64,000 nt of DNA, taken from NCBI GenBank assembly GCA_003153575.1, contig PLZW01000037.1:1-64000 (forward strand). The letters run 5' to 3'. Source of the stretch: Acidimicrobiaceae bacterium (GTDB lineage: Bacteria; Actinomycetota; Acidimicrobiia; Acidimicrobiales; RAAP-2). The number at the start of each line of letters is the position of its first letter. The first letter of the stretch is position 1. The notes beneath the pieces are model-generated. The model did no database searches. It had not been told where the DNA came from and worked only from the letters and a program-made list of their open reading frames with translations. Below are positions 1 through 64,000 of the stretch, one piece after another. A program made the position numbers and the translations under genes.

Positions 1-106
1 TGTCAGGGAGCCTGAACAGTTACCCTAACAAGTGGTCCATACGGTCTTTGCAGGTCCTGTCGGTGAAGGTCACCGGCGGGTCACATCAGCAAGAGAGGAC
101 AGTCAG

Positions 107-382
107 ATGAGTGTGAGCGAGTTCGTCAGCCAGGACGGGATCCATCGGCGTCACGGAGCTTGCCAGCACTGCGGCTGGACCGACTCACTGCAGAAAGTCA
201 CGAGGCACCAGGCCGCCGAGATGCGTCGCAGTGGGCACGGCCTGCGCCTGGGTTTCCGGTGGATCTGCGATGACTGCATCAGCGACCTCACCGTGGCGGA
301 CCAGGAGCGTCCAGTCACCGTCGGCTCCGGTCCCGACCGGCTCGTGTCGGCGGCCCCGGTCGGGCACCGATCGGTCGCCTGA
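107..382 (+). CDS. small zinc-ribbon-like protein
   Basis: A 91-residue protein of unknown function. It carries two CxxC knuckles (CQHC near residue 18 and CDDC near residue 57), the spacing of a treble-clef or zinc-ribbon fold, so zinc binding is likely. The ATG at 107 follows a purine-rich stretch (agagaggac) and begins MSVSEF. An in-frame upstream start at 32 is open but lacks a ribosome site. No signal peptide or membrane segment is seen. Neighbours do not suggest a role. I do not recognise a named family. Confidence 0.6.
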   Translation: MSVSEFVSQDGIHRRHGACQHCGWTDSLQKVTRHQAAEMRRSGHGLRLGFRWICDDCISDLTVADQERPVTVGSGPDRLVSAAPVGHRSVA

Positions 383-662
383 GCCACTCCTGGCCCGCCT
401 GAGCTTCGGGTCGACGTCCGCTTGCGCCGACAGCCTGAAGCCGGACGAGGACGTGGCGCCGGCTTCCCTCCGCGATTGGATGGCGCCGCGAACCGGCCCC
501 CATCGCGACGATACAGGTCACTTCCGTGACCTGCATCGTCGGTTGGCCACTGGCTGAGGGGGCCTCGGGGCCATTGGAGCTCTCGTTACGGATGTCGTCG
601 GAATTCGTACATCAGGTGCGAAGCGATTGCCGGCCGCCAGACCGGTCAGGCGACCGGACCGC

Positions 663-1079
663 TCAGGTGGTCGTTGCGTACCAGGAGCCGTGGGTGGTGC
701 CCAGCTTCGGGCATATGACGACGAGTTTGCCCATGTGCGTGACCGAGTTCATGCCGGTCGACGTCATCTTGCCGTAGAAGTGGTCCTGGCCGTGCAGGAA
801 GGTGACGGTCCCGTCGGAGGCGTGCCAGGCGTAGGTCCCGAGGAAGGTCCCGACGTTGGGTTTCCAGGTTCCGACGCATCCGATGGCGTTGCACGATCCG
901 GGAGTGACGGACATGGTGAAGGACACGACACCGCCGTTCATGCCCACGTGCAGCTTGTAGCTCCCATGGGGCGCGGGTACCGGACTCGTTGCACCGGCCC
1001 CGACGGGGGCCGCCAGTGCCATCGAGAAGGCCACCGCGGCCCCAGAGATGAAGACGCCGATTCGTGCGAAACGATGCAT
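663..1079 (-). CDS. secreted small beta-rich protein
   Basis: A 138-residue exported protein of unknown function. The chosen ATG (1077-1079) has AAAGGG six bases upstream and opens a classic signal peptide: MHRFARIG, a hydrophobic stretch FISGAAVAFSMALAAPVGA, then a small-residue cleavage region. The mature part is about 110 residues, glycine- and threonine-rich, with two cysteines (SCNAIGC) that may form a disulfide and a C-terminal third cysteine. An in-frame ATG 18 bases upstream (1097) is an alternative. It is probably an extracytoplasmic beta protein. No catalytic motif is recognisable. Confidence 0.6.
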   Translation of the reverse strand: MHRFARIGVFISGAAVAFSMALAAPVGAGATSPVPAPHGSYKLHVGMNGGVVSFTMSVTPGSCNAIGCVGTWKPNVGTFLGTYAWHASDGTVTFLHGQDHFYGKMTSTGMNSVTHMGKLVVICPKLGTTHGSWYATTT

Positions 1080-1207
1080 ATTCTGCCCTTTCGTCATTTT
1101 CCCTTTCCCACGACGGGACAGGGCCGGAACCGTTAGTTGCATCGGCGCCGGCCCACGGGAACTTGAGCGAACTGTTGCCCTCATCGACCCACCGGCTCCG
1201 TCGGCTC

Positions 1208-1558
1208 TCAGCCTTCCACAGGTTCCGCCAGGCTCAGGGCCGTGCCAAGTGCCACCAGCTGCTCGGGGACGGCACGCCACCAGGTCCACCGACCGCGCTT
1301 TTCGCCCACGATGAGGCCGGCGGCGGCCAGCTTGCGGGTGTGGTGGGAGATCGTCGGCTGACTCTTGTCCAGTGGTTCTTCGAGGTTGCAGCTGCAGATC
1401 TCCTCCTGGCTAGCGATGATCGAGAAGATCCGGAGGCGGACCGGGTCGGCCAACGCGGCCAATACGGCCGCCAGGTCGTGAGCCTCGCCGGCAGACAGGG
1501 CATGGTCCGCGACAGGGGCACAGCAGATCCGCTCGGACCGGCCGGGTTCAGGTGCCAT
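1208..1558 (-). CDS. arsR: ArsR-family arsenic-responsive repressor
   Basis: A 116-residue winged-helix repressor expected to release its operator when As(III) or a similar soft metal binds. The start at 1558 is set by GGGAGGACCG directly upstream; earlier in-frame ATGs at 1570, 1585 and 1600 have no ribosome site. The core runs from about residue 27 to 100, with the recognition helix around DKSQPTISHHTRKL. Metal-ligand candidates are the N-terminal pair C12-C13 and C55/C57 in EICSCNL, at the alpha3 position used by ArsR sensors. It is divergent from the arsI-aquaporin-arsC operon, with an 80-bp shared regulatory gap, so it most likely controls that operon and itself. Confidence 0.9.
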   Translation of the reverse strand: MAPEPGRSERICCAPVADHALSAGEAHDLAAVLAALADPVRLRIFSIIASQEEICSCNLEEPLDKSQPTISHHTRKLAAAGLIVGEKRGRWTWWRAVPEQLVALGTALSLAEPVEG

Positions 1559-1572
1559 CGGTCCTCCCATTG

Positions 1573-1614
1573 GATTGACATCCATCGATGTATTGACCAT
1601 ACTGCATATTGACA
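1573..1614. promoter_or_regulatory. putative ArsR operator and divergent promoter region
   Basis: The gap between arsR and arsI contains three direct copies of ATTGAC, beginning at 1574, 1592 and 1608, plus the perfect palindrome CATCGATG at 1583-1590. A TTGACA at 1575-1580 could serve as the -35 element toward arsI. ArsR-family operators are typically A/T-rich dyads containing TTGA or TCAA half-sites, so the repeats are sensible binding sites. The exact -10 boxes are not clear. Confidence 0.5.
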
Positions 1615-1638
1615 GCCATCCATCTAAGGGAGTCGGCC

Positions 1639-2120
<482 letters not shown>

Positions 2121-2124
<4 letters not shown>

Positions 2125-2903
2125 GCGGGCCGACGACCGGGCGGGTTCCATCCGCCGGGGGCGTTGCGCTGTGGCGCCGACTCATTGCCGAGTTTCTGGG
2201 TAGTGCCCTAGTCGCCGCCGTCGTCATCGGATCGGGCATCGCCGCACAACAGCTGTCGCCCGGCGATGCCGGTCTTGAGCTGCTGCAGAACGCGCTGGTC
2301 ACCGGGGCCGGACTGTTCACCATCATCCTGATGTTCGGGGCGGTGTCCGGAGCCCACTTCAATCCGGTGGTCTCGTTCGTGGACGCCGCCTTCGGGGGCA
2401 TCTCGTGGCGGGACGCTGGCGCCTACCTGCCCGTGCAGGTGACCGGATGCGTAGTGGGGGCAATGGCCGCCAACGTCATGTTCGCCCTGCGAACGGTCTC
2501 GATCTCGACCCACCAACGGGCCACGGGGCCGCACCTGTTCTCCGAGGTGGTGGCCACGACCGGTCTCCTCCTGGTGATCTTCGCGCTCGCACGCAGCGGC
2601 AGGAGCGCCTACACCCCGGCCGCCGTCGGGGTACACATCACCGCCGCCTACTTCTTCACCTCATCGACCAGCTTCGCCAACCCGGCCATCACGGTCGGGC
2701 GCATGTTCTCGAACACGTTCGCCGGCATCGCCCCGTCGTCCGTGCTCCCGTTCATCGGGGCCCAGGTGGTGGGGGCGGCGGTGGCAGTCGGACTGGTCCG
2801 CGTCCTCCATCCCGGGTTCACGCCGGCCGAGGCGGTCGACATCATGGTCCCTCACGACGTCCGCGCCGAGCCCGAGATGCCGATCCCCTCCACCGATCTC
2901 TAG
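2121..2903 (+). CDS. MIP-family aquaporin / aquaglyceroporin
   Basis: A six-helix channel of the aquaporin family, about 260 residues. The two half-helix motifs are visible: GAHFNPV in the first half, where NPA has become NPV, and SFANPA in the second. In arsenic operons such channels (AqpS type) let As(III) leave down its gradient after arsenate reduction. Here no Acr3 or ArsB pump is seen, so this may be the exit route. The start is uncertain: a TTG at 2121 overlaps the arsI stop (TTGA), while the conserved part begins around WRRLIAEFLG near 2172. It lies seven bases upstream of arsC. Confidence 0.85.
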
Positions 2904-2910
2904 GAGTCCG

Positions 2911-3351
2911 TTGCCCGATCGCCCAGTCGTGCTCTTCCTCTGCGTGCACAACGCCGGCCGGAGCGTGGCCGGGCGGGTCCTGCTCGACCACTACGCGGCC
3001 GGTCGCATTGAGGTGTTGTCGGGCGGCTCGGATCCCGGCGAGGACCTCAACTCGTCAGTTGTCGCTGTGCTGGCCGAGCGGGGCCTCGATGCCGCGGCCG
3101 AGTTCCCGAAGGCGGTCACCGACGAGATGGCGCGGGCCGCTGACGTGATCGTCACGATGGGGTGCGGGGACGCCTGTCCCATCTATCCCGGGACCCGGGT
3201 GATCGACTGGGAGCTCACCGATCCGGCCGGCCACCCCGTCGACGTGGTTCGCCCCATCATCGACGAGATCGATAGGCGGGTCCGCGACCTGGTGGCCGAC
3301 CTGCTCGGCCCCGATGCTCAGCCGAATCCCGCCAAGCTCCTTGATTCTTGA
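2911..3351 (+). CDS. arsC: arsenate reductase, low-MW phosphatase type
   Basis: A 146-residue thiol-dependent arsenate reductase. The P-loop C11-VHNAG-R17-S is the CX5R signature, and C85 and C89 in MGCGDACP are the second and third redox cysteines of the thioredoxin- or mycothiol-linked class. The block DWELTDPAGHPVDVVRPI carries the conserved Asp-Pro. It reduces arsenate to arsenite in the cytoplasm. The TTG start at 2911 has AGGAG four bases upstream, immediately after the aquaporin stop. It is last in the arsI-aquaporin-arsC operon and ends at a hairpin at 3379. Confidence 0.92.
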   Translation: MPDRPVVLFLCVHNAGRSVAGRVLLDHYAAGRIEVLSGGSDPGEDLNSSVVAVLAERGLDAAAEFPKAVTDEMARAADVIVTMGCGDACPIYPGTRVIDWELTDPAGHPVDVVRPIIDEIDRRVRDLVADLLGPDAQPNPAKLLDS

Positions 3352-3378
3352 CACCGGCCTACGAGTCGCAGGGCGTGT

Positions 3379-3400
3379 CCTGAGGCACAGGCGCCTCAGG
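3379..3400. terminator. hairpin between convergent arsC and XRE gene
   Basis: A perfect 8-bp inverted repeat, CCTGAGGC and GCCTCAGG, with a 6-nt loop sits between the convergent ends of arsC and the XRE regulator and overlaps the latter's stop codon. No T-tract follows on either side, so it would be a Rho-assisted or actinobacterial-type bidirectional terminator. Confidence 0.5.
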
Positions 3401-4412
3401 TTCCCTCGTCGCCCGTCCGTTTGTCGGCCAGCGCCTGGATCAGGTCGCTGACCGCCGAGTAGCGGGCGTCCCGCCACGCCTCGGCGATGGTCTGGTCATC
3501 GAGCTCGCGGTGCCGGGTGAAGTTCCACCAGCGGGTGACGTCGCTGTCCGAGTAGCCCTTGTTGGCCAGGATGATGTTGAGCCGGGTGGCCTCCCAGGCG
3601 GCCTCGTCGGCGGACAGGGCCTCCGACGCCGGCTCCGGTGGGACGGTGGTCTCGACGCGCTTCTCCATCTCGTGGGCCAGCTCGCGGTCCAGGTCGCGCG
3701 ATACGTGGCCCCGGATGGTGGGCAGCGACCCCCCGGTCAGCGTCTGCCGCTCGGCTGCCCGGCGCTCGCGTTCGGCCTCCAGGCTCCGCGACCACAGGTG
3801 CTGGGCGGTGCTGTCGACATCGCCGGCGGTCACCCGCAGACGGAGCCGTCGCTCGATGCGCTCGGCCGCCTTCTGTGGTGCCTCGGCGTCGGACCCCGTG
3901 CGGATCTCCGCTGGTCCGGGTGCATCCACCTCGATGGGGCGGCGCTCCCGCGGGCGCCGCCGCCGCTCGAGCTCCATGGGCGTGGGTCCGGGGGCAGTCG
4001 GCGAAACGGGCGTCACGTCGTCGTCGGGCCAGCCGTCCCGCGTGTCCACGGACCGGTAGCGGGTGGGTGCCGAGTAGTGCTCCGGTGAGAAGATGTCCCC
4101 CGCCGTACCGGCGATGGCGGCCGTCAGGTACGGCGCCGTCCACTGGCTCTCGCCGACACTGACCGTGTCGGCTCCGGTGGCGGTCAACCGGGCCAGTGGC
4201 ACGTCGAGGCAGGCGGCGATGGCGATGGCCTCGGTCAGCCCGATCCGGCGGTTGGTCGTCTCGACCTGGGCCACGGTCTCGCGGGTCCAGGCCACCCCCC
4301 GCAGGAGCATCTCGTCGGCCAGTGCCTGCTGGGTCAAGTTGGCCTTGGCGCGTAGCGCCGCGATGTTGCGACGGACGATGTCCTCGATGCCGATGCCCCC
4401 TTCGCCGTTCAT
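3396..4412 (-). CDS. XRE-family HTH transcriptional regulator
   Basis: A 338-residue DNA-binding protein. Residues about 10-75 form a Cro/C1-type helix-turn-helix (NIAALRAKANLTQQALAD, then TRETVAQVET). The rest is a long, charged, poorly conserved region rich in Arg, Glu and Pro with a coiled-coil-like segment around residues 185-225, followed by a C-terminal helical domain (ILANKGYSDSDVTRWWNF). No enzyme motif is seen. The start ATG at 4412 is preceded by a 350-bp intergenic region shared with a divergent small gene. The target is unknown; autoregulation is usual for this family. Confidence 0.75.
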   Translation of the reverse strand: MNGEGGIGIEDIVRRNIAALRAKANLTQQALADEMLLRGVAWTRETVAQVETTNRRIGLTEAIAIAACLDVPLARLTATGADTVSVGESQWTAPYLTAAIAGTAGDIFSPEHYSAPTRYRSVDTRDGWPDDDVTPVSPTAPGPTPMELERRRRPRERRPIEVDAPGPAEIRTGSDAEAPQKAAERIERRLRLRVTAGDVDSTAQHLWSRSLEAERERRAAERQTLTGGSLPTIRGHVSRDLDRELAHEMEKRVETTVPPEPASEALSADEAAWEATRLNIILANKGYSDSDVTRWWNFTRHRELDDQTIAEAWRDARYSAVSDLIQALADKRTGDEGT

Positions 4413-4759
4413 GGCGTCACCCTACCGTCGGCCAGTGTCGCCTGCCGAGGGCATATGTAAGGATTTTGAACACCACTCATCGATCGTGTGTGTATTTCAC
4501 GCCGCTGACATGGGAGTTCACCACAGACGGGGGAAAACGTGTGGAGAAACTCCCAACATCTTTGGACGACGGAGCGTTGCAAGGCGACCACGGACAGCGC
4601 CGATCGGTTGCACCCCGACGCCGGTCAGTTGCAGTTCGCACGACGGGCTACAGGTGCGCCCCGTGGGTTCCGAGAATTGGGGAACGGCGGAACAGCCGGG
4701 CGGTCGGGTGGACAACACCCGGTGCACCGGAACTCCAACGACAAGGGGCAGAACGAACA
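4413..4759. other. intergenic region, divergent promoters
   Basis: About 350 bases between the XRE gene and the small gene at 4760. It is more A/T-rich near 4450-4500 (tatgtaaggattttgaac), where promoters for the divergent genes probably lie. An in-frame GTG at 4541 after a GGGGG run could extend the downstream gene, but the translated sequence is Arg-rich and looks non-coding. No RNA gene recognised. Confidence 0.4.
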
Positions 4760-5005
4760 GTGAGTATCGAACCAGACACGCAACGGGTCCTCCGGACCTG
4801 GCACGACGACGACTTCGACCTCGACGACCTGGCACTCCCGGATCACCGGACCTGGCAGCGATGCGGCGCCGTGCACTGCATCGACCAGGGGCCGTGGATC
4901 GGAACCCTGGTGTGCTGCATCAGGCGGAGCGGTCACGAGAGCGATCATTCGATGTCGCTCGGCGACGTCGGCGACATCGACTTCTGGCAGGAGACGTGGT
5001 TCTGA
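4760..5005 (+). CDS. small Cys/His-containing hypothetical protein
   Basis: An 81-residue acidic protein of unknown function that starts at GTG 4760. The first half is rich in Asp (HDDDFDLDDLALPD). The second half has a Cys/His pattern, CGAVHC, then VCCIRRSGHESDH, which could bind a metal. The start is preceded by AAGGGG about eleven bases upstream, slightly far. A longer version from GTG 4541 cannot be excluded. It is divergent from the XRE regulator and convergent with the glucosidase. Confidence 0.45.
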   Translation: MSIEPDTQRVLRTWHDDDFDLDDLALPDHRTWQRCGAVHCIDQGPWIGTLVCCIRRSGHESDHSMSLGDVGDIDFWQETWF

Positions 5006-5059
5006 CCTGAGCGTCGACCGGGGCCGCGACCCCGCGTGACGATCGAGGTCCGGCGCGGC

Positions 5060-6673
5060 TCAGTGCCGGACCACGACGGCCTGATCGGCACCGAGTACCC
5101 CGGAGAACCGGGCGACCGGTGCAGGATCGTCCGACACCAACAGCACCTCCAACCCGGCCAGTCCGAGCGGGGTCGTGTCGACCGGGTCGCCTCCGAAGTT
5201 CACCAGTACCGTGCACGTCGCATCCCCGAGCACCCGGCGGAAGGCGAGCGTCCCCTCGGGTGAGGCGACCGGGGTGCACGAGCCGAGCACCAGCTCCGGT
5301 GTCGCCCGGCGTGTGGCGATGGCCCGCCGGTAGAGATGGAGCACCGAGCGCGGATCGTCCCGCTGGGCCACCCGGTTACGGATGTCGGCCTCCGGCGCCA
5401 GCGGGAGCCACGTGGTCGTCCCCGGAGCCGTCGGCCACCCGTGGTCGTCCGATCCGTCCCACGGCAGCGGTGCCCGGCAACCGTCGCGCCCACCCGGGTC
5501 CACCTGTCGGTCCGCGGGGATATCGGCGTCGACCAGTCCGAGCTCGTCGCCCTGGTACACGAACGGAGTCCCGCGCAGCGTCAGGAGCAGCACGGCGGCG
5601 GCCCGGGCCCGGGCCTCGCTGCGGCGCAAGATGGTGGCCGGGTCCTCGCCCGCCCGCGCCGCCGACCGGTCGTAGCGGGTGCGGTGCCGCGGATTGTCGT
5701 GGTTGGACAGCACCCAGGTGGGCCACGCCCCACGGGGTTCGAGCGAGCGCTCGGCGTCGTCGATGCAGGCGGTCCACCGGTCGGCCAGCCACGGGGCGAA
5801 CAGGGGCGGGAAGTTGAAGGCCAGGTGGAGTTCGTCGTCGTGCCCGTAGTAGGTGGCAACGGCGTCGGTGGACAGCAGGAAGACCTCGCCGACCATCATC
5901 CGTTCACCCGGATAGGCGTCGATCAGGCGGCGTATGGCCCGGAGCCGCTCGTGGGTGACGGGTACGTCGTTGAGGGCGCAGTGGGGGATGCCCGCCTCCT
6001 CGGGCGGGTCGTCGGGCAGGGCGGGGTCCTTCCCGATCCCGTGGACCACGTCGGCCCGGAACCCGTCGACCCCACGGTCCAGCCAGAACCGGAGGGTGTC
6101 GTGCATGGCCTCGACGACGGCCGGTTCGTCCCAGTTGAGGTCGGGCTGGGCCTCCTCGAACAGGTGCAGATACCACTGGCCGGTGGGCTCGTGGAACGTC
6201 CAAGCCGCCGCCGTCAGGTCGAAGGCGGCCACCCAGTTGTTGGGTGGCGAGCCATCGGGGGACGGGTCGCGCCACACGTACCAGTTGCGGTGTCCACTGT
6301 CCCGCGATGATGCGGCGTCGACGAACCAGGGATGCTCGACCGAGGTGTGGTTGGGCACCCAGTCGATGACGACCCGCAGCCCCAGGGCATGGGCGTCGGC
6401 CACCAGGGAGTCGAACCCGGCCAGGTCACCGAAGAGCGGGTCGACGTCGCAGTAGTCGCTGACGTCGTAGCCGAAGTCGGCCATCGGGGAGCGGAAGAAC
6501 GGGGAGATCCACAGGGCGTCCACCCCCAGCCAGGCCAAGTCGTTTAGATGGGCCCGGATGCCGGCCAGGTCCCCCACGCCGTCACCGTCGGTGTCGGCGA
6601 AGCTGCGGGGATAGATCTGGTAGAAGACCGCCTCCTTCCACCACGGCACCGCCGTCACGGGCACCCCCGCCAT
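5060..6673 (-). CDS. GH13 alpha-glucosidase
   Basis: A 537-residue glycoside hydrolase of family GH13, oligo-1,6-glucosidase/alpha-glucosidase type, cytoplasmic (no signal peptide). The barrel begins WWKEAVFYQIYPRSF. Conserved regions are visible in order: DWVPNHTS, GFRADVVHG with the nucleophile Asp near residue 208, MVGEVFL with the acid/base Glu near 263, and LSNHDNPRH with the transition-state Asp near 326. The length is typical. It should release glucose from short malto- or isomalto-oligosaccharides or related alpha-glucosides. The start is uncertain: ATG 6673 gives a family-like N-terminus, while GTG 6766 would add 31 low-complexity residues. Neither has a clear ribosome site. Confidence 0.88.
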   Translation of the reverse strand: MAGVPVTAVPWWKEAVFYQIYPRSFADTDGDGVGDLAGIRAHLNDLAWLGVDALWISPFFRSPMADFGYDVSDYCDVDPLFGDLAGFDSLVADAHALGLRVVIDWVPNHTSVEHPWFVDAASSRDSGHRNWYVWRDPSPDGSPPNNWVAAFDLTAAAWTFHEPTGQWYLHLFEEAQPDLNWDEPAVVEAMHDTLRFWLDRGVDGFRADVVHGIGKDPALPDDPPEEAGIPHCALNDVPVTHERLRAIRRLIDAYPGERMMVGEVFLLSTDAVATYYGHDDELHLAFNFPPLFAPWLADRWTACIDDAERSLEPRGAWPTWVLSNHDNPRHRTRYDRSAARAGEDPATILRRSEARARAAAVLLLTLRGTPFVYQGDELGLVDADIPADRQVDPGGRDGCRAPLPWDGSDDHGWPTAPGTTTWLPLAPEADIRNRVAQRDDPRSVLHLYRRAIATRRATPELVLGSCTPVASPEGTLAFRRVLGDATCTVLVNFGGDPVDTTPLGLAGLEVLLVSDDPAPVARFSGVLGADQAVVVRH

Positions 6674-6907
6674 GGGCACCGCCCGGGCCCCACGGGAGGG
6701 CGATGGCCACTGCTGAGGACCTGCGCCGGAACCATCGGGCGACGATATCAATACGACGTCCCCCACCCATTCTCGATGTCCGTCCCCGCATTTCAGTTTT
6801 CCAGCCGTCGCGCCGATGCACTCAGCAGTACCGGGCGCTCGAGGCGGACCGGAGGCCGGTGCACCGCCGGCCGACAGGCAGACGAGGCAAGTGAGGAGAG
6901 AGGTGCG

Positions 6908-7168
6908 ATGGTGGAACGACGAACGGTGGAAGACGGATCGCTACTGGCCGAAGGGCTCAACGGCGGACTGCCACCCGAATCCTTCGGCACCGGCCGTGTA
7001 TGCATCGAGCCGTCGTGCGAAGTGGTCCTGTCCCGGTACAACAGCACCGACTGGTGCGCGCTGCACGAGAGCCCGGCGGCCACCGGCCGTCCCTTCGACA
7101 CCTCGGTGCGCCCGCGCGGCCGGCGTCGCAACTCGCGGCGTCGCAGCCGGCAGTCCCGCGCCGCCTGA
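6908..7168 (+). CDS. small putative zinc-binding protein (CX4CX12CX2H)
   Basis: An 86-residue protein whose middle carries CIEPSC, LSRYN, then CALH, that is CX4C-X12-CX2H, a plausible single zinc site. The C-terminus is strongly basic (GRRRNSRRRSRQSR), suggesting nucleic-acid contact. The ATG at 6908 follows GAGGAGAG. I recall similar LSRYN-containing small proteins in actinobacteria, but no function is established to my knowledge. It stands alone between the divergent glucosidase and an SDR gene. Confidence 0.6.
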   Translation: MVERRTVEDGSLLAEGLNGGLPPESFGTGRVCIEPSCEVVLSRYNSTDWCALHESPAATGRPFDTSVRPRGRRRNSRRRSRQSRAA

Positions 7169-7285
7169 GCCGACCCGACCGACGTCCGCGGAACGTCCCG
7201 ACGGGCACCCCGGCACACCTCGGTACACTGCATAGCTGCCGCCGCGCCGACACGGGCCCGGCCGCTCACGGGACGGGGATCCACC

Positions 7286-8044
7286 ATGACGGAGCGACTC
7301 GACGGCACGGTGGCCCTGGTCACCGGTGCGTCCAGCGGGATCGGCGAAGCCACCGCGGTGGCCCTGGCCGAAGCCGGAGCCCAGGTGGCCGTGGCGGCCC
7401 GCCGCCGTGACCGGCTCGAGTCCCTGGCCGACCGCATCGGTCGCGACCGGGTGCTCGTGCTCGAGACCGATGTGACCGACGAGACCCAGGCCCGCGCCAT
7501 GGTCGACCAGACGGTCGCCCGCTTCGGCCGGATCGACACCCTCGTCAACAACGCCGGCGTGATGCTGCTCGGCCCCATCGTCGACGCCCCGGTGGAGGAG
7601 TGGCGCCGGATGGTCGAGCTCAACCTCCTCGGCCTCCTCTACTGCACCCACGCGTCCTTGCCCCACCTGCTGTCGGCTGCCGACAGCGAGCCCCGTCGGG
7701 TCGCCGACGTGGTGAACGTGAGTTCGGTGGCCGGACGGGTCGCCCGCTCGGGCAGCGGCGTCTACAACGCCGCCAAGTTCGGGGTCGTCGCCTTCTCGGA
7801 GTCGCTGCGTCAGGAGGTCACCCGCCGCCACGTACGGGTGTCGATCGTGGAGCCCGGCGCGGTCGCCACCGAACTGGCCACCCACGTCCGGCCCGAGATC
7901 CTGGAAGGGATGCTGACCACGTTCGGCCCGATGGAGATGCTGCAGTCGGAGGACATCGCCGAGGCGATCGCCTTCGCCGTGACGCGACCCCGCCGGATGG
8001 CGGTCAACGAGGTGCTGGTGCGCCCCACCGAACAGGAACGCTGA
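7286..8044 (+). CDS. SDR-family oxidoreductase
   Basis: A 252-residue classical short-chain dehydrogenase. The cofactor motif TGASSGIG is at residues 14-21, NNAG follows near 91, and the catalytic Ser and YNAAK are in place. The basic AARRRDR after beta2 favours NADP(H). The substrate is unknown. It is the first gene of an operon: the next gene starts one base after its stop and encodes a hotdog-fold protein, then a second hotdog gene, so acyl-CoA or polyketide-type metabolism is possible. Confidence 0.88.
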   Translation: MTERLDGTVALVTGASSGIGEATAVALAEAGAQVAVAARRRDRLESLADRIGRDRVLVLETDVTDETQARAMVDQTVARFGRIDTLVNNAGVMLLGPIVDAPVEEWRRMVELNLLGLLYCTHASLPHLLSAADSEPRRVADVVNVSSVAGRVARSGSGVYNAAKFGVVAFSESLRQEVTRRHVRVSIVEPGAVATELATHVRPEILEGMLTTFGPMEMLQSEDIAEAIAFAVTRPRRMAVNEVLVRPTEQER

Positions 8045-8930
8045 GTGGCCTTCGGCGAGTACCCGCCCCCGGTGCACTTGCTGGGGGACCTGGGGATGGA
8101 GGCCGAGGTGACCTCCGAGTCCACGGCCCGCGTCAGGACCCGGGTCACCCCGTTCGTAACCACCGTGGACGGCGGGGTCCGTTCCGGGGTGCTGGCCACC
8201 CTGGTCGACGTGGTGGGGGGCGCCATCGCCGCCCGGGTGCTGCTCCCGGACTGGATGGCCACCGCCGATCTCACCATGCAGCTGATCGGCCCGGTGCACG
8301 GCCCCTGGGTGGAGGCCCGGGGTGCGCTGGTCCGCCGGGGTCGGACCACGCTGGTGATCGAGGCACAGGTGGTGTGTGTGGACGACGACGGCGGGGCCTC
8401 GACGGTCGACGGCCGACCGGCCGGCCCGGTGGCCTGGGCGTCGATGACCTTCTCGGTGATGTCCTCCCGGAACTCGTCGTCGCCGGAACGGTCGGCCGCC
8501 GACCTGCCCGACCGATGGTCGTTCGCCGGGGGCGGTCTCGACCGGTCCGTCCTCGACGCCGTGGGGATCGAGGTGCTGGACGGCCGGGCGGGACGACTGT
8601 CGGTCCCCGTGCTCCCGTATGTCCACAACTCCTTTGCCCATGCAGGGAGGTGTCATCGCCCTGGTCGCCGAAGCCGCCGGGGCCGAGGCCCTGGGTGCGG
8701 CCCGCGGGCTCGACGGGAATGCGTTCGTGGTGACCGACCTGCAGATCGCCTATCTGGCCCTCGGCCGGATCGGGCCCGTCGTCACATCGGCCCGTGTCCT
8801 CGGGACCGGTCCCGACGGGCGGGCCGGCGCCGTCGTCGAACTACGCGACGCAGGGGCCGGCGACCGCCTCATGACCGTCGTCAATGTCTCCGGCGTCCCG
8901 GCAGCGGTGCTGGCCGGGTCGACGCGGTGA
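8045..8930 (+). pseudogene. double-hotdog thioesterase-like gene, frameshifted
   Basis: A hotdog-fold acyl-CoA thioesterase-like gene read in two frames. The first hotdog (VRSGVLATLVDVVGG, residues about 48-62) runs in the GTG-8045 frame to HNSF near 8637. The rest, PMQGGVIALVAEAAG, is in the +1 frame to the TGA at 8930. The total is 886 bases, one more than a multiple of three, so removing one base in TTTGCCC (8635-8641) would restore 294 residues. That the intact frame ends at 8930 is supported by the next gene's GTG overlapping this stop (GTGA). Without correction, the first frame reads on through Arg-rich nonsense into the next gene. It is either a sequencing indel or an inactivated gene. 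Confidence 0.75.
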
Positions 8931-9772
8931 CCTCCGACCACCCCGTCGACCGCCGGACACACGTCAGCGACTACTTCCGACTCGAACGGTGGGAGCTGCC
9001 ATCCGACGGCGGCGACGAGCGCCCGTCGTCGTTCGGCGGCCGGGCCCCGATCGACGACCACCAGCGCGGTGCGGGCGGGGGACTGCGCACCGGTGGTCTG
9101 CTGACCAACCTCGACACGCTCGGCGGGTTCACCAGCGGCCTGGCCGCCCTGCCCCGTTGGATCGTGACCACGTCGCTGCTGGCCACGGTGTCCGAGCTCG
9201 ACCACGTCGGGCCGCTCCGCTTCCGGGCCGACGTGGTCCGGCGCGGCCGATCCTCGGTCGTCACCGCCCTCGACGTGGTGGACGAGGGGGCAGCTGATCG
9301 GCATGTCGCCGCGGCCACCATGACGTGCGCCATCCTCGACCCCCGTGCCATGGTGCTCGACTTCGCGCGACCGTTCTCGCTGGCCATGCCCCCGCCGCAG
9401 GCCGACCCGGTCCGACCCGAGGAGTTCTTCTGCATCGAGCCCGGTGCGGGACCGGTGACCCGCCTCCGACTGGCGGACCAACTCCGCAACCCGTGGGGGA
9501 TCCTGCACGGAGGTGCTGTGGCCATGCTGGCCGACGAGGCGGCATGCCGGGCGGCCGCCGCACACGGGGCCGACGCCTCCGGCCCGAACGGCCTGGCTGC
9601 CGCCGACGCCGTGCTGCACTACCTGCGTCCGGTGAAGGTGGGCCCGGTGGAGGCCCGCTGCCAGGTGCTCGGCACCCGGGCCGGCCGCACCTCGGTCCGG
9701 GTGGCCATCCACGACGTCGGGGCCGAGGACCGGATGGTCACCCTCGGCTCGGTCACCGTCCTGGCTGTCTAG
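8927..9772 (+). CDS. double-hotdog thioesterase-like protein
   Basis: A 281-residue protein with two hotdog modules. The second carries the clearest family motif, NPWGILHGGAVAMLADEAA, typical of PaaI-type acyl-CoA thioesterases. The first (GGLLTNLDTLGGFTSGLAA) is degenerate. It probably hydrolyses or binds acyl-CoA substrates; specificity is unknown. The GTG at 8927 overlaps the stop of the preceding hotdog gene by four bases, showing translational coupling. Open sequence upstream in the same frame is the shifted remainder of that gene, not part of this one. Confidence 0.75.
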   Translation: MTSDHPVDRRTHVSDYFRLERWELPSDGGDERPSSFGGRAPIDDHQRGAGGGLRTGGLLTNLDTLGGFTSGLAALPRWIVTTSLLATVSELDHVGPLRFRADVVRRGRSSVVTALDVVDEGAADRHVAAATMTCAILDPRAMVLDFARPFSLAMPPPQADPVRPEEFFCIEPGAGPVTRLRLADQLRNPWGILHGGAVAMLADEAACRAAAAHGADASGPNGLAAADAVLHYLRPVKVGPVEARCQVLGTRAGRTSVRVAIHDVGAEDRMVTLGSVTVLAV

Positions 9773-9833
9773 ACCCCGGCGTCGGCATAGGCTCTGCGCC
9801 GTACCTGTCCACCGGAAGAAATGGGATGACGAC

Positions 9834-10388
9834 ATGTCGAAGGAATGGGGCCCCCTCGGGGCATTGGTCGGCGAGTGGGAAGGCGAAGGCGGGCTCGACA
9901 CCTCGTACTCCCATGCCGAGGGCAAGGTCATCGGCACCCCGTACCTGGAGAAGGTGTCCTTCAAGCCCTTCGGACCGGTCGACAACGGGAACCAGCACCT
10001 CTACGGGCTCGACTACAAGACGGCCATGTGGCGGGGCAGCGAAGAAAATCCGTTCCATACCGAGGTGGGCTACTGGCTGTGGGACGGCGCCACCGGCGAG
10101 GTCCTCCGGGGCTTCACCGTGCCGCGGGGCATCACCGTGCTGGCCGGGGGCCACGCCGATGCCGACGCCAAGGAGTTCACCCTGGTCGCCTCGCTGGGCG
10201 ACGCCCAGTACCCGATCGGCGAAGGCAAGTACCTGACCGTCAACGCCAGTTCGGTCAGCTACGAGGTCACGATCACCCTCGGCGACGACGGCACCTGGTC
10301 GTACGCCGAGAGCACCATGCTCCGCATGAAGGAGATGTCCGACCTCCTCCCCCACACCGACCACAACACCATGCACAAGGTCGGTTGA
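9834..10388 (+). CDS. nitrobindin-like heme-binding beta-barrel protein
   Basis: A 184-residue protein of the FABP-like/THAP4 heme-binding beta-barrel group (nitrobindin relatives). It opens with the family motif GEWEGEG (residues 13-19), then repeated beta strands including EVGYWLWD, and ends with the His-rich segment PHTDHNTMH that contains the expected proximal heme ligand. Nitrobindins bind ferric heme and act on NO or peroxynitrite. This copy lacks any C-terminal targeting tail, unlike its paralogue at 49945, which is fused to a cargo-loading peptide next to an encapsulin. No operon partner is evident. Confidence 0.8.
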   Translation: MSKEWGPLGALVGEWEGEGGLDTSYSHAEGKVIGTPYLEKVSFKPFGPVDNGNQHLYGLDYKTAMWRGSEENPFHTEVGYWLWDGATGEVLRGFTVPRGITVLAGGHADADAKEFTLVASLGDAQYPIGEGKYLTVNASSVSYEVTITLGDDGTWSYAESTMLRMKEMSDLLPHTDHNTMHKVG

Positions 10389-10482
10389 GGCAACCGGTGT
10401 CGTAGGTCGGGCGCTACCGGTCCGGGCACCCGGCGACCGGCGCCGGTCCGTCCACGCCGACAGGGTTGACACCCCGTCAGAA

Positions 10483-10496
10483 TTAGGGAAGCCTAA
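10483..10496. promoter_or_regulatory. putative DtxR/IdeR iron box
   Basis: A perfect inverted repeat TTAGG-gaag-CCTAA lies 40 bases upstream of the FTR1 start and 12 bases downstream of a TTGACA (10466-10471). It agrees with the TTAGG...CCTAA halves of the DtxR/IdeR box. Fe(II)-loaded repressor binding here would switch off the permease when iron is plentiful. Confidence 0.55.
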
Positions 10497-10535
10497 GTAG
10501 TTACATATGTCTTCCCTACCGCAGGCGCTCAGCAG

Positions 10536-11486
10536 GTGATCCCCACCTTCGTGATCTTCCTGCGCGAGGGCGTGGAGGCCAGCATCATCGTGGCCATCCT
10601 GCTGTCGTACCTGGACCAGATCGGCCAGCGTCGCCACTTCCGGGACGTGTTCATCGGGGTGGCCGCCGCCCTGGTTGTCATGCTGGTCGGCGGGATCGCC
10701 GCCTTCCTGGCCATCCGCACCTACGCCGGTTCGACGGCCCAGACCGTCTTCGAGACGGTGACCTACCTGGTGGCCGCCGCCGTGCTCACCTACATGACGT
10801 TCTGGATGCAGGCGCACAGCCGGACTATGTCGGCCGAGCTGCAGCGCCGGTCGGAGGACGCCCTGGAGGGACGCACCCGGTGGGGGCTCGGCCTCCTCGC
10901 CTTCCAGGCCGTCGGCCGCGAGGGCCTCGAGACCATGGTCTTCACCCTGGCCATCGTCTTCGCCTCGACCAACCAGGCCCCGACGGCAGCCCGGGGCCAC
11001 GGGCTCCTCCTCGGCGCGGTGCTGGGTCTGCTCGTCGCCCTCGGCATCGCCTACGCCATCTTCAAGCTCGGCAAGCGGCTCAACCTCGGCCTGTTCTTCC
11101 GGATCATCGGCGTCGTCCTGATGGTCTTTGCCGCCGGTCTGCTGGTCGACGCCGTCGAGAACATGCAGCAGCTCGGCTGGCTCCCCTTCCTCGACCACAC
11201 CTTGTGGAACTCCAGCCGCTACCTGTCGGAGTCCAGCTCGATTGGCGACGTGTTCCACAGCCTGCTCGGCTACGCCGACCATCCGACCGTGCTCCAGGCC
11301 ATCGTCTGGGTCACCTACCTCGGGGTGGCCACTACCGCCTTCATCGTGATGGGCCGGCGCGGCCGCACCCCGCCGGTCCCGGTACCACCCGTGAAGACGG
11401 CCGCGGCCGCCACCGGAGGAGGCGATGGAGTGGACCCGGGGGAACGGTCGGCGGCCACCGTTGCCGGTCCCCGACCTGGCGAGTGA
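10536..11486 (+). CDS. FTR1-family iron permease
   Basis: A 316-residue membrane protein of the FTR1/EfeU family with about seven transmembrane helices. The two iron-handling motifs are intact: REGVE at residues 10-14 and REGLE at 128-132. It should import iron across the cytoplasmic membrane. No EfeO or EfeB partner is adjacent, so it may act alone or with unlinked partners. The C-terminal 40 residues are a disordered Pro/Ala/Gly tail. The GTG at 10536 is the first usable start, and the motif would be lost with a later one. A DtxR/IdeR-like box lies upstream, consistent with iron control. Confidence 0.88.
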   Translation: MIPTFVIFLREGVEASIIVAILLSYLDQIGQRRHFRDVFIGVAAALVVMLVGGIAAFLAIRTYAGSTAQTVFETVTYLVAAAVLTYMTFWMQAHSRTMSAELQRRSEDALEGRTRWGLGLLAFQAVGREGLETMVFTLAIVFASTNQAPTAARGHGLLLGAVLGLLVALGIAYAIFKLGKRLNLGLFFRIIGVVLMVFAAGLLVDAVENMQQLGWLPFLDHTLWNSSRYLSESSSIGDVFHSLLGYADHPTVLQAIVWVTYLGVATTAFIVMGRRGRTPPVPVPPVKTAAAATGGGDGVDPGERSAATVAGPRPGE

Positions 11487-11562
11487 CCGGGCCACCGGCC
11501 ACGCACTACCGTCGTCACCGGCGCCCGACAGTCGGGACCGCCGGTCGACCCTGAGGACCAGC

Positions 11563-12459
11563 ATGCGCTCGAAGGCCCAGCCCGTCCCCTCCATGGAGGG
11601 CAAGACGGTGATCATCACCGGGGGCAACTCCGGCATCGGCAAGGCCACCGCCACCGCCCTGGCCGCGGCCGGTGCCCGCGTGGTGATCACCGCCCGCAAC
11701 GAGGCCCGGGGCACGCGCGCCGTGGCCGACATCGCCGCGGCGAGCGGTTCCGACCTGGTCGAATTGTCCATCTTCGACCTCGGCGACCTGTCGTCGGTCC
11801 GGGCCGGCGCGGCCGACCTGCTGGTCCGGTGCCCGCGGATCGACGTCCTGTGCAACAACGCCGGGCTCATCTTGTCGGAGCGGTCCCTGAGCGTCGACGG
11901 CTATGAGGCGACCCTCGCCATCAACCATCTGGGCCCATTCCTCCTCACCCAGCTGCTGGTCGACCGGTTGAAAGACTCCGCGCCGTCCCGGATCGTGAAC
12001 GTGGCCTCCACCGCCCACTCCTTCGCCCGCCGGGGGATGGTCTTCGACGACCTCATGGCTGAGCGGTCCTATCGCCAGATGGAGGTCTACGGCCGCACCA
12101 AGCTGGCCAACATCCTCTTCACGGCCGAGCTGGCCCAGCGGCTGGTCGGCACGGGGGTCACGGCCAACTCGCTCCACCCCGGCTCGGTCAACAGCGGGTA
12201 CGGCCGCGACGGCGACACCACGGGACTCATGGCGCGGGGCGTCGCCATCTACGCCCACCTCCCCTTCGCCCTCACCCCCGAACAGGGTGCCCGGACCTCG
12301 ATCTACCTCTGCTCGTCGCCCGACGTCGCCCGGGTGACGGGCAAGTACTTCGCCAAGTGCAAGGTGAAGACCCCGTCGGCCAAGGCCCGCGACGCCGCTG
12401 CGGCGGCCAAGCTGTGGTCGGTCAGCGAAGAGCTTGTCGAGCGGGCCGCGGCCAGCTGA
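11563..12459 (+). CDS. SDR-family oxidoreductase, retinol-dehydrogenase-like
   Basis: A 298-residue short-chain dehydrogenase of the RDH/WWOX-like branch. The features are ITGGNSGIGKATA near residue 18, CNNAG near 108, and the catalytic YGRTKLANILFTAEL in place of a plain YxxxK. The SDR carries ARNEARG after beta2, suggesting NADP(H). The substrate cannot be told; relatives oxidise or reduce aldehydes and alcohols. The ATG at 11563 follows GAGGA, and the SDR is co-directional with the iron permease 77 bases upstream. It is convergent with the MFS gene. Confidence 0.85.
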   Translation: MRSKAQPVPSMEGKTVIITGGNSGIGKATATALAAAGARVVITARNEARGTRAVADIAAASGSDLVELSIFDLGDLSSVRAGAADLLVRCPRIDVLCNNAGLILSERSLSVDGYEATLAINHLGPFLLTQLLVDRLKDSAPSRIVNVASTAHSFARRGMVFDDLMAERSYRQMEVYGRTKLANILFTAELAQRLVGTGVTANSLHPGSVNSGYGRDGDTTGLMARGVAIYAHLPFALTPEQGARTSIYLCSSPDVARVTGKYFAKCKVKTPSAKARDAAAAAKLWSVSEELVERAAAS

Positions 12460-12477
12460 CCCCGGCGCGCCCTACCG

Positions 12478-13776
12478 TCACAGGGGCTCGCCCTCGCCCA
12501 GCTCGCTGACAGCCTCGGCCACCGCTTCGTTCTCGGCCCGCCGCGACAGGGGCCGCCCGCCCCCGTCGTCGGCCCACAGCTCGGGAATGCGCCACAACAG
12601 GACCCCGACGCCGACGACGCAGGCCAGCCCGCCCGACCACACCGCGAACTCCGGTCCGCCGATGGCGGCGGCCACCCCGGTCTCCAGATCGCCCAGGCGC
12701 GGGCCGCCCGCCACCACGGCGAAGAACGTCCCCGACAGGCGGCCCTGCAGGTGGTCGGGAACGGCCCGCTGCTGCACGTTCTGGCGGAAGACGGCGGAGA
12801 TCACGTCGGCCGCGCCGGCCACGGCCAGCAGGATCAGGCCGATCCACAGCACCGGGACCACGCCGAACACGGCGATGGTCCCGCCCCAGACGACGACGCA
12901 GGCGGCGATGGCCCGGCCCTGGTGGCGGATGCGCGCCGTCCACCCCGTGAACAGCGAGCCGACCAGCGCCCCCGCTCCCGGCGCGGCGTAGAGGAGGCCG
13001 ACCACCCCGGCGCCCCCGCCGTACAGGTGGACGGCCAGGGCCGGAAACACGGCCCGGGGCATCCCGAAGATCATGGCGTTGAGGTCGATCACGTAGGTGG
13101 CCGACAACAGGCGCTCGCTCTTCAAGTGCCGGAATCCCTCGGTCATCGAGCGCAGGCCCATGGGGGTGCCGCCGCCGGAGGGCACCAGGCGGGGCAGGAA
13201 CAGCACGACGAGTAGCGACACCCCGAAGGTGGACACGTCGATGAGATAGACGGTGCTGAGCCCGAGCCGGGCGATGAGCACGCCGCCCAACGCCGGACCG
13301 ACCACCATCGAGAGCGCCATGGTGGTCGTCTGGAGGGTGACGGCCGCGGTCACGTCCTCGTCGGCAACCAGCATCGGCAGGGCGGCCCGCCGCGCCGGCC
13401 AGTCCAACCCCTGCAGCCCGGCACTGGCCGCCGCGCAGACGAACAGCACCCAGACCTCGGGGTGGTCGAGGTCGGCGTTGACGGCCAGGCCGATCACGGC
13501 CAAGGCCATGGCGCATTGGGTCAGGGTCAGCACCCGCTTGCGGTCCCAGGCATCGGCCAGTGTCCCGCCCCACAGCGCACCGGCCAGTAGGGGCACGAGC
13601 CCGATGAAGCCGAGCAGGCCGACCATGAAGGTGGAGTGGGTCAGGTGGAAGGTCTGGTAGGCCAGGGCCACCAGGGTGAGCTGACTGCCGATGGCCGAGA
13701 CCGTCTGGCCGGCCCACAGCCGCCGGAAGTCACGCGAGTGGCGCAGCGGGGAGACGTCGGCGAAGAGCGCGGCCAC
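12478..13776 (-). CDS. MFS exporter, EntS/DHA3-like
   Basis: A 432-residue major facilitator protein with twelve predicted helices. It begins SPLRHSRDFRRLWAGQTVSA, the N-terminal pattern of the MFS_3/EntS-like group, and has the loop 2-3 motif GGTLADAWDRKR. Members export enterobactin-type siderophores or drugs. Its position two genes from an iron permease makes a siderophore-related role possible but unproven. The C-terminus is a short acidic tail. The start ATG is at 13776. Confidence 0.85.
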   Translation of the reverse strand: MAALFADVSPLRHSRDFRRLWAGQTVSAIGSQLTLVALAYQTFHLTHSTFMVGLLGFIGLVPLLAGALWGGTLADAWDRKRVLTLTQCAMALAVIGLAVNADLDHPEVWVLFVCAAASAGLQGLDWPARRAALPMLVADEDVTAAVTLQTTTMALSMVVGPALGGVLIARLGLSTVYLIDVSTFGVSLLVVLFLPRLVPSGGGTPMGLRSMTEGFRHLKSERLLSATYVIDLNAMIFGMPRAVFPALAVHLYGGGAGVVGLLYAAPGAGALVGSLFTGWTARIRHQGRAIAACVVVWGGTIAVFGVVPVLWIGLILLAVAGAADVISAVFRQNVQQRAVPDHLQGRLSGTFFAVVAGGPRLGDLETGVAAAIGGPEFAVWSGGLACVVGVGVLLWRIPELWADDGGGRPLSRRAENEAVAEAVSELGEGEPL

Positions 13777-13878
13777 CCGTCAACGGTACCGGGCCGGCCG
13801 ACCGGCACCATGATGTTCACGCCGGCGAAACATGCAATGACTCCACAATGGACCGGGGGCTGGGTACACTTGGTGCTC

Positions 13879-14088
13879 ATGGCAGCAGGGGATACGAGGG
13901 CGGCGACCACGCGGCGCAAACGGCAGAAACTGGCCATCGTCGAGTCGGCCGGGGCCGATCAACCGCTACCCGACGACCCGTCGGCGCCGCCCATGGCGGT
14001 TTCCATCGCCGGCGTGTCGACGGCGTGCAGCCGGGACGCGTTGGCATCGAGCGCCGAGGCCGTCCGCAAGACCCTCGCCCCGGAGTGA
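13879..14088 (+). CDS. small hypothetical protein
   Basis: A possible 69-residue protein (MAAGDTRAATTRRKRQ...) with a basic N-terminus and no recognised motif. It lies upstream of a hairpin at 14120 and opposite to the flanking genes. The start could also be the upstream ATG at 13837. Coding status is uncertain; the compositional bias is compatible with a gene. Confidence 0.35.
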   Translation: MAAGDTRAATTRRKRQKLAIVESAGADQPLPDDPSAPPMAVSIAGVSTACSRDALASSAEAVRKTLAPE

Positions 14089-14119
14089 GACGGGGGCAGT
14101 GAGCCGGCGGCAGTGAGCC

Positions 14120-14136
14120 GGCGGCCTTCGGCCGCC
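14120..14136. terminator. GGCGGCC-TTC-GGCCGCC hairpin
   Basis: A perfect 7-bp inverted repeat with a 3-nt loop between the small gene ending at 14088 and the convergent trmO-like gene ending at 14165. It is very stable and GC-rich with no T-tract. It probably acts as a bidirectional terminator. Confidence 0.45.
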
Positions 14137-14164
14137 CGCCCCCGCCAGGATCCCCCGACCGCTC

Positions 14165-14632
14165 CTACCAGTACTCGGCCATGAGCTCGGTCGACCACAT
14201 GGGCTGGTGGACCTCACCCCGGGGACTGAATTCGGCCATGTAGGGCTTCACGTCGAGCACCGGTGTCCCGTCGACGGCATCCAGCCCGGTCACCTCGATG
14301 GTGCGGGGACCCACACCCACCAGCCGGCACACGGTGACCCCGATCCGGTTGGGACGGTCCTTGGCCCGCTGAGCCAGGATGCCCACCGACGGCCAGTTGG
14401 CGCGCCCCCGCGGGTGACGGGCCCCGCGGCACACGGCGTCCACGTCGACACGGTCGAAGCAGAACACCACTTCGACGTGGGAGAAGTCGGCCAGTCCATC
14501 GGTGGCTCCCTCGTCGACCTCGGCGGGATCGAGTGCGATGACGGCGGCCACGGCGTCCCACCGGTCGTCGACGGCCTCGGACCGGCCGCCGACGACCCGG
14601 CCGATCGGTCGCATGGTGACGGGCTCGGTCAT
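14165..14632 (-). CDS. TrmO/TsaA-family tRNA methyltransferase-like protein
   Basis: A 155-residue protein of the UPF0066/TsaA family. TrmO adds a methyl group from SAM to the N6-threonylcarbamoyladenosine at position 37 of certain tRNAs. Visible motifs are IGRVVGGR at the N-terminus, DGLADFSHVEVVFCFDR, ANWPSVGILAQRAKDRPNRIG (Arg/Pro/Asn active-site block) and DVKPYMAEF. The length fits the short single-domain members; E. coli TrmO is longer. Its ATG overlaps the stop of the ABC exporter gene by four bases, so both are one transcription unit, although no functional link is obvious. Confidence 0.82.
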   Translation of the reverse strand: MTEPVTMRPIGRVVGGRSEAVDDRWDAVAAVIALDPAEVDEGATDGLADFSHVEVVFCFDRVDVDAVCRGARHPRGRANWPSVGILAQRAKDRPNRIGVTVCRLVGVGPRTIEVTGLDAVDGTPVLDVKPYMAEFSPRGEVHQPMWSTELMAEYW

Positions 14633-16566
14633 TCGTCCTCCTCGTCGCGTTCGTCCGCTTCGTCGCCGTCCTGTCCCTCGAACTGGATCCGGTAGAGCTC
14701 GGCGTAGATCCCCCCGGACACCAGCAGGTCCTCGTGGCGTCCCCGCTCCACGATGCGCCCCTGTTCGAGCACCAGGATCTGGTCGGCCTCGCGAACGGTC
14801 GACAGGCGGTGGGCGATGACCAGCGACGTGCGCCCTTTGAGGGCGGTGGCCAGGGCCATCTGGACGGCGGCCTCCGACTCGCTGTCGAGGTGGGCGGTGG
14901 CCTCGTCGAGGACGACGATCTCGGGCGCCTTCAGCAGCAGGCGGGCGATGGCCAGGCGCTGCTTCTCGCCTCCCGACAGCCGGTAGCCGCGGTCGCCGAC
15001 CACCGTGTCGAGCCCGTCCGGCAGCGAGTCGACCATGGTGGCGATCTGGGCGCCGACCAGGGCGGAAGCGAGCTCGCCCTCGGTGGCGTCGGGCCGGGCG
15101 TAGAGGAGGTTGCCCCGGATGGTGTCGTGAAACAGGTGGGCGTCCTGGGTGACGACGCCGACGGTGGCGGCCAGCGAGTCGAGGGTGGCCCCGCGGATGT
15201 CGAGCCCATTGATGCGCACGGCGCCCGACTGCACGTCGTAGAGGCGGGGGAGGAGTTGGCTGATCGTCGTTTTGCCGGCTCCCGACGGACCGACCAGGGC
15301 CACCAGCTGTCCGGACGGCACGGTGAACGACACGTCGAACAGGACCTGGCTCGACACGGTGGTGTCCAATACGGCCACCGACTCGAGCGAGGCCAGCGAG
15401 ACCTCTTCGGCGCTCGGGTAGCGGAAGTCCACATGGTCGAACTCGACGGTCGCCGGGCCCGTCGGCACGGGCCGGGCGTCAGGACTGTCGACGATCATGG
15501 GCGGTAGGTCGAGGACCTCGAAGACCCGGTCGAAGGAGACAAGCGCGGTCATCACATCGATCTGCACGTTGGACAGCGCCGTCAGCGGGCCGTACAGCCG
15601 GGTGAGGTAGGCGGCGAGCGCCACCACCGTGCCCACCGACAGGGCCCCGTCGATGGCCTGGACACCGCCGTAGCCGTAGACGACGGCGGTGGCCAGGGCG
15701 GCGGTCAGGCTCAGGGCGGCGATGAAGAACCGGGCGTACATGGCCTGGGTGACCCCGATGTCGCGGACCCGCCCGGCCTTGGACTCGAAGGCCTCCCGCT
15801 CCTGGACCGGCCGGCCGAACAGCTTGACCAGCAGCGCGCCCGAGACGTTGAACCGCTCGTTCATGGTGTTGTTCATCTCGGCGTTGATGCCGTACGACTC
15901 GCGGGTGATGGTCGAGAGCCGACGGCCCACGCGTTTGGCCGGCACCACGAAGATGGGCAGGATCACCAGGCTGATCAACGTGATCTGCCAGGACAACAGG
16001 AACATCACCACCAGCACCAGGGCGACGCTGATCAGGTTGGAGACCACCGACGACAGGGTGTCGGTGAAGGCCTGCTGGGCGCCGATCACGTCGTTGTTGA
16101 GCCGGCTGATGAGGGCGCCGGTCTGGGTCCGGGTGAAAAAGGCGATGGGCATCTTCTGGATGTGGGCGAAGACCTGCGAGCGCATGTCGTAGATGAGTCC
16201 CTCGCCCACCGACGCGGACACGTAGCGGATCCCGATCGAGAGCAGGGTGTCGACCAGGGCCACCAGGGCGGCCACGATCGACAGTTTGATGATCAGGTTC
16301 TTGTCGGGATGCGGGCCGGTCAGGCTGTTGATGATGGAGCGGAAGATCAACGGGTTGATGATCCCGATGAACGCCTCGACGGTCACGAGGACGAGGAACC
16401 CGACCAGGATCTTCCGGTAGGGCCGGGCGAACCGGAACATGCGCTTGCCGGTGCCCTTCGTGATCTGCTGGGTCTTGACCGACTCGTCCCGGCGCATGGA
16501 GCGCATGACGCCGCCGAACTGGCCGCCTCCGCCCCCGCCGCCCATGCCGTGACCGGGCATGCTCAT
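14629..16566 (-). CDS. ABC exporter, fused permease/ATPase
   Basis: A 645-residue half-transporter. After a Gly-rich N-terminus come six transmembrane helices (residues about 50-340), then an ATPase domain with Walker A GPSGAGKTT near 426, Q-loop VTQDAHLFH, signature LSGGEKQR near 530, Walker B VVLDEATAHLD near 551 and the H-loop His near 586. It should work as a homodimer exporting a lipid, peptide or drug. The C-terminal end is a run of Asp and Glu. It is the first gene of a pair with the overlapping trmO-like gene. The start ATG at 16566 could equally be 16560. Confidence 0.9.
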   Translation of the reverse strand: MSMPGHGMGGGGGGGQFGGVMRSMRRDESVKTQQITKGTGKRMFRFARPYRKILVGFLVLVTVEAFIGIINPLIFRSIINSLTGPHPDKNLIIKLSIVAALVALVDTLLSIGIRYVSASVGEGLIYDMRSQVFAHIQKMPIAFFTRTQTGALISRLNNDVIGAQQAFTDTLSSVVSNLISVALVLVVMFLLSWQITLISLVILPIFVVPAKRVGRRLSTITRESYGINAEMNNTMNERFNVSGALLVKLFGRPVQEREAFESKAGRVRDIGVTQAMYARFFIAALSLTAALATAVVYGYGGVQAIDGALSVGTVVALAAYLTRLYGPLTALSNVQIDVMTALVSFDRVFEVLDLPPMIVDSPDARPVPTGPATVEFDHVDFRYPSAEEVSLASLESVAVLDTTVSSQVLFDVSFTVPSGQLVALVGPSGAGKTTISQLLPRLYDVQSGAVRINGLDIRGATLDSLAATVGVVTQDAHLFHDTIRGNLLYARPDATEGELASALVGAQIATMVDSLPDGLDTVVGDRGYRLSGGEKQRLAIARLLLKAPEIVVLDEATAHLDSESEAAVQMALATALKGRTSLVIAHRLSTVREADQILVLEQGRIVERGRHEDLLVSGGIYAELYRIQFEGQDGDEADERDEEDE

Positions 16567-16691
16567 GGTCTGGCTCCGGTAGTCGGCTGCATGGGCGGGA
16601 CCCTACCAACTGGCCCTTCCCGGCCGATCCGCGGTCCATGTGGTCTGGGTTGCCTGCGGCCGGCGCCGCGGCACCTGGCTACGCTCCGGAT

Positions 16692-17021
16692 ATGGCGTAC
16701 GACGAGGTCCTGGGCGAGCGGGTCCGGAGGGTACTGGGCAACGACCCCGATGTCGGCGAACGCAAGATGTTCGGTGGCCTGGCGTTCATGATGGCCGGCA
16801 ACATGGCGTGCGGTGTGATGGGCGAGGACCTGCTGGTCCGGGTGGGCAAGGACGGCTATGACGCCGCGCTGGCCCTGCCCTTCGCCGGGCCCATGGAGAT
16901 GGGGGACCGGACCATGGGCGGGTTCGTGGTGGTGGGCGGCGAGGGCGTCGCCGAAGACGACCAGCTGGAGGCCTGGGTCGAGCGGGGCGTCGCCCACGCC
17001 GTCTCCCTCCCGCCCAAGTAG
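16692..17021 (+). CDS. TfoX N-terminal domain protein
   Basis: A 109-residue protein of the TfoX_N family: KMFGGLAFMMAGNMACGV followed by LLVRVG and GFVVV. In gamma-proteobacteria the TfoX/Sxy domain supports competence regulation, but the small stand-alone actinobacterial proteins have no established role. It is divergent from the ABC exporter gene and convergent with the DapB-fold gene. ATG 16692 is the natural start because the family N-terminus begins a few residues before the first helix. Confidence 0.8.
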   Translation: MAYDEVLGERVRRVLGNDPDVGERKMFGGLAFMMAGNMACGVMGEDLLVRVGKDGYDAALALPFAGPMEMGDRTMGGFVVVGGEGVAEDDQLEAWVERGVAHAVSLPPK

Positions 17022-17059
17022 GCGCCCGTCACCTGTCGGCGCGCCGGTCGGTCAGGTGG

Positions 17060-18136
17060 TCAGCCGACCAGGCCCCGGCCGTAGACCGGCGGCAGGTCGA
17101 GGGCGGTCAGCAGGCCGGGCTCGCCCTCGACGACGGCCGGCACGGCGTTGACCAGCCGCATGGCCGTGGCCTTCAGGCCACCGGTGTTGTGGTCGCCGTC
17201 GCGGCCCACCAGCTGCATGTCGAGGGTGTACGTCGGTTCGCCGGTGATGATCACCCGGTAGCAGCCCAGGCCCGCCGGCTGGGGCCACTCGGGGGCCAGG
17301 TCGTCGCGCAGCCGGGTGACGTGCTCGAGCACGAGGACCGCCTTGCCGTCCTTCATGCCCCGCAGCTCGAAGTGCAGGGCGGCGGCGGTGCCTTCCTCGA
17401 TGGTGCCGGCGTCGATCTCGAAGGTCTCGGGGGCGGGCAGGCGCTCGTACCACTCGACCAGGTCGCCGTCGAGCTCCACCTCGAGCCCGGCGGCCAGCTG
17501 GCGGATCACGCTGCCCCAGGCCATGGTGATCACACCGGGCTGGAGGATCATCGGCACGTCGTCGATGGGCCGGCCGAAGCCCATGATGTCGAACAGCACC
17601 ATCCCCTGGTTGTAGGTGGCGTAGTTGAGGACTTCGGCCACCCGGACCTCGTCGATCTGCTCGCTCACCCCGGACAGCACGAGGGGCAGGGCGTCGTTGG
17701 CGAACCCGGGGTCGACGCCGTTGACGAAGATCGATACGCCGCCGGCCATGGCGGCCTCCACGGTCGGGGTGATCATCCCCTCGTCGACCACGCCCCAGGG
17801 GTACTGGAGGAAGACCGGGCCCGACGACAGCACGTTGATGCCGGCCTGCAGGATCCGCTGCAGGTCGCCCAGCGCCTCGAAGAGGCGGTCGTCGGCCATG
17901 GCCGTGTGGATGACGGCATCCGGCTTCAGCGCGAAGAGCGCGTCGGCGTCGTTGGTGGCGGCCACCCCGAGGGTGCGGTCGAGTCCGGCCAGCTCGCCAG
18001 CGTCCTTGCCCACCTTGTCGGGGTTCGAGACCCACAACCCCACCAGTTCGAGGTCAGGGCGGGCGTCGATCCCGGCGATGACGTGGCGACCGACGTTTCC
18101 GGTGCTCCAGGCGACGACGCGGTAGGTCTTGGACAT
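17060..18136 (-). CDS. DapB-fold NAD(P)-dependent dehydrogenase
   Basis: A 358-residue protein resembling the dihydrodipicolinate reductase-like / 2,4-diaminopentanoate dehydrogenase group common in mycobacteria and relatives. It has an N-terminal Rossmann fold (VVAWSTGNVGRHVIAGI) and a C-terminal substrate domain. It is not the lysine-pathway DapB, which is about 100 residues shorter. The ATG at 18136 is set by AAGGAG seven bases upstream. It follows the SDR gene by 44 bases in the same direction, suggesting a two-gene operon acting on related substrates, possibly steroid or amino-ketone compounds (inference). Confidence 0.78.
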   Translation of the reverse strand: MSKTYRVVAWSTGNVGRHVIAGIDARPDLELVGLWVSNPDKVGKDAGELAGLDRTLGVAATNDADALFALKPDAVIHTAMADDRLFEALGDLQRILQAGINVLSSGPVFLQYPWGVVDEGMITPTVEAAMAGGVSIFVNGVDPGFANDALPLVLSGVSEQIDEVRVAEVLNYATYNQGMVLFDIMGFGRPIDDVPMILQPGVITMAWGSVIRQLAAGLEVELDGDLVEWYERLPAPETFEIDAGTIEEGTAAALHFELRGMKDGKAVLVLEHVTRLRDDLAPEWPQPAGLGCYRVIITGEPTYTLDMQLVGRDGDHNTGGLKATAMRLVNAVPAVVEGEPGLLTALDLPPVYGRGLVG

Positions 18137-18180
18137 GAAGTGCTCCTTGGGGGGTTGGCGACGTTGGGGTGGTGGTCTGC

Positions 18181-18969
18181 TCAGACGTCGGGGATGCCGA
18201 GGGGGAGGGTCGGGGCCCCGATCCCGCCGTCCACCTCGAGGATCTTGCCGGTCACGTAGGCGCCGGCCTCGGAGGACAGGTAGACGATGGCGGCGGCGAT
18301 GTCCTCGGGGTCGCCAATGCGGCCGAGCGGGGTGGCTTCCTCCATGGCGACCCGCATCTCGTCCACCTGCATCACGATGTCCAGGGCCGAGGTGGCCACC
18401 GAACCGACGGCGATGGCGTTGACCCGGATGCGTGGTGCGAGGTCCATGGCCGCCAGGCGCGTGTAGTGGGCCAGGGCTCCCTTGGCCGTGCCGTAGGCGA
18501 CGAAACCGCGGTCGGCCATCCGACCCATGGCCGACGAGATGTTGACGGCCGAGCCGCCGCCGTGCTCGACCATGAGGGGGACGGCGGCGCGTAGCAGGGT
18601 GTGGGCGGTAGCCACATTGAAGTGGAAGGCGGCCTCCAGGATCTTGGGCGTGGTGTCCAAGAAGGCCTGGGGCATGGTGCCGCCCACGTTGTTGACCACC
18701 ACGTCGAGACGGCCGAAGGCAGCGCGGGCGTGGTCCACCAAGGCGGCCACCGCATCCAGGTCGTTGAGGTTGGCCGGCACCGACACGGCCCGTCGGCCGG
18801 CCGCCTCGACCTGGGCCACCACCTGGTCGAGCTGCTCGGTGGTCCGGGCCGAGATGACCACGTCGGCCCCGGCCTGGGCGAGGGCGATGGCTGCAGCGGC
18901 ACCGATGCCCCGTCCCGCTCCGGTGACGATGGCCACCTTGTCGTCCATCCTGAAGCGATCGAGAATCAT
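18181..18969 (-). CDS. SDR-family oxidoreductase, hydroxysteroid-dehydrogenase-like
   Basis: A 262-residue classical [13 protein letters not shown] near residue 17, NNVGG near 91, catalytic Ser and YGTAK. The NNVGG variant and the overall pattern resemble 7-alpha-hydroxysteroid dehydrogenase and FabG-type enzymes. The start ATG at 18969 has AGGGGG eight bases upstream; a GTG two codons earlier is too close to that site. It is first in an operon with the DapB-fold gene. Confidence 0.85.
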
Positions 18970-19093
18970 GGTCACGTCCCCCTTCGGTGGTCACGGCGGA
19001 TGTGACCGGTTGTAGTGCTACCAGCTCGGGCGCCACCTGCGCCATGCCGGCGCCGCGAAACCACCATGGATCCGACTGAGGACGGCGTGTCTC

Positions 19094-20312
19094 TCATCGG
19101 GATCGCCATGCCACGCCGTCCCACCTCAGGGGCGCCGCCCACACCGATCCGTTCCACCATGCCACCCGGCCGGAGCCGTCGCCCCACGGGTACCAGCCGG
19201 GTGGCGCGGAGGGAGGGGCGAGCGCCGGGGGAGGGGGTGCGTAACCGCCGTAGCCGAAGGGGACCGGTTGGGGTACGGGCAGCGGTGCCGCAGCTCGTAC
19301 GGGTTCGATCGAACCCCAGGTCTTGATCTGCGGCCGCCATGGCGGGATGGCGGCGGCCACCCCACCCGGGGGCGTGAGCTCGCGGGCCCCGTGCCGGCCC
19401 AGCATCAGCGAGGCGATCCCGATGCCCAGTGCGAAGAACCCGCCGACCAGCCCCTTGCCCACCGCCTGGCTCATCGACTGGGCGACCGACGAGGGATTGG
19501 GGCTCGGGCTCACGCCGAACAGGGTGATGAATCCGTCGTGCAGCGAGTGGAGCCCCACGGCCAGACCGAAGGCCACCGTCCCGGCCAGCGTCACCGCCCG
19601 GCCCTTGCGCCATGTGGCCAACCAGATCACCGCACCGGCGAATCCGGTCACGAACACGTGGGGAAGCTCGGCCGACGGCCGCACCAGGGCGAGCTGGAGG
19701 TGGTACCAGGCGTGGTGGGCCCGGGACTCCCACTCGAGGCCCTCGACGGCTCCGACCGTGGCCCCGCTCACCAGCACCAAGTTATAGCCCGACCAGTGGG
19801 TCCTTGAAGCGCTCGGAACCGAACGCGAGGAGGAGGAACGGGATCAACAGCTTCCCGCCCTCCTCGATGGGCCCCGTCGACCACAACGTGGTGGTGATGC
19901 CGAAGCTGTGGTCGACGATGGACTCCAGTCCGAACCCGATACCGAAGCCGACGAGCCCGCTGGCCACGCCGATGAGGGTGAGGCCGCGGAGCCCGGCCAG
20001 GCGACCGGTGGGGAGGTAGCGGACCATCACCTGGAGGGCGCCGACCATGAAGGCGACGTAACCGATGGCCGACAGCCACGACCAGAGACCGCGGTCGGTG
20101 TAGCCGCTGGCCAGGGCCGGGGGAATCACCAGCACCTGGCCGGCCACCATCCACCACACCCAGGACTGGCGCAGGAATGCGAACGGCCGAGGCGGACCGG
20201 ACAGGGCGGGAGGGGCCGAAGCGCTGTGGGTGTCGCCCGTCCACGCCGTCCCGTCCCACCTGGCCAGGGCGGGGAGGGCGCGATAGCAGTACCAGCCGGG
20301 CGGGTCCGTCAA
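19094..20312 (-). pseudogene. PrsW-family membrane protease with two DUF2510 ends, frameshifted
   Basis: A PrsW-like intramembrane protease split in two frames. The 5' part (20312-19782) has a DUF2510 motif (PPGWYCYRALPALARWDGTAWT), several helices and the catalytic-type PIEEGGK (E150-E151). It stops at TAA just after FKDPLVG. The downstream frame resumes as YNLVLVSGATVG, with EGLEWE, LPHVFVTGFAG and GLHSLHDG, further PrsW motifs, and ends with a second DUF2510 (PPGWYPWGDGSG...WWNG). The total is 1219 bases; removing one base in the GGG at 19787-19790 restores about 405 residues. Its TTG start overlaps the stop of the PPOX gene (TTGA), so it is part of that operon. The break may be a sequencing error. 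Confidence 0.75.
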
Positions 20313-20767
20313 TCAGCCAGCCGGGCCTGTGCGTCGATCCGGGTGGGACGGAGCCGCACGACCAGTTCGGGGGGCACCCCGTTGCGCCGCCCGACGGCCT
20401 CGGCCTGGTCGGCGCCCATGTAGCGGCCCCCGATGACCGTGGCCCAGTGCAGGAGTTCGTCCGGGTCGTCGCCGACCGTGGCCGTCCCCTCGACGATGAC
20501 GAAGGAGAAGGGCGGCGTGTCGTCGTCGACGCACAGGGCCAGGCGGGGGTCGCGGGACAGGTTCCGTCCCTTCACCGATCCCGGATCGGTGTTGAAGACG
20601 ATGTCCCCGATGGGGGAGTCAGGACCGGCGGTGGAGCGGTCGAGGGCGATCCAGATCGGCGCCAGGTGGGGGCGGCCGTCGGCCCTGACCGAGGCCAGCT
20701 TGGCCGTGCGGGCGGGCAGGGCCTCGAGGAAGGCCACCACCTCGTCGTCGTCCATGGCGTGGGCCAC
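20309..20767 (-). CDS. PPOX-fold F420/FMN-dependent protein
   Basis: A 152-residue split-barrel flavoprotein of the pyridoxamine-5-phosphate-oxidase-like superfamily. It shows LASVRADGRPHLAPIWI, VFNTDPGSVKGRNLSRDPR and FVIVEGTATV, the usual F420-dependent PPOX pattern. Such enzymes reduce or bind small substrates with F420 or FMN. The GTG start at 20767 has GAGGTC upstream; an ATG four codons in is possible. It lies 9 bases after a second PPOX gene and overlaps the PrsW gene. Confidence 0.8.
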   Translation of the reverse strand: MAHAMDDDEVVAFLEALPARTAKLASVRADGRPHLAPIWIALDRSTAGPDSPIGDIVFNTDPGSVKGRNLSRDPRLALCVDDDTPPFSFVIVEGTATVGDDPDELLHWATVIGGRYMGADQAEAVGRRNGVPPELVVRLRPTRIDAQARLAD

Positions 20768-20776
20768 CGTCCGACC

Positions 20777-21295
20777 TCAGGCCGGCCGGCTGGAGGGGAG
20801 GCTGAGCTTGTGGTGGTCCCAGGAGACGGTGCGCTCGACGTTGACCTTGGCCACGATGCGCTTGCTCAACATGGTCTCGATGAAAGGGCGCAGGTCCTCG
20901 GTGTAGGAGCCGTAGTAGCGCTCGAACAGGTTGACCCCGAGTTCCCACATCTTGTCGGGGTCCTCGACGATCTCGGCGCGCCCGACCAGTTCGACCCCGC
21001 GCAACTCCTCGTAGGTGTCGCCATCCTCCATCATGCAGGTGATCCTGGTGTCCCGACCGAGGTTGACCGCCTTCTGGGCCTTGGCCTTGGTCTCGATGGC
21101 GATCGTGCCGTCGACGAAGCCATACCACATGGCCACGGCGTGGATCGAGCCGTCGTGGTTGAGGGTGCACATGGTCATCGGGCGCCGCTCGTGGATGAAG
21201 GCGTCGACCTCCTCGTCGGTCATGCGGATGACGTCCCGCTGCTTCACCCCGTGGCCCATCTGCTGGGCCGGCTGTCCCCCGGACGCGTCGCTCAT
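20777..21295 (-). CDS. PPOX-fold flavin/F420-dependent protein
   Basis: A 172-residue member of the same split-barrel superfamily as its downstream neighbour, but of a different subgroup. Motifs are MTMCTLNHDGSIHAVAMWYG, FVDGTIAIETKAKAQK and ITCMMEDGDTYEELRGVEL. The start at 21295 has GGGAGG six bases upstream. It is first in a run of two PPOX genes and the PrsW gene. The substrate is unknown. Long open sequence upstream in this frame belongs to the antisense of the phosphatase gene and is not coding. Confidence 0.82.
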   Translation of the reverse strand: MSDASGGQPAQQMGHGVKQRDVIRMTDEEVDAFIHERRPMTMCTLNHDGSIHAVAMWYGFVDGTIAIETKAKAQKAVNLGRDTRITCMMEDGDTYEELRGVELVGRAEIVEDPDKMWELGVNLFERYYGSYTEDLRPFIETMLSKRIVAKVNVERTVSWDHHKLSLPSSRPA

Positions 21296-21430
21296 CGGTA
21301 CCTCCCGTCGTCGTCGGGCTAGCGGCCCGTCGGTCGTCGCGCCACCGTACCGGGACGGCAGGGGGGACCGCGGACATGCGGGCGGCGAACGGGCCACAGG
21401 GCGGTCGCACGGAACGGGCAGAATGACCCG

Positions 21431-21991
21431 GTGACGACGACCGACCGCGAGCCGGACTCCGAGGGCCCCTTGTCGGTGGTCTTCGTCTGTACCGGCAACA
21501 TCTGCCGGTCGCCCATGGGCGACGTGGTGCTCCAGCACCTGGCCGCCGGGCGGGTACTGGCCGACGGCACGACCCTGGCCGAGGCCCTCGAGGTGTCGAG
21601 TGCGGGGACGGGCGGCTGGCACGCCGGCGAGCCGATGGACCCCCGGGCCCGGGCCGCCCTGGAGCGCCGGGGCTACGCCGACCACGGGCATCGCGCCCAG
21701 GCCTTCGAGACGGCGTGGCTGGCCGACACCGATCTGGTGGTGTGCATGGACCGTGGCCACCGCCAGACGCTGGTCAGCATGGCCCGGGCCCGGGCCGGCG
21801 ACTACCGCTACGACGACCGCCTGGTCATGATGCGCGGCTTCGACCCCCGGGCCGGGGGTGACATCGACGTGCCCGACCCGTACTACGGCGACGACGAGGA
21901 CTTCGAGCGGTGCCTCGACCTGATCGAGGCCGGTTGCCACGGACTGGCCGACCACCTGGCCGACCACCTGGCCGGCCGAGTGGCGCCGTGA
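21431..21991 (+). CDS. low-molecular-weight protein-tyrosine phosphatase
   Basis: A 186-residue cytoplasmic phosphatase. The P-loop is C20-TGNIC-R26-S (CX5R), and the general-acid loop is DPYYGDDEDFE near residue 164. It is longer than the usual 150-160 residues because of an N-terminal extension and an insert (GRVLADGTTLAEALEV). It dephosphorylates protein tyrosines or small aryl phosphates, with targets unknown. The GTG start at 21431 is the only in-frame choice. Its stop overlaps the GTG of the next gene (GTGA), a nucleotide-kinase-like protein. Confidence 0.88.
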   Translation: MTTTDREPDSEGPLSVVFVCTGNICRSPMGDVVLQHLAAGRVLADGTTLAEALEVSSAGTGGWHAGEPMDPRARAALERRGYADHGHRAQAFETAWLADTDLVVCMDRGHRQTLVSMARARAGDYRYDDRLVMMRGFDPRAGGDIDVPDPYYGDDEDFERCLDLIEAGCHGLADHLADHLAGRVAP

Positions 21992-22557
21992 CGGGGGCCG
22001 GCCCCATGGCGACCCCGGTGACCCGGATCGCCGTGCACGGCGCCTCGGGTAGCGGCAAGACGACCCTCGCCGCGGCGTTGGCCACCCGACTCGGTGTGGC
22101 CCGCACCGAGCTCGACGGGCTCAACCACCAGCCGGGGTGGACGCAGCTCCCGACTGACGAGTTCCGGTCCGCCGTGGCCGAAGTGGTGGACGGCCCCGGG
22201 TGGGTGGTGGACGGCAACTACCGCCAGGTGCGCGACCTGGTCTGGGCCCGGGCCCAGGTGATCGTGGTGCTCGACCTGTCCCGGTGGCGGGTCATCGGCC
22301 AGTTGCTGAAGCGGACCGTCACCCGATCGGCGGTGCGGGCCGAGCTGTGGAACGGAAACCGCGAGTCGTTCCGCAACCTGTTCTCGACCGACGCCGACAA
22401 GAACGTGGTGCTGTGGTCGTGGCGGACCCACCACTGCTTCCACGACGAGATCCCGGACGAGGCCCGGGCCGGGGCACCCCACGCCCGGGTGGTGGTGCTG
22501 CGCGACCGGGCGGCCTCGGCCGCCTTTCCCGACCGGGTGCTGCGCGGCGACCTCTGA
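21988..22557 (+). CDS. FlaR/adenylate-kinase-like P-loop protein
   Basis: A 189-residue P-loop NTPase with Walker A GASGSGKTT near residue 20, and the DGNYR / VLDLSRWRV / LWSW blocks seen in the topology-modulation (FlaR) and small nucleotide-kinase-like group. The phosphate acceptor is not known. GTG 21988 overlaps the phosphatase stop by four bases, so the two are co-translated. ATG 22006 is an alternative start. Confidence 0.75.
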   Translation: MTGAGPMATPVTRIAVHGASGSGKTTLAAALATRLGVARTELDGLNHQPGWTQLPTDEFRSAVAEVVDGPGWVVDGNYRQVRDLVWARAQVIVVLDLSRWRVIGQLLKRTVTRSAVRAELWNGNRESFRNLFSTDADKNVVLWSWRTHHCFHDEIPDEARAGAPHARVVVLRDRAASAAFPDRVLRGDL

Positions 22558-22564
22558 CGGGACC

Positions 22565-22583
22565 GCCGGCTTCGGCCGCCGGC
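22565..22583. terminator. GCCGGC inverted-repeat hairpin
   Basis: Two GCCGGC arms separated by seven bases, starting eight bases after the P-loop gene. An alternative CGGC-TTCG-GCCG tetraloop stem is nested in it. No T-tract is present. It is a likely transcription end before the ArsR-family promoter. Confidence 0.4.
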
Positions 22584-22614
22584 TGGCCTTCCCGGTGGGC
22601 CGCATCACATAGTG

Positions 22615-22654
22615 AAGTATCTACTTGACCATTGGACCAGGTCCTCCATATACT
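22615..22654 (+). promoter_or_regulatory. promoter with ArsR-type operator, probably leaderless
   Basis: A perfect inverted repeat AAGTA-tc-TACTT (22615-22626) overlaps a -35 TTGACC (22625-22630), and a -10 TATACT follows at 22649-22654 with an 18-bp spacer. The ATG at 22662 lies about where transcription would begin, so the mRNA is probably leaderless. The dyad is well placed for autorepression by the HTH protein. Confidence 0.55.
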
Positions 22655-22661
22655 CAAGTAC

Positions 22662-23009
22662 ATGCTTGACCAAACAATCGACCTCGACCGGACCTTCCAG
22701 GCCCTGGCCGACCGGAGCAGGCGTTCCATGGTGGAACGCCTCACCCTCGGTCCGGCTTCGGTGAGCGAACTGGCGCGTCCCCTGGCCATGTCGCTGGCCG
22801 CCGTGGTCCAACACGTGCAGGTGCTGGAGGCGTGCGGTGTCGTGCGGACCGAGAAGGTCGGGAGGACGCGCATGTGCCGGATCGAGCCTGCCGCCATGAC
22901 CGCCGCCGAGCAGTGGATCACCGACCGGCGTCGTGGCTGGGAGACCCGACTCGACCGACTCGGCGACGTACTCAGTGAAGAAGCTGCGAACAGCAAGGAG
23001 CATCCATGA
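22662..23009 (+). CDS. ArsR-family HTH regulator (SRPBCC-linked type)
   Basis: A 115-residue winged-helix protein: LDRTFQALADRSRRSMVERL, then the recognition region SVSELARPLAMSLAAVVQHVQVLE and the wing RTEKVGRTRMC. It has no metal-binding cysteine pair of the ArsR kind and belongs to the group paired with START/SRPBCC proteins. ATG 22662 gives the conserved N-terminus; a TTG at 22632 would lie inside the promoter. Its stop overlaps the ATG of the SRPBCC gene. It probably represses this operon. Confidence 0.85.
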   Translation: MLDQTIDLDRTFQALADRSRRSMVERLTLGPASVSELARPLAMSLAAVVQHVQVLEACGVVRTEKVGRTRMCRIEPAAMTAAEQWITDRRRGWETRLDRLGDVLSEEAANSKEHP

Positions 23010-23473
23010 CCCTGTCCACCACCAGCCATGACACCTTCGTCATCGTGCGCACCTACGACGCGCCCGTCGCCACCGTGTTCCGGGCCTGGGCTGATCCCAA
23101 GCGCAAGGCCCGTTGGTTCGCCGGCTCGGCCGACGCCCTGGGCAACGGTTACGAGCTCGACTTCACGGTGGGAGGACGCGAGATCAATCGTGGCGGGCCG
23201 CCCGGTGGTCCGGTGTACACGTACGCGGCCCAGTTCCGGGACATCGTCGTCGACCGCCGGATCGTCTACACCTACGAGATGTCCGCCGACGACTCCCGTC
23301 TGTCGGTGACGGTGACCACCGTGGAGTTCCGCGAGGAGGGAGGTGGGACGGAGCTCGTCCTCACCGAGCAGGGGGTGTTCCTCGACGGCCACGACACCGT
23401 GGCCCAGCGTGAGGAAGGGACCCGGGCGCTGCTCGACTCGTTGGCCGCCTCGCTCACCGGAGACGAGCCGTGA
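23006..23473 (+). CDS. SRPBCC/AHSA1-type protein
   Basis: A 155-residue START-like protein of the AHSA1 group: VIVRTYDAPVATVFRAWADPKRKARWF at the N-terminus, GGREINRGGPPGG and LVLTEQGVFLDG towards the end. The hydrophobic cavity may bind a small ligand that is the signal for, or product protected by, the partner regulator. It overlaps the ArsR-family gene by four bases (ATGA) and precedes a DHFR-like reductase in the same direction. Confidence 0.85.
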   Translation: MTLSTTSHDTFVIVRTYDAPVATVFRAWADPKRKARWFAGSADALGNGYELDFTVGGREINRGGPPGGPVYTYAAQFRDIVVDRRIVYTYEMSADDSRLSVTVTTVEFREEGGGTELVLTEQGVFLDGHDTVAQREEGTRALLDSLAASLTGDEP

Positions 23474-23553
23474 GACAACACGTCGAGTGACGAGGTGCGA
23501 CCCCGAGACGACATGTCGGCGCCAGCCGCCGAACACGAGAGGAGGACCATCCG

Positions 23554-24120
23554 ATGCGGACCATTGCATCATTCATCTTCACCACCCTCGACGGCTTCTA
23601 CGAGGGTCCGAACGGCGAGCTCGACTGGTCGAACGTCGACGAGGAGTTCGACGAGTTCGCCGTCCGTCAGCTCGACGAGGCGGACACGCTCGGCTTCGGG
23701 CGCGTCACCTATGAGCACATGGCCGCCCACTGGCCGACCGAGCAGTCCGCAGCGAACGACCCGGCCATCACCACGCGCATGAACGACAAGGAGAAGCTCG
23801 TCTTCACGCGGACACTCACGGATGCCCGCTGGTCGGGGACCACCGTCGTCGGCGGCGAGGCGACGGAGGCCATGCCGGCCATCAAGGCTGCCGCAGGCGG
23901 GGAGCTTCTCGTGCTCGGCAGTGCCCATCTGACCGCCGACCTGGCCCAGGCCGGCCTCCTCGACGAGCTCCGCATCATGGTCTGCCCGATCGTGCTCGGC
24001 CAGGGCCGGTCGCTGTTCGAGGATCTGGAGGACCGCGTCTCGCTCACGCTCCTCGGCGTGCGGCAGTTCCGTTCCGGCAATCTCGTGCTCACCTACCGGC
24101 CGTCGCCGCACGCCAGCTGA
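23554..24120 (+). CDS. RibD C-terminal/DHFR-like reductase
   Basis: A 188-residue protein of the RibD_C/dihydrofolate-reductase-like fold. It shows SFIFTTLDGFYEG, LGFGRVTYEHMA and GGELLVLGSAHLTADLAQAGLLDE, the conserved NADPH-fold blocks. It is too distant for a true FolA, so the reaction is unknown, probably NADPH-dependent reduction. AGGAGG lies nine bases upstream of ATG 23554. It follows the ArsR/SRPBCC pair by 80 bases and is likely in the same operon. Confidence 0.82.
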   Translation: MRTIASFIFTTLDGFYEGPNGELDWSNVDEEFDEFAVRQLDEADTLGFGRVTYEHMAAHWPTEQSAANDPAITTRMNDKEKLVFTRTLTDARWSGTTVVGGEATEAMPAIKAAAGGELLVLGSAHLTADLAQAGLLDELRIMVCPIVLGQGRSLFEDLEDRVSLTLLGVRQFRSGNLVLTYRPSPHAS

Positions 24121-24191
24121 GCGAAGGGGCCGCGGGCACGACGACCCACGGGGCTGGCGGATCTCCCGCCGCCGCCCCGGAGGTCCGCCCG

Positions 24192-24992
24192 TCAGCCCCG
24201 GTGCTCGGCGAACCACGCCGAGGCGAAGTCGACCAGGGCGGGTTGGGACAGCAGGCGGGCGGTGGCGGCGCCGACGGCACCCGTCCGCTCGAGGCCCGCC
24301 GCGGCGGCGGCCGCGCCCACCTCGACGAAGTCGCCGGTGTCGAATTCGAGTTCGTCGTATTCGACCCAGTGGCGGACGCCGTCGATCAGAACGGGCGCCC
24401 CCTGGCGGGTGGTGCCACAGGTGCCGCTGCGGTGCTCGGCGAGATGGAGGGAGGTGTCGCAGTCGTGCCCGACCCCGAGCAGCAGGATGTCGGCGTCCAG
24501 GTCGTAGAGCCGGGCCAGAGGGGACGTCTCGCCGAACCCGTCGGCCAACCGGTGCCCGGCGGTGACCGCGTCGGCGTTCGGACCCACGGCGCTGAACGAG
24601 TAGGCGGGGTGCGCGCTCCGGACCGCGCCGGGCAGGTGGCGCACGGTGTCGGGCACCGCCCCCATGGCGCGGGTGCCGGTCAGGTCCGGGTCGAAGGCCG
24701 GCATGGATGTGCGGATGGTCGCCCACCACGCTTCCGGCACCGGCGGGTGCTGCCAGCGACCGGGGTCGGAGAGTTCGCCCGAGTGGGTCGGTACGACGAG
24801 CGTGGCGTCGGGCCCGAGGGCATCGACCAGGGCCAGCACCACGGCGTGGGCCCCGCCGGTCACGTAACCGATCGAGGACAGTGAGCTGTGGACGACCAGT
24901 GTCGATCCGGGCCGTACGCCGAGCGCGGCCAGGTCGGCCGCCAGTGTCGCCACCGTCCAGGGCAGGGCCTGGTCCTCGTCGATCCGCTCCAC
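24192..24992 (-). CDS. AAC(3)-family aminoglycoside acetyltransferase-like protein
   Basis: A 266-residue member of the antibiotic N-acetyltransferase (AAC(3)) family: VVHSSLSSIGYVTGG, VVPTHSGELSDP, and the long block ending HLPGAVRSAHPAYSF, with the catalytic-type His retained. Enzymes of this family move acetyl from acetyl-CoA to the 3-amino group of 2-deoxystreptamine aminoglycosides; many chromosomal members of unknown substrate exist. The start is GTG 24992. It is convergent with the DHFR-like gene and divergent from the antiporter. Whether it confers resistance cannot be read from sequence. Confidence 0.85.
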   Translation of the reverse strand: MERIDEDQALPWTVATLAADLAALGVRPGSTLVVHSSLSSIGYVTGGAHAVVLALVDALGPDATLVVPTHSGELSDPGRWQHPPVPEAWWATIRTSMPAFDPDLTGTRAMGAVPDTVRHLPGAVRSAHPAYSFSAVGPNADAVTAGHRLADGFGETSPLARLYDLDADILLLGVGHDCDTSLHLAEHRSGTCGTTRQGAPVLIDGVRHWVEYDELEFDTGDFVEVGAAAAAAGLERTGAVGAATARLLSQPALVDFASAWFAEHRG

Positions 24993-25079
24993 GGGCCCAG
25001 GCTACGGGACGTCCGGTCCGGGGCCCCGGAGTAGCTCCCGATCGCACCGATGCTGGACCCCCTCTCGTACGCTGACCCC

Positions 25080-26296
25080 ATGTCGTATGGCACCGCCACG
25101 TCGGTGTTCGCCATCGCCATCGCGGTGGCCGTGGCGCCGCTTCCGAGGCGCTCCGGCGCTGGCGGGTCCCGAGTGTCCTGTTCGAGCTGCTGCTCGGCAT
25201 CGTGATCGGGCCCGAGGTCCTGCACTGGGCGAGCCTCGACCAGTTCGTGACCGGGCTGTCGGCCCTCGGCCTGTGCTTCCTCTTCTTCATGGCGGGCTAC
25301 GAGATCGACTTCGCCAAGCTGTCCGGCCACCCGCTCAACCGGGGCATCACCGGATGGATGGTCTCGCTCGCTCTGGGCCTCGGCGTCGGCGTCGTCCTGC
25401 TCATCTCGGGCTTCGTCATCTCCAGCCTGCTCGTCGGGCTGTCGCTCACCACCACGGCGTTGGGCACGATCCTGCCCATGCTGCGGGACCGCGACATGCT
25501 CGAGTCGCCGTTCGGCAAGTTCCTGATCGCCGCCGGCACGGCGGGAGAGTTCGGCCCGGTGGTGGCGGTGACGGTCCTGCTCGGCGCCTCCAGCCCCGAG
25601 ACCGAGCTGATCCTGCTCGTCGCCTTCGTGGCCCTGGCCGTCGGCATCGCCCTGGTGGCGTCGCGCCCACAGCCGCCTCGGCTGGTGGAGACGATGCAGC
25701 GCCATCTCGGCACCTCCACCCAGCTACCGGTGCGGATGGTCCTCTTGCTGATCACCGGTCTGGTGCTGCTGGCCTCGTCGCTCAGCCTCGAGGTGCTGCT
25801 CGGGGCGTTCGCCGCCGGCCTGATCGTCCGGATCGCCTTCTCCCGCCAGCAGGCCGAGGCCATGCAGCCCCGGTTGGAGGCGATCGGGTTCGGATTCCTC
25901 ATCCCGGTGTTCTTCGTGGTCAGCGGCATGGAGTTCCACGCCCGGGCGCTGTTCGACAACGTGGCGACCCTCGAGCGCGTCCCCATCTTCCTCGGCCTGT
26001 TCCTGGTCGTCCGCGGACTGCCCGCCCTGTTCGTCTACGTCCACTTGCTGGGCCTACGCCAACGGGTGGCCCTCGGGGTCCTGCAGTCGACGGCGCTGCC
26101 GCTCCTGGTGGTGATCACCCAGATCGGCCTGGCCACCAACCACATGCTCCCGATCAACGCCACCGCGCTGGTCGGCGCCGGGATGGCGTCGGTGCTGCTG
26201 TTCCCCCTGGTCGGGTTCGCCATGGCCGGCAAGGACGCCAAGCCGATCGACGAGGCGCTGCTCGACCGCAGCGACCCGGCCCGCGACTTCCTCTGA
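25080..26296 (+). pseudogene. KefB/CPA2-type Na+/H+ antiporter, frameshifted near its start
   Basis: A monovalent cation:proton antiporter with a break close to the N-terminus. ATG 25080 opens a first helix, MSYGTATSVFAIAIAVAVAP, then this frame degrades. The rest, EALRRWRVPSVLFELLLGIV and onward (FMAGYEIDF, GTAGEFGPV, about eleven helices), is in another frame to the stop at 26296. One base appears to be missing in CCGCTTCCG near 25140-25147. Restoring it gives about 405 residues, a full CPA2 transport domain. If the break is real, translation could only begin inside the protein, for instance at GTG 25202. It may be a sequencing error. Confidence 0.75.
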
Positions 26297-26329
26297 GCGG
26301 ATCGACGATCGGGCCGGCCCCGCGCACCC

Positions 26330-27871
26330 TCAGGACAGGGTGACGAACGACTCCTGCTCGTAGGCCATCAGCCGGTCGTAGTGCTCGCGCAGGCCCGCGG
26401 CCCCGCCCGGGTCGTTGGCCAGGTTCACCAGCTCGTGGGGGTCGTTCCCGTGGTCGTACCACTCGTGGTCATTGTCGTCGAAGGCACAGTCGACGTCGTA
26501 GAGCTTGTGGCCCGGTGACCGACCCCACAGCCCGGTGCTCGGCTTGCCGCCGCCCACCCCGTAGTAGCGGGCGTATTTGGTCGTCCCGTCGAAGAAGCCG
26601 CGCAGGGCGTAGCGGATCTGGTTGAGGTTGGTCGTCTGGGCCGAGTCCTGGGCGAACAGGACGTGGTCGTGCACCGTGGCCGACGGGTCGGCCAGCACCG
26701 GGGTGAGGTCCGTTCCCTGCACGGTGGCGCCCGACGTGGCCGGATCGACCCCGGCCAACGCGCAGATGGTGGCGGCCAGGTCGACATGGGAGCCGAGGGC
26801 CGAGGTGACGGTGCCCGGCGTGGTCGTGCCCGGGACTTTCACGTACAGCGGCACCCGCATGATCTCGTCGTAGACGAACGGGCCCTTCGACCGCAGGCCG
26901 TGCGAGCCGCACATGTCGCCGTGGTCGGAGGTGAAGATGACGACGGTGTCTTCCCACGCCCCCGATGCCTCGAGCGCGCCGAGCACGGTGCCCAGGCTCT
27001 GGTCGGCCAGCTGGTGGAGGTGGACGTAGTAGTCGAGGTGGCGTAGCCACGAGGCCTTGTCCGCCGGGTCGATGTAGCCCCACAGGCCGTGCTGCTGGTC
27101 CCAGCGCCACTGGCGGTGGGCCTCGGGCTTGGCGTGGAGCGGGTCGGCGAAGTTGGCCGGCAGCGTGTCGCACACCTCCGGGTAGGGCTCCCGGTAGACG
27201 GGAAGCGTCTCGTCGTCCTTCCAGGCGGCCGACTCCAGCACCTTCCTGATGGCGGCCACGTCTTCGGGGTGCCGCTCGTCGTAGCCGGGCTGGTCCACCG
27301 GGAACCACATCACGTCGTGGGGATTGACGAGGGCCACGGTCAGGAACCAGGGCTCGTCGGCGTCGTCGTCCGGACCGGCGTGCTCGGACAGCCAGTGGGC
27401 GGCGTTGGAGGCGATGACGGGGTCGAAGTGCACACCGGTCCCGGCCCATCCCATGAAGTGGCGGTCGTTCCCGTCCCAGTCGGCGAAGCCGTAGGCCTCC
27501 ATGTCGGGTTGGGCGGCGTGCGACAGGTGCCACTTGCCGATGTACGACGACCGGTAGCCGGACCCCTGGAGCAGCGACCCGAGGGTGGGGACGGAGGTCG
27601 GGAGCTCGTCGTGTTCGGGCATGATCACGTTGTCGAGGACCCCGTGGCCCTCCAGGTACCGGCCGGTGAAGAGGCTGGCCCGACTGGGCGAGCACGGCGA
27701 CGAATGGGTGAAGTAGTCGGTGAACTCGAGGCCCTCGGCCCGCAGCCGGTCCCGCCACGGCAGCGACGTGCCAGCCGGCAGCCACGAACGCTGGCGCTCC
27801 TGGTCCGAAACGACGAGCAGGATGTTGGGGCGTTTCGGCGCGCCCGACGCGCCAGCTGGGGTGTCGACCAT
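26330..27871 (-). CDS. sulfatase family hydrolase
   Basis: A 513-residue arylsulfatase-type enzyme. Residues C60-S-P-S-R64 are the Cys-type sulfatase signature, where Cys is converted to formylglycine by FGE. Metal-binding blocks are NILLVVSDQE at the N-terminus and FTSDHGDMCGSHG in the middle, and KWHLS is also present. No signal peptide is seen, so it is probably cytoplasmic. It hydrolyses sulfate esters of unknown nature; some relatives act on phosphonates or choline sulfate. The ATG at 27871 matches the family start. It is divergent from the DUF35/thiolase operon. Confidence 0.88.
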   Translation of the reverse strand: MVDTPAGASGAPKRPNILLVVSDQERQRSWLPAGTSLPWRDRLRAEGLEFTDYFTHSSPCSPSRASLFTGRYLEGHGVLDNVIMPEHDELPTSVPTLGSLLQGSGYRSSYIGKWHLSHAAQPDMEAYGFADWDGNDRHFMGWAGTGVHFDPVIASNAAHWLSEHAGPDDDADEPWFLTVALVNPHDVMWFPVDQPGYDERHPEDVAAIRKVLESAAWKDDETLPVYREPYPEVCDTLPANFADPLHAKPEAHRQWRWDQQHGLWGYIDPADKASWLRHLDYYVHLHQLADQSLGTVLGALEASGAWEDTVVIFTSDHGDMCGSHGLRSKGPFVYDEIMRVPLYVKVPGTTTPGTVTSALGSHVDLAATICALAGVDPATSGATVQGTDLTPVLADPSATVHDHVLFAQDSAQTTNLNQIRYALRGFFDGTTKYARYYGVGGGKPSTGLWGRSPGHKLYDVDCAFDDNDHEWYDHGNDPHELVNLANDPGGAAGLREHYDRLMAYEQESFVTLS

Positions 27872-28029
27872 GGTGGAACGGTAGCGCCCGTTGGCGAGTG
27901 GGGCGCCGGCACAACCGGCGGCCTGCCGACCTGCATCAACGCGGGGGCCGGGTGCGGGTAGGCACAGAACTGGAATCTGTTCTACATTCCGATGGTTCGT
28001 CCGCAAGGCAATCCAGGGGGAGATCCGGC

Positions 28030-28488
28030 ATGGCCGAGAGCGAAGTCCTGCACGCAGAGCACCGGCTCGAGTATCCGTACGCACGGTCGACGGGTCCGAT
28101 CATCGGTGCCTTCCTGACCGCCCTGCGCGAGGGCCGGTTCGTCGGGGCCACCGGCTCGGAGGGCAAGGTGATCGTGCCACCCACCGAGTACGACCCACTG
28201 ACCGGCGACGACGTCGGCGAGCTCGTCGAGGTGGGCCCAGGCGGCGTCATCGACTCGTGGGCCTGGGTGTCCCACCCACTGCGCAAGCACCCGCTGCAGG
28301 TCCCCTTCGCCTGGGCCCTCGTCCGGCTGGACGGCGCCGACACCGCCATGCTCCACGCCGTGGCCGCCCCCGGTCCCGAGGCGTTGGCGACAGGTGCCCG
28401 GGTGACGGCCAAGTTCTGCCCGGAGGCCGAGCGCGTCGGCTCCATGGCCGACCTCGAGTCCTTCGTCCTCGAGGGAGGTGCCGCCTGA
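28030..28488 (+). CDS. DUF35-type OB-fold protein, first copy
   Basis: A 152-residue protein with the OB-fold of DUF35 (VGELVEVGPGGVIDSWAWV) and a charged N-terminal region, but no CxxC zinc ribbon. DUF35 proteins are partners of thiolase-fold enzymes in sterol and acyl-CoA side-chain metabolism and in polyketide formation. GGGGGAG precedes ATG 28030. Its stop overlaps the ATG of the second DUF35 gene, and two thiolases follow, so this is the first gene of a five-gene unit. Confidence 0.8.
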   Translation: MAESEVLHAEHRLEYPYARSTGPIIGAFLTALREGRFVGATGSEGKVIVPPTEYDPLTGDDVGELVEVGPGGVIDSWAWVSHPLRKHPLQVPFAWALVRLDGADTAMLHAVAAPGPEALATGARVTAKFCPEAERVGSMADLESFVLEGGAA

Positions 28489-28994
28489 TGGCCGACGGGA
28501 CGACCGACCAGGGGCCGGTGACCATGCTGGCCACCCCCATCAGCCTCGACTTCGAATTCACCCCCGGGGTGGCCCAGTCCAAGTTCCTCCGTGGCCTCGA
28601 GCGGGGCGAGTTCCTCGGCCAGCGGTGCGGGACGTGCGGCCAGGTCTACGTGCCGAGCCGGGGCACCTGCCCGACCGACGGCGTGGCCACCACCGAGGAC
28701 GTGGTGCTCGGGAACTCGGGCACGGTGACCACCTACTGCGTGGTGAACGTGCCCTTCGCCGGCCAGGCCATCGAGATCCCCTACATCTGTGCCCAGATCC
28801 TGCTGGACGGGGCCAACCTCTCGTTCATGGGCCTCCTCCAGGAGATCCCCACCGACCAGATCCGCATGGGTATGCGGGTCGAGGCCGTGTGGGTGGACGA
28901 GGCCGAACTGATCCCGTCCCTCGCCTCGGTCAAGTACTTCCGGCCGAACGGCGAGCCGGACGCCGACTACGACACCTACAAGGAGTACCTGTGA
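28488..28994 (+). CDS. DUF35 zinc-ribbon OB-fold protein, second copy
   Basis: A 168-residue DUF35 protein with an N-terminal rubredoxin-like zinc ribbon (CGTCGQVYVPSRGTC) and the OB-fold DUF35 domain (GTVTTYCVVNVPF, then ICAQILLDGANLSFMGLL). In characterised steroid-degrading complexes such a protein binds acyl-CoA next to a thiolase-like aldolase. The ATG at 28488 overlaps the previous stop (TGATG) and its own stop overlaps the following GTG. The tight coupling suggests a stoichiometric complex with the thiolases. Confidence 0.85.
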   Translation: MADGTTDQGPVTMLATPISLDFEFTPGVAQSKFLRGLERGEFLGQRCGTCGQVYVPSRGTCPTDGVATTEDVVLGNSGTVTTYCVVNVPFAGQAIEIPYICAQILLDGANLSFMGLLQEIPTDQIRMGMRVEAVWVDEAELIPSLASVKYFRPNGEPDADYDTYKEYL

Positions 28995-30067
28995 GCGCCG
29001 CCGGAAGGACCGTCCGTCCCGTCTCCATCGCCTCGTTCGCCCAGTCGCAGAATGTCCGCAAGGACAATGAGCGCAACGAGGCCGAGGGCCTCCAGCCGGT
29101 CATCGCCGAGGTGTTCGCCAACGTCGGCATCACCAAGGACGATGTCGACTTCATCTGCTCGGGCTCGACCGACTACCTGATCGGCGGCCCCTTCAGCTTC
29201 GTCATGGCCCTCGACGCGGTGGGCGTGTGGCCACCCCGGGCCGAGTCCCACGTGGAGATGGACGGCGCCTGGGCGCTGTACGAGGCGTGGGTGCTGTTCC
29301 AGGAAGGCGAGATCGACGCCGCCCTGGTGTACGCCTTCGGCCGCTCTTCCCTCGGCGACCTGAACGAGATCCTGACCCTGCAGCTCGACCCGTACTACGA
29401 GGCCCCACTGTGGCCGGACATCGTGAGCCTCAACGCCCTGCAGGCCCGGGCCATGATCGACGCCGGTAAGGCCACCGAGGCCGACTTCGCCGCCATCGCC
29501 TCGCGCAGCCGTCGGGATGCCCTGTCCAACCCGAAGGCGCAGGTCCGCCACGACGTCGCCCCCGATGTGCTGCTCGAAGACGACTACGTGGTCGCCCCGC
29601 TGCGTCGCCACGCCCTGCCCCCGATCACCGACGGGGCGGCCGCCATCGTCCTGGCCGCCGGTGACAAGGCCTTGCAGTGGTCGGAGCGTCCGGTGTGGAT
29701 CACGGGGTTCGACCACCGGATGGAGACCCACTCGTTGGGCGCCCGGGACCTGACGGTGTCGCCGTCGACGGCCAAGGCCGCCGAAGTCGCCGGCGTGGCG
29801 GACGGCAACGTGGACATCGCCGAGATCCACGCCCCCTTCGCCCATCAGGAGCTGATCATCGCCGAGGCCCTCGGCCTCGACGACTCGGTGGCCGTCAACC
29901 CGTCGGGCGGTCCGCTGGCGGCCAACCCGCTGATGTCCGCCGGCCTCATCCGCATCGGCGAGGCGGCCAGCCGGATCCGGGCCGGGCAGGCCGACCGGGC
30001 CGTGGCCCACGCCACCTCGGGCCCCTGCCTCCAACAGAATCTCGTGTGCGTCCTGGAGGGTGCGTGA
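28991..30067 (+). CDS. thiolase-fold protein lacking the nucleophilic Cys, first
   Basis: A 358-residue thiolase-superfamily protein of the SCP-x/lipid-transfer branch. The position of the N-terminal catalytic Cys reads SHVEMDGAWALYEAW, with no Cys. The C-terminal GHP motif is replaced by ANPLMSAG. Such proteins work as retro-aldolases (Ltp2-like) or as non-catalytic partners rather than as thiolases. It starts at GTG 28991, overlapping the DUF35 stop, and its last base is the first base of the next start. The natural substrate is likely a CoA-bound side chain (inference). Confidence 0.82.
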   Translation: MSAAGRTVRPVSIASFAQSQNVRKDNERNEAEGLQPVIAEVFANVGITKDDVDFICSGSTDYLIGGPFSFVMALDAVGVWPPRAESHVEMDGAWALYEAWVLFQEGEIDAALVYAFGRSSLGDLNEILTLQLDPYYEAPLWPDIVSLNALQARAMIDAGKATEADFAAIASRSRRDALSNPKAQVRHDVAPDVLLEDDYVVAPLRRHALPPITDGAAAIVLAAGDKALQWSERPVWITGFDHRMETHSLGARDLTVSPSTAKAAEVAGVADGNVDIAEIHAPFAHQELIIAEALGLDDSVAVNPSGGPLAANPLMSAGLIRIGEAASRIRAGQADRAVAHATSGPCLQQNLVCVLEGA

Positions 30068-31221
30068 TGGCAGAGCGCTGTGCAGTCATCGGTGTGGGCC
30101 AGACCCACCACAAGGCCAAGCGGGAGGACGTGTCGATCGCCGGCCTCGTCCGCGAGGCGGCCAAGATGGCCCTGGCCGACGCCGACCTCACCTGGTCGGA
30201 CATCGACGCCGTCGTCATCGGCAAGGCCCCCGACATGTTCGAGGGCAACATGATGCCGGAGATCTACCTGGCCCCCGCCCTCGGCGCGGTGGGCAAGCCC
30301 ATGTTCCGGGTCCACACCGCCGGATCGGTCGGGGGGTCGACGGCCATCGTGGCCGCCCACCTCATCTCCTCGGGCATCCACAAGCGGGTGTTGACGGTGG
30401 CCTACGAGAAGCAGTCCGACTCCGACGCCATGTGGGCCCTGTCGGTGCCGCAGCCCTTCGCCGCGCCACTGCTGGCCGGCGCCGGCGGCTACTTCGCCCC
30501 GCACATCCGCGCCTACATGCGCCGGTCGGGCGCACCCGACCACATCGGCCGGATGGTGGCGGTCAAGGACCGCAAGAACGCCATGCGGAACCCGTACGCC
30601 CACCTCCACCTGGCCGACATCGACATGAAGATGGTCGAGGAGTCGATGATGCTGTGGGACCCGCTGCGCTACCTCGAGGCCTGCCCGTCTTCCGACGGCG
30701 CCGCGGCCATGGTGCTGGCGGCGGAGGACGCGGTGTCCGGCCACTATCCGCCGGCCTGGGTCCACGGCATGGCCATGCGGTCGGAGCCGACCATGTTCGC
30801 CGGGCGCGACCAGATCAACCCCCAGGCGGGGCGGGACTGCTCGGCCGACGTCTACGCCCAGGCCGGGGTGACCGACCCCCGGGCCCAGTTCGACTGCGCC
30901 GAGGTCTACGTGCCGTTCAGTTGGTACGAGCCGATGTGGCTGGAGAACCTCGGGTTCTGCGGGCAGGGCGACGGCTGGAAGCTGACCGAGGCCGGGGCCA
31001 CCGCCTTCGACGGCGACATCCCCTGGAACGCCTCGGGCGGCGTGCTCTCGTCGAACCCCATCGGCGCATCCGGCATGCTCCGCTTCCTGGAGGTGGCCAT
31101 GCAGGTCCGCGGCCAGGCGGGCGAGCACCAGGTGGACGGGGCCAAGCTGGCCCTCGGCCAGGCCTACGGCGGTGGCTCCCAGTTCTTCTCCATGTGGGTG
31201 GTGGGAAGCGCCAAGCCGTAG
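30067..31221 (+). CDS. thiolase-fold protein lacking the nucleophilic Cys, second
   Basis: A 384-residue thiolase-superfamily protein. The nucleophile region reads FRVHTAGSVGGSTAIVAAHL, again without Cys, and the C-terminal NPIGASG replaces GHPxGATG. The fold is otherwise complete, with CAEVYVPFSWYEPMWLENLG and NASGGVLSSNPIG. It resembles the lipid-transfer/thiolase-like subunits paired with DUF35 proteins. The ATG at 30067 overlaps the preceding stop (TGATG). With its neighbour it may form a heteromeric aldolase or acyl-transfer complex. Confidence 0.82.
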   Translation: MAERCAVIGVGQTHHKAKREDVSIAGLVREAAKMALADADLTWSDIDAVVIGKAPDMFEGNMMPEIYLAPALGAVGKPMFRVHTAGSVGGSTAIVAAHLISSGIHKRVLTVAYEKQSDSDAMWALSVPQPFAAPLLAGAGGYFAPHIRAYMRRSGAPDHIGRMVAVKDRKNAMRNPYAHLHLADIDMKMVEESMMLWDPLRYLEACPSSDGAAAMVLAAEDAVSGHYPPAWVHGMAMRSEPTMFAGRDQINPQAGRDCSADVYAQAGVTDPRAQFDCAEVYVPFSWYEPMWLENLGFCGQGDGWKLTEAGATAFDGDIPWNASGGVLSSNPIGASGMLRFLEVAMQVRGQAGEHQVDGAKLALGQAYGGGSQFFSMWVVGSAKP

Positions 31222-31259
31222 CACCACCGCCGCCCGGCGGCGGCACCCGAGGAGGACCC

Positions 31260-32222
31260 ATGGACGGCCACGACCACACCACTGACCCGACGGTGTCGGC
31301 CGGGCACCTGGTGGAGGTGGCCGACAGCGTCTTCGCCTGGATCCAGCCCGACGGTACCTGGTGGCTGAACAATGCCGGGGCAGTCACCGGGGGTGACGGC
31401 ACGCTCATCGTCGACACGTGTGCCACCGAGGCCCGGACCCGCCGGTTCCTCGATGCCGTGTCCGAGGCGACCGGTGGTGCGCCGGTGCGGTTTGCCGTCA
31501 ACACCCATGAGCACGGCGACCACACCTACGGCAACTCGCTGCTGCCGGCCGAGGCGGCCCTCATCGGCCACGAGGTGATGCGGGCCCACCTGCTGGTCGA
31601 CCCGCTCATCGACGGCTGCCCGCCGGCGTGGGAACCGGTGCCCGAGTGGGGGGCGGTGACCCGGCGGGTGCCCACCATCGTGACCCGCAGCGACCTGACG
31701 GTGCACTCGGGGTCGCGGCGGATCGACGTCGTCTCCCCCGGCTACCCGGCCCACACCGGGGGCGACCTGGTCGCCTGGGTGCCCGAGGAGCGGGTGCTCT
31801 TCACCGGCGACCTGCTCTTCGTCGGACTGACGCCGCTGGTGTTCGCCGGGTCGGTCGACGGCGCCCTGCGGGCACTCGGGTGGATCGCCGGATTCCGACC
31901 CGACGTGGTGGTGCCCGGTCACGGTCCCATCACCTCGGGAGCCGACCTGCCCGAGGTGTTGGCCGACCACGAGCGCTACTACCGCTTCGTGGCCGACCTG
32001 GCGGCCGAGGGCCTGGCCGAAGGGACCGCCCCGCTCCAGTTGGCCCGGTCCACCGACCTCGCAGGGTTCGCCGACTGGCCCGACGCCGAGCGGCTGGTCC
32101 TCAACCTGCACCGGGCCTACGCCGACGCCGAGGGCCGACCGCTGGACCAGATGGCGGCCATGCTCGACGCCATCACCTGGAACGGCGGTCCCCTCACCAC
32201 CCACGTCTGCTGCCTGGTCTGA
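31260..32222 (+). CDS. MBL-fold metallo-hydrolase
   Basis: A 320-residue metallo-beta-lactamase-fold enzyme. The metal motif is H83-E-H85-G-D87-H88, with later ligands in PGYPAHTGGDL, FTGDLLF and VVPGHGP. Relatives include cyclase-like and quinone-pathway hydrolases. The substrate is unknown; its position 38 bases behind the thiolase pair suggests hydrolysis of a CoA or lactone intermediate (inference). GAGGACCC precedes ATG 31260. It is the last gene of the operon, convergent with ridA. Confidence 0.85.
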   Translation: MDGHDHTTDPTVSAGHLVEVADSVFAWIQPDGTWWLNNAGAVTGGDGTLIVDTCATEARTRRFLDAVSEATGGAPVRFAVNTHEHGDHTYGNSLLPAEAALIGHEVMRAHLLVDPLIDGCPPAWEPVPEWGAVTRRVPTIVTRSDLTVHSGSRRIDVVSPGYPAHTGGDLVAWVPEERVLFTGDLLFVGLTPLVFAGSVDGALRALGWIAGFRPDVVVPGHGPITSGADLPEVLADHERYYRFVADLAAEGLAEGTAPLQLARSTDLAGFADWPDAERLVLNLHRAYADAEGRPLDQMAAMLDAITWNGGPLTTHVCCLV

Positions 32223-32251
32223 GCGGATCCGGGCCCCCGGCGACCCGTGGC

Positions 32252-32707
32252 TCAGGTCCGCAGCCGGGCGATGAGCTCGATCTCGACGGGTATATCGAAC
32301 GGCAGCTCGGCCATCCCCACCGCGCTGCGCGTGTGCCGTCCCGCCTCGCCGAACACCTCCACCAGGAGGTCCGAGCACCCGTCGATCACGGCGGGCGTCC
32401 GGTTGAACCCGGGCGCCACGTTGACCATGCCGAACACCTTGACGATCCGTTCGATCCGGTCGAGGTCGCCGAGAACGGCGGCCAAGGTGGCGAGGATCGA
32501 CAGTCCGGTGGCCCGCGCCGCCCGGTAGCCGTCTGCCAGGGTGAGGTCGGTGCCGACCTTGCCGACGAACCGCTCGGGGCCGCCGATCGGACCGTGGCCC
32601 CCGACGTGGGCCACGTCGTCGACGACCACGCATCCGAGGTAGTTGCCGGCCGGGGGGAAGACCGGGGGGAGCTCGATCCCCAGCTCGACGAGGCGCTCGG
32701 CGATCAT
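32252..32707 (-). CDS. RidA-family (YjgF/YER057c) protein
   Basis: A 151-residue Rid-family protein: PPAGNYLGCVVVDDVAHVGGHGP at the N-terminus and the C-terminal block GRHTRSAVGMAELPFDIPVEIE containing the conserved Arg. The archetype hydrolyses reactive enamine/imine intermediates. It belongs to the longer Rid group rather than the 128-residue archetype. It stands alone between the convergent MBL gene and the divergent ABC-F gene. Confidence 0.85.
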   Translation of the reverse strand: MIAERLVELGIELPPVFPPAGNYLGCVVVDDVAHVGGHGPIGGPERFVGKVGTDLTLADGYRAARATGLSILATLAAVLGDLDRIERIVKVFGMVNVAPGFNRTPAVIDGCSDLLVEVFGEAGRHTRSAVGMAELPFDIPVEIELIARLRT

Positions 32708-32819
32708 GCCCGGATCCTACGGGACCTGCCGCCGCCCACCCGGTGCCGGTAGGATGGCGGTGTGAAGTGAGACCCGGTCGACCCTGTCCCGTCCCGTTCC
32801 CCGGTCCCGGAGGTCTCCC

Positions 32820-34484
32820 GTGCCCGCATCCCGCTCCACCCCTTCGTCTGCTCCCGTCCACCTGACGACCCCGGCCACCCTGGTGGCCCGGAACGTCACC
32901 CACGCCCGCGGTGGCCGTACCGTCCTCGACGCCGTCTCGCTGACCGTCGGCCCCCAGTCGCGCATCGGGGTCACCGGCCCGAACGGGGTCGGGAAGTCGA
33001 CCCTGCTCCGCCTGCTGGCCGGGCTCGACCGCCCCGACACCGGCACCGTCACCCTCGACCCTCCCGACGCCACCGTCGGCTACCTGGCCCAGGAGCACGA
33101 GCGGATGCCGGCCGAGACGGTGCGGGCCCACCTGACCAGACTGACCGGCGCGCGGGCGGCCGAGGACGAGCTCGAGGCGGCGGCGACCGGGCTGGTCGAC
33201 GGGACGCGGGATTCCGAGGCTCGCTACGAGATGGCGCTCGAGCGGTTCACCGCCCTCGGTGCCGGCGACCTCGACGCCCGGATCGACGCCGTCCTGGTCG
33301 AGCTGGGCCTGGGTGCCGGGGCCGCCGGGTGGTCGACGTCGGCGTTGTCCGGGGGCCAGGAGGCCAAAATGGCCCTGGCCGCCATCGAGCTGTCGCGCTT
33401 CTCGGTGACACTGCTGGACGAGCCCACCAACGACCTCGACTTCGAGGGGTTGCAGCGGCTCCAGGCCTGGATCGCCCGCCGGGCCGGGGGGACGGTCATC
33501 GTCTCCCACGACCGGGCCTTCCTGGAGCAGACGGTCACCACCGTCGTCGAGCTCGACGAGCACGACCACACGGCCCGCGAGTTCGGCGGCGGGTGGGCCG
33601 GCTACCAGGCCGAGCGGGCGACGGCCCGGCGTCACGCCGAGGAGGCCTTCGAGCAGTTCCAGCGCAACCGGGCCGACCTCCAGGACCGGGCCCAGCGCCA
33701 GCGCCAGTGGGCGACCAAGGGCGTGGCCAAGGAGACCAAGAACCCCCGTGACAACGACAAGGCCCAGCGCGACTTCCGCATCAACCGGACCGAGAAGCTG
33801 GCGTCCAAGGCCCGCCAGACCGACCGGGCGCTGGCCGCGCTCGACGAGGTGGCCAAACCGTGGGAGGGGTGGGACCTCCGCTTCATCATCGAGCAGGCCG
33901 AACGGGCCGGGGCGATCGTGGTCCGGCTGAGCGGTGCGGTGGTCGAACGCGGCGACTTCCGCCTCGGTCCCCTCGACCTCGAAATCGCCTGGGGCGACCG
34001 GCTGGGCCTGACCGGGGCCAACGGGACGGGCAAGTCGACGTTGGTCGGCGCCATCCTCGGGACCCTGCCCCTGGCGACGGGCGAGCGGTGGATGGGACCG
34101 AGCGTGGTGACCGGGGTGCTCGGCCAGGACCGCCGGGCCCTCGGCGGCGATCGCGACCTGGTCCGCGAGGTGTGCGACCGCTGCGGGCTGGCGGTGTCCG
34201 AGGCCCGATCGCTGCTGGCCAAATTCGGCCTGGACGCCGATCAGGTGACCCGTCCGGCCGGCACTCTGTCACCGGGTGAACGGACCCGGGCCGAACTCGC
34301 GGTGTTCCAGGCCCTGGGGGTCAACTTCCTGGTGCTCGACGAGCCCACCAACCACCTCGACCTGCCGGCCATCGAACAGCTCGAGTCCGCGCTGCGGTCC
34401 TTCGACGGGACGCTGCTCCTGGTCACCCACGACCGGCGGATGCTGGAGGCGGTCGAACTGACGAGGACCCTCCCGCTGGCCTGA
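32820..34484 (+). CDS. ABC-F family ATPase
   Basis: A 554-residue cytoplasmic protein with two ABC ATPase domains and no membrane part. The first has GPNGVGKST, ALSGGQEAKMALA and LLDEPTNDLD; the second has GANGTGKST, LSPGERTRAELA and LDEPTNHLD. Between them lies the long helical linker (RATARRHAEEAFEQFQRNR). ABC-F proteins act on the ribosome, as translation factors or as antibiotic-protection proteins. It most resembles chromosomal ABC-F factors. The GTG start at 32820 fits the 15-residue leader before LVARNVTHARGG. Confidence 0.9.
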   Translation: MPASRSTPSSAPVHLTTPATLVARNVTHARGGRTVLDAVSLTVGPQSRIGVTGPNGVGKSTLLRLLAGLDRPDTGTVTLDPPDATVGYLAQEHERMPAETVRAHLTRLTGARAAEDELEAAATGLVDGTRDSEARYEMALERFTALGAGDLDARIDAVLVELGLGAGAAGWSTSALSGGQEAKMALAAIELSRFSVTLLDEPTNDLDFEGLQRLQAWIARRAGGTVIVSHDRAFLEQTVTTVVELDEHDHTAREFGGGWAGYQAERATARRHAEEAFEQFQRNRADLQDRAQRQRQWATKGVAKETKNPRDNDKAQRDFRINRTEKLASKARQTDRALAALDEVAKPWEGWDLRFIIEQAERAGAIVVRLSGAVVERGDFRLGPLDLEIAWGDRLGLTGANGTGKSTLVGAILGTLPLATGERWMGPSVVTGVLGQDRRALGGDRDLVREVCDRCGLAVSEARSLLAKFGLDADQVTRPAGTLSPGERTRAELAVFQALGVNFLVLDEPTNHLDLPAIEQLESALRSFDGTLLLVTHDRRMLEAVELTRTLPLA

Positions 34485-34520
34485 CCGGCAGCGGCCGGCC
34501 GTGTGCGGCTCCCGGTCGGC

Positions 34521-34775
34521 TCAGGCGGAACCGAGCGCCCGTCGACGCATGGGGGGCACGGTGGTCGGCGGACGGCGGCGAGAGGGCAGGTCGGCCAGTA
34601 GGGCCGTCGTGGCCTCGGTCACGGCCCGGACCGCCCGCTCGAACGCCTCGTTGGTGGCCGGTGACGGCGCCTGGACGCCGCCGACCTTCCGCACGTACTG
34701 ACGGGCGGCCGCCTCGATCTCGTCGGGGGTGGCCGGGGGCTCGAGGCCCCGCAGGATGGTGATATTGCGGCACAT
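34521..34775 (-). CDS. DUF2277 protein
   Basis: An 84-residue protein beginning MCRNITILRGLEPPATPDEI, the hallmark of DUF2277, with RQYVRKVGGV and a Pro/Arg-rich C-terminal tail. Function unknown. It is common in actinobacteria and some proteobacteria. It stands alone between the ABC-F gene and a secreted lipoprotein gene. Confidence 0.88.
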   Translation of the reverse strand: MCRNITILRGLEPPATPDEIEAAARQYVRKVGGVQAPSPATNEAFERAVRAVTEATTALLADLPSRRRPPTTVPPMRRRALGSA

Positions 34776-34858
34776 GGTCCGAGGTTACGCCGGGGCGACC
34801 GGGCGCGCCCGTGACTACCTCGCTGCCCGCGTCATCAACTCCCGTGCGGCCAGGAGGT

Positions 34859-36151
34859 TCAGGTTCCTGCGCCGGGCGCCTGGTTGTCGGTGAACACGTC
34901 CGGTCCGAACGTGGCGCTCACGGTGGCGGCCTGGCCGAGCCGGGCCAGTCCGAACAGGCGCTCGATGGTCCCGAGGGTCGAGAAGTGGTTGTAGGGGACG
35001 TTGCTGACCGTCCCCGGCTTCACGAATGGGGAGATCACCACGGTGCCCGTGCGACCCCCGCCCGGCCCGGTTCCGCCCGGCAAAGCTGCCGCCGGGCCGG
35101 GCTGTTCGTTGCAGCAGGCCGTGGCGTCGGCATCGGGCCCGATGACGTCGGCCTCGTCGAAGGTGATGATCAGGAGGCCGTTCTTCAGAAACGCCGGTGA
35201 GTGGGTGATCTTCGGCACCCAGGTGGACAGGAAGGCGTCGATGTTGGCCCCCGCCGTGGGGGCCCCGGACTGGTTGGTGCAGGGGGCATCGTGGCCGTCG
35301 TTGCACAGGTTGGGCGTGATGAAACTGAGGTTCGGCGTCGTCGATACCTTGGCCAGGTCAGTGGCCAGTCCCGTGGTGCCGGCGGGCACGCCCGACGGCA
35401 GTGCGCCGGTGGTCGAGCCGAGCGGGACGACCTTGGCGTCGCACAGGGCGGTGTTGTCGATGATGGAGTGGAAGTAGACGAAGGGGTCGTGGCGGGTGGC
35501 GTACCCGTCACCGGGGACGGCCCGCTGGGTCTGGTCGACGGAGCCGACCGCCGGATGGCCGCAGACGGCGGCCTCGCGGGAGGGGACGTTGCCCATGTCC
35601 TCCATGTAGGCCTTCCACGTCAGGTGGGCGGCGTCGAGCTGATCGGCCACGGTCGGCACCGACGTGGGGAACACGCAGCCCGACCCCGCGATCTGTCCGT
35701 CCGCCGCGACGGTCGTCCCGGCCGGGAAGTCGGCGAACACCTGGCAGTCGGACTGGTTGCTCGGATTCGGGGCCTGGCCGGAGATCAGGGCGATGTAGTT
35801 GGGATTCGAGAAGTGGCCGATGCCGTAGTACTGGGCCAGCTGGGCACCCGACGCCGGGAGCGTGGTGGCGAGGTAGGGGTCGGCCGACGGGGTGCCGAAT
35901 GTGGAGGCGTAGCCCTCGTTCTCGAGGACGATGACGAACACGTGGCGGATCGGCGGCAGGCTCGAGGTCGTCCCCGCTGGACGGGTCGTCGCCGTCGTGG
36001 CAGTCGTCGCCGTCGTGGCAGTCGACGACGACCCCGACGAGCAGGCGGCGGCCAGGACGGCCACCGCCACCACGAGTACGGCGGCCACCGCACCGGACCG
36101 GTGTCGGGTCCTGCTCGGGGCCGGGTCGAGGGGAGCGGGCGTCTGGATCAT
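34859..36151 (-). CDS. exported phosphoesterase-family lipoprotein
   Basis: A 430-residue protein of the phosphoesterase family (acid phosphatase / phospholipase C-like alkaline-phosphatase superfamily). After a hydrophobic N-terminus comes a lipobox ending AAACSS, so it is probably a membrane-anchored lipoprotein, followed by a Thr/Ala linker. The core begins HVFVIVLENEGYASTFG (metal-site Glu-Asn) and continues with YYGIGHFSNPNYIALISG and FDEAD; late ligands are in VISPFVKPG and YNHFSTLGTIE. It may release phosphate from esters outside the cell. An 18-bp tandem duplication makes the linker ATTATT. The start ATG is at 36151. Confidence 0.82.
   Translation of the reverse strand: MIQTPAPLDPAPSRTRHRSGAVAAVLVVAVAVLAAACSSGSSSTATTATTATTATTRPAGTTSSLPPIRHVFVIVLENEGYASTFGTPSADPYLATTLPASGAQLAQYYGIGHFSNPNYIALISGQAPNPSNQSDCQVFADFPAGTTVAADGQIAGSGCVFPTSVPTVADQLDAAHLTWKAYMEDMGNVPSREAAVCGHPAVGSVDQTQRAVPGDGYATRHDPFVYFHSIIDNTALCDAKVVPLGSTTGALPSGVPAGTTGLATDLAKVSTTPNLSFITPNLCNDGHDAPCTNQSGAPTAGANIDAFLSTWVPKITHSPAFLKNGLLIITFDEADVIGPDADATACCNEQPGPAAALPGGTGPGGGRTGTVVISPFVKPGTVSNVPYNHFSTLGTIERLFGLARLGQAATVSATFGPDVFTDNQAPGAGT
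35985..36020. repeat. 18-bp tandem duplication in the lipoprotein linker
   Basis: Two exact copies of an 18-bp unit (35985-36002 and 36003-36020, beginning GTCGTCGCC) lie head to tail. They encode the Thr/Ala spacer after the lipobox of the phosphoesterase. In-frame slippage would change only linker length. Confidence 0.85.
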
Positions 36152-36239
36152 CCCGGTGTTCTAGCAGCCCGACGGTGTCCCGGCACCGCTCCAGCGGCCC
36201 GGTACAGTGGGCTTCTTCGCCAACTCCCGGAGGGACGCC

Positions 36240-36437
36240 ATGAAAATTGTTGTGGACTACGACGAGTGCGCCAGCAATGCCGTGTGCATGGGCATCGCCC
36301 CCGAGGTCTTCGAAGTCCGTGACGACGGATTCCTGTACGTCCTGAACGAGCATCCGGGCGAGGAACTCCGTGAGCAGGTCCGCCAAGCGGCAAACGGTTG
36401 CCCGACCGGCGCCATCACCATCGTCGAGGACGAGTAA
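36240..36437 (+). CDS. single-cluster ferredoxin, probably [3Fe-4S]
   Basis: A 65-residue ferredoxin. The cluster ligands are C10, C16 (C10-ASNAV-C16) and C54 in NGCPTGA. The position of the fourth cysteine of [4Fe-4S] types is occupied by Asn13, so a [3Fe-4S] cluster is expected, as in P450-type electron donors. No P450 gene is in the window. GGAGGG lies six bases upstream of ATG 36240. It is followed seven bases later by gltX. Confidence 0.88.
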   Translation: MKIVVDYDECASNAVCMGIAPEVFEVRDDGFLYVLNEHPGEELREQVRQAANGCPTGAITIVEDE

Positions 36438-36444
36438 GCCCGGG

Positions 36445-37938
36445 GTGGCACCAGACGCCCCGAGGGTCCGGTTCGCGCCGTCGCCCACCGGCTACTTCCA
36501 CGTGGGGAGCGCACGCACGGCCCTGTTCAACTGGCTCGTCGCCCGCCAGTCGGGCGGCACCTACGTGCTCCGGATCGAGGACACCGACGCCGAGCGCAAC
36601 CGTGAGGAGTGGGTCGACGGGATCCTGTCCGCCCTCCATTGGCTCGGCATGGACCCCGATGAGGGACCCTATCGACAGTCACTGCGCACCAACCGCTACC
36701 ACCAGGCCATCGACGCGCTGTGGGACGCCGGTCGGCTGTTCGCCTGCGGGTGCACCCACGACGAGGTGATCGCCCGCAACAAGTCCGCCGGCATCCTCAC
36801 CCCCGGGTACGACGGGCACTGCCGCGACCTGGGACTGGCCCGCGGCGACGGGCGGGCCCTGCGCTTCCGCACCCCCGACGACGGCACCGTGGTCGTCCCC
36901 GACGCCATCCGCGGCGACGTCGAGTTCCCGTGCTCGGCCATGGACGACTTCGTGGCCGTGAAGGGTAGCGGCGCACCGCTGTTCGTCCTGGCCAACGTGG
37001 TCGACGACATCGACATGGCCGTCACCCACGTGATCCGGGGCGAGGACCTCCTGCCGACCACCCCCCGGGGCATCCTGATGTGGTCGTCCCTGAGCGACCT
37101 CGGCTGGACCACCGACGGCACGTTCGGCGAGGCCGGTGCCCCGACCCCGGCGCTCCCGGCCTTCGCCCATCTCCCGATGCTCGTCAACGAGGCCCGCAAG
37201 AAGCTGTCCAAGCGCAAGGACCCGGTGGCCGTCGAGTCCTACCGCGACCAGGGCTACCTGCCGGAGGCGTTCGTGAACTACCTCGGCCTCCTCGGATGGA
37301 GCCCGCCGCGCGACGAGCCGGAGATCTTCACCCGCGACCAGATGGTGTCGTGGTTCGCACTGGAGGACGTCAACCACTCCCCGGCTTTCTTCGACGTGGC
37401 CAAGCTCACCCACATGAACGGCGAGTACATCCGGGCCATGGCGCCCTCCGACTTCGTGGAGGCGTGCCGACCGTGGCTCGAAGGCGATGCCGCCCCGTGG
37501 CCGGCCGACGCCTTCGACGCCGCCGTGTTCGCGGCTATGGCGCCCGTCGTCCAGGAGCGGGTCACCGTGCTCGGCGAGGTGCCGGCCATGGTCGACTTCC
37601 TCTTCTGCGACACCCCGGTCTTCGACCCCGACTCGTGGGCCAAGTCTGTGGTCGGCGACGACGGCGCCCCGGCCATTCTGGCCGCGGCCATCGCCTCCTA
37701 TGAGTCGCTGCGAGCCGACTGGACAGCGGCCGCCCTGCACGCCGCCACCCTGGCCGTGGCCGAGTCCGTCGGCCGCAAGCTCGGAAAGGCCCAGGCCCCG
37801 ATCCGGATCGCCGTGACCGGTCGGCGGGTCGGCCCGCCACTGTTCGAGGCACTCGAGGTCCTCGGGCCCGACCGGACCCTGGCCCGGCTGCGCGACGCCG
37901 CCGGTCGGCTGGCCGCGGGCGACGTTCCCTCGGCATGA
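36445..37938 (+). CDS. gltX: glutamyl-tRNA synthetase
   Basis: A 497-residue class I aminoacyl-tRNA synthetase that charges tRNA-Glu. The HIGH-type motif is FAPSPTGYFHVGSARTALFN (HVGS near residue 19), and the KMSKS-type motif is KKLSKRK near 253. A zinc knuckle-like CGC is near residue 101. The length is normal. The start is GTG 36445, seven bases after the ferredoxin stop. Open sequence further upstream in the frame overlaps the ferredoxin and is not coding. The tRNA-Glu(CTC) gene is 3 kb away. Confidence 0.95.
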   Translation: MAPDAPRVRFAPSPTGYFHVGSARTALFNWLVARQSGGTYVLRIEDTDAERNREEWVDGILSALHWLGMDPDEGPYRQSLRTNRYHQAIDALWDAGRLFACGCTHDEVIARNKSAGILTPGYDGHCRDLGLARGDGRALRFRTPDDGTVVVPDAIRGDVEFPCSAMDDFVAVKGSGAPLFVLANVVDDIDMAVTHVIRGEDLLPTTPRGILMWSSLSDLGWTTDGTFGEAGAPTPALPAFAHLPMLVNEARKKLSKRKDPVAVESYRDQGYLPEAFVNYLGLLGWSPPRDEPEIFTRDQMVSWFALEDVNHSPAFFDVAKLTHMNGEYIRAMAPSDFVEACRPWLEGDAAPWPADAFDAAVFAAMAPVVQERVTVLGEVPAMVDFLFCDTPVFDPDSWAKSVVGDDGAPAILAAAIASYESLRADWTAAALHAATLAVAESVGRKLGKAQAPIRIAVTGRRVGPPLFEALEVLGPDRTLARLRDAAGRLAAGDVPSA

Positions 37939-38044
37939 CCGCCATTGGGGCCGCGGCCGGCCCGGTCCGCTGATTCCGGTCGAGGTAGGCACCACCCTGC
38001 TGATCTTCCGCATCCTCCGGTTCCTCCTCCGGCTGGCCAAGTAC

Positions 38045-38623
38045 GTGGCCATCGCGGTGGTGATCTACCTGGGCGTGACCGCCTGGCAGGTGTGGCGGAC
38101 CGGCCAGCAGTACTCACCCCAGGCGGCAGGGGCCATCGTGGTGATGGGTGCGGCCCAGTACAACGGGGTGCCGTCGCCTGACCTGCGGGCCCGCCTCGAC
38201 CAGGCCGAGCTGCTGTGGCACCAGCGCCACTCGTCCTCGATCATGGTGACCGGGTCGAAGGAGCCGGGTGACGTATACACCGAGGCGCAGGCCGGGGCCC
38301 GCTACCTGGAGTCGGCCGGGGTACCGGCCGGGGACATCCTGGAAGCCGGCGGGCGCGACTCGTGGCAGAACCTGTCCGAGGCCGCCCCGATCCTCATCGC
38401 CCGGGGCGACGTCAGCGTGCTCGTGGTGACCGACAAGTTCCACGTGGCCCGCAGCATGGCCATCGCCTCGTCCGTGGGACTGACCCCCCACCCGACACCG
38501 ACCCAGACGTCGCCGATCAACGGTCTGTCGGCCCTGCCCTATTACGCCAAAGAGACCGTCGGCGTGGCCCTGGGGCGCATCATCGGCTTCGACCACCTGA
38601 ACTCGATCCACGCCTTCGGCTGA
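38045..38623 (+). CDS. YdcF/DUF218-family membrane-associated protein
   Basis: A protein of the DUF218 (YdcF/SanA-like) family. The core shows GAIVVMGAAQYNGVPSPDL, SSSIMVTGSK, and VTDKFHVARSMAIA, with a GGRDSWQNLSEAA block between. The N-terminus is a membrane anchor. From GTG 38045 the helix is short; sequence upstream in frame (LLIFRILRFLLRLAKY) looks like its natural start, which would need a CTG (37970 or so), so the true start is uncertain. SanA-like proteins affect envelope permeability. It ends in a strong hairpin. Confidence 0.75.
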   Translation: MAIAVVIYLGVTAWQVWRTGQQYSPQAAGAIVVMGAAQYNGVPSPDLRARLDQAELLWHQRHSSSIMVTGSKEPGDVYTEAQAGARYLESAGVPAGDILEAGGRDSWQNLSEAAPILIARGDVSVLVVTDKFHVARSMAIASSVGLTPHPTPTQTSPINGLSALPYYAKETVGVALGRIIGFDHLNSIHAFG

Positions 38624-38636
38624 CCGGCCGAAGGCG
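38611..38636. terminator. 10-bp hairpin overlapping the YdcF-like stop codon
   Basis: Perfect 10-bp arms CGCCTTCGGC and GCCGAAGGCG around a 6-nt loop that contains the TGA of the YdcF-like gene. It lies between this gene and the convergent PhnX-like gene, so it can end transcription from both sides. No T-tract. Confidence 0.6.
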
Positions 38637-38650
38637 AGTTCGGGGCGACC

Positions 38651-39328
38651 TCAGGGCAGCAGGAGGGCAGGCAGGCCGGCGACCGAGTCGAGCAGGTGGG
38701 TGTGGGGCGCCTCGGCCAGCTCGGCCCGGGAGTGGGCCCCGGTCAGCACCCCGGCCACGATCGAGGCTCCCGCACGGGTGCCGGCCACAAGGTCGGACGT
38801 GGTGTCACCCGCCACCGCCACCTCGGCCACGTCGTCGATCCGCAGGCGCAGGACGGCGGTCAGGATCATGTCCGGCCACGGCCGGCCCCGACCGGCGTCG
38901 GCGGGGGAGAGGGCCAGATCGACCAGCCCCGTCCAGCCGAGGGTGTCGATGATCCGGTCCCGGGTGGCCGGCGAGAACCCGGTGGTCAAGCACAGGCGCA
39001 CCCCGCCGTCCCGAAGGGCGGCGAAGACGTTCTCGGATCCGGGCAGCGCCGCCACCTCGCCGCGGTCGACGGCCAGATCGAAGGCGGCCTCGAAGGCCGT
39101 GTTGGCCTGCTCGGCCCGGTGGCGGTCGCCGCCCAGCAGCTCGGTGAACACCGTGATCTTGGACTGGCCCATGGTCCGCCGGATGTAGGCGCCGGGATCG
39201 TCCATCAGGTCGCCGGCCACCAGGCCGATGGCGTCCAGGGCGGACTGGAAGGCCTCCTCCACCGCGCCCTCGTCGGCCACGGTGGTGCCGGCCATGTCGA
39301 GTGCGGCCAGTCGGATCGGTGTGCTCAT
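38651..39328 (-). CDS. PhnX-like HAD hydrolase (phosphonatase-like)
   Basis: A 225-residue haloacid-dehalogenase superfamily enzyme. Motif I is LDMAGTTVADEG (nucleophile D10), motif II TTGF, and motif IV VAGDTTSDL. The DMAGTT signature marks the phosphonatase-like group (TIGR03351 type), which is related to phosphonoacetaldehyde hydrolase. The Lys that forms the Schiff base in true PhnX is not evident. It overlaps the FAD-oxidoreductase gene by four bases (ATGA); this gene pair is conserved in many bacteria and is linked to organophosphonate breakdown. Confidence 0.85.
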   Translation of the reverse strand: MSTPIRLAALDMAGTTVADEGAVEEAFQSALDAIGLVAGDLMDDPGAYIRRTMGQSKITVFTELLGGDRHRAEQANTAFEAAFDLAVDRGEVAALPGSENVFAALRDGGVRLCLTTGFSPATRDRIIDTLGWTGLVDLALSPADAGRGRPWPDMILTAVLRLRIDDVAEVAVAGDTTSDLVAGTRAGASIVAGVLTGAHSRAELAEAPHTHLLDSVAGLPALLLP

Positions 39329-40464
39329 CGGGACAGATCCTCCCAGGTCTCTTCGGCGATGGCCGGTGACAGGGTCATGCCCCGCCCAGCCGGCCCGGTC
39401 ACCACCACCACCCCAGGGTCAGGGCTGTGCCGGTAGTAGATGCGGTCGTCGGTCACCGCGGAGTAGACGCCGGCCCAGCGGCGGGCGATCGGCGGGAGCG
39501 GTCGACCGAGGACCGCCTCGGCCCGGGCGGCAAGGTCGTCGTAGACACGCTCGTCGACGGCAAAATCGAAGGGCTCGTCGTAGTCGTGGGTGTCGCCGAC
39601 GGTCAGCCCGCCGGCCGCCCGTTGGACCATCAGGAGCTGCATACCCCACTCGGTCGTCGACGCCGTAGGTGTCGGGAGCTCGGCCCTGCCGGCCAGGTCG
39701 AAAGCCGGGTAGTAGCGCATCGAGTCGGCGTCGGCCACCGCGGTGGTGAGCCGTGCGTCGAGGGGAGCGGTCTGCATCATGTGGAGCCGACAGCGCCGGA
39801 GCGGGGCGGCGGCCAAGGTGGCGCCCACCCGGCCCCCGAGGCCCGTGAGGCGGTCGCCGATACACAGAATGGCGACCGATCCCTCGTGGCGGTCACCCGT
39901 GTGGTCGATTGCCACCGCCCCGCCCCTGGCGGACGTCTCGACATCGACCACCTGGCGCCGCGGGAGCCATGTGTAGCGATCGGTGGCCCCGAGAGTGGTG
40001 CGCAGCGCACCGAGCACATGGCCCGGTTCGACGATGGCGTCCTGCCGACACAGCAGGCCACCGACGAGTTCGCCCCGGATCGACGGATTGGCCGCCCGGA
40101 CGCCGTCGGCGTCGAGGAGCTCGAAGCCGCGACGCTCGGCATCGGGCTGGGCGGCCACCTCGGCCATCAGGTCCAGCTCGGACGCGTGGCGGGCCACGGT
40201 CACCGAGCCGTCGGGTCGGAAGCCCACGGCGGGGGAGTGCCCGGCGATCTGTTCCCAAAGTTCGCGGGCCCGGACGGCCAAGTCGAGCTCGGCGCCCGCG
40301 GCCCGTCCACTGACCCAGACGAGGCCGAAGTTGCGCACCGAAGCCCGCCGGGGTCCGGCGTCAGCTTCGAGGTGGACAACCTCCCACCCGCGGCGGCAGG
40401 CCTCGAGGGCGTGCATGGTGCCGAGGACGCCGCCGCCCACGATCACCGCCCGCTCCGCGTCCAT
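39325..40464 (-). CDS. TIGR03364-type FAD-dependent oxidoreductase
   Basis: A 379-residue DAO-family flavoenzyme. The N-terminal VIVGGGVLGTMHALEACRRGW binds FAD, and EADAGPRRASVRNFGL and the C-terminal GVVVVTGPAGRGMTLSPA match the group described as phosphonate-linked (TIGR03364). It probably oxidises an aminoalkylphosphonate or related amine to the aldehyde that the overlapping HAD enzyme then handles (inference from the pair). ATG 40464 is the family-like start; an upstream frame extension has no support. The two genes form one operon. Confidence 0.85.
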   Translation of the reverse strand: MDAERAVIVGGGVLGTMHALEACRRGWEVVHLEADAGPRRASVRNFGLVWVSGRAAGAELDLAVRARELWEQIAGHSPAVGFRPDGSVTVARHASELDLMAEVAAQPDAERRGFELLDADGVRAANPSIRGELVGGLLCRQDAIVEPGHVLGALRTTLGATDRYTWLPRRQVVDVETSARGGAVAIDHTGDRHEGSVAILCIGDRLTGLGGRVGATLAAAPLRRCRLHMMQTAPLDARLTTAVADADSMRYYPAFDLAGRAELPTPTASTTEWGMQLLMVQRAAGGLTVGDTHDYDEPFDFAVDERVYDDLAARAEAVLGRPLPPIARRWAGVYSAVTDDRIYYRHSPDPGVVVVTGPAGRGMTLSPAIAEETWEDLSR

Positions 40465-40608
40465 GGCTGGATCGTACTTAGGGCCCGACGAGGCGCTCTC
40501 CTGGCTGGATCTGGGCCAGAGGTGGAGACGGCCAATGATCCCGGCACGACCCCGGTCAGACGCCGCCCCGAGGTGGTCCACGGTCGGCTAAATTGGCGCT
40601 TCGCCCAT

Positions 40609-40681
40609 TCGGGGGTAGCTCAACCGGCAGAGCGCCAGACTCTGAATCTGGAGGTTGGAGGTTCGATCCCTCCCCCCCGAG
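40609..40681 (+). tRNA. tRNA-Gln (CTG)
   Basis: A full cloverleaf: acceptor TCGGGGG/CCCCCGA, anticodon stem CCAGA/TCTGG with loop CTCTGAA (anticodon CTG), T-arm GGAGG-TTCGATC-CCTCC. The discriminator is G. CCA is not encoded. It lies about 110 bases upstream of tRNA-Glu in the same direction. Confidence 0.95.
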
Positions 40682-40789
40682 CAGCCACGGCGCCCTCTCG
40701 GGGGAGTTGTGGAACACCGTCCCACCGGGGACGGGCAGCACCGCCCTTCCGGGGCGTCAACGAGCCGCCGTAGTGTGGTGGCTCGACAG

Positions 40790-40862
40790 GGTCCCATCGT
40801 CTAGAGGCCTAGGACACCACCCTCTCAAGGTGGGAACACGGGTTCGAACCCCGTTGGGACTG
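40790..40862 (+). tRNA. tRNA-Glu (CTC)
   Basis: A full cloverleaf: acceptor GGTCCCA/TGGGACT (first pair G-T), anticodon stem CCACC/GGTGG with loop CTCTCAA (anticodon CTC), T-arm ACGGG-TTCGAAC-CCCGT, discriminator G, no encoded CCA. Its 3' part is repeated at 49645, 54652 and 54702, so it is the attachment site of the islands that follow. Confidence 0.96.
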
Positions 40863-40863
40863 C
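40826..40863 (+). repeat. left attachment core within tRNA-Glu
   Basis: This 38-bp stretch, from the anticodon loop to just past the tRNA end, is repeated without mismatch at 49645-49682. That is the pattern left by site-specific integration, in which the incoming element restores the tRNA 3' half. Confidence 0.88.
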
Positions 40864-40932
40864 AAGGCGTCACGGCAGGTCAGCGTCCGTCCGCCGGGGT
40901 GGGTGAGACAGGCCGATGCTAGCATCGAACAT

Positions 40933-41535
40933 ATGTTCGGTCTTAGCAAACGAAAGCCAAGCGTGGAAGGATGGCGCGCAGTGGCTGACCTGTGGGAAGT
41001 GGCGGACGAAGAGAAGCTTGGCGAGCTGCTGATCTATACGTCGGGGCAATTGCTGGACGATGCCCCGGGCGGCGCCACGAAGGTCAACAAGATTCTCTAC
41101 TACTCCGAGTTTTCACACATTCGGACCTACGGGGTGCCCATCACCGGGGTTGCCTATCAAAAGCTCCCCAACGGCCCTGCGCCGCGCCAACTCCTTCCCG
41201 TGCGGGACCGACTGATAGCGAATGGCGATGCCGTGCTTCGAGATGACCAGTATTTCGGCAAGCCTTTACATCGACTTGTTCCTTTGCGCCCCCAGAGGAT
41301 CGACGCCCTCAGCCCAGAGGAGCTTGCAACCGTCGACCAGGTGATATCCGCCATGTGGGGAATGACCGCGGGGCAGGTGTCGGCGATGTCGCACCGTGAA
41401 CTCGGATGGAACATGGTGGATGAGGGTGAGGACATCCCGCTGTCGACCGCCTACCTACCGCGCCGGGCGGTCATGAGCGAGTTGGCAAAGCAGAGGGCCA
41501 GAGAACTGGCCGCCAGCCTGTCCGGCAGAACCTGA
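40933..41535 (+). CDS. Panacea-domain (DUF4065-like) protein
   Basis: A 200-residue protein whose residues about 35-115 match the Panacea/SocA-like domain: LIYTSGQLLDD, TKVNKILYYSEFSHIRTYGVPITGVAYQKLPNGP. This domain is a promiscuous antitoxin module found with many unrelated toxins and on mobile DNA. The start ATG at 40933 lies 71 bases after tRNA-Glu; an internal GTG is possible. It is followed 17 bases later by a small acidic protein gene that may be its toxin. Regulation is unknown. Confidence 0.75.
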   Translation: MFGLSKRKPSVEGWRAVADLWEVADEEKLGELLIYTSGQLLDDAPGGATKVNKILYYSEFSHIRTYGVPITGVAYQKLPNGPAPRQLLPVRDRLIANGDAVLRDDQYFGKPLHRLVPLRPQRIDALSPEELATVDQVISAMWGMTAGQVSAMSHRELGWNMVDEGEDIPLSTAYLPRRAVMSELAKQRARELAASLSGRT

Positions 41536-41552
41536 AACTCGGGCACCAGACT

Positions 41553-41882
41553 GTGTCCCGGGCGGAGCGGGTCAAGGTAAGCGACGAAGCCCTAGCGAAG
41601 GCTCGGGATTGCTACCCAGTCGACGGTTCCGCTTCAGGCACCCCCACCATGGCCCACTTTGAGCGTGGACCTCTCGCTGCGGCCAGAGAATACTTCGGTC
41701 GGTTTTTCGAGGAGGCCCTGACTGAGTCCCCGGGGTCACCCATCCGCTATTACATGACCGTCAGTACGTTTTTTCCGGTGCTGGGTTTCTATGCGGCCCG
41801 AGTGGGGGGTTGCATCGAGATCCTCGACTTCATCGTGGATGAGGACTACGAAGACTTGGTGGAGGACGACCCGGACGATTGA
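41553..41882 (+). CDS. small acidic partner of the Panacea protein
   Basis: A 109-residue protein with GTG start at 41553. It has no named domain I can assign. Visible parts are a helical N-terminus (EALAKARDCY), a central GPLAAAREYFGRFFEEAL and a hydrophobic strand block (IRYYMTVSTFFPVLGFYAA) followed by an Asp/Glu-rich end (DFIVDEDYEDLVEDDPDD). Its place directly downstream of the Panacea gene makes it a candidate toxin. A 42-residue frame overlaps its stop. The function is not proven. Confidence 0.55.
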   Translation: MSRAERVKVSDEALAKARDCYPVDGSASGTPTMAHFERGPLAAAREYFGRFFEEALTESPGSPIRYYMTVSTFFPVLGFYAARVGGCIEILDFIVDEDYEDLVEDDPDD

Positions 41883-42007
41883 AGATCGGCTGGGACTTCG
41901 CCGATCTCCATGTTGAGCTTGATCTCCAGCGGACGGTCTTCGGTTCTCCTGGCTGGTCGTGGGCCCCCGTCAAGCATGGAACTGCGCGCTACGCCCGGAC
42001 GTACTGA
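41879..42007 (+). CDS. possible 42-residue protein
   Basis: A short frame that starts with TTG overlapping the stop of the preceding gene (TTGA) and ends at TGA 42005-42007. It reads MKIGWDFADLHVELDLQR, then SPGWSWAPVKHG. The overlap arrangement and amino-acid content favour coding, but no homologue comes to mind. It may be a third member of the Panacea module or a remnant. Confidence 0.3.
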   Translation: MKIGWDFADLHVELDLQRTVFGSPGWSWAPVKHGTARYARTY

Positions 42008-42117
42008 CGGAGGGCCAAGCCGCGAGAATAATCCGATAATCACTGCACACTGATGGGTTGCAGTGAGTGATTGACCACTCTTAGTCGAGTGCTCTGTGCG
42101 TCCCACTTCGGCGGGAG

Positions 42118-43044
42118 TCAAGCCCTCTTCTCACTGGATGGAAGCCAGCACGGTTCGGAGGGACGTGTTCGCCAGCCCACGGCCGAAGCGTGGTCAATCA
42201 GAGTCCGAGCAGCGCGAGCAACCACCGGCCGGGTGTCATCTGCGCGGCGAAGCAGCGACCACTCCCATACGGGTACCGGCGACCTGACAGGCCGGCGGGT
42301 CAACGTCGGCGGCATCGGCGCCACATGTCGCTTGGGCGAATCGAGCACCGGTCGCCGCAAGCGCGCCACGTGGTCGAAGAATGCAGGCCCAGCAATGCCA
42401 CCATCCTCGACTTTGGTCACTGATGCTTCGGTGGCCTCCGCGAAGGCATATGCGTAACGGTTCCACGAACTCCACGACGCTTCGTCAACATCGACGAGCA
42501 CCGTGATCTCCGCTGCGGGCACGCTCTCGAGTCGAGTCGCCGGATATGCGCGCGGCATGACGGCTTCTAGTTTCTCATACGACAAGAGGTGGGCGGCCAA
42601 GTTAAGTCGTCCGAGGTCGGCCTCCTCAATCCAGGCGATTGCCAGATCGAGACTGCCTTCGGCAACGCGCGCCGCTTGGGTGTGTGAAGGCAGGACCCAT
42701 TCGTCGACCCGGACTCGAGGGTCGGGCATTGCCGTTACCTCCGGAGGAAGCCAACTGACATAGCCCAGCCGCAGAGGTAGCTCTTCGGATCCGTTCCGGG
42801 CCCGATCGAACGCCCGTGTGGCGGCGCCCAACACCTCTCGAGCATCGCTCAGGAACTGGCGGCCTGCTGGTGTCAATTCGACGTGTCGGCGGTCGCGGAT
42901 GAGGAGCTGCGTTCCAAGCTCTCGTTCGAGATTTTGGATCTGCTGAGAAAGCGAAGGTGAAGCAATGTGAAGCCGCGCGGCGGCCCGACCGAAATGCAGT
43001 TCCTCAGCAACGGCAACAAAGTAGGTCAGCTGCCTGAGTTCCAC
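42118..43044 (-). CDS. LysR-family transcriptional regulator
   Basis: A 308-residue LysR regulator. The N-terminal winged HTH (residues 1-60) reads VELRQLTYFVAVAEELHFGRAAARLHIAS, and the effector domain follows. GTG 43044 begins exactly at the conserved N-terminus; the open frame upstream to 43116 is not typical. It is divergent from the VOC/hydrolase/FAD/SDR cluster, with a 208-base gap, so it probably controls that operon in response to a pathway intermediate. Confidence 0.88.
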   Translation of the reverse strand: MELRQLTYFVAVAEELHFGRAAARLHIASPSLSQQIQNLERELGTQLLIRDRRHVELTPAGRQFLSDAREVLGAATRAFDRARNGSEELPLRLGYVSWLPPEVTAMPDPRVRVDEWVLPSHTQAARVAEGSLDLAIAWIEEADLGRLNLAAHLLSYEKLEAVMPRAYPATRLESVPAAEITVLVDVDEASWSSWNRYAYAFAEATEASVTKVEDGGIAGPAFFDHVARLRRPVLDSPKRHVAPMPPTLTRRPVRSPVPVWEWSLLRRADDTRPVVARAARTLIDHASAVGWRTRPSEPCWLPSSEKRA

Positions 43045-43252
43045 GTTGTCGATGGTACAGCTGGCCTGCGGTGTTAGGCGGGGCCTATGACAGTTCGGCA
43101 ATAAGTCGTGGACCACAGACCAACACAGGCGTTAACTCACTCTCGGACCTTCGCTTTGCGGGCAGATGACGAAGCTGAGTTCCCGACAGACACGATGTCA
43201 TCCGTTGTGCGATGCGTCGGTATCCACCTACCAATGAAAGGCAGAGATTGCC

Positions 43253-43699
43253 ATGAGCGACACCGACGTAGTCAAGATGAACCTCGAGGTCCAGGCCATC
43301 CCCGTGTCCGATATCGACCGATCCAAGGGGTTCTACGAGCGGCTGGGTTGGAGGCTCGACGATGATGTCGCGCCATTCGACGCGCTCCGCGTCGTCCAGT
43401 TCACACCCCCTGGCTCAGGGACCTCGGTCTCGTTCGGTAAGGGCATCACTACGGCGTCGCCGGGTTCGGCCGAGGGCACGCTCGTCGTTTCTGACATCGA
43501 GGCGGCTCATCGCGAGCTCGTCGGTCGCGCCATCGAAGTGACTGACATGTGGCATGGCCCGCCCTTCCCCGTGGAGGCACGCCAATCCGGTCGCGACCCT
43601 GAGCGCGCGAGCTACGGATCGTTCTGCTCCTTCAACGATCCGGACGGAAATACGTGGATCGTCCAAGAGGTCACCACGCGGCTCCCGGGCCGGGAGTGA
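43253..43699 (+). CDS. VOC/glyoxalase-fold protein
   Basis: A 148-residue vicinal-oxygen-chelate protein: VQAIPVSDIDRSKGFYERLGW at the N-terminus, FNDPDGNTWIVQEV at the end, with metal-ligand-type Glu. The reaction is unknown; such proteins act as dioxygenases, isomerases or resistance proteins. It is the first gene read away from the LysR regulator and probably starts the catabolic operon. Confidence 0.85.
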   Translation: MSDTDVVKMNLEVQAIPVSDIDRSKGFYERLGWRLDDDVAPFDALRVVQFTPPGSGTSVSFGKGITTASPGSAEGTLVVSDIEAAHRELVGRAIEVTDMWHGPPFPVEARQSGRDPERASYGSFCSFNDPDGNTWIVQEVTTRLPGRE

Positions 43700-43817
43700 T
43701 CCGCCGGCATAACCGATGTTGCCTTCACCCGTGGCTGTCGTTTGATGCAGCAGCTGCGGCGGCGCATCCTCGCAATTGACCCCGCGTTCACCGGGAAGCA
43801 AGACAAGGAGAGAAGCA

Positions 43818-44657
43818 ATGCCTTATGTCACCGTCGGCATCGAGAACGACGCTGCAATTGATATTCACTACGAAGACCACGGGAGCGGCCACCCGATTGT
43901 GTTGATCCATGGGTATCCACTTAATGGCAATTCGTGGGAGCGCCAGGAGCGGGAACTACTCGCCAATGGATACCGAGTCATCACGTATGACCGCCGCGGT
44001 TTCGGCCGGTCGAGTCAGCCGACCGTCGGGTATGACTACGACACCTTCGCCAGTGATCTGAAGGCGCTGATCGAACACGTCGATCTGAGTGATGTCGTCC
44101 TCGCCGGCTTCTCGATGGGCAGCGGGGAGGTCATCCGCTACCTCGCCGCCTATGGCTCCGAGCGGGTGCGCAAGGCCGTACTGCTGGGTACCATCCCGCC
44201 CTTCGTGCTCAAGACCGACGACAACCCAGAGGGCGTGGACGGCAAGATCTTTGAAGACCTTAAGGCTGCCATCGCCAACGACCGTTATGCCTTCTTCGAG
44301 GGCTTCTTGAATAACTTCTACAACGTCGATGTCCTTGGCGGAACTCGGATCAGTGACCGCGCCTGGCAGGCGAGCTTCAACGTGGCGGTCGGCAGCTCAC
44401 CCTTTGCGACTTATGCATGCGTTGACACCTGGCTCACCGACTTCCGCGCCGACCTGACGAAGGTTGACGTTCCCGTGCTCGTCATGCACGGCACGGCCGA
44501 TCGCATCCTTCCGTTCGAGTCGACCGCGGCGCGCCTTCCGGCGCTGATTGCCGACTGCACGCTTGTCCCAGTCGAGGACGGTCCGCACAACATCGGATGG
44601 ACCTTCCCCGACGAGGTCAACACGGCACTGCTCACTTTCCTCAGCGAAGCGAAGTAG
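43818..44657 (+). CDS. alpha/beta hydrolase, non-heme chloroperoxidase type
   Basis: A 279-residue cofactor-free hydrolase/perhydrolase. The triad is S99 in GFSMGSG, D228 in HGTADRILP and H257 in GPHNIGW; the oxyanion loop is IHGYPLNGNSW. It belongs to the group called non-heme haloperoxidases, whose natural role is usually ester or lactone hydrolysis. AAGGAGAG precedes ATG 43818. It lies between the VOC gene and a flavoprotein gene in the same direction. Confidence 0.9.
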   Translation: MPYVTVGIENDAAIDIHYEDHGSGHPIVLIHGYPLNGNSWERQERELLANGYRVITYDRRGFGRSSQPTVGYDYDTFASDLKALIEHVDLSDVVLAGFSMGSGEVIRYLAAYGSERVRKAVLLGTIPPFVLKTDDNPEGVDGKIFEDLKAAIANDRYAFFEGFLNNFYNVDVLGGTRISDRAWQASFNVAVGSSPFATYACVDTWLTDFRADLTKVDVPVLVMHGTADRILPFESTAARLPALIADCTLVPVEDGPHNIGWTFPDEVNTALLTFLSEAK

Positions 44658-44690
44658 TCCGATCCTCAAGATCTGGAACCAGACAATCCG

Positions 44691-46184
44691 ATGATCCCCG
44701 AAACGTGGCTCCCTGGTCAGCCTGGGATTCCAGTCCGACCGCGTGGCCGTCCCGCGGATGCCCCTGGGACCGCGCCGGGGTCCAACACCCACTACGACGT
44801 GATCATCCTCGGGGGCGGTGCGCCGGGTGAGCACTGCGCCGGGGCTCTGGCCGAGGGTGGCTTGCGAGTGGCTGTCGTCGAGCGTGAGCTGGTCGGCGGG
44901 GAGTGCTCCTACTGGGCCTGCATCCCGTCGAAGGCGCTTCTGCGTCCGGGGGAAGCAGCCCAAGGCGCCCGAGACGCAGCGGGGACCGCTGAGGTCGACG
45001 TGGAAGCGGCCCTAGCCTGGCGGGACTTCATGGTGTCGGACTACTCCGACGCCGGGCAGGAGCACTGGCTGACGGAGCGGAGTATCGCTCTGATCCGAGG
45101 CGCGGGGCGGATCACTGGGCCGGGGACTATCGAGGTCGCGGGTAGGGCCTATACGGCGAACGACGTGGTCGTGGCCACTGGTGCGGACCCGTTCGTGCCG
45201 CCAGTACCCGGCCTGCGCGAGCTTGAGGGGGTCTGGGGCACACGGGACGCGACGAGCATGAAGTCCGTCCCCCGCCGCCTGGTTGTGCTGGGCGGGGGAC
45301 CTGCGGGCCTCGAGCTGGCCCAGGCCACGCACCGCCTCGGTGGCGAAGCAACAGTTGTCGAAACGGCCGAGCGGGTGCTCTCCCATGAGCCCGCCTCCCT
45401 CGGCTATGCGCTGGGTGAAGCCCTGCGCCGGGACGGGATCGAGCTGGTGCTCGGCGCCCACACCGTTGCCGCCTCGCGCGAAGGCGAGGACTACGTGCTG
45501 CAACTGGACAACGGCCGAGAGGTCCGCGGCGACCGTCTGCTCGTAGCGGCGGGACGACAACCCCGCGTCGACGGCATCGGCCTGGAGACGGTTGGTATCA
45601 CCGCCAACAGCCACGGGATACCGGTCGACGCTCACCTGCGGGCGGGCGAGCGGCTATGGGCTATCGATGACGTCAACGGCCTCTGGCCGCTGACCCACGT
45701 CGGCGAGTACCAGGCCGACGTCGTGGCAGCAAACATCCTGGGCGTGCCACGTGCAGCCAACTACGACGCCGTGCCTCGGGTCGTCTACACCGACCCCCAG
45801 GCAGCGGCGGTCGGAGCGATTGAAGGCCGGTTCACGGGTACGGCCACATTGTCGGGCGTGGCCAAGCTCGCTGCCTACACCCACGTCTACGCCAAGTTCA
45901 ACGGATTCCTGACACTCGTAAGCGACGGCGAGCGCCTCACCGGTGCCTATGCCCTCGGCCCCGAAGCGGGCGAATGGCTGCAACAGGCCACCGTTGCTAT
46001 CCGAGCCCGGGTCCCGCTCGAGGTGCTGCGCGACACGATCCAGCCCTTTCCAAGCTTCTCAGAGATCGTCGCCGCGGCCCTGAAGGCCCTCGACCTCGAG
46101 ATACGAGCTCCGTGTCGCCCAGCCTCCGAAGACGCACAACGCGTCGGCGAAGCAGTAGCTACGGCGCCCAGCCGAGGAGCCTGA
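44691..46184 (+). CDS. pyridine nucleotide-disulfide oxidoreductase
   Basis: A 497-residue flavoprotein of the dihydrolipoamide dehydrogenase/mercuric-reductase-like family. It has the FAD motif [14 protein letters not shown] near residue 37, redox cysteines C72 and C77 in [13 protein letters not shown], and an NAD motif [13 protein letters not shown]. The C-terminal dimer domain is shortened, and the His-Glu dyad of true Lpd enzymes is not obvious. It could reduce a disulfide, quinone or metal. Thirty residues of Pro-rich leader precede the fold, so the true start may be a later codon. Confidence 0.85.
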
Positions 46185-46193
46185 TACAGACCC

Positions 46194-46496
46194 ATGGAAA
46201 ATCTCGTCGAATTTGAGCTCCACATCCGGGTGGGTACCCCTAAAACGGCCGTAAGCAGACGACTTGCGGCCGAAGCAGTCGCAGCAGCGAAACTGGCCGA
46301 ACAAGGGCACCTCATCCGCCTATGGAAGACCCCCGACGAATCCCGGGCCCTCGGCTTGTTCCGGGCCGACACCAGGGCCGAACTCGATGCATTCCTAGCC
46401 GACTTGCCCCTGTACGACTGGATGCACATGACCGTCACTGTCCTTGGGCCGCATCCGAATGATCCCGGGGCCCCGCAGGAGATGCCTGGGCCATGA
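46194..46496 (+). CDS. muconolactone delta-isomerase-like protein
   Basis: A 100-residue ferredoxin-like-fold protein resembling muconolactone isomerase (CatC): EFELHIRVGTP at the N-terminus, EQGHLIRLWKTPDESRALGLF and LPLYDWMHMTVTVLGPHPND near the end. CatC isomerises muconolactone in the beta-ketoadipate pathway; here no catA or catB is present, so a related lactone may be the substrate. It overlaps the DUF3237 gene by four bases. Confidence 0.82.
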   Translation: MENLVEFELHIRVGTPKTAVSRRLAAEAVAAAKLAEQGHLIRLWKTPDESRALGLFRADTRAELDAFLADLPLYDWMHMTVTVLGPHPNDPGAPQEMPGP

Positions 46497-46966
46497 GTAC
46501 TCAGCTGCCCGAACCGCGCCTCACGAAGGCCTACCGATTGGAGGCGACCCTCGGCCCGGCGCTCGATGTCGGCGATGTGGACCGAGGCCGACGGGGGATC
46601 GTTCCCCTGACAGGGGGAACCTTCACCGGAACCGCGATGAGCGGAAAGCTGCTGCCAGGGGCCAGCGCCGACTGGCAGATCATCGCTGATGATGGCACCG
46701 CGTTCGGGGACATCCGTTACACGCTCGAGACCGATCGCGGCGAACTCCTTTATGTGCAATCACGAGGAGTCCGGCACGGCAGCGCTGAAGTTCTCGCCGG
46801 ACTTGGCCGTGGGGAGGACATCGATCCCAGCGAGTACGTGTTCCGAACTTCAACCCAGATCGAGACGGCGGCCGCTGATCTCGACTGGCTGAACAAAGGC
46901 GTCTTCATCGGCGTTGCTGGCCGCCAGCCTGGAGGCGTGATCTACGAAACGTACCTGGTCGAATGA
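46493..46966 (+). CDS. DUF3237 protein
   Basis: A 157-residue DUF3237 beta-barrel protein: RLEATLGPALDVGD, GRRGIVPLTGGTFTG and RTSTQIETAAADLDWLNKGVFIGVA. Its function is unknown; it is often found in aromatic or steroid breakdown clusters. It overlaps the isomerase-like gene before it and an SDR fragment after it, both by ATGA. Confidence 0.85.
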   Translation: MSTQLPEPRLTKAYRLEATLGPALDVGDVDRGRRGIVPLTGGTFTGTAMSGKLLPGASADWQIIADDGTAFGDIRYTLETDRGELLYVQSRGVRHGSAEVLAGLGRGEDIDPSEYVFRTSTQIETAAADLDWLNKGVFIGVAGRQPGGVIYETYLVE

Positions 46967-47118
46967 GCCCTGAACGGGCGCGAGGAGTCGCGGTCATCGC
47001 CGGCGTCGCACGGGGTATCGGTGAACGGATAGCGCAGGCGCATAGGCCGGTGACCGTTGAGCGGTTGCTCGGCGATCGGTCGGGGCATCACAGCTCCCTT
47101 AATGGAAGGTCACGATGA
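46963..47118 (+). pseudogene. N-terminal SDR fragment
   Basis: A 51-codon frame that begins like a short-chain dehydrogenase (VAVIAGVARGIGERIAQA, the Rossmann glycine motif) then stops at TGA 47116-47118. It overlaps the DUF3237 gene and the full SDR gene, each by ATGA. It looks like the stump of a deleted SDR whose coupling to the next gene was kept. Confidence 0.5.
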
Positions 47119-47828
47119 GCACTCAACACGAAAAGGTCGCGGTCATAACCGGTGCGTCCCAGGGGATGGGGGCAGGTTTTGTTACCGCATACCGTAAGCT
47201 CGGCTACGCCGTTGTCGCGAGTTCGCGCACCATCGGCGAGTCGCAGGACGCCGATGTCTTAACTATTAGGGGCGACATCGCGGACCCAACCACGGCAGAT
47301 CGTGTCATCGGCGCCGGCGTGGACCGGTTCGGGCGAATCGACACGCTAATCAACAATGCTGGGATCTTCATTGCTGGCCCGTTTACCGACTACACCAAGG
47401 ACCAGTTCGACTCTGTAATCGGGGTGAACCTGACGGGCTTCTTTAGGATCACCCATTTCGCGATTGCCCACATGCTCGAGCAGGGAGGCGGACACGTCGT
47501 CAACATCACCACCGCTCTGGTCGAGCACGCCAACTCCAACGTGCCCTCCGTGCTGGCATCCCTGACGAAGGGCGGCCTCCAGTCCGCCACCAAGTCCCTG
47601 GCCATCGAGTACGCCACTCGCGGCATCCGCGTCAACGCCGTTGCCCCGGGCGTCATCAAGACCTCCATGCACCCCAAAGAGCATTACGAAATGCTCGACA
47701 GCCTGCATCCGGTCGGTCGCATGGGCGAGGTGAGCGACATCGTCGACGCGGTGCTTTATCTAGAGAACGCCCCGTTCGTCACCGGCTCGATCCTCCACGT
47801 CGACGGCGGCCAGAGTGCCGGCCACTGA
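47115..47828 (+). CDS. atypical SDR without the catalytic Tyr
   Basis: A 237-residue SDR: TGASQGMGAGF at residues 13-23, NNAG near 81, NITTALVEH and then VLASLTKGGL where YxxxK is expected. The Tyr position is Ala, so usual dehydrogenase chemistry is doubtful, although the Lys is kept. AAGGTC precedes ATG 47115. I recall other SDRs with the same LASLTK block, which would make it a conserved variant rather than decay, to be checked. Confidence 0.8.
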   Translation: MSTQHEKVAVITGASQGMGAGFVTAYRKLGYAVVASSRTIGESQDADVLTIRGDIADPTTADRVIGAGVDRFGRIDTLINNAGIFIAGPFTDYTKDQFDSVIGVNLTGFFRITHFAIAHMLEQGGGHVVNITTALVEHANSNVPSVLASLTKGGLQSATKSLAIEYATRGIRVNAVAPGVIKTSMHPKEHYEMLDSLHPVGRMGEVSDIVDAVLYLENAPFVTGSILHVDGGQSAGH

Positions 47829-47911
47829 GCCGGAAGCCGTGAACAAGACATCTCTCATCACACGGCGGCGTGGCCAAATCTTCACCCTGGACGACGAGAA
47901 CCCACCAGGGC

Positions 47912-48028
47912 ATGCTGGACACCGACGCCCTGCGCCTGATGGAACAAGGGCAGAAGCAACGGAGCGACGACGACGTCACCGCTTGGGCCGACCCGCCGGC
48001 CTTCACCGACCCTCGCGCCGAACACTGA
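47912..48028 (+). CDS. possible 38-residue remnant
   Basis: A short frame reading MLDTDALRLMEQGQKQRSDD, ending at TGA 48026-48028. It has coding-like codon use but no ribosome site, and is probably the 3' end of a lost gene. No family recognised. Confidence 0.25.
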   Translation: MLDTDALRLMEQGQKQRSDDDVTAWADPPAFTDPRAEH

Positions 48029-48071
48029 CCCATCCCCGGCTCGCGCCAGCGAGCCCCTCGACATCGTTTGG

Positions 48072-48725
48072 ATGCTCACCATGAATGACTCCCGTACCCG
48101 CGTGCCCGTCGACTTCTGGTTCGACCCCGTATGCCCGTGGACCTGGCTGACATCACGCTGGATCTTGGAGGTCGAAAAGGCCCGACCGCTCGCCATCACC
48201 TGGCACGTCATGAGCCTGGCCATCCTCAATGAAAAACGTCTTGATGAGCTACCGGAAGCCAACCGCGACCTCATGGGTCTGGCCTGGGCTCCGGTCAGGA
48301 TCCTGATCGCAGCCGCCCAAGCCCACGGCCCCGGCGTGCTGGAGCCCCTCTACACCGCGCTCGGCAACCGCTACTACCCGCAGCAACAGCCCAAGACCCG
48401 CGTCACCATCGAAGATGCTCTGTGCGATGCCGGACTGCCCGCCGAGCTCGCCGATGCCGGCGATACCGACCGCTACGACGAAGCGCTGCGAGCCTCCCAC
48501 CGCGAAGGCATCACCCTCGTCGGCGCGGACGTCGGTAGCCCCATTATCGCCGTCCCCGGATCCGGCACCGATACTGCCAAGATCGCCTTTTTTGGCCCCG
48601 TCGTCAGCCCCTCTCCGAAGGGCGAAGCAGCAGCCCGCCTGTGGGACAGCACTTTGAGCCTCGTCTCCACACTCGGCTTCTACGAAATCAAGCGCACCCG
48701 CACAGTCGGCCCCCTCTTCGGTTGA
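48072..48725 (+). CDS. DsbA-fold protein, mycothiol-nitroreductase-like
   Basis: A 217-residue thioredoxin-fold protein like the mycothiol-dependent nitroreductase Rv2466c. The active site is FDPVC21-P-W-T24, with one Cys where a CxxC is usual in the relative. Further blocks are TSRWILEVEKARPL and GSPIIAVPGSG. It may reduce or conjugate substrates with mycothiol. ATG 48072 and ATG 48081 are both possible starts. It is followed four bases later by a SnoaL-like gene. Confidence 0.82.
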   Translation: MLTMNDSRTRVPVDFWFDPVCPWTWLTSRWILEVEKARPLAITWHVMSLAILNEKRLDELPEANRDLMGLAWAPVRILIAAAQAHGPGVLEPLYTALGNRYYPQQQPKTRVTIEDALCDAGLPAELADAGDTDRYDEALRASHREGITLVGADVGSPIIAVPGSGTDTAKIAFFGPVVSPSPKGEAAARLWDSTLSLVSTLGFYEIKRTRTVGPLFG

Positions 48726-48729
48726 AATC

Positions 48730-49140
48730 GTGAAACGGAAAGAGTGGACACCGTTGGATGAGGCGAGGCATCAGGCGGAGGCAGTGCATCAGGTCGTGGG
48801 TCGCTGGGTGGCTGCGTTCAACAGCCACAACCCGGCAGAGATGGCCGCCCTGTTCGCGTCGGATGTCCTCTTCCAGGGCCTCGGGCCCGAACCCCTTGTC
48901 GGCCGCGATGCAGTGAGCGATTACTACAATGCCGTTCCCCCCTACCGCCGCGCCGTAGGTGTCGGCGTGCTCCACGCATACGCAATCGGCGACGACGTGG
49001 CCGGCGGCTTTGTAGACGTCACTTTCCGTGACCCGGCGGACTGGGAGGCTCGGGTGTATTTATCCCTGGTCTTGCAGCGCGCTGGGAGCGGCTGGGAGAT
49101 TCGGCAATACCACGTCTCCCGAGTCAGCGACGAGCACTGA
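48730..49140 (+). CDS. SnoaL-like / DUF4440 protein
   Basis: A 136-residue cone-shaped fold of the NTF2/SnoaL superfamily: GRWVAAFNSHNPAEMAALFASDVLFQG, GRDAVSDYYNA and VYLSLVLQRAGSGWEIRQYHVS. The reaction, if any, is unknown. The GTG start at 48730 follows the upstream stop by four bases, so it is probably co-transcribed with the DsbA-fold gene. Confidence 0.8.
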   Translation: MKRKEWTPLDEARHQAEAVHQVVGRWVAAFNSHNPAEMAALFASDVLFQGLGPEPLVGRDAVSDYYNAVPPYRRAVGVGVLHAYAIGDDVAGGFVDVTFRDPADWEARVYLSLVLQRAGSGWEIRQYHVSRVSDEH

Positions 49141-49286
49141 TGATCTTCTGCGTTGGCGATGTCCGCAGCCGCTCGGTCAAGCGCGTCGTAGCGGCCGTGG
49201 GCGAGCGATCAATGGTGGTTCGTGTCGGCCTTGAGCGCCGAGAGGCAACCGTCCTGCTTGCGGCTGACGCGATCGGAGTGAGCTGA
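49140..49286 (+). CDS. possible 48-residue protein
   Basis: A short frame whose ATG overlaps the previous stop (TGATG) and ends at 49286. It reads MIFCVGDVRSRSVKRVVAAV, then REATVLLAADAIGVS. Overlap suggests coding; no family is recognised. Confidence 0.25.
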   Translation: MIFCVGDVRSRSVKRVVAAVGERSMVVRVGLERREATVLLAADAIGVS

Positions 49287-49515
49287 GCAAGATGCCAGGA
49301 CACCGGTTTGACCGAACCGTCCCACCGAGCGGCGCGGGCTGTGTTGAGTGCGTTGGTGACCCCTGCGCGGCCCGAATTTCCCGGAGACCGTGGCCAGGCT
49401 GCTGAGGATCTGGCGGTCCAACCCGGCTCGGTCATCGTCGAAGTGCTCCCTTCTGTCACCGGAGTAGACACTGTAAGAGTGGTTCCGGGCTTTCCGGGGC
49501 GGGTGGCAAGCGCAT
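49287..49515. other. gene-poor tail of the first island
   Basis: Between the last small frame and the repeat at 49516 I find no gene I can support. Open frames exist on both strands but have no recognisable motif. It probably consists of remnants near the island end; the gene-free stretch continues to the attachment copy at 49645. Confidence 0.4.
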
Positions 49516-49582
49516 TTGTCCATCCATAGTCCCATCTACTGGATGGAATACGATGGATGGCAACGGACTCTGCGGACTCATG
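49516..49582 (+). repeat. island-end repeat, copy A
   Basis: A 67-bp sequence beginning TTGTCCATCC and ending CGGACTCATG, 63 bases before the attachment copy at 49645. It is similar to 51528-51593 (copy B), which sits at the end of the encapsulin cassette. The pair marks the ends of two related inserted segments. Confidence 0.6.
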
Positions 49583-49644
49583 GAGCTTCCTAACCAGGCA
49601 GGACAGCAATCGAGAGTACGGAGTGGAACTAAGGGTCACTCTTT

Positions 49645-49682
49645 CAAGGTGGGAACACGGGTTCGAACCCCGTTGGGACTGC
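49645..49682 (+). repeat. attachment-site copy (tRNA-Glu 3' fragment)
   Basis: An exact 38-bp copy of 40826-40863. The 5' half of the tRNA is absent, so this is the displaced 3' fragment left at the far end of an integration. Confidence 0.88.
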
Positions 49683-49719
49683 CAGTTGCGCTAGACCCCA
49701 TTCGGTGGACCACTTGAGC

Positions 49720-49749
49720 TTGACCCCGTTTGGCGGTCCAGGCTTATGA
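49720..49749 (+). promoter_or_regulatory. putative promoter of the encapsulin operon
   Basis: TTGACC (49720-49725) and TTATGA (49744-49749) with an 18-bp spacer, just inside the left attachment copy. An imperfect 18-bp direct repeat beginning GACCCC (49694 and 49722) brackets the -35 and may be an operator. Confidence 0.35.
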
Positions 49750-49944
49750 GAGTTTGCTGGTGCGCTACCCGGAGGTAGTCGATGACCAAGTGATATGGGA
49801 GAGAATTCCGGCGAACGATCTGTGAGCGCCTGGTCGCCCCCGGAGGCCAAGCAGTGGCCCCCGGGGATTCGGGCTCGTGATTCCTCGTCCTAGTAACCGG
49901 ATATCCTCCGATTTGGGGAGAGCTCCGGCGTCGGAAGAAATGTC

Positions 49945-50670
49945 GTGATGATCGATCTAACAACTGAGCCTGGCCCGAATGCCGTCGACATCTTCACTGA
50001 GCCTGACGGCGACCCGGACACTCTGGTCAACCTGGGCCCGCTCGGCCCGATGGCCGGCATCTGGGAGGGTGTGCGGGGATCCGACCAACACCCGGTGGCT
50101 GAAGGCGTCGGCAGGGACATCTTCGTCGAGCGGTACGAACTTCAGCCCATCGATCGTCAGACCAATGGCCCGCAGCTGTTTTACGGACTGCGCTACCACA
50201 CCCACATCGTCAAGCCCGGTGAGGTCGAGACCTTCCACGACCAGGTCGGCTACTGGCTGTGGGAACCGGCTGCCGAAGAGATCACTTTCACCCTCGGCAT
50301 CCCCCGGGCTCAGGTGCTCCTGGCCAACGGTCCGGCCGCGGCCGACGCCACCGAGTTCGAACTGCGTGCCACGCTCGGCACCGAGATCTACGGGATCCTG
50401 TCGAATCCGTTCCTCCAGGGCAACTTCCGGACCGTCGACTACCGGATCCACGTCACCATCAACGACGACGGCACCTGGTCCTACGAGGAAGAGGGTCGGC
50501 TCGACATCTCCGATCGCGGCGAGCTGTTCTCCCATCTCGACGCCAACACCCTCACCCGCATCGCACCGCCGACTCCCAACCCCCTCGCCGTCCTCGCAGC
50601 AAGCGCGGACGGCAGCCTCGGGATCGGCGACCTACGTCAGGACAGACAGGAAAGAAGGTCAACGACATGA
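49945..50670 (+). CDS. nitrobindin-like heme-barrel protein with encapsulin cargo tag
   Basis: A 241-residue protein with the FABP-like/nitrobindin heme-binding barrel in residues about 25-207: GPMAGIWEGVRG (GxWxG at 38-42), DQVGYWLWEPA, and the C-terminal FSHLDANTLTRI with the likely proximal His197. After a Pro/Ala linker, the C-terminus carries DGSLGIGDLR at 222-231, which closely matches cargo-loading peptides of family 1 encapsulin cargos, and a charged tail. It should be enclosed in the shell encoded by the next gene, which overlaps it by ATGA. Expected activity is heme-based NO, peroxynitrite or peroxide chemistry (inference). GGAAG lies seven bases upstream of GTG 49945. Confidence 0.85.
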   Translation: MMIDLTTEPGPNAVDIFTEPDGDPDTLVNLGPLGPMAGIWEGVRGSDQHPVAEGVGRDIFVERYELQPIDRQTNGPQLFYGLRYHTHIVKPGEVETFHDQVGYWLWEPAAEEITFTLGIPRAQVLLANGPAAADATEFELRATLGTEIYGILSNPFLQGNFRTVDYRIHVTINDDGTWSYEEEGRLDISDRGELFSHLDANTLTRIAPPTPNPLAVLAASADGSLGIGDLRQDRQERRSTT

Positions 50671-51473
50671 ACCACCTGATGCGCGAGCTGGCTCCCGTCA
50701 ATGATGGTGCGTGGACGCAGATCGACGAGGAGGCAACCCGCTCCATCAAGCACTTCCTGGCCGCACGCCGGCTGGTCGACTTCGCCGGACCGCTTGGCTG
50801 GGAGCTGTCCGCGGTGGCCACCGGTCGCACCGAACCGGTCGACGGCACACCACTCGGCTCGGTCGAGGCGGTCCGCCGACGCGTGCTCCCACTGATCGAA
50901 CTGCGGGCGCCTTTCACCCTCGACCGTGACGAACTCGACATCGTGGAACGGGGCGGAAGTAATCCCGACCTCCAGGCCATCATCGACGCCGGCCGGGCGG
51001 CCGCCCTGGCCGAGGACCACCTGGTATTCCACGGGGACACTGCGGCCGGCATGACCGGGATCATCGCCGCCTCACCCCACGAGGCCGTCGCCATCGGCGA
51101 CGACTTCAGCGCCTATCCCGAGCAGGTTGCTAAGGCGGTGACGGTGCTCCGCTCGGCAGATATCGCCGGCCCCTACGCCATTGCCCTGGGCACCGATTGC
51201 TATACGGGTGTGACCGAGACGATCGAACGTGGGGGCTACCCGGTGCTCGAGCACCTGGGTCAATTGCTGGGAGGCCCGGTCGTCTGGGCACCTGCCACCC
51301 ATGGGGCCGTCGTCCTCTCGCAGCGCGGCGGCGACTACACCCTCACCGTCGGCCAGGACTTTTCGATCGGCTTCCGCCACGCCACCGGGGACAGCGTCGT
51401 GCTCTTCATCGAAGAGAGCGTGGCATTCCAGGTGAACACCCCCGAGGCCGCTGTCCATCTCGCCTATTCCTGA
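50667..51473 (+). CDS. family 1 encapsulin shell protein
   Basis: A 268-residue HK97-fold shell protein of the linocin-M18/CFP29/encapsulin family. It begins MNHLMRELAPVNDGAWTQI, followed by EEATRSIKHFLAARRLVDFAGPLG, LIELRAPFTLDRDELDIVERG, AAALAEDHLVFHGD, GPYAIALGTDCYTGV and VVLSQRGGDYTLTVGQDFSIGF, in the usual order and length. Sixty or more copies form a protein nanocompartment that encloses cargo with a C-terminal tag. The ATG at 50667 overlaps the stop of the tagged heme-barrel gene, so both are made together. No peroxidase or ferritin-like cargo is nearby. Confidence 0.95.
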   Translation: MNHLMRELAPVNDGAWTQIDEEATRSIKHFLAARRLVDFAGPLGWELSAVATGRTEPVDGTPLGSVEAVRRRVLPLIELRAPFTLDRDELDIVERGGSNPDLQAIIDAGRAAALAEDHLVFHGDTAAGMTGIIAASPHEAVAIGDDFSAYPEQVAKAVTVLRSADIAGPYAIALGTDCYTGVTETIERGGYPVLEHLGQLLGGPVVWAPATHGAVVLSQRGGDYTLTVGQDFSIGFRHATGDSVVLFIEESVAFQVNTPEAAVHLAYS

Positions 51474-51527
51474 CCGAGCCGGCCAGGCCACGACCTCCGC
51501 CGATCCTGGCCCGGTAACAAATGGCAC

Positions 51528-51593
51528 TTGTCCATCCTTTGTCCATCTACTGGACGGAATCCGATGGAACGGAGCGGACTACACGGACTCATG
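51528..51593 (+). repeat. island-end repeat, copy B
   Basis: A 66-bp sequence similar to 49516-49582, located 54 bases after the encapsulin stop and about 55 bases before a nine-base trace of the tRNA-Glu anticodon region (51648-51656, CCACCCTCT). It appears to be the right end of the encapsulin-bearing segment. The region 51474-51759 has no other gene. Confidence 0.55.
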
Positions 51594-51759
51594 CAATCTA
51601 CTGAGTTGGCGGAATGGCGATTGAAAGCATCGAAAGGACGTCTCGGGCCACCCTCTTAGTGAACCACCACGCGGGTTGGGCTTAGCGCTCCCCGAGCTGT
51701 GTGCCACCTAGAGGTTGCGTGGATGGGAGAGGTCCGAGACCGGTTGACCATCGCGCCCG

Positions 51760-52746
51760 TCATGGTTGAAGCGGGGTCATGGTGGCATGCATTTTGACGA
51801 ATTGCATCACGGGGGCAGTTTCAATGTGGGTGAGGCCGTCAAGGGCGATCATCTCGCCGGTGAGGTACTCATACAGCGAGCGGTCGTCTGGGCAGACCAG
51901 TGCCGCAACCAGGTTGGTGGACCCGGTGGTGGCGGCGACGAAGGGGAAATCGGGCCGACTGGCCAAGGCCTGTCCGATATCTCTCAGATTTGCGGGGACC
52001 ACCGACATCCACAGCAGGGCCTGAGGGCGGGTCGTAAATGCGTCGCTTGCGAGGTCCAAGTCGAAGAAGAGGGCGTCTGAGGCAATGAGTTCGTCGACTC
52101 GCCGTCGGACGGTCGACTCGTGCCAATGGGTGCGTGCAGCCAACTGGCGATAGGTAGCGCGGCCGTCGTCGGCAAGGGCCTGGACGAGCGGCCAGTCGGA
52201 GTCCTGCAGCTTGGCCTTCGGGCGATCGATCGGCGGCCTGTTCCGTGCCGGAGCGAGGAGTTGGGCAATCTCCCCGCGGCTGAGGTCGCTCGGGCCAGGC
52301 GGAGCCGACAATCCGGTGGCGAAAAGGTGGAGGAGACAGTACGCCTCGTAGTCGACGATCTGTCGACCGACAGAGAGCTGGCTGAGCAGCACTGGAGTTC
52401 GCTGTCCGCCGTCGCGCGAGTGAATCATGCTGAAGATCTCCGTTCCCCCCGAGGTCAGCTGTATCCAGGAGGTGTCCGGACGCTGCGCGAGTTTCGCGGC
52501 GACGGTCGGTGCGGACCCCGGAGCGCAACGGATCCGGACGGCCCAGTCGGACTGGCCGAGCCGCTGGGAATCGAGCTGGCCTACAACACGAAGAATGCGA
52601 TCGTCGAACAGACGCCGGTAGCGACGGGAGACGGTCTGCTCGGAGGACCCTAGGACCTCAGCCAACCGGCTGAACGGCGCTCGCGGATCGACGTAAAGCG
52701 CCTGGATGATTCTTCGGTCCAAGACGTCAAGGTTGGTGGATTCCAT
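51760..52746 (-). CDS. Lrp/AsnC-family regulator with two HTH domains
   Basis: A 328-residue protein built from two Lrp-like halves. The first winged HTH is LDVLDRRIIQALYVDPRAPFS and SEQTVSRRYRRL (residues 6-45), and the second is DWPLVQALADDGRATYRQLA and HESTVRRRVDELI (about 184-222), each followed by a ligand-binding region. It is longer than the single-domain Lrp (about 150). It is divergent from the DHA2 exporter gene with an 85-base gap and probably controls it. Confidence 0.82.
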   Translation of the reverse strand: MESTNLDVLDRRIIQALYVDPRAPFSRLAEVLGSSEQTVSRRYRRLFDDRILRVVGQLDSQRLGQSDWAVRIRCAPGSAPTVAAKLAQRPDTSWIQLTSGGTEIFSMIHSRDGGQRTPVLLSQLSVGRQIVDYEAYCLLHLFATGLSAPPGPSDLSRGEIAQLLAPARNRPPIDRPKAKLQDSDWPLVQALADDGRATYRQLAARTHWHESTVRRRVDELIASDALFFDLDLASDAFTTRPQALLWMSVVPANLRDIGQALASRPDFPFVAATTGSTNLVAALVCPDDRSLYEYLTGEMIALDGLTHIETAPVMQFVKMHATMTPLQP

Positions 52747-52831
52747 ACGTTTGATCTTATCGGATGGTGGTCACAGGCAAATATAACGAAATCGATGGCG
52801 GCCGGTGGCTCGGGGGAGCAGGCTGTCCGGT

Positions 52832-54385
52832 ATGGACAAGAAGTGGTGGACCCTGGTCGTGGTGTGCGCAGCCACCTTCATGTTGCTGTTGGACATCACC
52901 ATCGTGATCGTCGCCTTGCCGACCATCCAGTCGGAACTGCACGCAAGCTTCAGTGACATGCAGTGGGTCGTCGATGCTTATGCCCTGACGCTGGCGTCGG
53001 TGCTCCTGACCGCCGGTTCGCTGGCCGACCGGTACGGGCACCGATTGCTGTTCACCGTCGGCCTCATTGTCTTCACTCTCGGCTCGCTGCTCTGCGGGAT
53101 AGCCCAGTCGCCGATCATGTTGATCGTGTCCCGCTGCGCCCAAGGCATTGGCGGGGCAATCCTGTTCGCCACCTCGCTGGCTCTTCTGGCTCAGAGCTTC
53201 CACGGCAAGGAGCGGGGGATGGCCTTCGGAATCTGGGGTGCGGTCACTGGGGTGTCCGCCGGACTCGGACCAGTACTAGGCGGAGTCATCACCGACGCCA
53301 TCAGCTGGCGGGGCATCTTCTTGGTCAACCTGCCGGTCGGTGTTGCTGCGCTCGTCATCAGCAGGCTTAAGGTCGATGAGTCGAGAACTCCACATGCGGC
53401 CCGGCCTGACTGGGCCGGGTTCGCCACCCTCACCGCCGGGCTGGTCAGCCTGGTCTACGGATTGATTCGCGCCGGGGACATCGCCTGGAGCGGCACAGGG
53501 GTCGCTATCTGCCTTGCTCTCGCCGCTGCGTTCTTGGTTGCGTTCGTGGCAGTGGAGCGCCGAGCCGACCAACCAATGTTCGACCTGTCGCTGTTCCGTA
53601 TCCCCACCTTCAGTGGCGGATTGGTTGCGGCATTTGCCTTGAACGGTTCGCTCTACGCGATGTTCCTATATCTCGTCCTCTATCTCCAAGACGACCTCGG
53701 TTACTCCGCTATGGCGACCGGTAGTGCGCTACTGCTCATTAGCGGGACGTCTATTTTCTCGTCGATCTTCGCCGGAGTGTTCAGCGATCGGATCCCTGTC
53801 CGTTGGCTCATCGGGCCGGGCCTCCTACTGGTCGGGGTGGGTTTACTGCTCATGACCGGGCTGGACGGCAGCAGTTCCTGGACCCACTTGATCCCTGGCT
53901 TCATCTTGGCCGGCGTCGGCAGCGGGATAGTCAACCCGCCACTCGCTTCTACGGCCATCGGAGTCGTCGCCCCCCAACACTCCGGCATGGCCTCAGGCGT
54001 CAACACCACCTTCCGAGAGATCGGCATCGCCGCCGGCATCGCCGTCTACGGGTCAGTCTTCGCATCCGCTCTCCGCCAGAACTTGGGCCAGGCTCTCAAC
54101 AGCACCCCATCCCTTGAGCGGCATCTGCCCGGAGTCGTCAAGGCCATTCAACAGGGCAACGCCGCTCAGGCCATCAACGCTGTGCCTGCCCCACTGCGAG
54201 CACCACTTGTCACGGCCATTCACGCCAGCTTCGCCAGTGCGCTCGACATTCTGCTGGTCGCCAGCGCTGTTTTAGCCCTTGTCGGAGCGGCCTGTTCGAT
54301 TGTCCTCATCCGACATCGGGACTTCGTGGTCTCACACCACCAACCGACACCAGCGCCGACAGAGCCACTGGGCTCACCCCTGTGA
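52832..54385 (+). CDS. DHA2-family MFS multidrug exporter
   Basis: A 517-residue exporter with fourteen predicted helices: FMLLLDITIVIVALPTIQ, the motif A loop TAGSLADRYGHRL, and motif C GLGPVLGGVI. It resembles EmrB/QacA-type drug:proton antiporters. ATG 52832 gives the typical short N-terminus. Its regulator candidates are the divergent Lrp-like gene and the TetR stump that overlaps its 3' end on the other strand. The substrate is unknown. Confidence 0.9.
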   Translation: MDKKWWTLVVVCAATFMLLLDITIVIVALPTIQSELHASFSDMQWVVDAYALTLASVLLTAGSLADRYGHRLLFTVGLIVFTLGSLLCGIAQSPIMLIVSRCAQGIGGAILFATSLALLAQSFHGKERGMAFGIWGAVTGVSAGLGPVLGGVITDAISWRGIFLVNLPVGVAALVISRLKVDESRTPHAARPDWAGFATLTAGLVSLVYGLIRAGDIAWSGTGVAICLALAAAFLVAFVAVERRADQPMFDLSLFRIPTFSGGLVAAFALNGSLYAMFLYLVLYLQDDLGYSAMATGSALLLISGTSIFSSIFAGVFSDRIPVRWLIGPGLLLVGVGLLLMTGLDGSSSWTHLIPGFILAGVGSGIVNPPLASTAIGVVAPQHSGMASGVNTTFREIGIAAGIAVYGSVFASALRQNLGQALNSTPSLERHLPGVVKAIQQGNAAQAINAVPAPLRAPLVTAIHASFASALDILLVASAVLALVGAACSIVLIRHRDFVVSHHQPTPAPTEPLGSPL

Positions 54386-54628
54386 TGAGAACAGCTCGGC
54401 CATTGCATGCAGCTCAGCGCCATTTTGTGCGTACCGGCCTTGACGGAGGATGGCGTCCGTGTTTGCGAAGTACCGGTAGATGGTCGATACCGCGACCTCG
54501 GCCCGGTCGGCTACCTGCTCGACCGTGGCCGCGTCGTAGCCGTCACGCTCAGCGAGCTCGAGCATCGCGTCATGGATCGCCTCGCGGACCTTCTGCGTCC
54601 TACCAGACGATGTTTCTGCGAATAGTGC
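54374..54628 (-). pseudogene. truncated TetR regulator
   Basis: The frame from 54628 to the stop at 54374 encodes the TetR DNA-binding domain (QKVREAIHDAMLELAERDGY, then VEQVADRAEVAVSTIYRYFA), but has no start codon before ATG 54565 and ends about 25 residues after the HTH, where the family needs another 120. The stop is 12 bases inside the exporter gene on the other strand, and the 5' edge is 24 bases from an attachment copy. It is a stump, probably cut by rearrangement. Confidence 0.7.
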
Positions 54629-54651
54629 CTAGTGGGCAGGTGGCCACAATT

Positions 54652-54701
54652 CACCCTCTCAAGATGGGGACACGGGTTCGAACCCCGCTGGGACTGCAAG
54701 G
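54652..54701 (+). repeat. diverged attachment copy (tRNA-Glu 3' fragment)
   Basis: Fifty bases that match 40818-40867 with three substitutions. Two of the changes fall in the anticodon stem/variable region and one in the T-stem/acceptor side, so it probably came from the tRNA-Glu of another strain on an incoming element. Confidence 0.82.
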
Positions 54702-54719
54702 CCCGTTGGGACTGCAAGG
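54702..54719 (+). repeat. exact 18-bp tRNA-Glu end fragment
   Basis: An exact copy of 40850-40867 placed directly after the diverged copy. It may be the remainder of the original chromosomal tRNA end, displaced by successive insertions. Confidence 0.65.
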
Positions 54720-54826
54720 TAGGACCACTGGTAGAGGGGGTGATGGTGGCTACGGCGCCTTCCCACTCGGGAAACTTCTCCACTGGCTTGCAGTGGCGGA
54801 CCTACCCCGACCCGACGCTGGTCGCC

Positions 54827-55984
54827 TTACCGCAGCGGACGTGAGCCGGCGAGTCCCAGCAGGTCTCGTGAGACAAAGAGGGCAGCAGGTTGACCGGCTC
54901 CACCGCTGTGGACCGTCCCGTACTCGGTGAGGATTGAGACTTGGGCTAGGCGTCGAAGGGTCGCCAGCGCGGTTCGATTGGAGATCTGGAGCTCGTCGGT
55001 CAGAGTCCGAGACGTGAGCACGAGATGCCGAGGAAGCAGCTCGAGCGCGGCGTATGCCGTCGCGTCGCTGCGTGTCTTGCGATCGGTCGAGTCGAGCTTG
55101 TCACGCCACGTCCGCTTGATCTGTTCGACGCTGGCGGTAAGCGCCCGCTGCGCCTTGCCACCCGCGGTCACCGCGTCGGCGAACCACCTGACCCAGGGAA
55201 GGTGCTCGCCAAACCGAAAGAGCGTGAGGCCCGAGGAGTAGCCGCCGACGTCGGCCGCGATGGCGATGCTCACTGGCGGGGGCACGAGCAGTGCCAGCCG
55301 CCTCGTGAGCAACCAGGCGATGAGCACTCGGCCGACACGTCCGTTGCCATCCCCGAAGGGGTGGATGATCTCGAACTGAGCATGGGCCACGGCAGTTTGG
55401 GCGACCGGGTCGATGTCGACCCGGTTGACGTAGACGACAAGGTCGTCGAGGAGGGCATTGAGCAGTTCGGGAGGAGGGGTCACAAGGTTCGCGTCGAGCG
55501 GGCTTGTTCCCCCGATCCAGCTTTGTTCGTCCCGGATTGCTCCGACGTATCGCTCAGGTGTCGGGCTCCCCGTCAAGAGAGTCCGGTGCCAAGCGCACAA
55601 CAGCTCGGTCGAAAGTGCGTCAACGCCTTCAGCGCTTGCCACAGCTTCGGCGACGGCGGTCAGGTTTGATGCCACCCAGACCGCAGCCCCAGCCTCCCGG
55701 CCACCCGGTCGCTCCTCTGCGAGCACGACATCCACGACTGGGGCGGTGATGCCCTCGATAAACGACGAGGCGAGACCCTCAGAGCGGAGCAACAGACGCG
55801 CGAGGGGTTCGTACTCGGCTGCGAGGGATTCGGCTGCATATCCGACCTCAGCCGCCGCCATGGCGGTCTTGGCTGCCGTGGGGGCATCGAGGGTGAGCTC
55901 GCGCTCAACGAGTAGGTCCGGTACGAAGGCGCGGACTCTCCGTCCGTTCCATACGATCGCGACCTCTGACCCGGCGAGCTTCAC
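54827..55984 (-). CDS. Fic-family protein, class II (N-terminal inhibitory motif)
   Basis: A 385-residue Fic/DOC protein. The catalytic motif is H207-PFGDGNGRVG-R218, complete for AMP transfer. The inhibitory motif SSFIEG (residues 73-78) lies N-terminal to it, which places it in the autoinhibited class II. A C-terminal winged-helix-like segment (LTDELQISNRTALATLRRLA) follows. It should AMPylate a protein target, or remove AMP. GGAG lies just upstream of ATG 55984. It starts 108 bases beyond the island attachment copies. Confidence 0.92.
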   Translation of the reverse strand: MKLAGSEVAIVWNGRRVRAFVPDLLVERELTLDAPTAAKTAMAAAEVGYAAESLAAEYEPLARLLLRSEGLASSFIEGITAPVVDVVLAEERPGGREAGAAVWVASNLTAVAEAVASAEGVDALSTELLCAWHRTLLTGSPTPERYVGAIRDEQSWIGGTSPLDANLVTPPPELLNALLDDLVVYVNRVDIDPVAQTAVAHAQFEIIHPFGDGNGRVGRVLIAWLLTRRLALLVPPPVSIAIAADVGGYSSGLTLFRFGEHLPWVRWFADAVTAGGKAQRALTASVEQIKRTWRDKLDSTDRKTRSDATAYAALELLPRHLVLTSRTLTDELQISNRTALATLRRLAQVSILTEYGTVHSGGAGQPAALFVSRDLLGLAGSRPLR

Positions 55985-56028
55985 ATATTCTCCAAATACC
56001 TGATGGATAACATCATATCAGTAGAGTA

Positions 56029-56238
56029 TTGGTGCGTAGCCGCGCAATCACTCTCGGCGATCCCGGAGCTCTACGCCGGGTTCCGGCCGGAGCGGGCGCA
56101 GGATTCCTCGGCAGCATCCGGGCCTGGATCGACAACCACAGCGACCAGGTGATCATCGTGGTCTCGCTGGTCCTCGGCCTCTGGCTAGTGGGCGAGCTTG
56201 TAGGCGGTCAGGCCTGCCGTGTCGGTTGCGTCGAATAG
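56029..56238 (+). pseudogene. C-terminal remnant of a GAP-like membrane protein
   Basis: The frame contains GSIRAWIDNHSDQVIIVVSLVLG, like the last loop and helix of GAP (Sap/LysE-type) membrane proteins, without the rest of the protein. Its 3' end runs into the end of the antiparallel beta-propeller gene. It is probably a fragment. Confidence 0.4.
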
Positions 56239-57669
56239 GTACCCGTCGGCAAACACGGGCTGGGCGAACTGGGGACTGTTCCCGTTGTTCAGGGTTGCCA
56301 GGACCGAACCGGTCGAAGCGTTGAGCAGGTAGTCGGCGTTGGTGGCTCCCGTGCCTGAGCCGATGGTGGCGACCGACAGGACTCCGGCGCCATCCAATGC
56401 GGGTGTCCCGAGGACTTGCTGGGGGAGTCCGGTGGCCCACAGGACCTTTCCAGTTGCCGCATTGAGTTCGGTGATGGAGCCTCCGTAGGCGATGCCTCCG
56501 ATGGTGGTGGCAGTCCCCGCTACGAAGAGATGGCTGCCCTGCACCGCGGTCGAGGCCAGACAGGCTGCCGACATGCCGTGGTCCCCGGTATTCACGTCGG
56601 CGATCCGGGTCTGCCACACCGGCCCAGCGGCCAGGTCCCCCTGGCGCAGTGCGTAATAGACCCCGTTCTTGTTGCAGGTGCCCACCATTGGCGTCTTGGT
56701 GGTCGTCCCGGGCAGCTTGGCGCTGAACAAGCTGACCGATGCACCGAAGTCGTCGTCCGTGCTCGCCTGATCGCTCAAGGGGAGCTGCCAGACTCCGACC
56801 TGAGCCAGTGTCTTACCGTTCAGCTCGACGATGGATTCCGAGGTCCCCTCGTTGGGGGGAGTGGGTGCAATCACGTTGCCGGTCCCGGCATAGACGTTGC
56901 CGTTTCCAGCCACTGCCGGACTCGACCAGATGCTCCCCCCGACCATTCCAGAGGGAACGGTGTGATAGGAGGCCATTCGCTTGCCCGTCGACTGGTTGAA
57001 GGCAAGAAGCCCACCACGAACGTGGTCAGTGCACTGCCCGGCGATCCCGACATAGACGTGGTTGTTGGCCACGGTCGGTGTGGACCAGTCGTAGTAGTTG
57101 GGCGTGGTGCCCACCTGCACGGCGATCACGGACTTCCAGATCACGGCTCCCGTCGTGGCGTTGAGGGCATAGAGGTACCCGTTCCCTCCTGACACGTAAA
57201 CAGTAAGTGTTCCCGTCTTGGGATCCGGGGCAACCGTGGCGGTGGCCGTGATCCCCCGGGTCCCACACGTGCCCGTGGAGGTCACGTAGCCGAGATTCGC
57301 CCGCCACAGCACGGCACCGGTGGTCTCATCGAGGGCGTAGAAGATGCCGGAGTTGGCTCCGATGTAGACCACGCCGTTCTCGACCGTGGGGCTGGCGTTG
57401 ATCTGGTGGCCGAGGGCCGCCACCGGCGGGGCAGCTGGCATGAAGTTCCAGGCGGATGCGACCGTGGACGCATTCGATGGGGTGATCGCAGTCGCTCCCG
57501 CCAGATAGGAGTTGTGCGTCGGCCCATCAAGGTAGGAAGGCCAGTTTACGTAGGTGGCGGCTGACGCCGGTGATGCGGCAGCAATCGTCCCGCAGATGAT
57601 CGCCACTACGCCGACGATAGCCAGGGGTGCCCTGCCTCCCGCTGCTGCGCTCTTCCTGGTTCTACTCAC
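56185..57669 (-). CDS. secreted PQQ-type beta-propeller protein
   Basis: A 494-residue exported protein. GTG 57669 opens a signal peptide (SRTRKS, hydrophobic core, cleavage after ASPASA). The mature part has repeated propeller motifs of the PQQ/WD-like type: VYIGANSGIFYALDETTGAVLW, GYLYALNATTGAVIWK, and ITELNAATGKVLW, about seven blades. It does not carry the Trp-docking ligands of a true quinoprotein dehydrogenase in any clear form. It may bind a ligand or be a non-enzymatic surface protein. It is divergent from another secreted propeller gene. Confidence 0.82.
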   Translation of the reverse strand: MSRTRKSAAAGGRAPLAIVGVVAIICGTIAAASPASAATYVNWPSYLDGPTHNSYLAGATAITPSNASTVASAWNFMPAAPPVAALGHQINASPTVENGVVYIGANSGIFYALDETTGAVLWRANLGYVTSTGTCGTRGITATATVAPDPKTGTLTVYVSGGNGYLYALNATTGAVIWKSVIAVQVGTTPNYYDWSTPTVANNHVYVGIAGQCTDHVRGGLLAFNQSTGKRMASYHTVPSGMVGGSIWSSPAVAGNGNVYAGTGNVIAPTPPNEGTSESIVELNGKTLAQVGVWQLPLSDQASTDDDFGASVSLFSAKLPGTTTKTPMVGTCNKNGVYYALRQGDLAAGPVWQTRIADVNTGDHGMSAACLASTAVQGSHLFVAGTATTIGGIAYGGSITELNAATGKVLWATGLPQQVLGTPALDGAGVLSVATIGSGTGATNADYLLNASTGSVLATLNNGNSPQFAQPVFADGYLFDATDTAGLTAYKLAH

Positions 57670-58140
57670 CAGACCACCATTCCCTTCGAATCGAGTTGTG
57701 ATGCAGCGGTACGTGACAGTCAATAGGCCCTTGCTCGCCTTGCCGTAGCCAGCGGTGAGAGACCCGTGTGGTTGAGAGTGAGCCCTATGCACGCCGATGA
57801 GCGCGCCGTCCCCCAAGGAGATCACCTTTGCGTCCAATGTAGGGATCCTACGGCGAGGACTGGCCGATCCCAAGAGTCGCTCGCGGACGAGTGCATCCCC
57901 ATGCCGATTTTGGCGTCGGGTCTGAGGTGAATGGGTACATCGCCGATCACTTCGGCAACCGAGCATTGGATCGGACATGTTGGGGTGCGGCTGGCGTCGG
58001 CCAGGCCACGGCGATGGAAGCACTGGATGAATCCTGGAGATCTACCTTGCGGTGCTCGGTGCCTTCCCCGCAGAGTCGACGATGCCGATACCTCGGCCAT
58101 TCGCGTTGACAGGGCAAGATGGACGCGTTAGCACGGCACC
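57670..58140. other. intergenic region between two divergent secreted-protein genes
   Basis: About 470 bases with no gene I can support. Open frames here lack ribosome sites and motifs. It must contain the promoters of the two propeller genes; no clear operator or riboswitch is recognised. Confidence 0.4.
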
Positions 58141-59349
58141 ATGCACCTGCGCCCTTTCGGAGCGGTCTCGATCTCCGTGGGGGTGGTCTTGGCGTTGGGT
58201 GGGTCACTATCAGTCTTCGTGTCGCCCGTGCACGCCGCGGACACGACTCAAATCGGGTGGACAACGGTTCCGGCTGAGACAGTGTCGGGCCAGAACTTCA
58301 TCCTGAACTCCGTCGCGGCACCGACGATGGGTGCGGTGTGGGTGGCCGGATACCACTGGGAAGTGGTCGGTGGTGCAATCGAATTCCGCACACTGGCCGA
58401 GCACTTCAACGGGAAGCGGTTCGTCATCGTTCCGACCCCGGATCGAGAGACGGCACCGGCAGTCGACTTCCTCGATGGGATCTCCGGCACCTCGACGTCC
58501 GATGTCTGGGCGGTAGGATCCTCGAACGCACCGGGTGCGCCTGACCAGACTCTCGTCGAACACTGGGATGGCGCGACCTGGTCCATTGTCACGAGCCCTG
58601 ACCCGGGCAATGCCGACAACATCTTGCAAGGCGTCGCCGCTCTCGGCCCCACGGACGTGTGGGCTGTCGGGGCCGCGCAGACGACGGCCACTTTCTACCA
58701 GCGGCCGATGGCCATCCACTGGAACGGTGCGACATGGGCCGCCATGTCACTGCCCGAACCGACCGGTTGCACCGGTCACTCCTACCTCACCGCCGTCAGC
58801 GCGATCACTCACGGGGACGTTTGGGCAACGGGTTGGTGCGGTTCGGGCGGCACCACGCCACAGCAGGGCTACGTGGAACATTGGAACGGACATCACTGGG
58901 CTCTGTTCGGCTCGTATGGGAGCCTGCCGGCCAACTCGCAGCTCTACGGGATCAGCGCGACCGGGCCGAACGACGTCTGGGCCGTCGGTCACACCCAGGC
59001 GGCCGGTAGCAGCCAGATCGTTGCGCTGACCGTCCACTGGAATGGGGTGTCATGGACTCGGGTTGCCGTCAACCCGCCCGACGACCTCGGCGACCTCCAT
59101 GGCATCGTGGCCCGCGGATCCCAGCCCTCCTGGTCGGTCGGGTCCGGGTCCAGTCCGCAACCGCCCTTCGCCGGTCCATTGAGCGTTCGCTTCTACGGGG
59201 GAGCATGGCGCGATGTGAAGGTCCCCCTGCCGTTTGGTTCGCTCGCTGGTCTGACTGTCGACTCCGGCGGGCTCCTGTGGGCGGCCGGAACCCATCTCGA
59301 CCGGCTCGGCGACGACGTCCCCACAGTCCTCGTGCGACCCTTGGGGTGA
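58141..59349 (+). CDS. secreted DVWAVG-repeat beta-propeller protein
   Basis: A 402-residue exported protein with a signal peptide (VSISVGVVLALGGSLSVFVS, then HAAD). The mature part repeats DVWAVG followed by a stretch ending HWNG..W: SDVWAVGSSN, TDVWAVGAAQ, GDVWATGWCG and NDVWAVGHTQ, spaced about 50 residues apart, each a propeller blade. Function unknown; relatives are large surface proteins of actinobacteria. It is divergent from the PQQ-type propeller gene, so the two may be co-regulated. Confidence 0.8.
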   Translation: MHLRPFGAVSISVGVVLALGGSLSVFVSPVHAADTTQIGWTTVPAETVSGQNFILNSVAAPTMGAVWVAGYHWEVVGGAIEFRTLAEHFNGKRFVIVPTPDRETAPAVDFLDGISGTSTSDVWAVGSSNAPGAPDQTLVEHWDGATWSIVTSPDPGNADNILQGVAALGPTDVWAVGAAQTTATFYQRPMAIHWNGATWAAMSLPEPTGCTGHSYLTAVSAITHGDVWATGWCGSGGTTPQQGYVEHWNGHHWALFGSYGSLPANSQLYGISATGPNDVWAVGHTQAAGSSQIVALTVHWNGVSWTRVAVNPPDDLGDLHGIVARGSQPSWSVGSGSSPQPPFAGPLSVRFYGGAWRDVKVPLPFGSLAGLTVDSGGLLWAAGTHLDRLGDDVPTVLVRPLG

Positions 59350-59666
59350 GTGAGGAAGTCATGGTCGGGGTGAGTTCGATTCTTCCCCCGGGGTTGAGTG
59401 CCGACCCGAGATCGGCGACGTCGGCACTCAACGGGAAGCGCGCTGCTGCATCAATCCGCCAATCTGCCCTACCCCTCAGGGTCCGTCGCCGACTCGATCG
59501 GAAAGAGTCATCAAGCGGTGGCGGAAGCTACGTTCATCCTGGACGCGAATGGGCACGCAGATCGGTAGCCTCTTCGGCGTATTCGATGACGCGTGGCCCA
59601 CGAGAATTCCAGGTGGCCGCCGCATCGTGCCTCGTGGAGTCGGACAGAGTGAGGAGGACCACTCAC
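59350..59666. other. intergenic region
   Basis: About 320 bases between the propeller gene and the DUF899 gene. No supported gene, RNA or clear hairpin. It should hold the promoter of the downstream gene. Confidence 0.35.
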
Positions 59667-60323
59667 ATGGAGTTCACGCGACTGAATGAGTCAATTGACT
59701 ATCGGCAGCGACGCGAAGAGCTGCGGGCTGCCGAATTGGACCTCGCCGACCACGTCGAAAGGGTCGCCGCCCTCCGGCGAGCTCTCCCGCTGGACACGAT
59801 CATCGACGACTACGAGCTGATCGACGTGTCGACCCGCGATCAGATACGACTGTCTGAACTATTCACCGCCCCGAACCGGTCACTTGTCATCTACCACTTG
59901 ATGTTCGGAAAGGCGCAGGAGAATCCTTGCCCGCTGTGCACAATGTGGGTCGACGGCTGCAACGGCGTCGCGCCCCACCTCATGGAGAACATCGACTTCG
60001 CTGTCGTCGCCGCTGCCGATCCTTCTGCAATCCAGGCACACGCGGAATCACGCGGCTGGAACAACCTTCGGCTGCTCAGCGCCGGCGACTCCAGCTTCAA
60101 GTTCGACCTCGGCAGCGAGGAGGCCGACGGTGCCCAGACCGAGTGGGTCTCGGTCTTCTCTCTAGGACCGGATGACACGGTGTGCCACGTCTATTCGAAA
60201 GGCGCCCGAATGTCTGAGGACCGGCGTGAGCGCGGGATCGACCTGCTCAGCCCGGTGTGGCACCTGCTTGACCTCACGCCTGGCGGGCGCGGTAGTTGGT
60301 ACCCATCGCTCGGCTATGGCTGA
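59667..60323 (+). CDS. DUF899 thioredoxin-like protein
   Basis: A 218-residue protein of the DUF899 thioredoxin-like family. It has an N-terminal coiled region (RREELRAAELDLADHVERVA), the block LVIYHLMFG, and a CPLCTMWVDG motif whose CxxC is at the place of a thioredoxin active site. Function unknown, probably redox. GAGGAGG is about eleven bases upstream of ATG 59667. Confidence 0.88.
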   Translation: MEFTRLNESIDYRQRREELRAAELDLADHVERVAALRRALPLDTIIDDYELIDVSTRDQIRLSELFTAPNRSLVIYHLMFGKAQENPCPLCTMWVDGCNGVAPHLMENIDFAVVAAADPSAIQAHAESRGWNNLRLLSAGDSSFKFDLGSEEADGAQTEWVSVFSLGPDDTVCHVYSKGARMSEDRRERGIDLLSPVWHLLDLTPGGRGSWYPSLGYG

Positions 60324-60523
60324 AGGCGCCGGTCCCGAAGCTGATTCTGCCAAACCGGTGGTCGAGTCGACGGGTCTGGAGCAGGTAGCCCGTATTGCGC
60401 CAGGTGAGCATCACTACTCGGCAGTGCCCGACGCCTCACCATCGTTGGAATTGATGATGCCGTTAGGCTCCTTCTCTCGGTTGGCTATGGCCGAAGACCG
60501 CCCATCCCGGCGTTTCGCCCGTC

Positions 60524-61157
60524 ATGGAACAATGGAACTTCGTGCGACACAATCCGCTCCACGCGAGTGAGGACACCGACGTAGTTCGTCGGCTGATCCG
60601 AGAGAATCCGTGGGCGATCTTGGTGAGCAATAACAATGGTGAGCAGGTCGCTTCGCACTATCCGATTCTGCTTGACGATGAGGCCGATGGGCTGACCATC
60701 CTTACTCACGTCGGAAGGCCCGATGAGATGATCCATGGATTCGGGGACCGGGAAGTCTTGCTCATCGTCCAAGGACGCAACGGGTACATCTCGCCGAGTT
60801 GGTACGCACCGGGAGCAATCCGGGCACCGACGTGGAACTTCAGTGCTGCCCACTGCTATGGGGTGCCCCCAGATGCTCGAACCGGAGGAGAACCTCACGG
60901 TTCTCGCGAAGCTTGTCGAAAGCTTCGAACGTCATGTTGAAGACCCGATGCTGCTGGACGTGGACTGGGGCCGCCCCGTGGCGCAGGGCACGGTGGGCAT
61001 CCGGCTGCCCATTACCCGTTTCGTCTGCAAGATCAAGATGAGTCAGGACAAGGATCCTGTGACCCAGCGACAGGTGATGGCCGCGTTGCGTGCACCCGGA
61101 CCGTTTCACAATCCCGAACTCGCCGACGATATGGAGCAGGCTCTCTCGGGGCCATGA
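60524..61157 (+). pseudogene. PaiB-like FMN-binding regulator, frameshifted
   Basis: A PaiB/FMN-binding negative regulator family gene in two frames. The first part has WAILVSNNNGEQVASHYPIL, VLLIVQGRNGYISPSWYA and TWNFSAAHCYGVP, then runs off frame. The second resumes as QMLEPEENLTVLAKLVESFE and VGIRLPITRFVCKIKMSQDK. The shift is exactly at a run of five C (60866-60870). Four C would give VPQML and one 210-residue protein, the family's normal length. It is probably a homopolymer sequencing error or a phase-variable tract. Confidence 0.82.
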
Positions 61158-61358
61158 ACTCGACACTGATCGTGGTCCATTGGGCTGCGACCGCCTACTG
61201 CGGGTCCGAACCTTTCTTCGCCGCAGCGAGTCATACTCAGCAATGACATTGGGGGTCGGTATGCACCTAAGGCTCTTGACCGCTTCACGTCTGGACCTAC
61301 GGTTGCTCTGCTGCGATCCAGCCAGCCTGAATTGTGGTCTCTCATGTAGGGAGGCAAG

Positions 61359-62222
61359 GTGAGGCGGTCCAGCCTGGTAGCGATCATTGCGTGGTCAACA
61401 CTTGCCGCAGTCTCCTTGCCGGCCTGCGGGGTTTCGACGGCGACGAGCAGCCCAACGACTGCGACCAGTCACCCTTCCGCGCCTCTTCAGACGGCTCTGG
61501 CCGCGTGGTCGAATTTTCCGGCCGCAGCCCCGAAACGACCGGTCGTGCTCCTCTATGGAGACAAGGTCAATGCTCCTGCCCAAGGATTCTCCGATGATGC
61601 CCTCAAAGAGGCATTCCTCGATGGTGCAATCGCGGGACCGGACTCCCTTCCATCTGGTCCGACAACATCGGACGGTGTCGACCTCATCACCTCGCAGCAG
61701 GCGCTCACCATCATCACCATGCCGTCGGGAAGCGGCCCTCCAGCAACCGTGACCCTTCAGGTCACGAAGATCGCACTGGGCACGGATACGTTCCAGACCG
61801 ATCGCGGAATGCTTCCGCTGCCGGCGTGGCAATTCTGGATGCAGGGAGTTCAGAACCCGGCCAGCGTCCTGGCCGTCTCGCCAGACGAGGTGTTCACGCC
61901 GCCCCAGCCAAACGATCGCCCTCAGGCAGTGGGCGCTGGAACGATCGGTCGGGACGAACGAACCCTCCTACTGACCTTCGCTGGACCTCCGGCCGGGACC
62001 GGACCGTGCGAAGCGAACTTCGTTGCGTCGAGTGCCGAGTCAGCGTCGGCCGTGGCCGTCAGCCTCCGGTCGATCACGTCGCCCAGGTACAAGCACGTTG
62101 CCTGCGCTCTCGTAGCTGTCGATCGTCATCTCACGATCACGCTCCTGACACCGCTCCGCAATCGGGTCCTCATCGATGTATCGAGTTTGATGGCCGTACC
62201 TGTGACGAAGGTCAGTGGGTAG
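61359..62222 (+). CDS. putative lipoprotein
   Basis: A 287-residue exported protein with GTG start, a basic MRRSS, a hydrophobic core and a lipobox SLPAC at the cleavage site, then a Thr/Ser linker. The mature domain has no recognised family; two further cysteines (C227 region, PCEAN, and ACALV) may pair. GGGAGG lies four bases upstream. It stands alone. Confidence 0.65.
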   Translation: MRRSSLVAIIAWSTLAAVSLPACGVSTATSSPTTATSHPSAPLQTALAAWSNFPAAAPKRPVVLLYGDKVNAPAQGFSDDALKEAFLDGAIAGPDSLPSGPTTSDGVDLITSQQALTIITMPSGSGPPATVTLQVTKIALGTDTFQTDRGMLPLPAWQFWMQGVQNPASVLAVSPDEVFTPPQPNDRPQAVGAGTIGRDERTLLLTFAGPPAGTGPCEANFVASSAESASAVAVSLRSITSPRYKHVACALVAVDRHLTITLLTPLRNRVLIDVSSLMAVPVTKVSG

Positions 62223-62603
62223 ACGACTGGGCCAGTCGACGTTGGTCTCAACGGCGCGAGACCGTGGCAAACAGCGAATGTCCGCGACCTTGCCGCCAAT
62301 TCGCCTGTGGGGGCGCAATCGAAGACCGGGTCCTTGCCCCCGCGGACCGCCACACAACGGCGGGTTCCGGGCGTGTGGATCAGTTCGCCGAATGCTTCGT
62401 CGTTCGAGGGGGAGCTCCTTGCCCGACTATTCTCCATACTGAGTTCGTTGAGGAGCGCTGTCGCAGCGCACGGTCTAAGGAGGTGAGTCCGATTCTTTTC
62501 GTTCATAGTCGGGTGCTCACCCCTTCACGCTGGAGCCTTTAGAGCTTCGTCGTCATCGGTCCTCGGGCGCCCGCAACTCGGATGCCCTGAAAGGGACCAA
62601 GAC
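62223..62603. other. intergenic region
   Basis: About 380 bases with no supported gene. Short open frames carry no motif. The promoter of the patatin-like gene should lie near its right end. Confidence 0.35.
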
Positions 62604-63599
62604 ATGTCGCAATTTCACGAATCGCTCCCGTTGACCGGGGGCAAAGCTCAATCATTCGCTCTTGACTCGGTGCGGCGTACGTCGCACCAGCAGGTGGTTC
62701 ACAACGTCGCTCTGGTTCTCGGTGGCGGTGGAGCTGCCGGAAATGCGTGGGAAATCGGCATCATCGCTGGCCTGGCCGAAGCTGGTCTCGATATGACAGA
62801 GGCCGCCGATCTGGTAGTCGGCACCTCGGCCGGTGCCACCGCGGCAGCGCAGGTGCGCAGCGGTATGCCGCCGGCCGAACTGTTGGCTTCGGTGCTGTCC
62901 CCGCCTGTTCAACCAGTCGGACAGAATCGGGAACAGCCCCCGTCCCTGCCGATGGCCACAGTGTTCGAACGAATGAGGGCCATCGGCGCGGCCGCCACCT
63001 CGGCAGCCGATCTACAGCGGGCGATGGGCGCGTTCGGGTTGGAGAGCGACTCCATACTCGGGCCCGAGGCGGGACAGCGACGCGCAGTGGTCGCCGCCAG
63101 ATTGCCTCGCCCTGACTGGCCGGACAGGCCGATGATCGTGGTGGCTCTCGACGCGCATACCGGCGAGTTGGCTGCGTTCGACCGCAATTCCGGCGTCGAG
63201 CTGGTGGACGCGGTCACCGCGAGCACCGCGCTACCCGGTCTGGTCCCCACCGTCAGCATCAACGGTGGGCGCTACATCGACGGCGGCGTGCGCTCTCCCG
63301 ACAACGCCGACCTTGCTTCGGGCTATGCCAACGTCCTGGTGCTCTCGCCGTTGGGTGGACGAACCGGGACCCCACCGGAAGGCCAGTTCGAGGGCCTGCG
63401 CAGACCACCGGGCGCGGACCTGGGAAGCCAGGTCGAGGGCCTGCGCAAGGGGGGCAGCTACGTCGAGGTGATCACGCCGGACGCCGAATCCCGAGCTGCA
63501 ATGGGCACGAACCAGATGGATCCCGCGACCCGCAATCCCGCCGCCCGTGCCGGTTTCGCCCAAGGCAAGCAGGAAGCGACCCGCGTGAAGTTCCTCTGA
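62604..63599 (+). CDS. patatin-like phospholipase
   Basis: A 331-residue patatin-fold esterase. It has the oxyanion loop LGGGGAAGNAWE near residue 39, nucleophile S75 in VGTSAGATA and the dyad Asp at D226 in YIDGGVRS. It should hydrolyse acyl esters of lipids. No signal peptide. AAAGGGA precedes ATG 62604. Divergent or convergent partners: it is convergent with the MarR gene at the window edge. Confidence 0.9.
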   Translation: MSQFHESLPLTGGKAQSFALDSVRRTSHQQVVHNVALVLGGGGAAGNAWEIGIIAGLAEAGLDMTEAADLVVGTSAGATAAAQVRSGMPPAELLASVLSPPVQPVGQNREQPPSLPMATVFERMRAIGAAATSAADLQRAMGAFGLESDSILGPEAGQRRAVVAARLPRPDWPDRPMIVVALDAHTGELAAFDRNSGVELVDAVTASTALPGLVPTVSINGGRYIDGGVRSPDNADLASGYANVLVLSPLGGRTGTPPEGQFEGLRRPPGADLGSQVEGLRKGGSYVEVITPDAESRAAMGTNQMDPATRNPAARAGFAQGKQEATRVKFL

Positions 63600-63718
63600 C
63601 ATTTGCTCGCCGACGCTCGGCGCTACCGTCATCTGTGAAGAGCCCCAAGCGCTGGGTAGGCGGGGCACTCTTCACTGGGGTGGGGCGCGGCCGGTGGGGC
63701 AAGAGTCGCTGGCGAGAA

Positions 63719-64000
63719 CTACCAGGCAGGGCGAAGAGGACCAGAGGCGACGACGGCGCTGAGGGTCGCCGTCAGAGATCGAATCTCCGCACGTCCGGCA
63801 GACTGCTCCCATTCGGCGATCGTCCGATCCGCCGCATATTCCGCCGCCCTCGTGCAGGCCCAACCCTTCGGCGTCAATGAGAGCACCGATGAGCGAGCGT
63901 CGGTTGGATGTTGCGTCCGATTGACGTACCCCCGTTGCACGAGGAGTTCGACCATCTGGCTGGCCGCCTGTTTCGAGATCCCGAGATGGTTCGCAACATC
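63719..64000 (-). CDS. MarR-family regulator, partial at the window edge
   Basis: The C-terminal 93 residues of a MarR regulator; the 5' end lies beyond the window. The recognition helix GISKQAASQMVELLVQRGYV and the wing RTQHPTDARSSVLSLTPKG are complete. The target is unknown. Confidence 0.85.
   Translation of the reverse strand, partial: DVANHLGISKQAASQMVELLVQRGYVNRTQHPTDARSSVLSLTPKGWACTRAAEYAADRTIAEWEQSAGRAEIRSLTATLSAVVASGPLRPAW

Follow-up and report, generated by a model that had tools for sequence, protein, structure and literature searches.

A family 1 encapsulin operon of Acidimicrobiaceae with a nitrobindin-fold beta-barrel as its probable cargo

What does this encapsulin shell enclose? 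We consider it very probable that two overlapping genes in the window (the whole stretch of 64,000 nucleotides analysed here, from a bacterium akin to uncultured actinobacteria of soil) form a family 1 encapsulin operon in which a nitrobindin-fold beta-barrel protein is the dedicated cargo, a claim that concerns the cargo relationship and not its chemistry. The barrel probably represents a new, undescribed cargo class of family 1 encapsulins. The original prediction for this locus, an encapsulin with a nitrobindin-fold cargo, is well supported by the fold of the barrel, its C-terminal tail, its position in the operon, the recurrence of the pair and the absence of the tail from homologues in genomes that have no shell.

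The two open reading frames (Table 1) bear out the coordinates and the ATGA overlap that had been given for the pair. The barrel frame begins with GTG at 49945 or, alternatively, with ATG at 49948. As far as gene arrangement goes, the overlap makes an operon of the cargo and shell genes, and the two proteins would be translated as a coupled pair; the purine-rich AGGAAAGAAGG lies 8 bases 5′ of the shell ATG. The region upstream of the operon (46194-49140) encodes muconolactone isomerase-like, DUF3237, SDR, Rv2466c-like mycothiol-dependent nitroreductase and SnoaL-like proteins. On the minus strand, a gene convergent with the shell gene (51760-52746) encodes a 328-aa Lrp/AsnC-type protein with two HTH matches, which is a possible regulator candidate. 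A second barrel paralogue (9834-10388, plus strand), with 40% identity and without a tail, lies about 40 kb from the cargo gene; counting this paralogue and the one at G000:C4, the assembled genome to which the window belongs (G000) contains three PF08768 matches.

Table 1. Features of the proposed cargo-shell operon in the window
Feature	Position	Strand	Description
Barrel ORF (proposed primary cargo)	49945..50670	+	241 aa; predicted THAP4/nitrobindin-fold beta-barrel; PF08768 at residues 29-205; C-terminal targeting tail
Encapsulin targeting peptide GSLGIGDLR	50611..50637	+	Consensus GSLxIGSLK (from parts of PMC10960027); L, I, L and basic residue at shell-binding positions
Shine-Dalgarno-like AGGAAAGAAGG	50648..50658	+	Purine-rich; in codons behind the targeting peptide; read from the sequence, putative function
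ATGA, cargo stop/shell start overlap	50667..50670	+	From ORF coordinates; putative translational coupling
Family 1 encapsulin shell ORF	50667..51473	+	268 aa; PF04454 and NF041155

Judged by its sequence, the downstream frame is a family 1 encapsulin shell protein, scoring 282.7 bits against PF04454 (cut-off 24.3) and 300.3 bits against the family 1 encapsulin model NF041155 (cut-off 100). Passages of PMC10960027 place three hydrophobic residues of the targeting peptide in a pocket of the shell, with Lys346 on Asp38 and backbone contacts to Arg34 and Asp229; the picture in the available part of PMC12140327 is similar. Following the Klebsiella numbering of the former source (R34, D38 and D229), the pocket residues of the present shell are by alignment R34, D38 and D231, the last taking the place of Klebsiella D229; none of the three varies among the 15 shells aligned. 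By comparison with solved homologues, the flexible C-terminal GSLGIGDLR would dock through its L, I, L and basic residue into the inner pocket at R34, D38 and D231, and the shell protomers would close around copies of the barrel.

How closely does the tail resemble known targeting peptides? It differs at two positions (D replaces S, R replaces K) from GSLxIGSLK, which passages of PMC10960027 give as the targeting consensus of DyPs, and it is one residue away from GSLGIGSLR, the peptide of the Haliangium Flp cargo in the same source. The original prediction had the protein ending with DGSLGIGDLR; the peptide is present as described, but ten residues (QDRQERRSTT) intervene before the stop. In 200,000 shuffles of the 34-residue C-terminal stretch, the looser pattern Lx[IVL]Gx[LI] arose 1,023 times and SLGIGxL 2 times, and the tail therefore exceeds chance. 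The back-translated LGIGxL pattern has nine matches in the assembled genome (76% complete). Apart from the cargo, a stop follows within 35 codons at two of these; the first belongs to a frame of 28 codons, the second to a hydrophobic, anchor-like end. Thus, the cargo tail is the sole encapsulin-type tail among the nine.

The pairing of barrel and shell recurs in related genomes. We read the upstream gene at 28 shell loci: 21 from the family sample, in which 34 genomes have a shell, three from elsewhere in the order, and four reached via named loci with a tail, a biased route that contributed two barrel operons; in the remaining 13 family genomes and the other order genomes, barrel adjacency was judged by coordinates only. 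The gene directly upstream of the shell encodes a barrel at eight of the 28 loci. A ferritin-like protein is encoded there at 18 loci, mostly with a GSLGIGSLK-type tail, neither protein at two (G001 and G003), and both at none. Six of the eight barrel operons show a four-base overlap of stop and start; in the other two, these touch or are no more than three bases apart. Loss of the tail from orthologues had been named in advance as evidence against the proposal; we found L-x-I-G-x-L kept in all eight shell-adjacent homologues, with a variable linker and a variable extreme end.

Might barrel and shell be chance neighbours with no physical partnership? THAP4-like barrels are common, PF08768 being present somewhere in 52 of the 80 shell-bearing genomes of the family and order, and at least 72 of these 80 have no barrel beside the shell. 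However, direct upstream adjacency is found in eight genomes from at least three genera, with the stop and start overlapping or no more than three bases apart, and the tail is present on all eight adjacent barrels and on none of the paralogues in the same genomes. Because the pairing recurs, we reject chance adjacency, the probability of which appears very slight.

The extent of this recurrence was assessed in several samples. Among 61 genomes (the window's own and 60 relatives), 35 have a barrel match, with distant paralogues counted, and 17 have a shell; among the 172 genomes of the family sample, the shell is present in 34 and this type of barrel (E ≤1e-45) in 23. By coordinates, the barrel directly precedes the shell in G000, G008, G012, G013, G030 and G173. 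No further PF08768 match adjoins the shell in the 80 shell-bearing genomes of the family and order; the closest is in G217, whose shell is preceded by a ferritin-like gene and followed, about 4 kb further downstream, by a barrel with 38% identity. A scan of named genomes, considering the best 80 of 578 relatives (49 Pseudomonadota and 26 Actinomycetota), revealed barrel-shell adjacency in three, each with a tail: Acidimicrobiaceae palsa_688 (L075), an Actinomycetota MAG (L078) and L081, which has the same sequence as G173. The other 77 have no shell inside the fetched flank (at most 4 kb, shorter at contig ends); in this group the tail occurs on L070, L071 and L074 (= G062) and on the broken L072 (= G014), and 73 have no tail. 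In the phylum sample of 396 genomes, PF04454 matches occur in 39, of which 33 lie outside the order (including G705, whose match is below the cut-off), and in none of these 33 do the coordinates place a PF08768 gene as close as 12 kb to the shell. In nine genomes of family f89, a PF08768 gene of nitrobindin length is found 12.6 to 24.3 kb from an encapsulin gene, an arrangement of synteny and not of an operon.

We then considered whether the tail tracks the shell. Every one of the 13 genomes in which we found a tailed barrel also has a shell. The two genes are adjacent in eight, and the shell lies on another contig in G024, G062, G551, G552 and G014. For G551 (L070) and G552 (L071), the shell was looked for only after the tail had been seen. 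Because four of the 13 came to light as best hits of the tailed alignment, the figure of 13 of 13 does not come from an even sample. Among family genomes with untailed barrels only, the shell is present in two of 13 (G021 and G092). Comparison of these counts (shell/no shell, 13/0 against 2/11) gives a Fisher p of 2.0e-5, which becomes 4.2e-5 without the two no-shell genomes that are less than 75% complete and 2.2e-4 when the count is restricted to the family sample (9/0 against 2/11). An earlier count of 12/0 against 3/10 (p 1.1e-4) and the barrel tree left out 18 of the 112 locus rows as duplicates, near-duplicates or fragments, including G014, G092, G113 and G151; in the later count the first three were restored and G151, whose contig ends before the tail, stayed out. 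The barrel tree implies six changes of the tail, and the well-supported branches leave only three independent pairs, for which a sign test is not significant, so the p values are weakened by kinship. Several of the sampled genomes are incomplete, including the window's own.

The LxIGxL motif is absent from the untailed homologues and, among the 112 locus rows, is matched by the tailed set only. Paralogues without LxIGxL occur even inside shell-bearing genomes: G000 (C4, 71% identical to the window protein) and G008 (C94, 69%) each have a tailed copy beside the shell and an untailed paralogue elsewhere. The tailed barrel of G014 (L041, L072) contains one in-frame TAA, and a tail, SLGIRSLR, can be read beyond this stop.

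A different origin of the tail can be envisaged, in which it is a leftover stub from a ferritin-like cargo that has been lost, or the barrel is loaded merely as a passenger and its encapsulation serves no function. Such a stub does exist in G001, where GLAIGSLRRESR stands before a shell without a barrel and a 131-nt stretch spanning the shell start matches, at 73%, the G013 sequence that runs from the last part of the barrel gene into the shell gene; moreover, barrel and ferritin-like genes use the same slot. Against this, the tail is kept on barrels that do not lie on the shell contig (intact in G024, G062, G551 and G552, broken in G014), and the core of the peptide is conserved while the linker and the end vary. 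We regard this alternative as improbable and retain the barrel as the dedicated cargo. In this shell lineage, it would take the slot that is held by a ferritin-like cargo in most relatives. On a shell tree of 28 rows, the barrel-associated shells and the two empty shells fall together on one side of a branch (93/76, not starred), and the ferritin-like association amounts to one change. The lack of a barrel at the two empty shells of this lineage, G001 and G003, speaks against the proposal.

Do other candidate cargos occur in the same genomes? A ferritin-like query gave matches in seven of 15 genomes. In G024, G014, G062, G551 and G552, a ferritin-like gene is located at the shell and the tailed barrel elsewhere; G013 has the reverse arrangement, with the barrel at the shell and the ferritin-like gene (L189 2028-2477; tail DSLGIGDLRV) away from it. 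The ferritin-like gene of G001, also away from the shell, has a weak RLDIGRI end. Among the eight genomes with barrel operons, a ferritin-like gene elsewhere was found only in G013, and the miss in G000 is weak because that genome is 76% complete. Tailed barrel and tailed ferritin-like protein thus coexist in six genomes (G013, G024, G062, G551, G552 and G014, the last with the broken barrel copy). Because both proteins carry the same type of tail in several genomes, mixed loading of the two is, to judge from these sequences, likely where both are kept. A broader proposal, that one shell type forms an interchangeable compartment for two cargos, a haem-type barrel and a ferroxidase of the ferritin-like kind, packed alone or together by the same tail, seems rather unlikely to us; if true, it would bring iron storage together with the capture of NO, peroxynitrite or haem in one shell. 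A DyP as the real cargo is disfavoured, being present in G000, G008, G012 and G024 among the 15 genomes and lacking the motif in all four.

The barrel matches PF08768 (THAP4_heme-bd) with 62.4 bits (cut-off 25), and all 50 members of the wider barrel alignment (A2) match that profile too. An AlphaFold2 model built from 50 aligned translations of the window and the loci has a pLDDT of 92.4 and a pTM of 0.84. Confidence is lower at the two ends (pLDDT 66 at residues 1-10 and about 60 at residues 221-241), and the value for residues 221-241 is consistent with a mobile tail. The top solved match among those listed is human THAP4 nitrobindin 3ia8 (Foldseek E 4.5e-8), which in VIA gives Z 19.3 and an rmsd of 2.4 over 161 aligned residues. 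It is followed by Rv2717c of M. tuberculosis (2fr2, Z 18.3), the Arabidopsis nitrobindin entries (Z 17.0-17.8), Rv0813 (2fwv, Z 16.5) and the spirocyclases OssO and OlmO (Z 13.9), in a ranking that covers the listed families, with other families possible. Sequence searches of solved structures returned no nitrobindin, whether the query was the cargo, the tailed alignment (A1), the wider alignment or the window paralogue (here taken as 9825-10385), and all that one such search brought up were weak galectin rows (best E 0.11). The barrel is therefore a remote branch, and because these searches missed the nitrobindins, the claim of the fold rests on the predicted model. The barrel, of predicted nitrobindin fold, is longer and belongs to a divergent branch.

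Would such a barrel carry haem? Nitrobindins have been described as binding haem via one proximal His and as scavenging NO and peroxynitrite in vitro (passages of PMC9599043, PMC6275384, PMC7763097 and PMC10094804); in human Nb the proximal haem-ligating residue is His155 (PMC6275384, in part). In the barrel, His98 and His197 are both invariant in 50 of 50 aligned members. A profile alignment (hhalign) with seven canonical relatives pairs His98 with the His that is invariant in their H-x-E-x-G stretch, and His197 falls, in the ungapped profile alignment, on the residue preceding the canonical C-terminal His. A one-residue bulge would restore the ligand; a true shift would turn His197 away from the haem. 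The canonical stretch of the GTWxGxGHGEYPTI type has YPTI or YPGI in six of the seven aligned canonical relatives (YPGI in one), and the cargo, which has no YPTI, reads GIWEGVRGSDQHPV at that place. In the same search, tailed copies score 59.6-73.6 bits against PF08768, compared with 109.9-177.1 for canonical-type copies, and the barrel scores 41.5 bits against the NCBIfam haem-protein model NF040572, below its cut-off of 150. Because of the His197 offset and the missing YPTI, we give haem binding somewhat less than an even chance. By analogy, we propose, equally tentatively, that the enclosed barrel may hold haem or some hydrophobic ligand that is similarly planar and may remove reactive nitrogen or oxygen species or store haem.

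The barrel might instead be truly encapsulated but bind a fatty acid or a different small hydrophobic molecule, so that the compartment would store or convert this ligand. FABP-like fatty-acid binding has been proposed for Rv0813c. Rv0813 and the two spirocyclases, which have a like fold, match the model at the Z scores given above, and the divergence of the branch, the absence of the YPTI stretch and the position of His197 one residue off the haem ligand are in keeping with such a role. On the other hand, the nitrobindins proper top the structural matches (Z 17.0-19.3), and both the invariance of the two histidines and the place of His98 on the canonical His speak against it. We hold this role, like haem binding itself, to be a serious possibility that falls a little short of even; either ligand would leave the barrel as the cargo.

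How does this operon compare with known encapsulin systems? It resembles the ferritin-like (Flp/EncFtn) encapsulins in shell family, cargo-shell order and type of targeting peptide, but its cargo is an all-beta barrel in place of a helical ferroxidase, and the barrel shells lie on their own branch. With the DyP encapsulins it shares a cargo gene before the shell and a GSLxIGSLK-type tail (passages of PMC10960027), whereas its cargo belongs to a different protein family and the DyPs of the genomes searched here are untailed. The supposed role would be like the oxidative and nitrosative stress role reported for hemerythrin encapsulins (parts of PMC8346489 and PMC8229669), in which, however, the cargo is a di-iron helical bundle and not a beta-barrel of putative function. 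PF08768 and the fold are common to the barrel and the nitrobindins (Rv2717c, At1g79260 of A. thaliana and the human THAP4 domain); in contrast to these, from which it differs with 14-19% identity in structural alignments, the barrel is longer (177 residues over 151 profile positions), lacks YPTI, has its C-terminal His one out of register and bears an extra targeting tail.

The original prediction had also suggested that such a cargo is not an established system. This agrees with the family 1 systems in the available part of PMC8346489, namely DyP, ferritin-like, IMEF, hemerythrin, bacterioferritin, Flp-fusion and cytochrome-fusion/NIR-HAO systems and 90 unassigned ones, which may include such an operon. 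It also agrees with a literature search, covering few subscription papers, that returned nothing joining encapsulins with nitrobindin, THAP4 or Acidimicrobiia, and with the accessible portions of the encapsulin literature on cargo, heme, nitric oxide and genome mining, where no such system appeared among the matches listed. Nitrobindin function itself is called still obscure in a passage of PMC9599043. If true, a nitrobindin-fold cargo would mean that one more chemistry makes use of this packing signal, and a natural exchange of barrel and ferritin-like genes at one locus would show how the content of encapsulins changes.

Some further features of the shell loci were observed. In G001 (L047 8443-8922), an orphan targeting-peptide-like stub precedes a shell without a recognised cargo. 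An SSB-like gene adjoins the G001 shell in a stretch that is conserved in G013 and G003, and an MsrB-like gene is located near the shell loci L047, L048 and L043 of G001, G003 and G013, respectively; both genes were named by eye from their translations.
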